This document shows positions 1 to 6,216 of a stretch of DNA of 6,216 nt, one piece after another. Location: positions 1 to 6,216 of the forward strand of contig JAGQHH010000193.1 of NCBI GenBank assembly GCA_020431945.1. Reading direction: 5' to 3'. Within the stretch, counting starts at the first letter, position 1, and every line of letters begins with the position of its first letter. Under the pieces are notes generated by a model, which had not been told where the DNA came from, did not search any database, and was given only the letters and a program-made list of their open reading frames with translations. The position numbers and the translations under genes are program-made. Origin of the DNA: Cyanobacteria bacterium HKST-UBA02 (GTDB lineage Bacteria > Cyanobacteriota > Vampirovibrionia > Obscuribacterales > Obscuribacteraceae).

Positions 1-1624
1 GATCCTTGTTGAACGCCTGGATAACGCCAAGACCTGTATATGAGCCTCCGAGAATGCCACCGGTGTCGATCTTGCTCCGGGGCTTGGCCAGCATTATGGA
101 CTGCTCGAAGAGCGCTTGTGTTTTCGCCATGAGCTTCACGGCGCTGGCATGGTCGAGATCGATCGCCTTTCTTACTTGAAGACTGGCATATTGAGCAAGG
201 ATATAAGAACAGAAGAGAGCATCGACTCCTTTGTAATCGCCGGACTCGATGGTTTTGTCGATTACCGGTCTAATCCTGACGAAGACCTTCTCCGCGGCTA
301 CGGGATCGTCTTCTATAATCGCAGGCAGAATTGCGAAGACTGCGCAGGCAAGCTGCTCGGTAACCGGCGCTTCATTATCCAGAGAGCGCTCGAAATTGCG
401 CAGATAGATCTGGGACCCCTCGGCACTGGTGGTGGTGCTTCGTGTAATCTCCGCCCGGGCGAGATCGATAAGGGTGTGCCGATCTCCGCTCTTGAGCGGA
501 GCTTCTCTCCTGGCGGCGGAGACAACCGCCTTCTCATTCTGCCCGGAGGGACCGGTCGACTTCCCGGCGCGGACAAGGCCATCCAGGATCCAGCCGGCGG
601 CAAAAGAGAGCGCACCGACAAGTATGAGTACGACCAGTGACACACCCGGTTTCACCGTGCGTGCAGAAGCGGAGGGAACCAGCATGGACTTGAGAGCGGC
701 GGCACTCTCCGGTCGTTGATCCGGATCTTTCGAGAGACAGGACTCCACCGCCTGGACCATGGATCTATCAAGACCGGGTTTCAGATCGAGCATCCCGGAC
801 GGGTCCGATTCGAGTTGTCTGGTCAGGGTCTCCATGACATTGCCGGTATAGAAGGCCGGCTTGCCTGTAAGAGCCTCATAAAGGACGCTGCCCAGAGAAT
901 AGATATCCGATCGCGGACTGACACCGGCTCCACGAATCTGCTCCGGACTGAGATAGCCCGGCGTGCCTACCAGTTTGCCGGTGCGGGTGAGGCGCTGCAT
1001 CTCGCCGCCTTCGAAATCCTGGAATGAGACACCGAAGTCCACGAGCCTGGGAGTCTCCTCCCCGCTCCAACCGGTGGTCAGGACTATATTCTCGGGCTTG
1101 ATATCGCGATGTATGACACCATGGTCGTGAGCGAATTGCAGCGCTTCGCAGAGCTTCGCTCCCAGAGCCTGCACTCGCCCCGGCTCCAGGGCACCGCGCT
1201 CCTTGAGCAGAGCCTTGAGGCTGAGACCGGCAGCATATTCCATGACGATATAAGGAGAGCCGTCGTCGGTGATACCGAGCTCGTAAATCTCGACGAAGCC
1301 CGGATGGCTCAGAGCTGCCAGAGTCCGAGCCTCTCGCTCGAAACGCTGGACCGCGGTCTGGCTCCCCAGCTTGTCGCGATGAAGAATCTTGAGCGCCACC
1401 GGTCTGGCCAGGGTGAGGTGCTCCATCAGATAAACGGTGCTGGCAGAGCCCCTGCCCAGGGTCTTCAAATATTTGAATGATGACGACAGAGATCGCAAGG
1501 GCAGAGCGATATCCTCGTCTGCCGCCGAATCGATGGAAATGGTCGCATCGAGACCGGACATGGAAGGGCGAGTCACGCAAATGCACTCGTCCAGAGCCTT
1601 CGAGCAGATGCTGCAGGTTTCCAT
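1..1624 (-). CDS. Membrane-anchored Ser/Thr protein kinase (Hanks type), C-terminus cut by window edge
   Basis: Transfers phosphate from ATP to Ser/Thr of target proteins, probably as a membrane sensor. The frame stays open for 541 codons and runs off the left edge. Kinase motifs are in order: Gly-rich loop LGRGSAS (56-62), ATP-binding Lys79 in VALK, helix-C FEREA (95-99), catalytic HRDIKPEN (172-179), DFG (196-198), GTPGYLSPEQ (220-229) and SDIYSLG (239-245). It is an RD kinase; Thr213, Thr215 and Thr221 are possible activation-loop sites. A hydrophobic helix lies at about 327-347, followed by a mostly helical, TPR-like extracytoplasmic part. The N-terminus has four cysteines, C4-x2-C7-x6-C14-x-C16, resembling a small metal-binding knuckle. 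The ATG at 1624 is chosen because an in-frame TGA lies four codons upstream and AAAGGAG (1628-1634) precedes it, though only 3 nt away. The gene is transcribed divergently from the acetyltransferase at 1771. Substrates are unknown. Confidence 0.95.
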   Translation of the reverse strand, partial: METCSICSKALDECICVTRPSMSGLDATISIDSAADEDIALPLRSLSSSFKYLKTLGRGSASTVYLMEHLTLARPVALKILHRDKLGSQTAVQRFEREARTLAALSHPGFVEIYELGITDDGSPYIVMEYAAGLSLKALLKERGALEPGRVQALGAKLCEALQFAHDHGVIHRDIKPENIVLTTGWSGEETPRLVDFGVSFQDFEGGEMQRLTRTGKLVGTPGYLSPEQIRGAGVSPRSDIYSLGSVLYEALTGKPAFYTGNVMETLTRQLESDPSGMLDLKPGLDRSMVQAVESCLSKDPDQRPESAAALKSMLVPSASARTVKPGVSLVVLILVGALSFAAGWILDGLVRAGKSTGPSGQNEKAVVSAARREAPLKSGDRHTLIDLARAEITRSTTTSAEGSQIYLRNFERSLDNEAPVTEQLACAVFAILPAIIEDDPVAAEKVFVRIRPVIDKTIESGDYKGVDALFCSYILAQYASLQVRKAIDLDHASAVKLMAKTQALFEQSIMLAKPRSKIDTGGILGGSYTGLGVIQAFNKD

Positions 1625-1662
1625 CGTCTCCTTTCAAATGAATGCGACCGACGCCTCCGGCT

Positions 1663-1691
1663 ATTCACCCATGCTTTGTTCCCGGTGTCAA
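1663..1691 (-). promoter_or_regulatory. Candidate promoter of the kinase gene
   Basis: On the minus strand a perfect -35 TTGACA (1691-1686) is followed after 17 bp by GTGAAT (1668-1663), which matches the -10 consensus at only three of six positions. Transcription would start near 1656, leaving a leader of about 32 nt that contains the AAAGGAG ribosome binding site. The -35 and spacing are good; the -10 is weak. Confidence 0.4.
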
Positions 1692-1709
1692 ATTCGTGTC
1701 TCGCAAGAC

Positions 1710-1738
1710 TTTTTACGGGCCGCCGGAAGCTCTATAAT
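1710..1738 (+). promoter_or_regulatory. Promoter of GNAT A with perfect TATAAT -10
   Basis: TATAAT occurs at 1733-1738. About 17 bp upstream is a T-rich, poor -35 (around 1710-1716, TTTTTAC). The predicted start is near 1745. An ATG at 1747 would then be essentially leaderless, whereas the ATG at 1771 would have a leader of about 26 nt. The weak -35 suggests that an activator or other regulation is involved. Confidence 0.55.
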
Positions 1739-1757
1739 CTTGAAAGATGCTTTCAAG
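1739..1757. promoter_or_regulatory. Perfect 8+3+8 bp dyad at the GNAT A transcription start (operator candidate)
   Basis: CTTGAAAG (1739-1746), ATG (1747-1749) and CTTTCAAG (1750-1757) form a perfect inverted repeat. It begins on the base after the TATAAT -10 and spans the expected transcription start, the usual place for a repressor operator. As RNA it would give an 8 bp stem with a 3-nt loop only if transcription began upstream of 1739, so a DNA-level role is more likely. The regulator is not identified. Confidence 0.5.
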
Positions 1758-1770
1758 TGGTGAGCAAACC

Positions 1771-2247
1771 ATGGTAGCCGGTACAGAGTTCAAGATCGAG
1801 ATCCTCAAGACGAAAACAGACGAAACCGTCTGTCGACTGCTGCGCCAAATTCCCTTTTTCACCTTCGAGCCTACCATTCTCGAGTACGGGCAGGAGACCC
1901 TCAAACCCTTCGCCACTACTTTGATAGCCACCTCCGAAACCGGACAGGCCATCGGCTGTGCCGTCATCGAAGTCACGAACGAGATCACCATGGAAATAGT
2001 GGTCATGGGTGTCCACCCGGACTACCTGAGACAGGGTGTCGGCTCCGCCCTCATCGCCAGGGCTGAAGAGATAGCCCGGAGCAAGGACAAGAAGTTTCTT
2101 CTCCTGAAGACTCTGGGACCAAGCCAGAGGGATAAGGATGCGGACAAAGCTCTCAAGTTTTTCTACAAAAACGACTTCTGCCTGCTCACCGAAATGGACT
2201 TCGTATGGCAGGACAGCTACTGCGGGATCATGCTCAAACAGCTCTAG
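1771..2247 (+). CDS. GNAT-family N-acetyltransferase A
   Basis: GNAT-fold acyltransferase that should use acetyl-CoA; the acceptor is unknown. The fold signature is the strand EIVVMGV (75-81) followed by acetyl-CoA loop YLRQGVGSAL (85-94), with G89 and G91 in place but Leu86 where many GNATs have Gln/Arg. Later conserved parts are TLGPSQ, a FFY segment and the C-terminal DFVW...YC..M.K.L. It is a paralogue of the protein at 4783-5259, roughly one third identical by eye. The start at 1771 is preferred over the ATG at 1747: GGTGAG lies 6 nt upstream, 1747 falls inside the promoter dyad, and the resulting 158-residue length and residue numbering match the paralogue. Compared with the paralogue it lacks the family's LPExFGxE motif, having IPFFTFE instead, so its acceptor may differ. 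Its stop overlaps that of the convergent phosphoketolase-like gene. Confidence 0.88.
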   Translation: MVAGTEFKIEILKTKTDETVCRLLRQIPFFTFEPTILEYGQETLKPFATTLIATSETGQAIGCAVIEVTNEITMEIVVMGVHPDYLRQGVGSALIARAEEIARSKDKKFLLLKTLGPSQRDKDADKALKFFYKNDFCLLTEMDFVWQDSYCGIMLKQL

Positions 2248-4571
2248 AGAGCGGACTCCCGGCGCTTCTCGATGGCTCGGCAGGCCTCTTCCGTGGATGC
2301 TTGCGATCTTCCGGAGACGGCAAGCGCATCGAGAGCCAGGCCGAATCTATCGATGCCACTGGCGATGGCATGGGCAAGGCCGCCCGCTCCCCGGTCGTTG
2401 CCCCGGAAGCCGCGCAAGACGAAATCCTGCTGCCTGAGTCTGCCGGCAAGCAGGATTCCTATATCGGCGACAAAGCCCTGGTGGCAAAAGACCAGTCCAG
2501 CCCCGGGCGGGAAGTACCGCTCGAACCGATCTCTCGAAAGACCGCCCGGGTGAAACCCGGAATCTCGCAGTCGATTCAGGTTGACGACATTGACCACCTG
2601 TACGACAAGATCCGGAACCAGCTCGCGCAGAAGCGCTGCCGCTGCCAGGGTCTCCCGGGAAGGCACCGCCCCGGCACAGGCAAGAACAACATCCGGCTTG
2701 CTCCCTTCGCCCTCCAGAATACCGATACCATCGAGACAATGCTTGCGTGCCTGGTCCAGAGTCATCAAGCTCTGCCTGGCATCGGCATCGATCACAATTA
2801 TGTTGATTCGTTCAGTAGACTCGAGACAATTTGCCAGGGTGGCAAGAGCTGTGTTGCAGTCCGGAGGCAGGAGCACATCGATACGCTTGTCCGGCTGAAT
2901 CAAAGCCGCTTGCGTGAAGCCGGGCTCCTGAACCGGTACTTCCGAATCGGCACACCACTGGCTCGAGATCAGCAGATAATTGAGCGAAGAGATAGGCTTG
3001 CGCCAGGGGACCTCGGAAGCGCAGGCGAGCCAGTGGGCGAAGTGCCCGAGCATGGACGCGACGATATTGGTATAGTGCTCCGAAAGGACGAAGACACCAT
3101 GCCTGCCGGTGAGCAGATAGCCTTCGAGCCAGGCCTGGCAGGCCCTGTGCGAAAGCATCTCCACCACTCGCCCTTCGTTGCCGACATCGACTTCTTCAGC
3201 ATCGCCTTCGCCGGCCAGCACCCTCTGGGTGACATCGAAAATCGAGGCGAGATATTCTCCAGAATTGGTGCCGTCCGAGCTGAAGAGTCTAAATGTCTTA
3301 CGATTGGCGGCAATCACATCCCTCAGGAAATCACTCACCCTGGAGACGATACGGACCTCGGCTGCCTCGCCCTCTCCCGCACCGGAAACCACCGGAACCG
3401 CGCTCTCTTCCAGGGAAGGGATGTTCAGATCTTTGCGCAGACGCCCGCCGTTGGCCGCAGCCTGAGAGCCCAGCCGCCCCTCGGCATCGGGGATGAATTG
3501 CGCTGGCTCGGCCAGAAGGGTGCCGTCCTTCTCGAAGAGAGAGCCGATGTTGTAGCTGAAGAACCAGCGCTCAAGGAGCTTGAGCTGTCTGGTGGAATCC
3601 CCGGGAGAGAAGCGCTTCATTCGCAGATCGAGACTGGTGCCCTCGAAGCGCTTGCCATCGACGACCTTGGGACCGGTCCAGCCTTTCGGAGTCTTCAAAA
3701 CGATCATGGGCCAGATCGGTGTAGTAGCAGATGACCCGTTGCCGCCGGCACTCTTCAGCCGACGGATGTCCTCGACAGCGGTATCGAGAGCCGCTGCCAG
3801 ATGCTGCTGAACTGCCTCGGGGTCAGTGTCCTCGACTATCAGAGGATGATAGCCGTAACCCTGGAACATGGCTTCGAGCTGGCTGTTACTGAGTCGAGAA
3901 AGAACCGTCGGCGCCGCCACCTTGTAGCGATTGAGATGGACTACTGGCAGAACCACACCGTCCCGGGTTCGGTTCAGGTACATATGGGAGAACCAGGCTG
4001 CGGCAAGGGCACCGGTCTCGGCCTCACCGTCCCCGACGATACAGCAGGCGATCAGGTCGGGATTATCCAGCACTGCGCCATAAGCATGAGCAAGGCTGTG
4101 CCCGAGCTCGTAACCGGCCTGAATGGTCCCGGGTATGCCCGGGGCACCATGTGTATATGTCCGGTACGAAAAGCGGCGGAACAGCTCGTCGATACCGGCA
4201 GCATTGCTTTCCACTTCCGGGTAGTGCTCGCTATAAGAGCCATCGAGAAATGAGTTGGCTGCAAGAGCCGCGCATCCATGGCCGGGACCGGAGACCAGGA
4301 GCAATTTGAGATTGTTCCTCTTGACTATCCGGTTGAGGTGGGCACAGATCAGATTGATACCGGGAATAGTGCCCCAGTCACCGAAGATCTCGTCTTTCAG
4401 ATCCCCGGCAGTCATAGGGCGGGAGAAAAAGGGATTCTGCCTGAGAAATATCTGTCCAAGGGAAAGAAAATTCGCCGCTCTCCAGTAGAGCCTGAGACTG
4501 CGAAGCTCCTCGAGCGAAAGCGGACCCATGCTTTCCACCGAGACCTGAAGACTGCCTTCGTCTTCTATCAC
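2244..4571 (-). CDS. Phosphoketolase-family protein with most catalytic residues replaced (probable pseudoenzyme or repurposed)
   Basis: Active members (Xfp/Xpk) are ThDP enzymes that cleave xylulose-5-P or fructose-6-P with phosphate to acetyl phosphate and an aldose phosphate. This 775-residue product has near-normal length and collinear family motifs: YWRAANFLSLGQIFL (29-43), GPGHG (95-99), Mg-ThDP motif GDGEAETG (180-187) with N214, PKGWTGPK (295-302), LEGYLLTGRHG (482-492), PWRKPISSLNYLL (522-534), VVNVVNL (659-665). Against Bifidobacterium Xfp, recalled from memory, His64 is Asp65, His320 is Leu316, the ThDP-activating Glu479 is His475, Tyr501 is Ser497, the HNGFSHQ loop is replaced and shortened (538-548), Lys605 is Ala596, and the STTTPYDM segment near 727-736 is gone. 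Equivalents of His97, His142, Asp183, Asn215 and Lys300 remain. No stop or frameshift is seen. The GTG start has AAGGAG 7 nt upstream. Ordinary phosphoketolase activity is doubtful; an altered ThDP function, a regulatory subunit or a scaffold is possible. Confidence 0.92.
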   Translation of the reverse strand: MIEDEGSLQVSVESMGPLSLEELRSLRLYWRAANFLSLGQIFLRQNPFFSRPMTAGDLKDEIFGDWGTIPGINLICAHLNRIVKRNNLKLLLVSGPGHGCAALAANSFLDGSYSEHYPEVESNAAGIDELFRRFSYRTYTHGAPGIPGTIQAGYELGHSLAHAYGAVLDNPDLIACCIVGDGEAETGALAAAWFSHMYLNRTRDGVVLPVVHLNRYKVAAPTVLSRLSNSQLEAMFQGYGYHPLIVEDTDPEAVQQHLAAALDTAVEDIRRLKSAGGNGSSATTPIWPMIVLKTPKGWTGPKVVDGKRFEGTSLDLRMKRFSPGDSTRQLKLLERWFFSYNIGSLFEKDGTLLAEPAQFIPDAEGRLGSQAAANGGRLRKDLNIPSLEESAVPVVSGAGEGEAAEVRIVSRVSDFLRDVIAANRKTFRLFSSDGTNSGEYLASIFDVTQRVLAGEGDAEEVDVGNEGRVVEMLSHRACQAWLEGYLLTGRHGVFVLSEHYTNIVASMLGHFAHWLACASEVPWRKPISSLNYLLISSQWCADSEVPVQEPGFTQAALIQPDKRIDVLLPPDCNTALATLANCLESTERINIIVIDADARQSLMTLDQARKHCLDGIGILEGEGSKPDVVLACAGAVPSRETLAAAALLRELVPDLVVQVVNVVNLNRLRDSGFHPGGLSRDRFERYFPPGAGLVFCHQGFVADIGILLAGRLRQQDFVLRGFRGNDRGAGGLAHAIASGIDRFGLALDALAVSGRSQASTEEACRAIEKRRESAL

Positions 4572-4578
4572 CAGAATT

Positions 4579-4584
4579 CTCCTT
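4579..4584 (-). promoter_or_regulatory. Ribosome binding site fixing the GTG start of the phosphoketolase-like gene
   Basis: AAGGAG on the minus strand lies 7 nt before a GTG at 4571, which is near-ideal spacing. It supports the non-ATG start, from which the family-conserved YWRAAN motif begins at residue 30, as in Bifidobacterium Xfp (about residue 29). Confidence 0.8.
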
Positions 4585-4603
4585 AACCCGCCAGGTCTTA
4601 TCT

Positions 4604-4609
4604 ATTCTA
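4604..4609 (-). promoter_or_regulatory. Candidate -10 element for the phosphoketolase-like gene
   Basis: TAGAAT on the minus strand matches TATAAT at five of six positions and lies about 33 nt upstream of the GTG, which would give a leader of about 26 nt. No convincing -35 is seen 16-18 bp upstream. A second, weaker possibility is TAATAT at 4699-4694, inside the left arm of the 4686-4734 dyad. Confidence 0.3.
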
Positions 4610-4685
4610 TAGCGTTGCAGCACCTTTGAGCGAGCCCGCAGCCGGCTTCGAAAAGATTCCCGGCCGGAGCCAGCATTTTCCCTAC

Positions 4686-4734
4686 CGAGATTGATATTAG
4701 ATTCACCGAAAAGGGCAGTATAATCTCAATCTCG
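4686..4734. promoter_or_regulatory. Imperfect 16 bp inverted repeat overlapping the GNAT B -10 (operator candidate)
   Basis: The left arm 4686-4701 starts CGAGATTGA and the right arm 4719-4734 ends TCAATCTCG. The outer 9 bp pair perfectly and 14 of 16 bp pair overall, with a 17 bp centre. The right arm contains the TATAAT -10 at 4719-4724. The repeat lies between the divergent phosphoketolase-like and GNAT B genes, so one regulator could affect both. There is no T-tract, so it is not an obvious intrinsic terminator. Confidence 0.5.
4697..4724 (+). promoter_or_regulatory. Promoter of GNAT B with perfect TATAAT -10
   Basis: TATAAT lies at 4719-4724. A weak -35, TTAGAT (4697-4702), sits 16 bp upstream; a better-matching TTGATA (4691-4696) is 22 bp away, too far for normal spacing. 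The start would be near 4731, giving a leader of about 52 nt. The eight bases TATAATCT are shared with the GNAT A promoter. Confidence 0.5.
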
Positions 4735-4782
4735 AAGAGTTTCTCAATAACAGATTCTGGTACGAAGTCTCGGTAAAACTCA

Positions 4783-5259
4783 TTGCCGCTAACTCAATTC
4801 AAAGTAAAAGAATTGATGTCCCACCAGGATCGAGTGGTAGGTCAGATTCTGCGGGCCCTTCCCGAATATTTCGGATTCGAGGCCGGCATCGTCGACTTCT
4901 GCGAAGCCGCCCGCAAGATGAAAAACACAACTTATGCTGCCATCACCGATGACGGCACCCGGGCAGGTTTTCTACTCTTGACCATGAACAACAACATGAC
5001 TGCCGAGATCTGGGTCATGGGGGTGCTTCCCGAATTCCACGGTCACGGCATCGGCAAAGCTCTTCTCGAACGAGCCGAGACCGAATCGCGCAAACGAGGT
5101 CGCCGCTACATCATGGCTCGTACCATTGGACCCAGCCAGAACGATCCAAACTATCTCAAGACCTTCAATTTCTACCTGCACAACGGCTATTCGATGCTGG
5201 TCGAATATGACTTCGTCTGGAAAGGCGACTATTGCGCTTTCATGGTCAAGAAGCTCTGA
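4783..5259 (+). CDS. GNAT-family N-acetyltransferase B
   Basis: A 158-residue GNAT-fold acetyltransferase; acetyl-CoA donor by family, acceptor unknown. Visible parts are LPEYFGFE (26-33), typical of a bacterial GNAT subfamily with LPEWFGIE, the strand AEIWVMGVLPEFH (74-86), acetyl-CoA loop GHGIGKAL (87-94), RTIGPSQND (113-121), FNFYLHNGY (128-136) and the C-terminus DFVWKGDYCAFMVKKL. It is a paralogue of the protein at 1771-2247, with G80, G89 and G91 at identical residue numbers. A TAA in frame three codons upstream limits the start to TTG 4783, TTG 4813 or ATG 4816. TTG 4783 keeps the FK(V/I) beginning that aligns with the paralogue and gives the same length, but its ribosome binding site is weak, so ATG 4816 remains possible. 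It is divergent from the phosphoketolase-like gene and upstream of hcp. Confidence 0.88.
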   Translation: MPLTQFKVKELMSHQDRVVGQILRALPEYFGFEAGIVDFCEAARKMKNTTYAAITDDGTRAGFLLLTMNNNMTAEIWVMGVLPEFHGHGIGKALLERAETESRKRGRRYIMARTIGPSQNDPNYLKTFNFYLHNGYSMLVEYDFVWKGDYCAFMVKKL

Positions 5260-5347
5260 GCCCTCCTCCGGATGGATACCCGGGAGTAACCCTCCATCGG
5301 TCTGAGCCAGGAACATCCTTCGGAATGATAAAAACAATGCCCTCTTA

Positions 5348-5358
5348 CAGGTAACCTG
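5348..5358. promoter_or_regulatory. Small palindrome upstream of hcp
   Basis: CAGGT-A-ACCTG is a perfect 5+1+5 dyad, 35 nt before the hcp start codon. It does not resemble FNR or NsrR sites as I know them. It could be a half-sized operator or chance. Confidence 0.2.
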
Positions 5359-5380
5359 GCCGATCATCAGCATCGGAATC

Positions 5381-5385
5381 AGGAG
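5381..5385 (+). promoter_or_regulatory. Ribosome binding site of hcp
   Basis: AGGAG lies 8 nt before the ATG at 5394. The second ATG at 5400, which would give the more familiar MFC start of Hcp proteins, would have 14 nt spacing, so 5394 is favoured and the protein begins MSMFC. Confidence 0.7.
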
Positions 5386-5393
5386 AGACCAAT

Positions 5394-6216
5394 ATGAGCA
5401 TGTTCTGTTATCAGTGCGAGCAAACGTCCCAGTGTACCGCCTGCACCACCATGGGGGTTTGCGGCAAAACGCCTGAGACAGCTATTCTCCAGGACGTCAT
5501 GGTCTACCTCGCCAAAGGCATATCGCAATATGCCAACCGCGCCCGGAAGCTCGGCAAAACCGATTCTTCGGTAGACAGCTTGACCCTGGAGTCATTGTTC
5601 ATGACCCTGACCAATGTCAATTTCGACGAAGGGGAGCATGTCTCCTATATCAACGACAAGATGCTCCCGGCACTGGAAAAAGCCAGAGCCATGTATCTGG
5701 AAGCCTGCTCGCAAAAGGGCATGCAAGCCGAGACTCTCACCGGTCCTGCTTCCTGGGATCACAAGAAAAGCCGGGATCAGCTACTCGAGTTCGGACAGAC
5801 CATCTCGATAGTCCAGCGGGCTGCTAAAACCGATGCCGATATAGTTTCGCTTCAAGAGCTACTCACCTACGGCGTCAAAGGGCTGGCCGCCTATGCGCAC
5901 CACGCTCAGCTCCTGGGCTACACGGACGAGTCGATCTATGAATTCGTGCACCGCTCTTTCGACTACCTCACCGGTGCCGACCAGAAAGCGTCCGAGCTCC
6001 TCGCCCTCTGCCTGGAAGCCGGCAAAACCAACCTGACCGTGATGGAGCTTCTCGATCGCGCTCATACAGACACCTTCGGGCATCCGGTGCCGACCGTGGT
6101 CCGCACCACCCATATAAAAGGCAAAGCCATTCTCGTCTCCGGTCACGATCTCAAGTCTCTATATGAGTTATTGGTCCAGACCGAGGGCAAAGGCATCAAT
6201 GTCTACACCCACGGCG
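5394..6216 (+). CDS. hcp: Hybrid-cluster protein / hydroxylamine reductase Hcp, N-terminal 274 residues (cut by window edge)
   Basis: Hcp is a cytoplasmic Fe-S protein that reduces hydroxylamine in vitro and acts in nitric oxide detoxification and protein S-nitrosylation in E. coli. The N-terminus carries C5-x2-C8-x8-C17-x5-C23, the spacing of the class I proteins of anaerobes that bind a [4Fe-4S] cluster, followed by GKTPETAILQD. Further family motifs are YGVKGLAAYAHHA, TFGHPVPTVV and SGHDLKSLYELL. His251 corresponds to hybrid-cluster ligand His244 of Desulfovibrio; the Glu268 equivalent would be residue 275, of which only the first base (G) is in the window, right after YTHG. The remaining ligands (Cys, Glu, Lys) lie beyond the edge. 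An extra cysteine, C14, sits inside the N-terminal motif. The start is set by AGGAG 8 nt upstream. The upstream neighbour is GNAT B, 134 bp away on the same strand. Confidence 0.96.
   Translation, partial: MSMFCYQCEQTSQCTACTTMGVCGKTPETAILQDVMVYLAKGISQYANRARKLGKTDSSVDSLTLESLFMTLTNVNFDEGEHVSYINDKMLPALEKARAMYLEACSQKGMQAETLTGPASWDHKKSRDQLLEFGQTISIVQRAAKTDADIVSLQELLTYGVKGLAAYAHHAQLLGYTDESIYEFVHRSFDYLTGADQKASELLALCLEAGKTNLTVMELLDRAHTDTFGHPVPTVVRTTHIKGKAILVSGHDLKSLYELLVQTEGKGINVYTHG

Follow-up and report, generated by a model that had tools for sequence, protein, structure and literature searches.

The window analysed here, a stretch of 6,216 nucleotides, carries on its reverse strand (2244..4571) a gene for a protein of 775 residues, referred to below as pseudo-phosphoketolase, flanked by two genes for GNAT acetyltransferases on the forward strand. 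The reading frame opens with a GTG start and has zero internal stops, which confirmed the intact 775-codon frame reported in a first-pass annotation of the sequence. GNAT-A (1747..2247) is convergent with pseudo-phosphoketolase, and the two genes share 4 bp; translation of GNAT-A from an internal ATG at 1774 yields a form of 157 residues that aligns with relatives. GNAT-B (4783..5259) is divergent from pseudo-phosphoketolase, and the intergenic stretch between the two starts (4572..4782) is presumed to be a divergent promoter region. The three Pfam domains of phosphoketolases were all found in the window protein above their cut-offs: XFP_N at residues 20-377 (405.5 bits, cut-off 23.7), XFP at 412-585 (149.1 bits, cut-off 22) and XFP_C at 600-772 (118.1 bits, cut-off 23.4). 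With the NCBIfam models, the protein scored under the cut-off of all six matching phosphoketolase models (best 792.1 vs 962 bits).

The AlphaFold2 model of the window protein reached a pLDDT of 87.8 and a pTM of 0.90, with a mean pLDDT of only 60 for residues 541-550. It was made from an alignment of 116 sequences (110 from among the 183 further proteins retrieved, plus the six members of the group defined below), and the modelled pocket geometry leans on canonical relatives because 110 such sequences entered the alignment; a model from the six members alone (pLDDT 40.9) was dropped. The best structural matches were phosphoketolases, which took 13 of the 13 leading VIA-align entries, and the phosphoketolase fold is complete in the predicted structure. 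Judged by domains and predicted fold, the window protein is a member of the phosphoketolase (XFP) family by descent.

In two database searches, each of which scored the 7998 candidates with most words in common and listed the best 120, the window protein and five relatives took the top six places. All six are unbroken proteins of 761 to 780 residues, and two of them carry the name 'phosphoketolase family protein' in public records. In the profile search the bit score dropped from 1289 in the group to 909 outside it, a gap partly inherent in the design, since these six proteins had themselves supplied the profile; with the window protein as single query, the sixth member scored 715 bits vs 694 for the first canonical protein. 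The six were monophyletic (SH-aLRT 100, with long-branch warnings) and their ancestry is shared. A first tree put the group deep beside the B. longum phosphoketolase (PK), a position flagged as long branches meeting, and two mixture-model trees, run on fewer rows and each without some group members, put it with weak support among canonical xylulose 5-phosphate enzymes. The group probably derives from an ordinary phosphoketolase; its place differs between these trees. Its distribution was assessed by one scan of a genome collection with the group's DNA pattern, which misses the REEB67 member (a serine codon differs there) and may let further members escape, and by profile searches of the order (53 genomes) and of the class (382 genomes, where often only two candidates were scored in each). 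Among 50 non-member matches in the 53 order genomes, residues were checked in 31, the remaining 19 including fragments. No viral contig matched the DNA pattern, and the 225 plasmid records matching the window protein did so at less than 60% (43.9-44.7% for the eight listed). Within this survey the group was seen in a few bacteria related to cyanobacteria.

To compare the catalytic pockets we used the numbering of B. longum PK and 67 aligned canonical phosphoketolase rows as reference. Four replacements had been proposed at first pass, and all proved real, the canonical residue being present in 67/67 rows in each case: His64 is Asp65 in the window protein (codon 4377..4379, reverse strand as for all codons below; D, D, N, C, C and G in the six members), His320 is Leu316 (3624..3626; Leu in 6/6), the ThDP-activating Glu479 is His475 (3147..3149; H, H, Q, Q, Q and Q) and Tyr501 is Ser497 (3081..3083; S, S, A, S, S and F). 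To the question raised at first pass, whether D65, L316 and H475 form a conserved clade, the answer is that Leu316 marks the whole group; Asp65 and His475 are not group-wide, His475 being shared by the window protein with P0002 alone (87% alike), with Gln in the other four. All six members thus lack His64 and Tyr501, and all have Tyr or Phe in place of Gly155 (Y154 in the window protein, 4110..4112; Y, Y, Y, Y, Y and F vs G in 67/67). The window protein has further lost Gln321 (R317), Glu437 (G434), Asn441 (G438), Arg442 (E439) and Lys605 (A596). In its active-site loop Q546, H548, N549 and H553 correspond to A541, S543, E544 and V547, single letters that are uncertain and alignment-dependent, as residues 541-549 are gapped and two alignments disagree there; the same alignments were concordant at H64, H320, E479 and Y501. 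None of the six members has the canonical HNGFSHQDPG motif. Canonical conservation at the lost columns was 67/67, except for H548 (66/67) and R442 (60/67).

Other parts of the pocket were kept. The window protein retains H97 (its H98), G180-D181-G182-E183 (4023..4034, identical in 6/6), N215 (N214), K300 (K296), H142 (H141) and S440 (S437), and GDGE, N215, K300 and H97 are retained in every member. The set GDGE/N215/K300 is presumably the Mg-diphosphate anchor of ThDP proteins; GDG...N is the Mg-diphosphate motif that defines ThDP-dependent enzymes. The group carries one mark of such enzymes, the GDG...N motif, and is missing another, the activating glutamate of the pyrimidine domain. Seven anchor positions, picked after the alignment had been inspected, were identical across all 15 pairwise comparisons of the six members. 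Misalignment was rejected as a source of the differences: the motifs GPGHG, GDGEAET, TPKGWTG and GRHG, near the lost residues, are common to the group and the canonical enzymes. Across 178 canonical-invariant columns, all six members kept 1/13 in the pocket vs 86/165 elsewhere (Fisher p = 0.0025). The replacements are not due to chance or misalignment, because pocket columns were lost preferentially and five other members show similar losses.

The accessible part of PMC10547157 lists 13 residues as the phosphoketolase active site, of which the window protein retains three (H97, H142 and S440). Together with the scores below every matching NCBIfam cut-off, this makes it very improbable that the protein is an ordinary active phosphoketolase tolerating the changes, as its three domains above the Pfam cut-offs would have it; a Pfam match alone is unsafe ground for inferring phosphoketolase activity.

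Sequencing error and decay were likewise considered and rejected. The pseudo-phosphoketolase genes of SZAS LIN-3 and REEB67, the only measurable pair, gave a dN/dS of 0.115, approximate because dS (1.47) is near saturation; pairs with the window gene were saturated and excluded, and P0002 was outside the comparison. For the canonical enzymes of SZAS LIN-3 and REEB67 the value was 0.086 over 670 residues per protein. Pseudo-phosphoketolase is thus under purifying selection in one pair. Long branches and drifting pocket positions could suggest a decaying gene copy, a reading that we regard as extremely improbable given six unbroken proteins, this dN/dS and an anchor identical in all pairs. Nothing was found of what the first-pass annotation had named as speaking against its proposal, namely active homologues with the same replacements, a realignment returning Glu and His to the pocket or relaxed selection.

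A different possibility is that the anchor holds ThDP and that new pocket residues (Gln/His475 with Tyr/Phe154, Leu316, Arg/Lys317, Cys100, Glu61 and Gln151) support another, glutamate-independent reaction. Glyoxylate carboligases, with a valine for the active-site glutamate, are taken in the accessible text of PMC3534367 to use a different mechanism. Residues newly fixed in the group also lie close to the pocket, 13/21 being within 8 residues of pocket positions vs 48/175 (p = 0.002), where distance is counted along the sequence and p is uncorrected for the three radii tried; this clustering also speaks for the pseudoenzyme reading favoured below. However, a new active site is expected to be more constant than the remainder of the protein, and the lost sites vary: distant pairs agree at 2 to 7 of the 15 vs 41-48% overall, P0004 and P0005 at 9/15 vs 73% overall, and agreement reaches 14/15 only for P0001 and P0002, which are 87% alike. 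The Tyr or Phe at Gly155 may moreover clash with the cofactor. We consider such chemistry unlikely. Of the earlier interpretation, the proposal of a pseudoenzyme is supported by losses that define the six proteins, by the dN/dS value and by canonical copies in SZAS LIN-3 and REEB67; the proposal of new ThDP chemistry is weakened, most lost pocket positions differing between distant members.

These canonical copies, one in SZAS LIN-3 (G001) and two in REEB67 (G049), have canonical pocket residues, so the normal reaction is covered in both genomes. They could be partners of pseudo-phosphoketolase in mixed dimers or higher assemblies that tune the canonical enzyme: they are present in both member genomes examined, the full fold is retained in the model, and phosphoketolases are described, in the portions of PMC10365998 and PMC5315409 available, as assembling into dimers, octamers and dodecamers, the active sites lying where the subunits of a dimer meet. 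Against this, pseudo-phosphoketolase lies beside the GNATs and on contigs other than those of the canonical genes, and residues of the ATP-binding C-terminal interface of SeXPK are replaced. The SeXPK ATP motif is given as eight residues in the accessible part of PMC10365998; with R753 outside the mapping, six of the seven positions mapped (P702, W703, H706, Y710, R711 and H719) carry other residues in the window protein, which keeps R721; W703 and R711 vary in canonical rows too (kept in 51/67 and 57/67). The role of allosteric partner of an active phosphoketolase, suggested at first pass, stays putative, and by this mapping the known ATP allosteric site has largely gone as well. We hold mixed assemblies to be quite unlikely.

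The order GNAT-A, inverted pseudo-phosphoketolase, GNAT-B was found at all three readable loci (the window, SZAS LIN-3 and REEB67), a count that leaves out members P0002, P0003 and P0006. Outside this three-gene module the neighbouring genes differ between loci. A TPR-like gene 5' of GNAT-A in SZAS LIN-3 and G005 was dropped as shared synteny (E = 0.004 in a two-sequence comparison). The same GNAT pair occurs without pseudo-phosphoketolase in two genomes, so the GNATs are independent of the gene there. Three-way alignment revealed no clear shared operator before pseudo-phosphoketolase and GNAT-B, and a PADLOC defence search gave no match for any of the three genes. As to substrate, neither GNAT passed an NCBIfam cut-off and their PDB matches were distant GNATs only; 14 plasmid records carry distant relatives of GNAT-A, and NCBI genomes contain GNAT-A relatives at 89% and 80% (P0191 and P0195). 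The flanking pair is the strongest functional lead, and the position of pseudo-phosphoketolase between two GNATs at each of these three loci suggests that the protein acts on them or together with them.

Combined, these observations favour as the probable explanation a protein with a full phosphoketolase fold that has lost catalysis and is retained to bind a ligand, in the role of a partner or regulator and probably in connection with the GNATs. Splitting of ketose phosphates would have been lost because the ThDP-activating glutamate, the proton-transfer histidines, the substrate-phosphate residues and the active-site loop are gone, and purifying selection would hold the protein for another role. 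The intact GDGE-N anchor probably still holds a Mg-diphosphate ligand (ThDP or a molecule resembling it), and the protein would serve not in catalysis but in regulation that responds to the ligand, or as a scaffold. We infer all three of these elements: that activity is lost, that a ligand is bound and that there is a link to the GNATs. Tyr or Phe in place of Gly155 and Leu in place of His320 may block ThDP itself, in which case the anchor would be only structural. More tentatively, pseudo-phosphoketolase could be a subunit that senses a cofactor or a sugar phosphate and either controls the GNAT pair or is modified by it, with the Mg-diphosphate grip as sensor; an acetyl-phosphate enzyme would then have been turned into a protein that regulates acetylation.

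Kinases and proteases include well-known pseudoenzymes, and the yeast protein Thi3 is kin to pyruvate decarboxylase. In the library searched, no paper combined phosphoketolase with pseudoenzyme, or phosphoketolase with Obscuribacterales. Compared with canonical xylulose 5-phosphate phosphoketolases (SeXPK, 8io8; B. longum Xfpk, 3ai7), none of Glu479, His64, His320, Tyr501, His553 and Lys605 is present in the window protein, and the loop is replaced. Three of the residues changed in the active-site mutants of B. breve phosphoketolase H64A (3ahg), H142A (3ahh), H320A (3ahi) and H553A (3ahj) are naturally replaced here (H64, H320 and H553); as their entries describe them, those mutants are single laboratory changes, whereas the window protein combines many losses made by evolution. 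Like glyoxylate carboligase, in the accessible text of PMC3534367, the group belongs to a ThDP family and is without the activating glutamate; that enzyme differs in having valine rather than Gln or His, in being active and in its family, and pseudo-phosphoketolase is also without most of the active site. A natural family with the diphosphate grip and without the glutamate offers a test of how a ThDP protein may turn into a sensor or to glutamate-free chemistry. A parallel in role may be Thi3, called a 'thiamine sensor' in the accessible part of PMC4299793: both are relatives of ThDP enzymes, and Thi3 serves as a regulator, although sensing by pseudo-phosphoketolase is only putative and Thi3 belongs to another enzyme family, is eukaryotic and acts with transcription factors.

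The window protein (775 aa, positions 2244-4571, minus strand) and five relatives with replaced phosphoketolase catalytic residues were aligned with 67 canonical proteins. Of the 50 non-member matches from that order's genomes, 31 were used; the remaining rows are 34 of 183 other proteins found by the searches and the printed parts of the enzymes from S. elongatus and B. longum. The active-site residues, numbered as in the B. longum phosphoketolase, were taken from two papers (PMC10547157 and PMC6435721). Across the six members, in row order, H64 is replaced by D, D, N, C, C and G, G155 by Y in five and F in the last, Q321 by R, R, K, K, K and R, E437 by G, G, G, G, C and G, E479 by H, H and then four Q, Y501 by S, S, A, S, S and F, and K605 by A, A, V, P, A and V; H320 is Leu in all six and H142 reads H, H, A, N, H and S. 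The loop carrying Q546, H548, N549 and H553 is also replaced, with individual letters, including a His at the H553 column in members P0003 and P0006 (2 of 6), that depend on the alignment. Five members retain S440, which the sixth replaces with Thr. No member has lost His97, the GDGE motif, N215 or K300; by analogy with transketolase-type enzymes, the last three are expected to hold Mg-diphosphate and are termed the anchor. The first-pass annotation had described a full-length phosphoketolase scaffold with its catalytic residues replaced; this observation is confirmed, and the replacements that it listed at H64, H320, E479 and Y501 are real when the six members are set against the 67 canonical rows. 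To the question it raised, whether Asp65, Leu316 and His475 of the window protein mark a conserved clade, the answer is that Leu316 is common to the six whereas the other two positions carry other letters in other members. The primary phosphoketolase structure paper is Suzuki et al. 2010, whose mutant structures are listed in the PDB.

These losses exceed chance. Among the 178 columns invariant across the canonical rows are 13 of the 14 pocket residues named in the two papers; only one of the 13 (H97) is retained in all six members, versus 86 of the other 165 invariant columns (Fisher p = 0.0025). For the window protein alone, the figures are 3/13 and 117/165 (p = 0.0009). The losses are established; the fold is predicted.

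The same six proteins lead both the single-sequence and the profile search. Between the sixth member and the first canonical protein, scores drop little in the former (715 to 694 bits) and steeply in the latter (1289 to 909 bits), the profile itself being made from the six. The group is set apart by its common residue pattern and by the tree, where the six form one group with full support, establishing common ancestry; its root among canonical enzymes is uncertain because of long branches. Members were detected by profile search in 2 of 53 genomes of the order, and no additional ones among 382 genomes sampled from the class, for which often just two candidates per genome were scored. A group-specific DNA pattern, which would miss the known member genome REEB67, matched a single contig among the GTDB r220 genomes, from SZAS LIN-3, a genome listed as unclassified Cyanobacteriota.

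The first-pass annotation had named dN/dS as a check, and selection is established for one member pair: between SZAS LIN-3 and REEB67 the ratio is 0.115 over 779 codons (Nei-Gojobori), compared with 0.086 over 668 codons for canonical enzymes of the same genomes and 0.143 when the second REEB67 copy is used, all values being approximate since dS ranges from 1.47 to 1.90. All 15 member pairs agree at seven anchor positions. At 15 mostly lost pocket positions, the window protein and P0002 agree at 14 (87% identity overall), P0004 and P0005 at 9 (73%) and distant pairs at 2 to 7 (41-48%); the former catalytic positions therefore vary to roughly the same degree as the remainder, or to a greater one, while the anchor stays constant. 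A further 21 residues, including E61, F63, C100, T138, T149, Q151, L316 and S432, are fixed in the group yet present in less than 10% of canonical rows. Judged by distance along the sequence at three radii, a larger share of them than of the other fixed residues sits near pocket positions: 13/21 versus 48/175 within 8 residues (p = 0.002), 10/21 versus 37/175 within 6 (p = 0.013) and 7/21 versus 23/175 within 4 (p = 0.024), all uncorrected.

Canonical phosphoketolases are established in two member genomes, with one copy in SZAS LIN-3 and two in REEB67, each on another contig than the pseudo-phosphoketolase; all three carry H64, H97, H142, G155, H320, E479, Y501, H553 and K605. Together with the losses, the common ancestry and the selection in one pair, this supports well the pseudoenzyme reading of the first-pass annotation. 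Five genomes of the order (G012, G030, G037, G045 and G046) have partial phosphoketolase matches, some at contig ends, which may be split contigs or broken copies.

The neighbours are likewise established. In the window, the acetyltransferase gene GNAT-A (1747-2247, plus strand) overlaps the end of the pseudo-phosphoketolase by four bases, and GNAT-B (4783-5259, plus strand) reads opposite to this inverted gene. Order and orientations are alike in SZAS LIN-3 (GNAT-A 3624-4097, plus; pseudo-phosphoketolase 4102-6444, minus; GNAT-B 6622-7098, plus) and REEB67 (1217-1690, plus; 1698-4088, minus; 4229-4711, plus), the comparison covering the loci of three of the six members. Beyond this module the genes differ among the three, the REEB67 contig being only 5.5 kb long. 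The window holds a Ser/Thr protein kinase at 2-1624 (minus strand; Pkinase, 163 bits) that runs past its edge and begins with a Cys-rich stretch (CSIC...CIC), a possible zinc-binding motif. At 5394-6215 (plus strand) it holds a hybrid-cluster (prismane) protein, of which the N-terminal half is present; the NCBIfam model for hydroxylamine reductase scores this partial protein at 287 bits. GNAT-A/GNAT-B tandems without the central gene occur in genomes G005 (7573-8803) and G017 (7605-8619), and in the GNAT tree the A copies cluster with support of 93/92, the G017 copies being flagged as long branches; the GNAT pair therefore probably predates, or can lose, the pseudo-phosphoketolase gene. A lone GNAT of the family in genome G052 (7798-8259) adjoins two transporter frames of the small multidrug-resistance type and a frame of 397 aa that resembles an acyltransferase, as read from translations, and a GNAT fragment with an internal stop in G018 (about 5055-5219) is probably a decayed copy. 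GNAT-A relatives in NCBI genomes include P0191 (89% identity, 171 kb contig) and P0195 (80%, 2.86 Mb contig), while the two pseudo-phosphoketolase clusters close to that of the window list no NCBI source; the loci of these two relatives may or may not lack the gene. An 89% relative of the window GNAT-A is labelled Candidatus Obscuribacterales, and the window is inferred to come from this order.

With Glu479 and its neighbours gone, normal ThDP activation would not be possible, and with the phosphate-binding residues and loop gone, ketose phosphates would not be held; lacking both, the phosphoketolase reaction should, from the residues present, be dead. Because the Mg-diphosphate anchor is intact, a putative diphosphate ligand may still be bound, though Tyr or Phe in place of Gly155 and Leu in place of His320 could keep ThDP from taking its usual pose. 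The neighbouring GNAT genes suggest a role shared with them, in which the protein could be a ligand-sensing partner, a scaffold or an acetylation target. In the literature library searched, no paper was found that joins phosphoketolase with pseudoenzyme or with Obscuribacterales. Precedents for changes of this kind are Thi3, termed a thiamine sensor in PMC4299793, and glyoxylate carboligase, described in PMC3534367 as belonging to a ThDP enzyme family without the glutamate.
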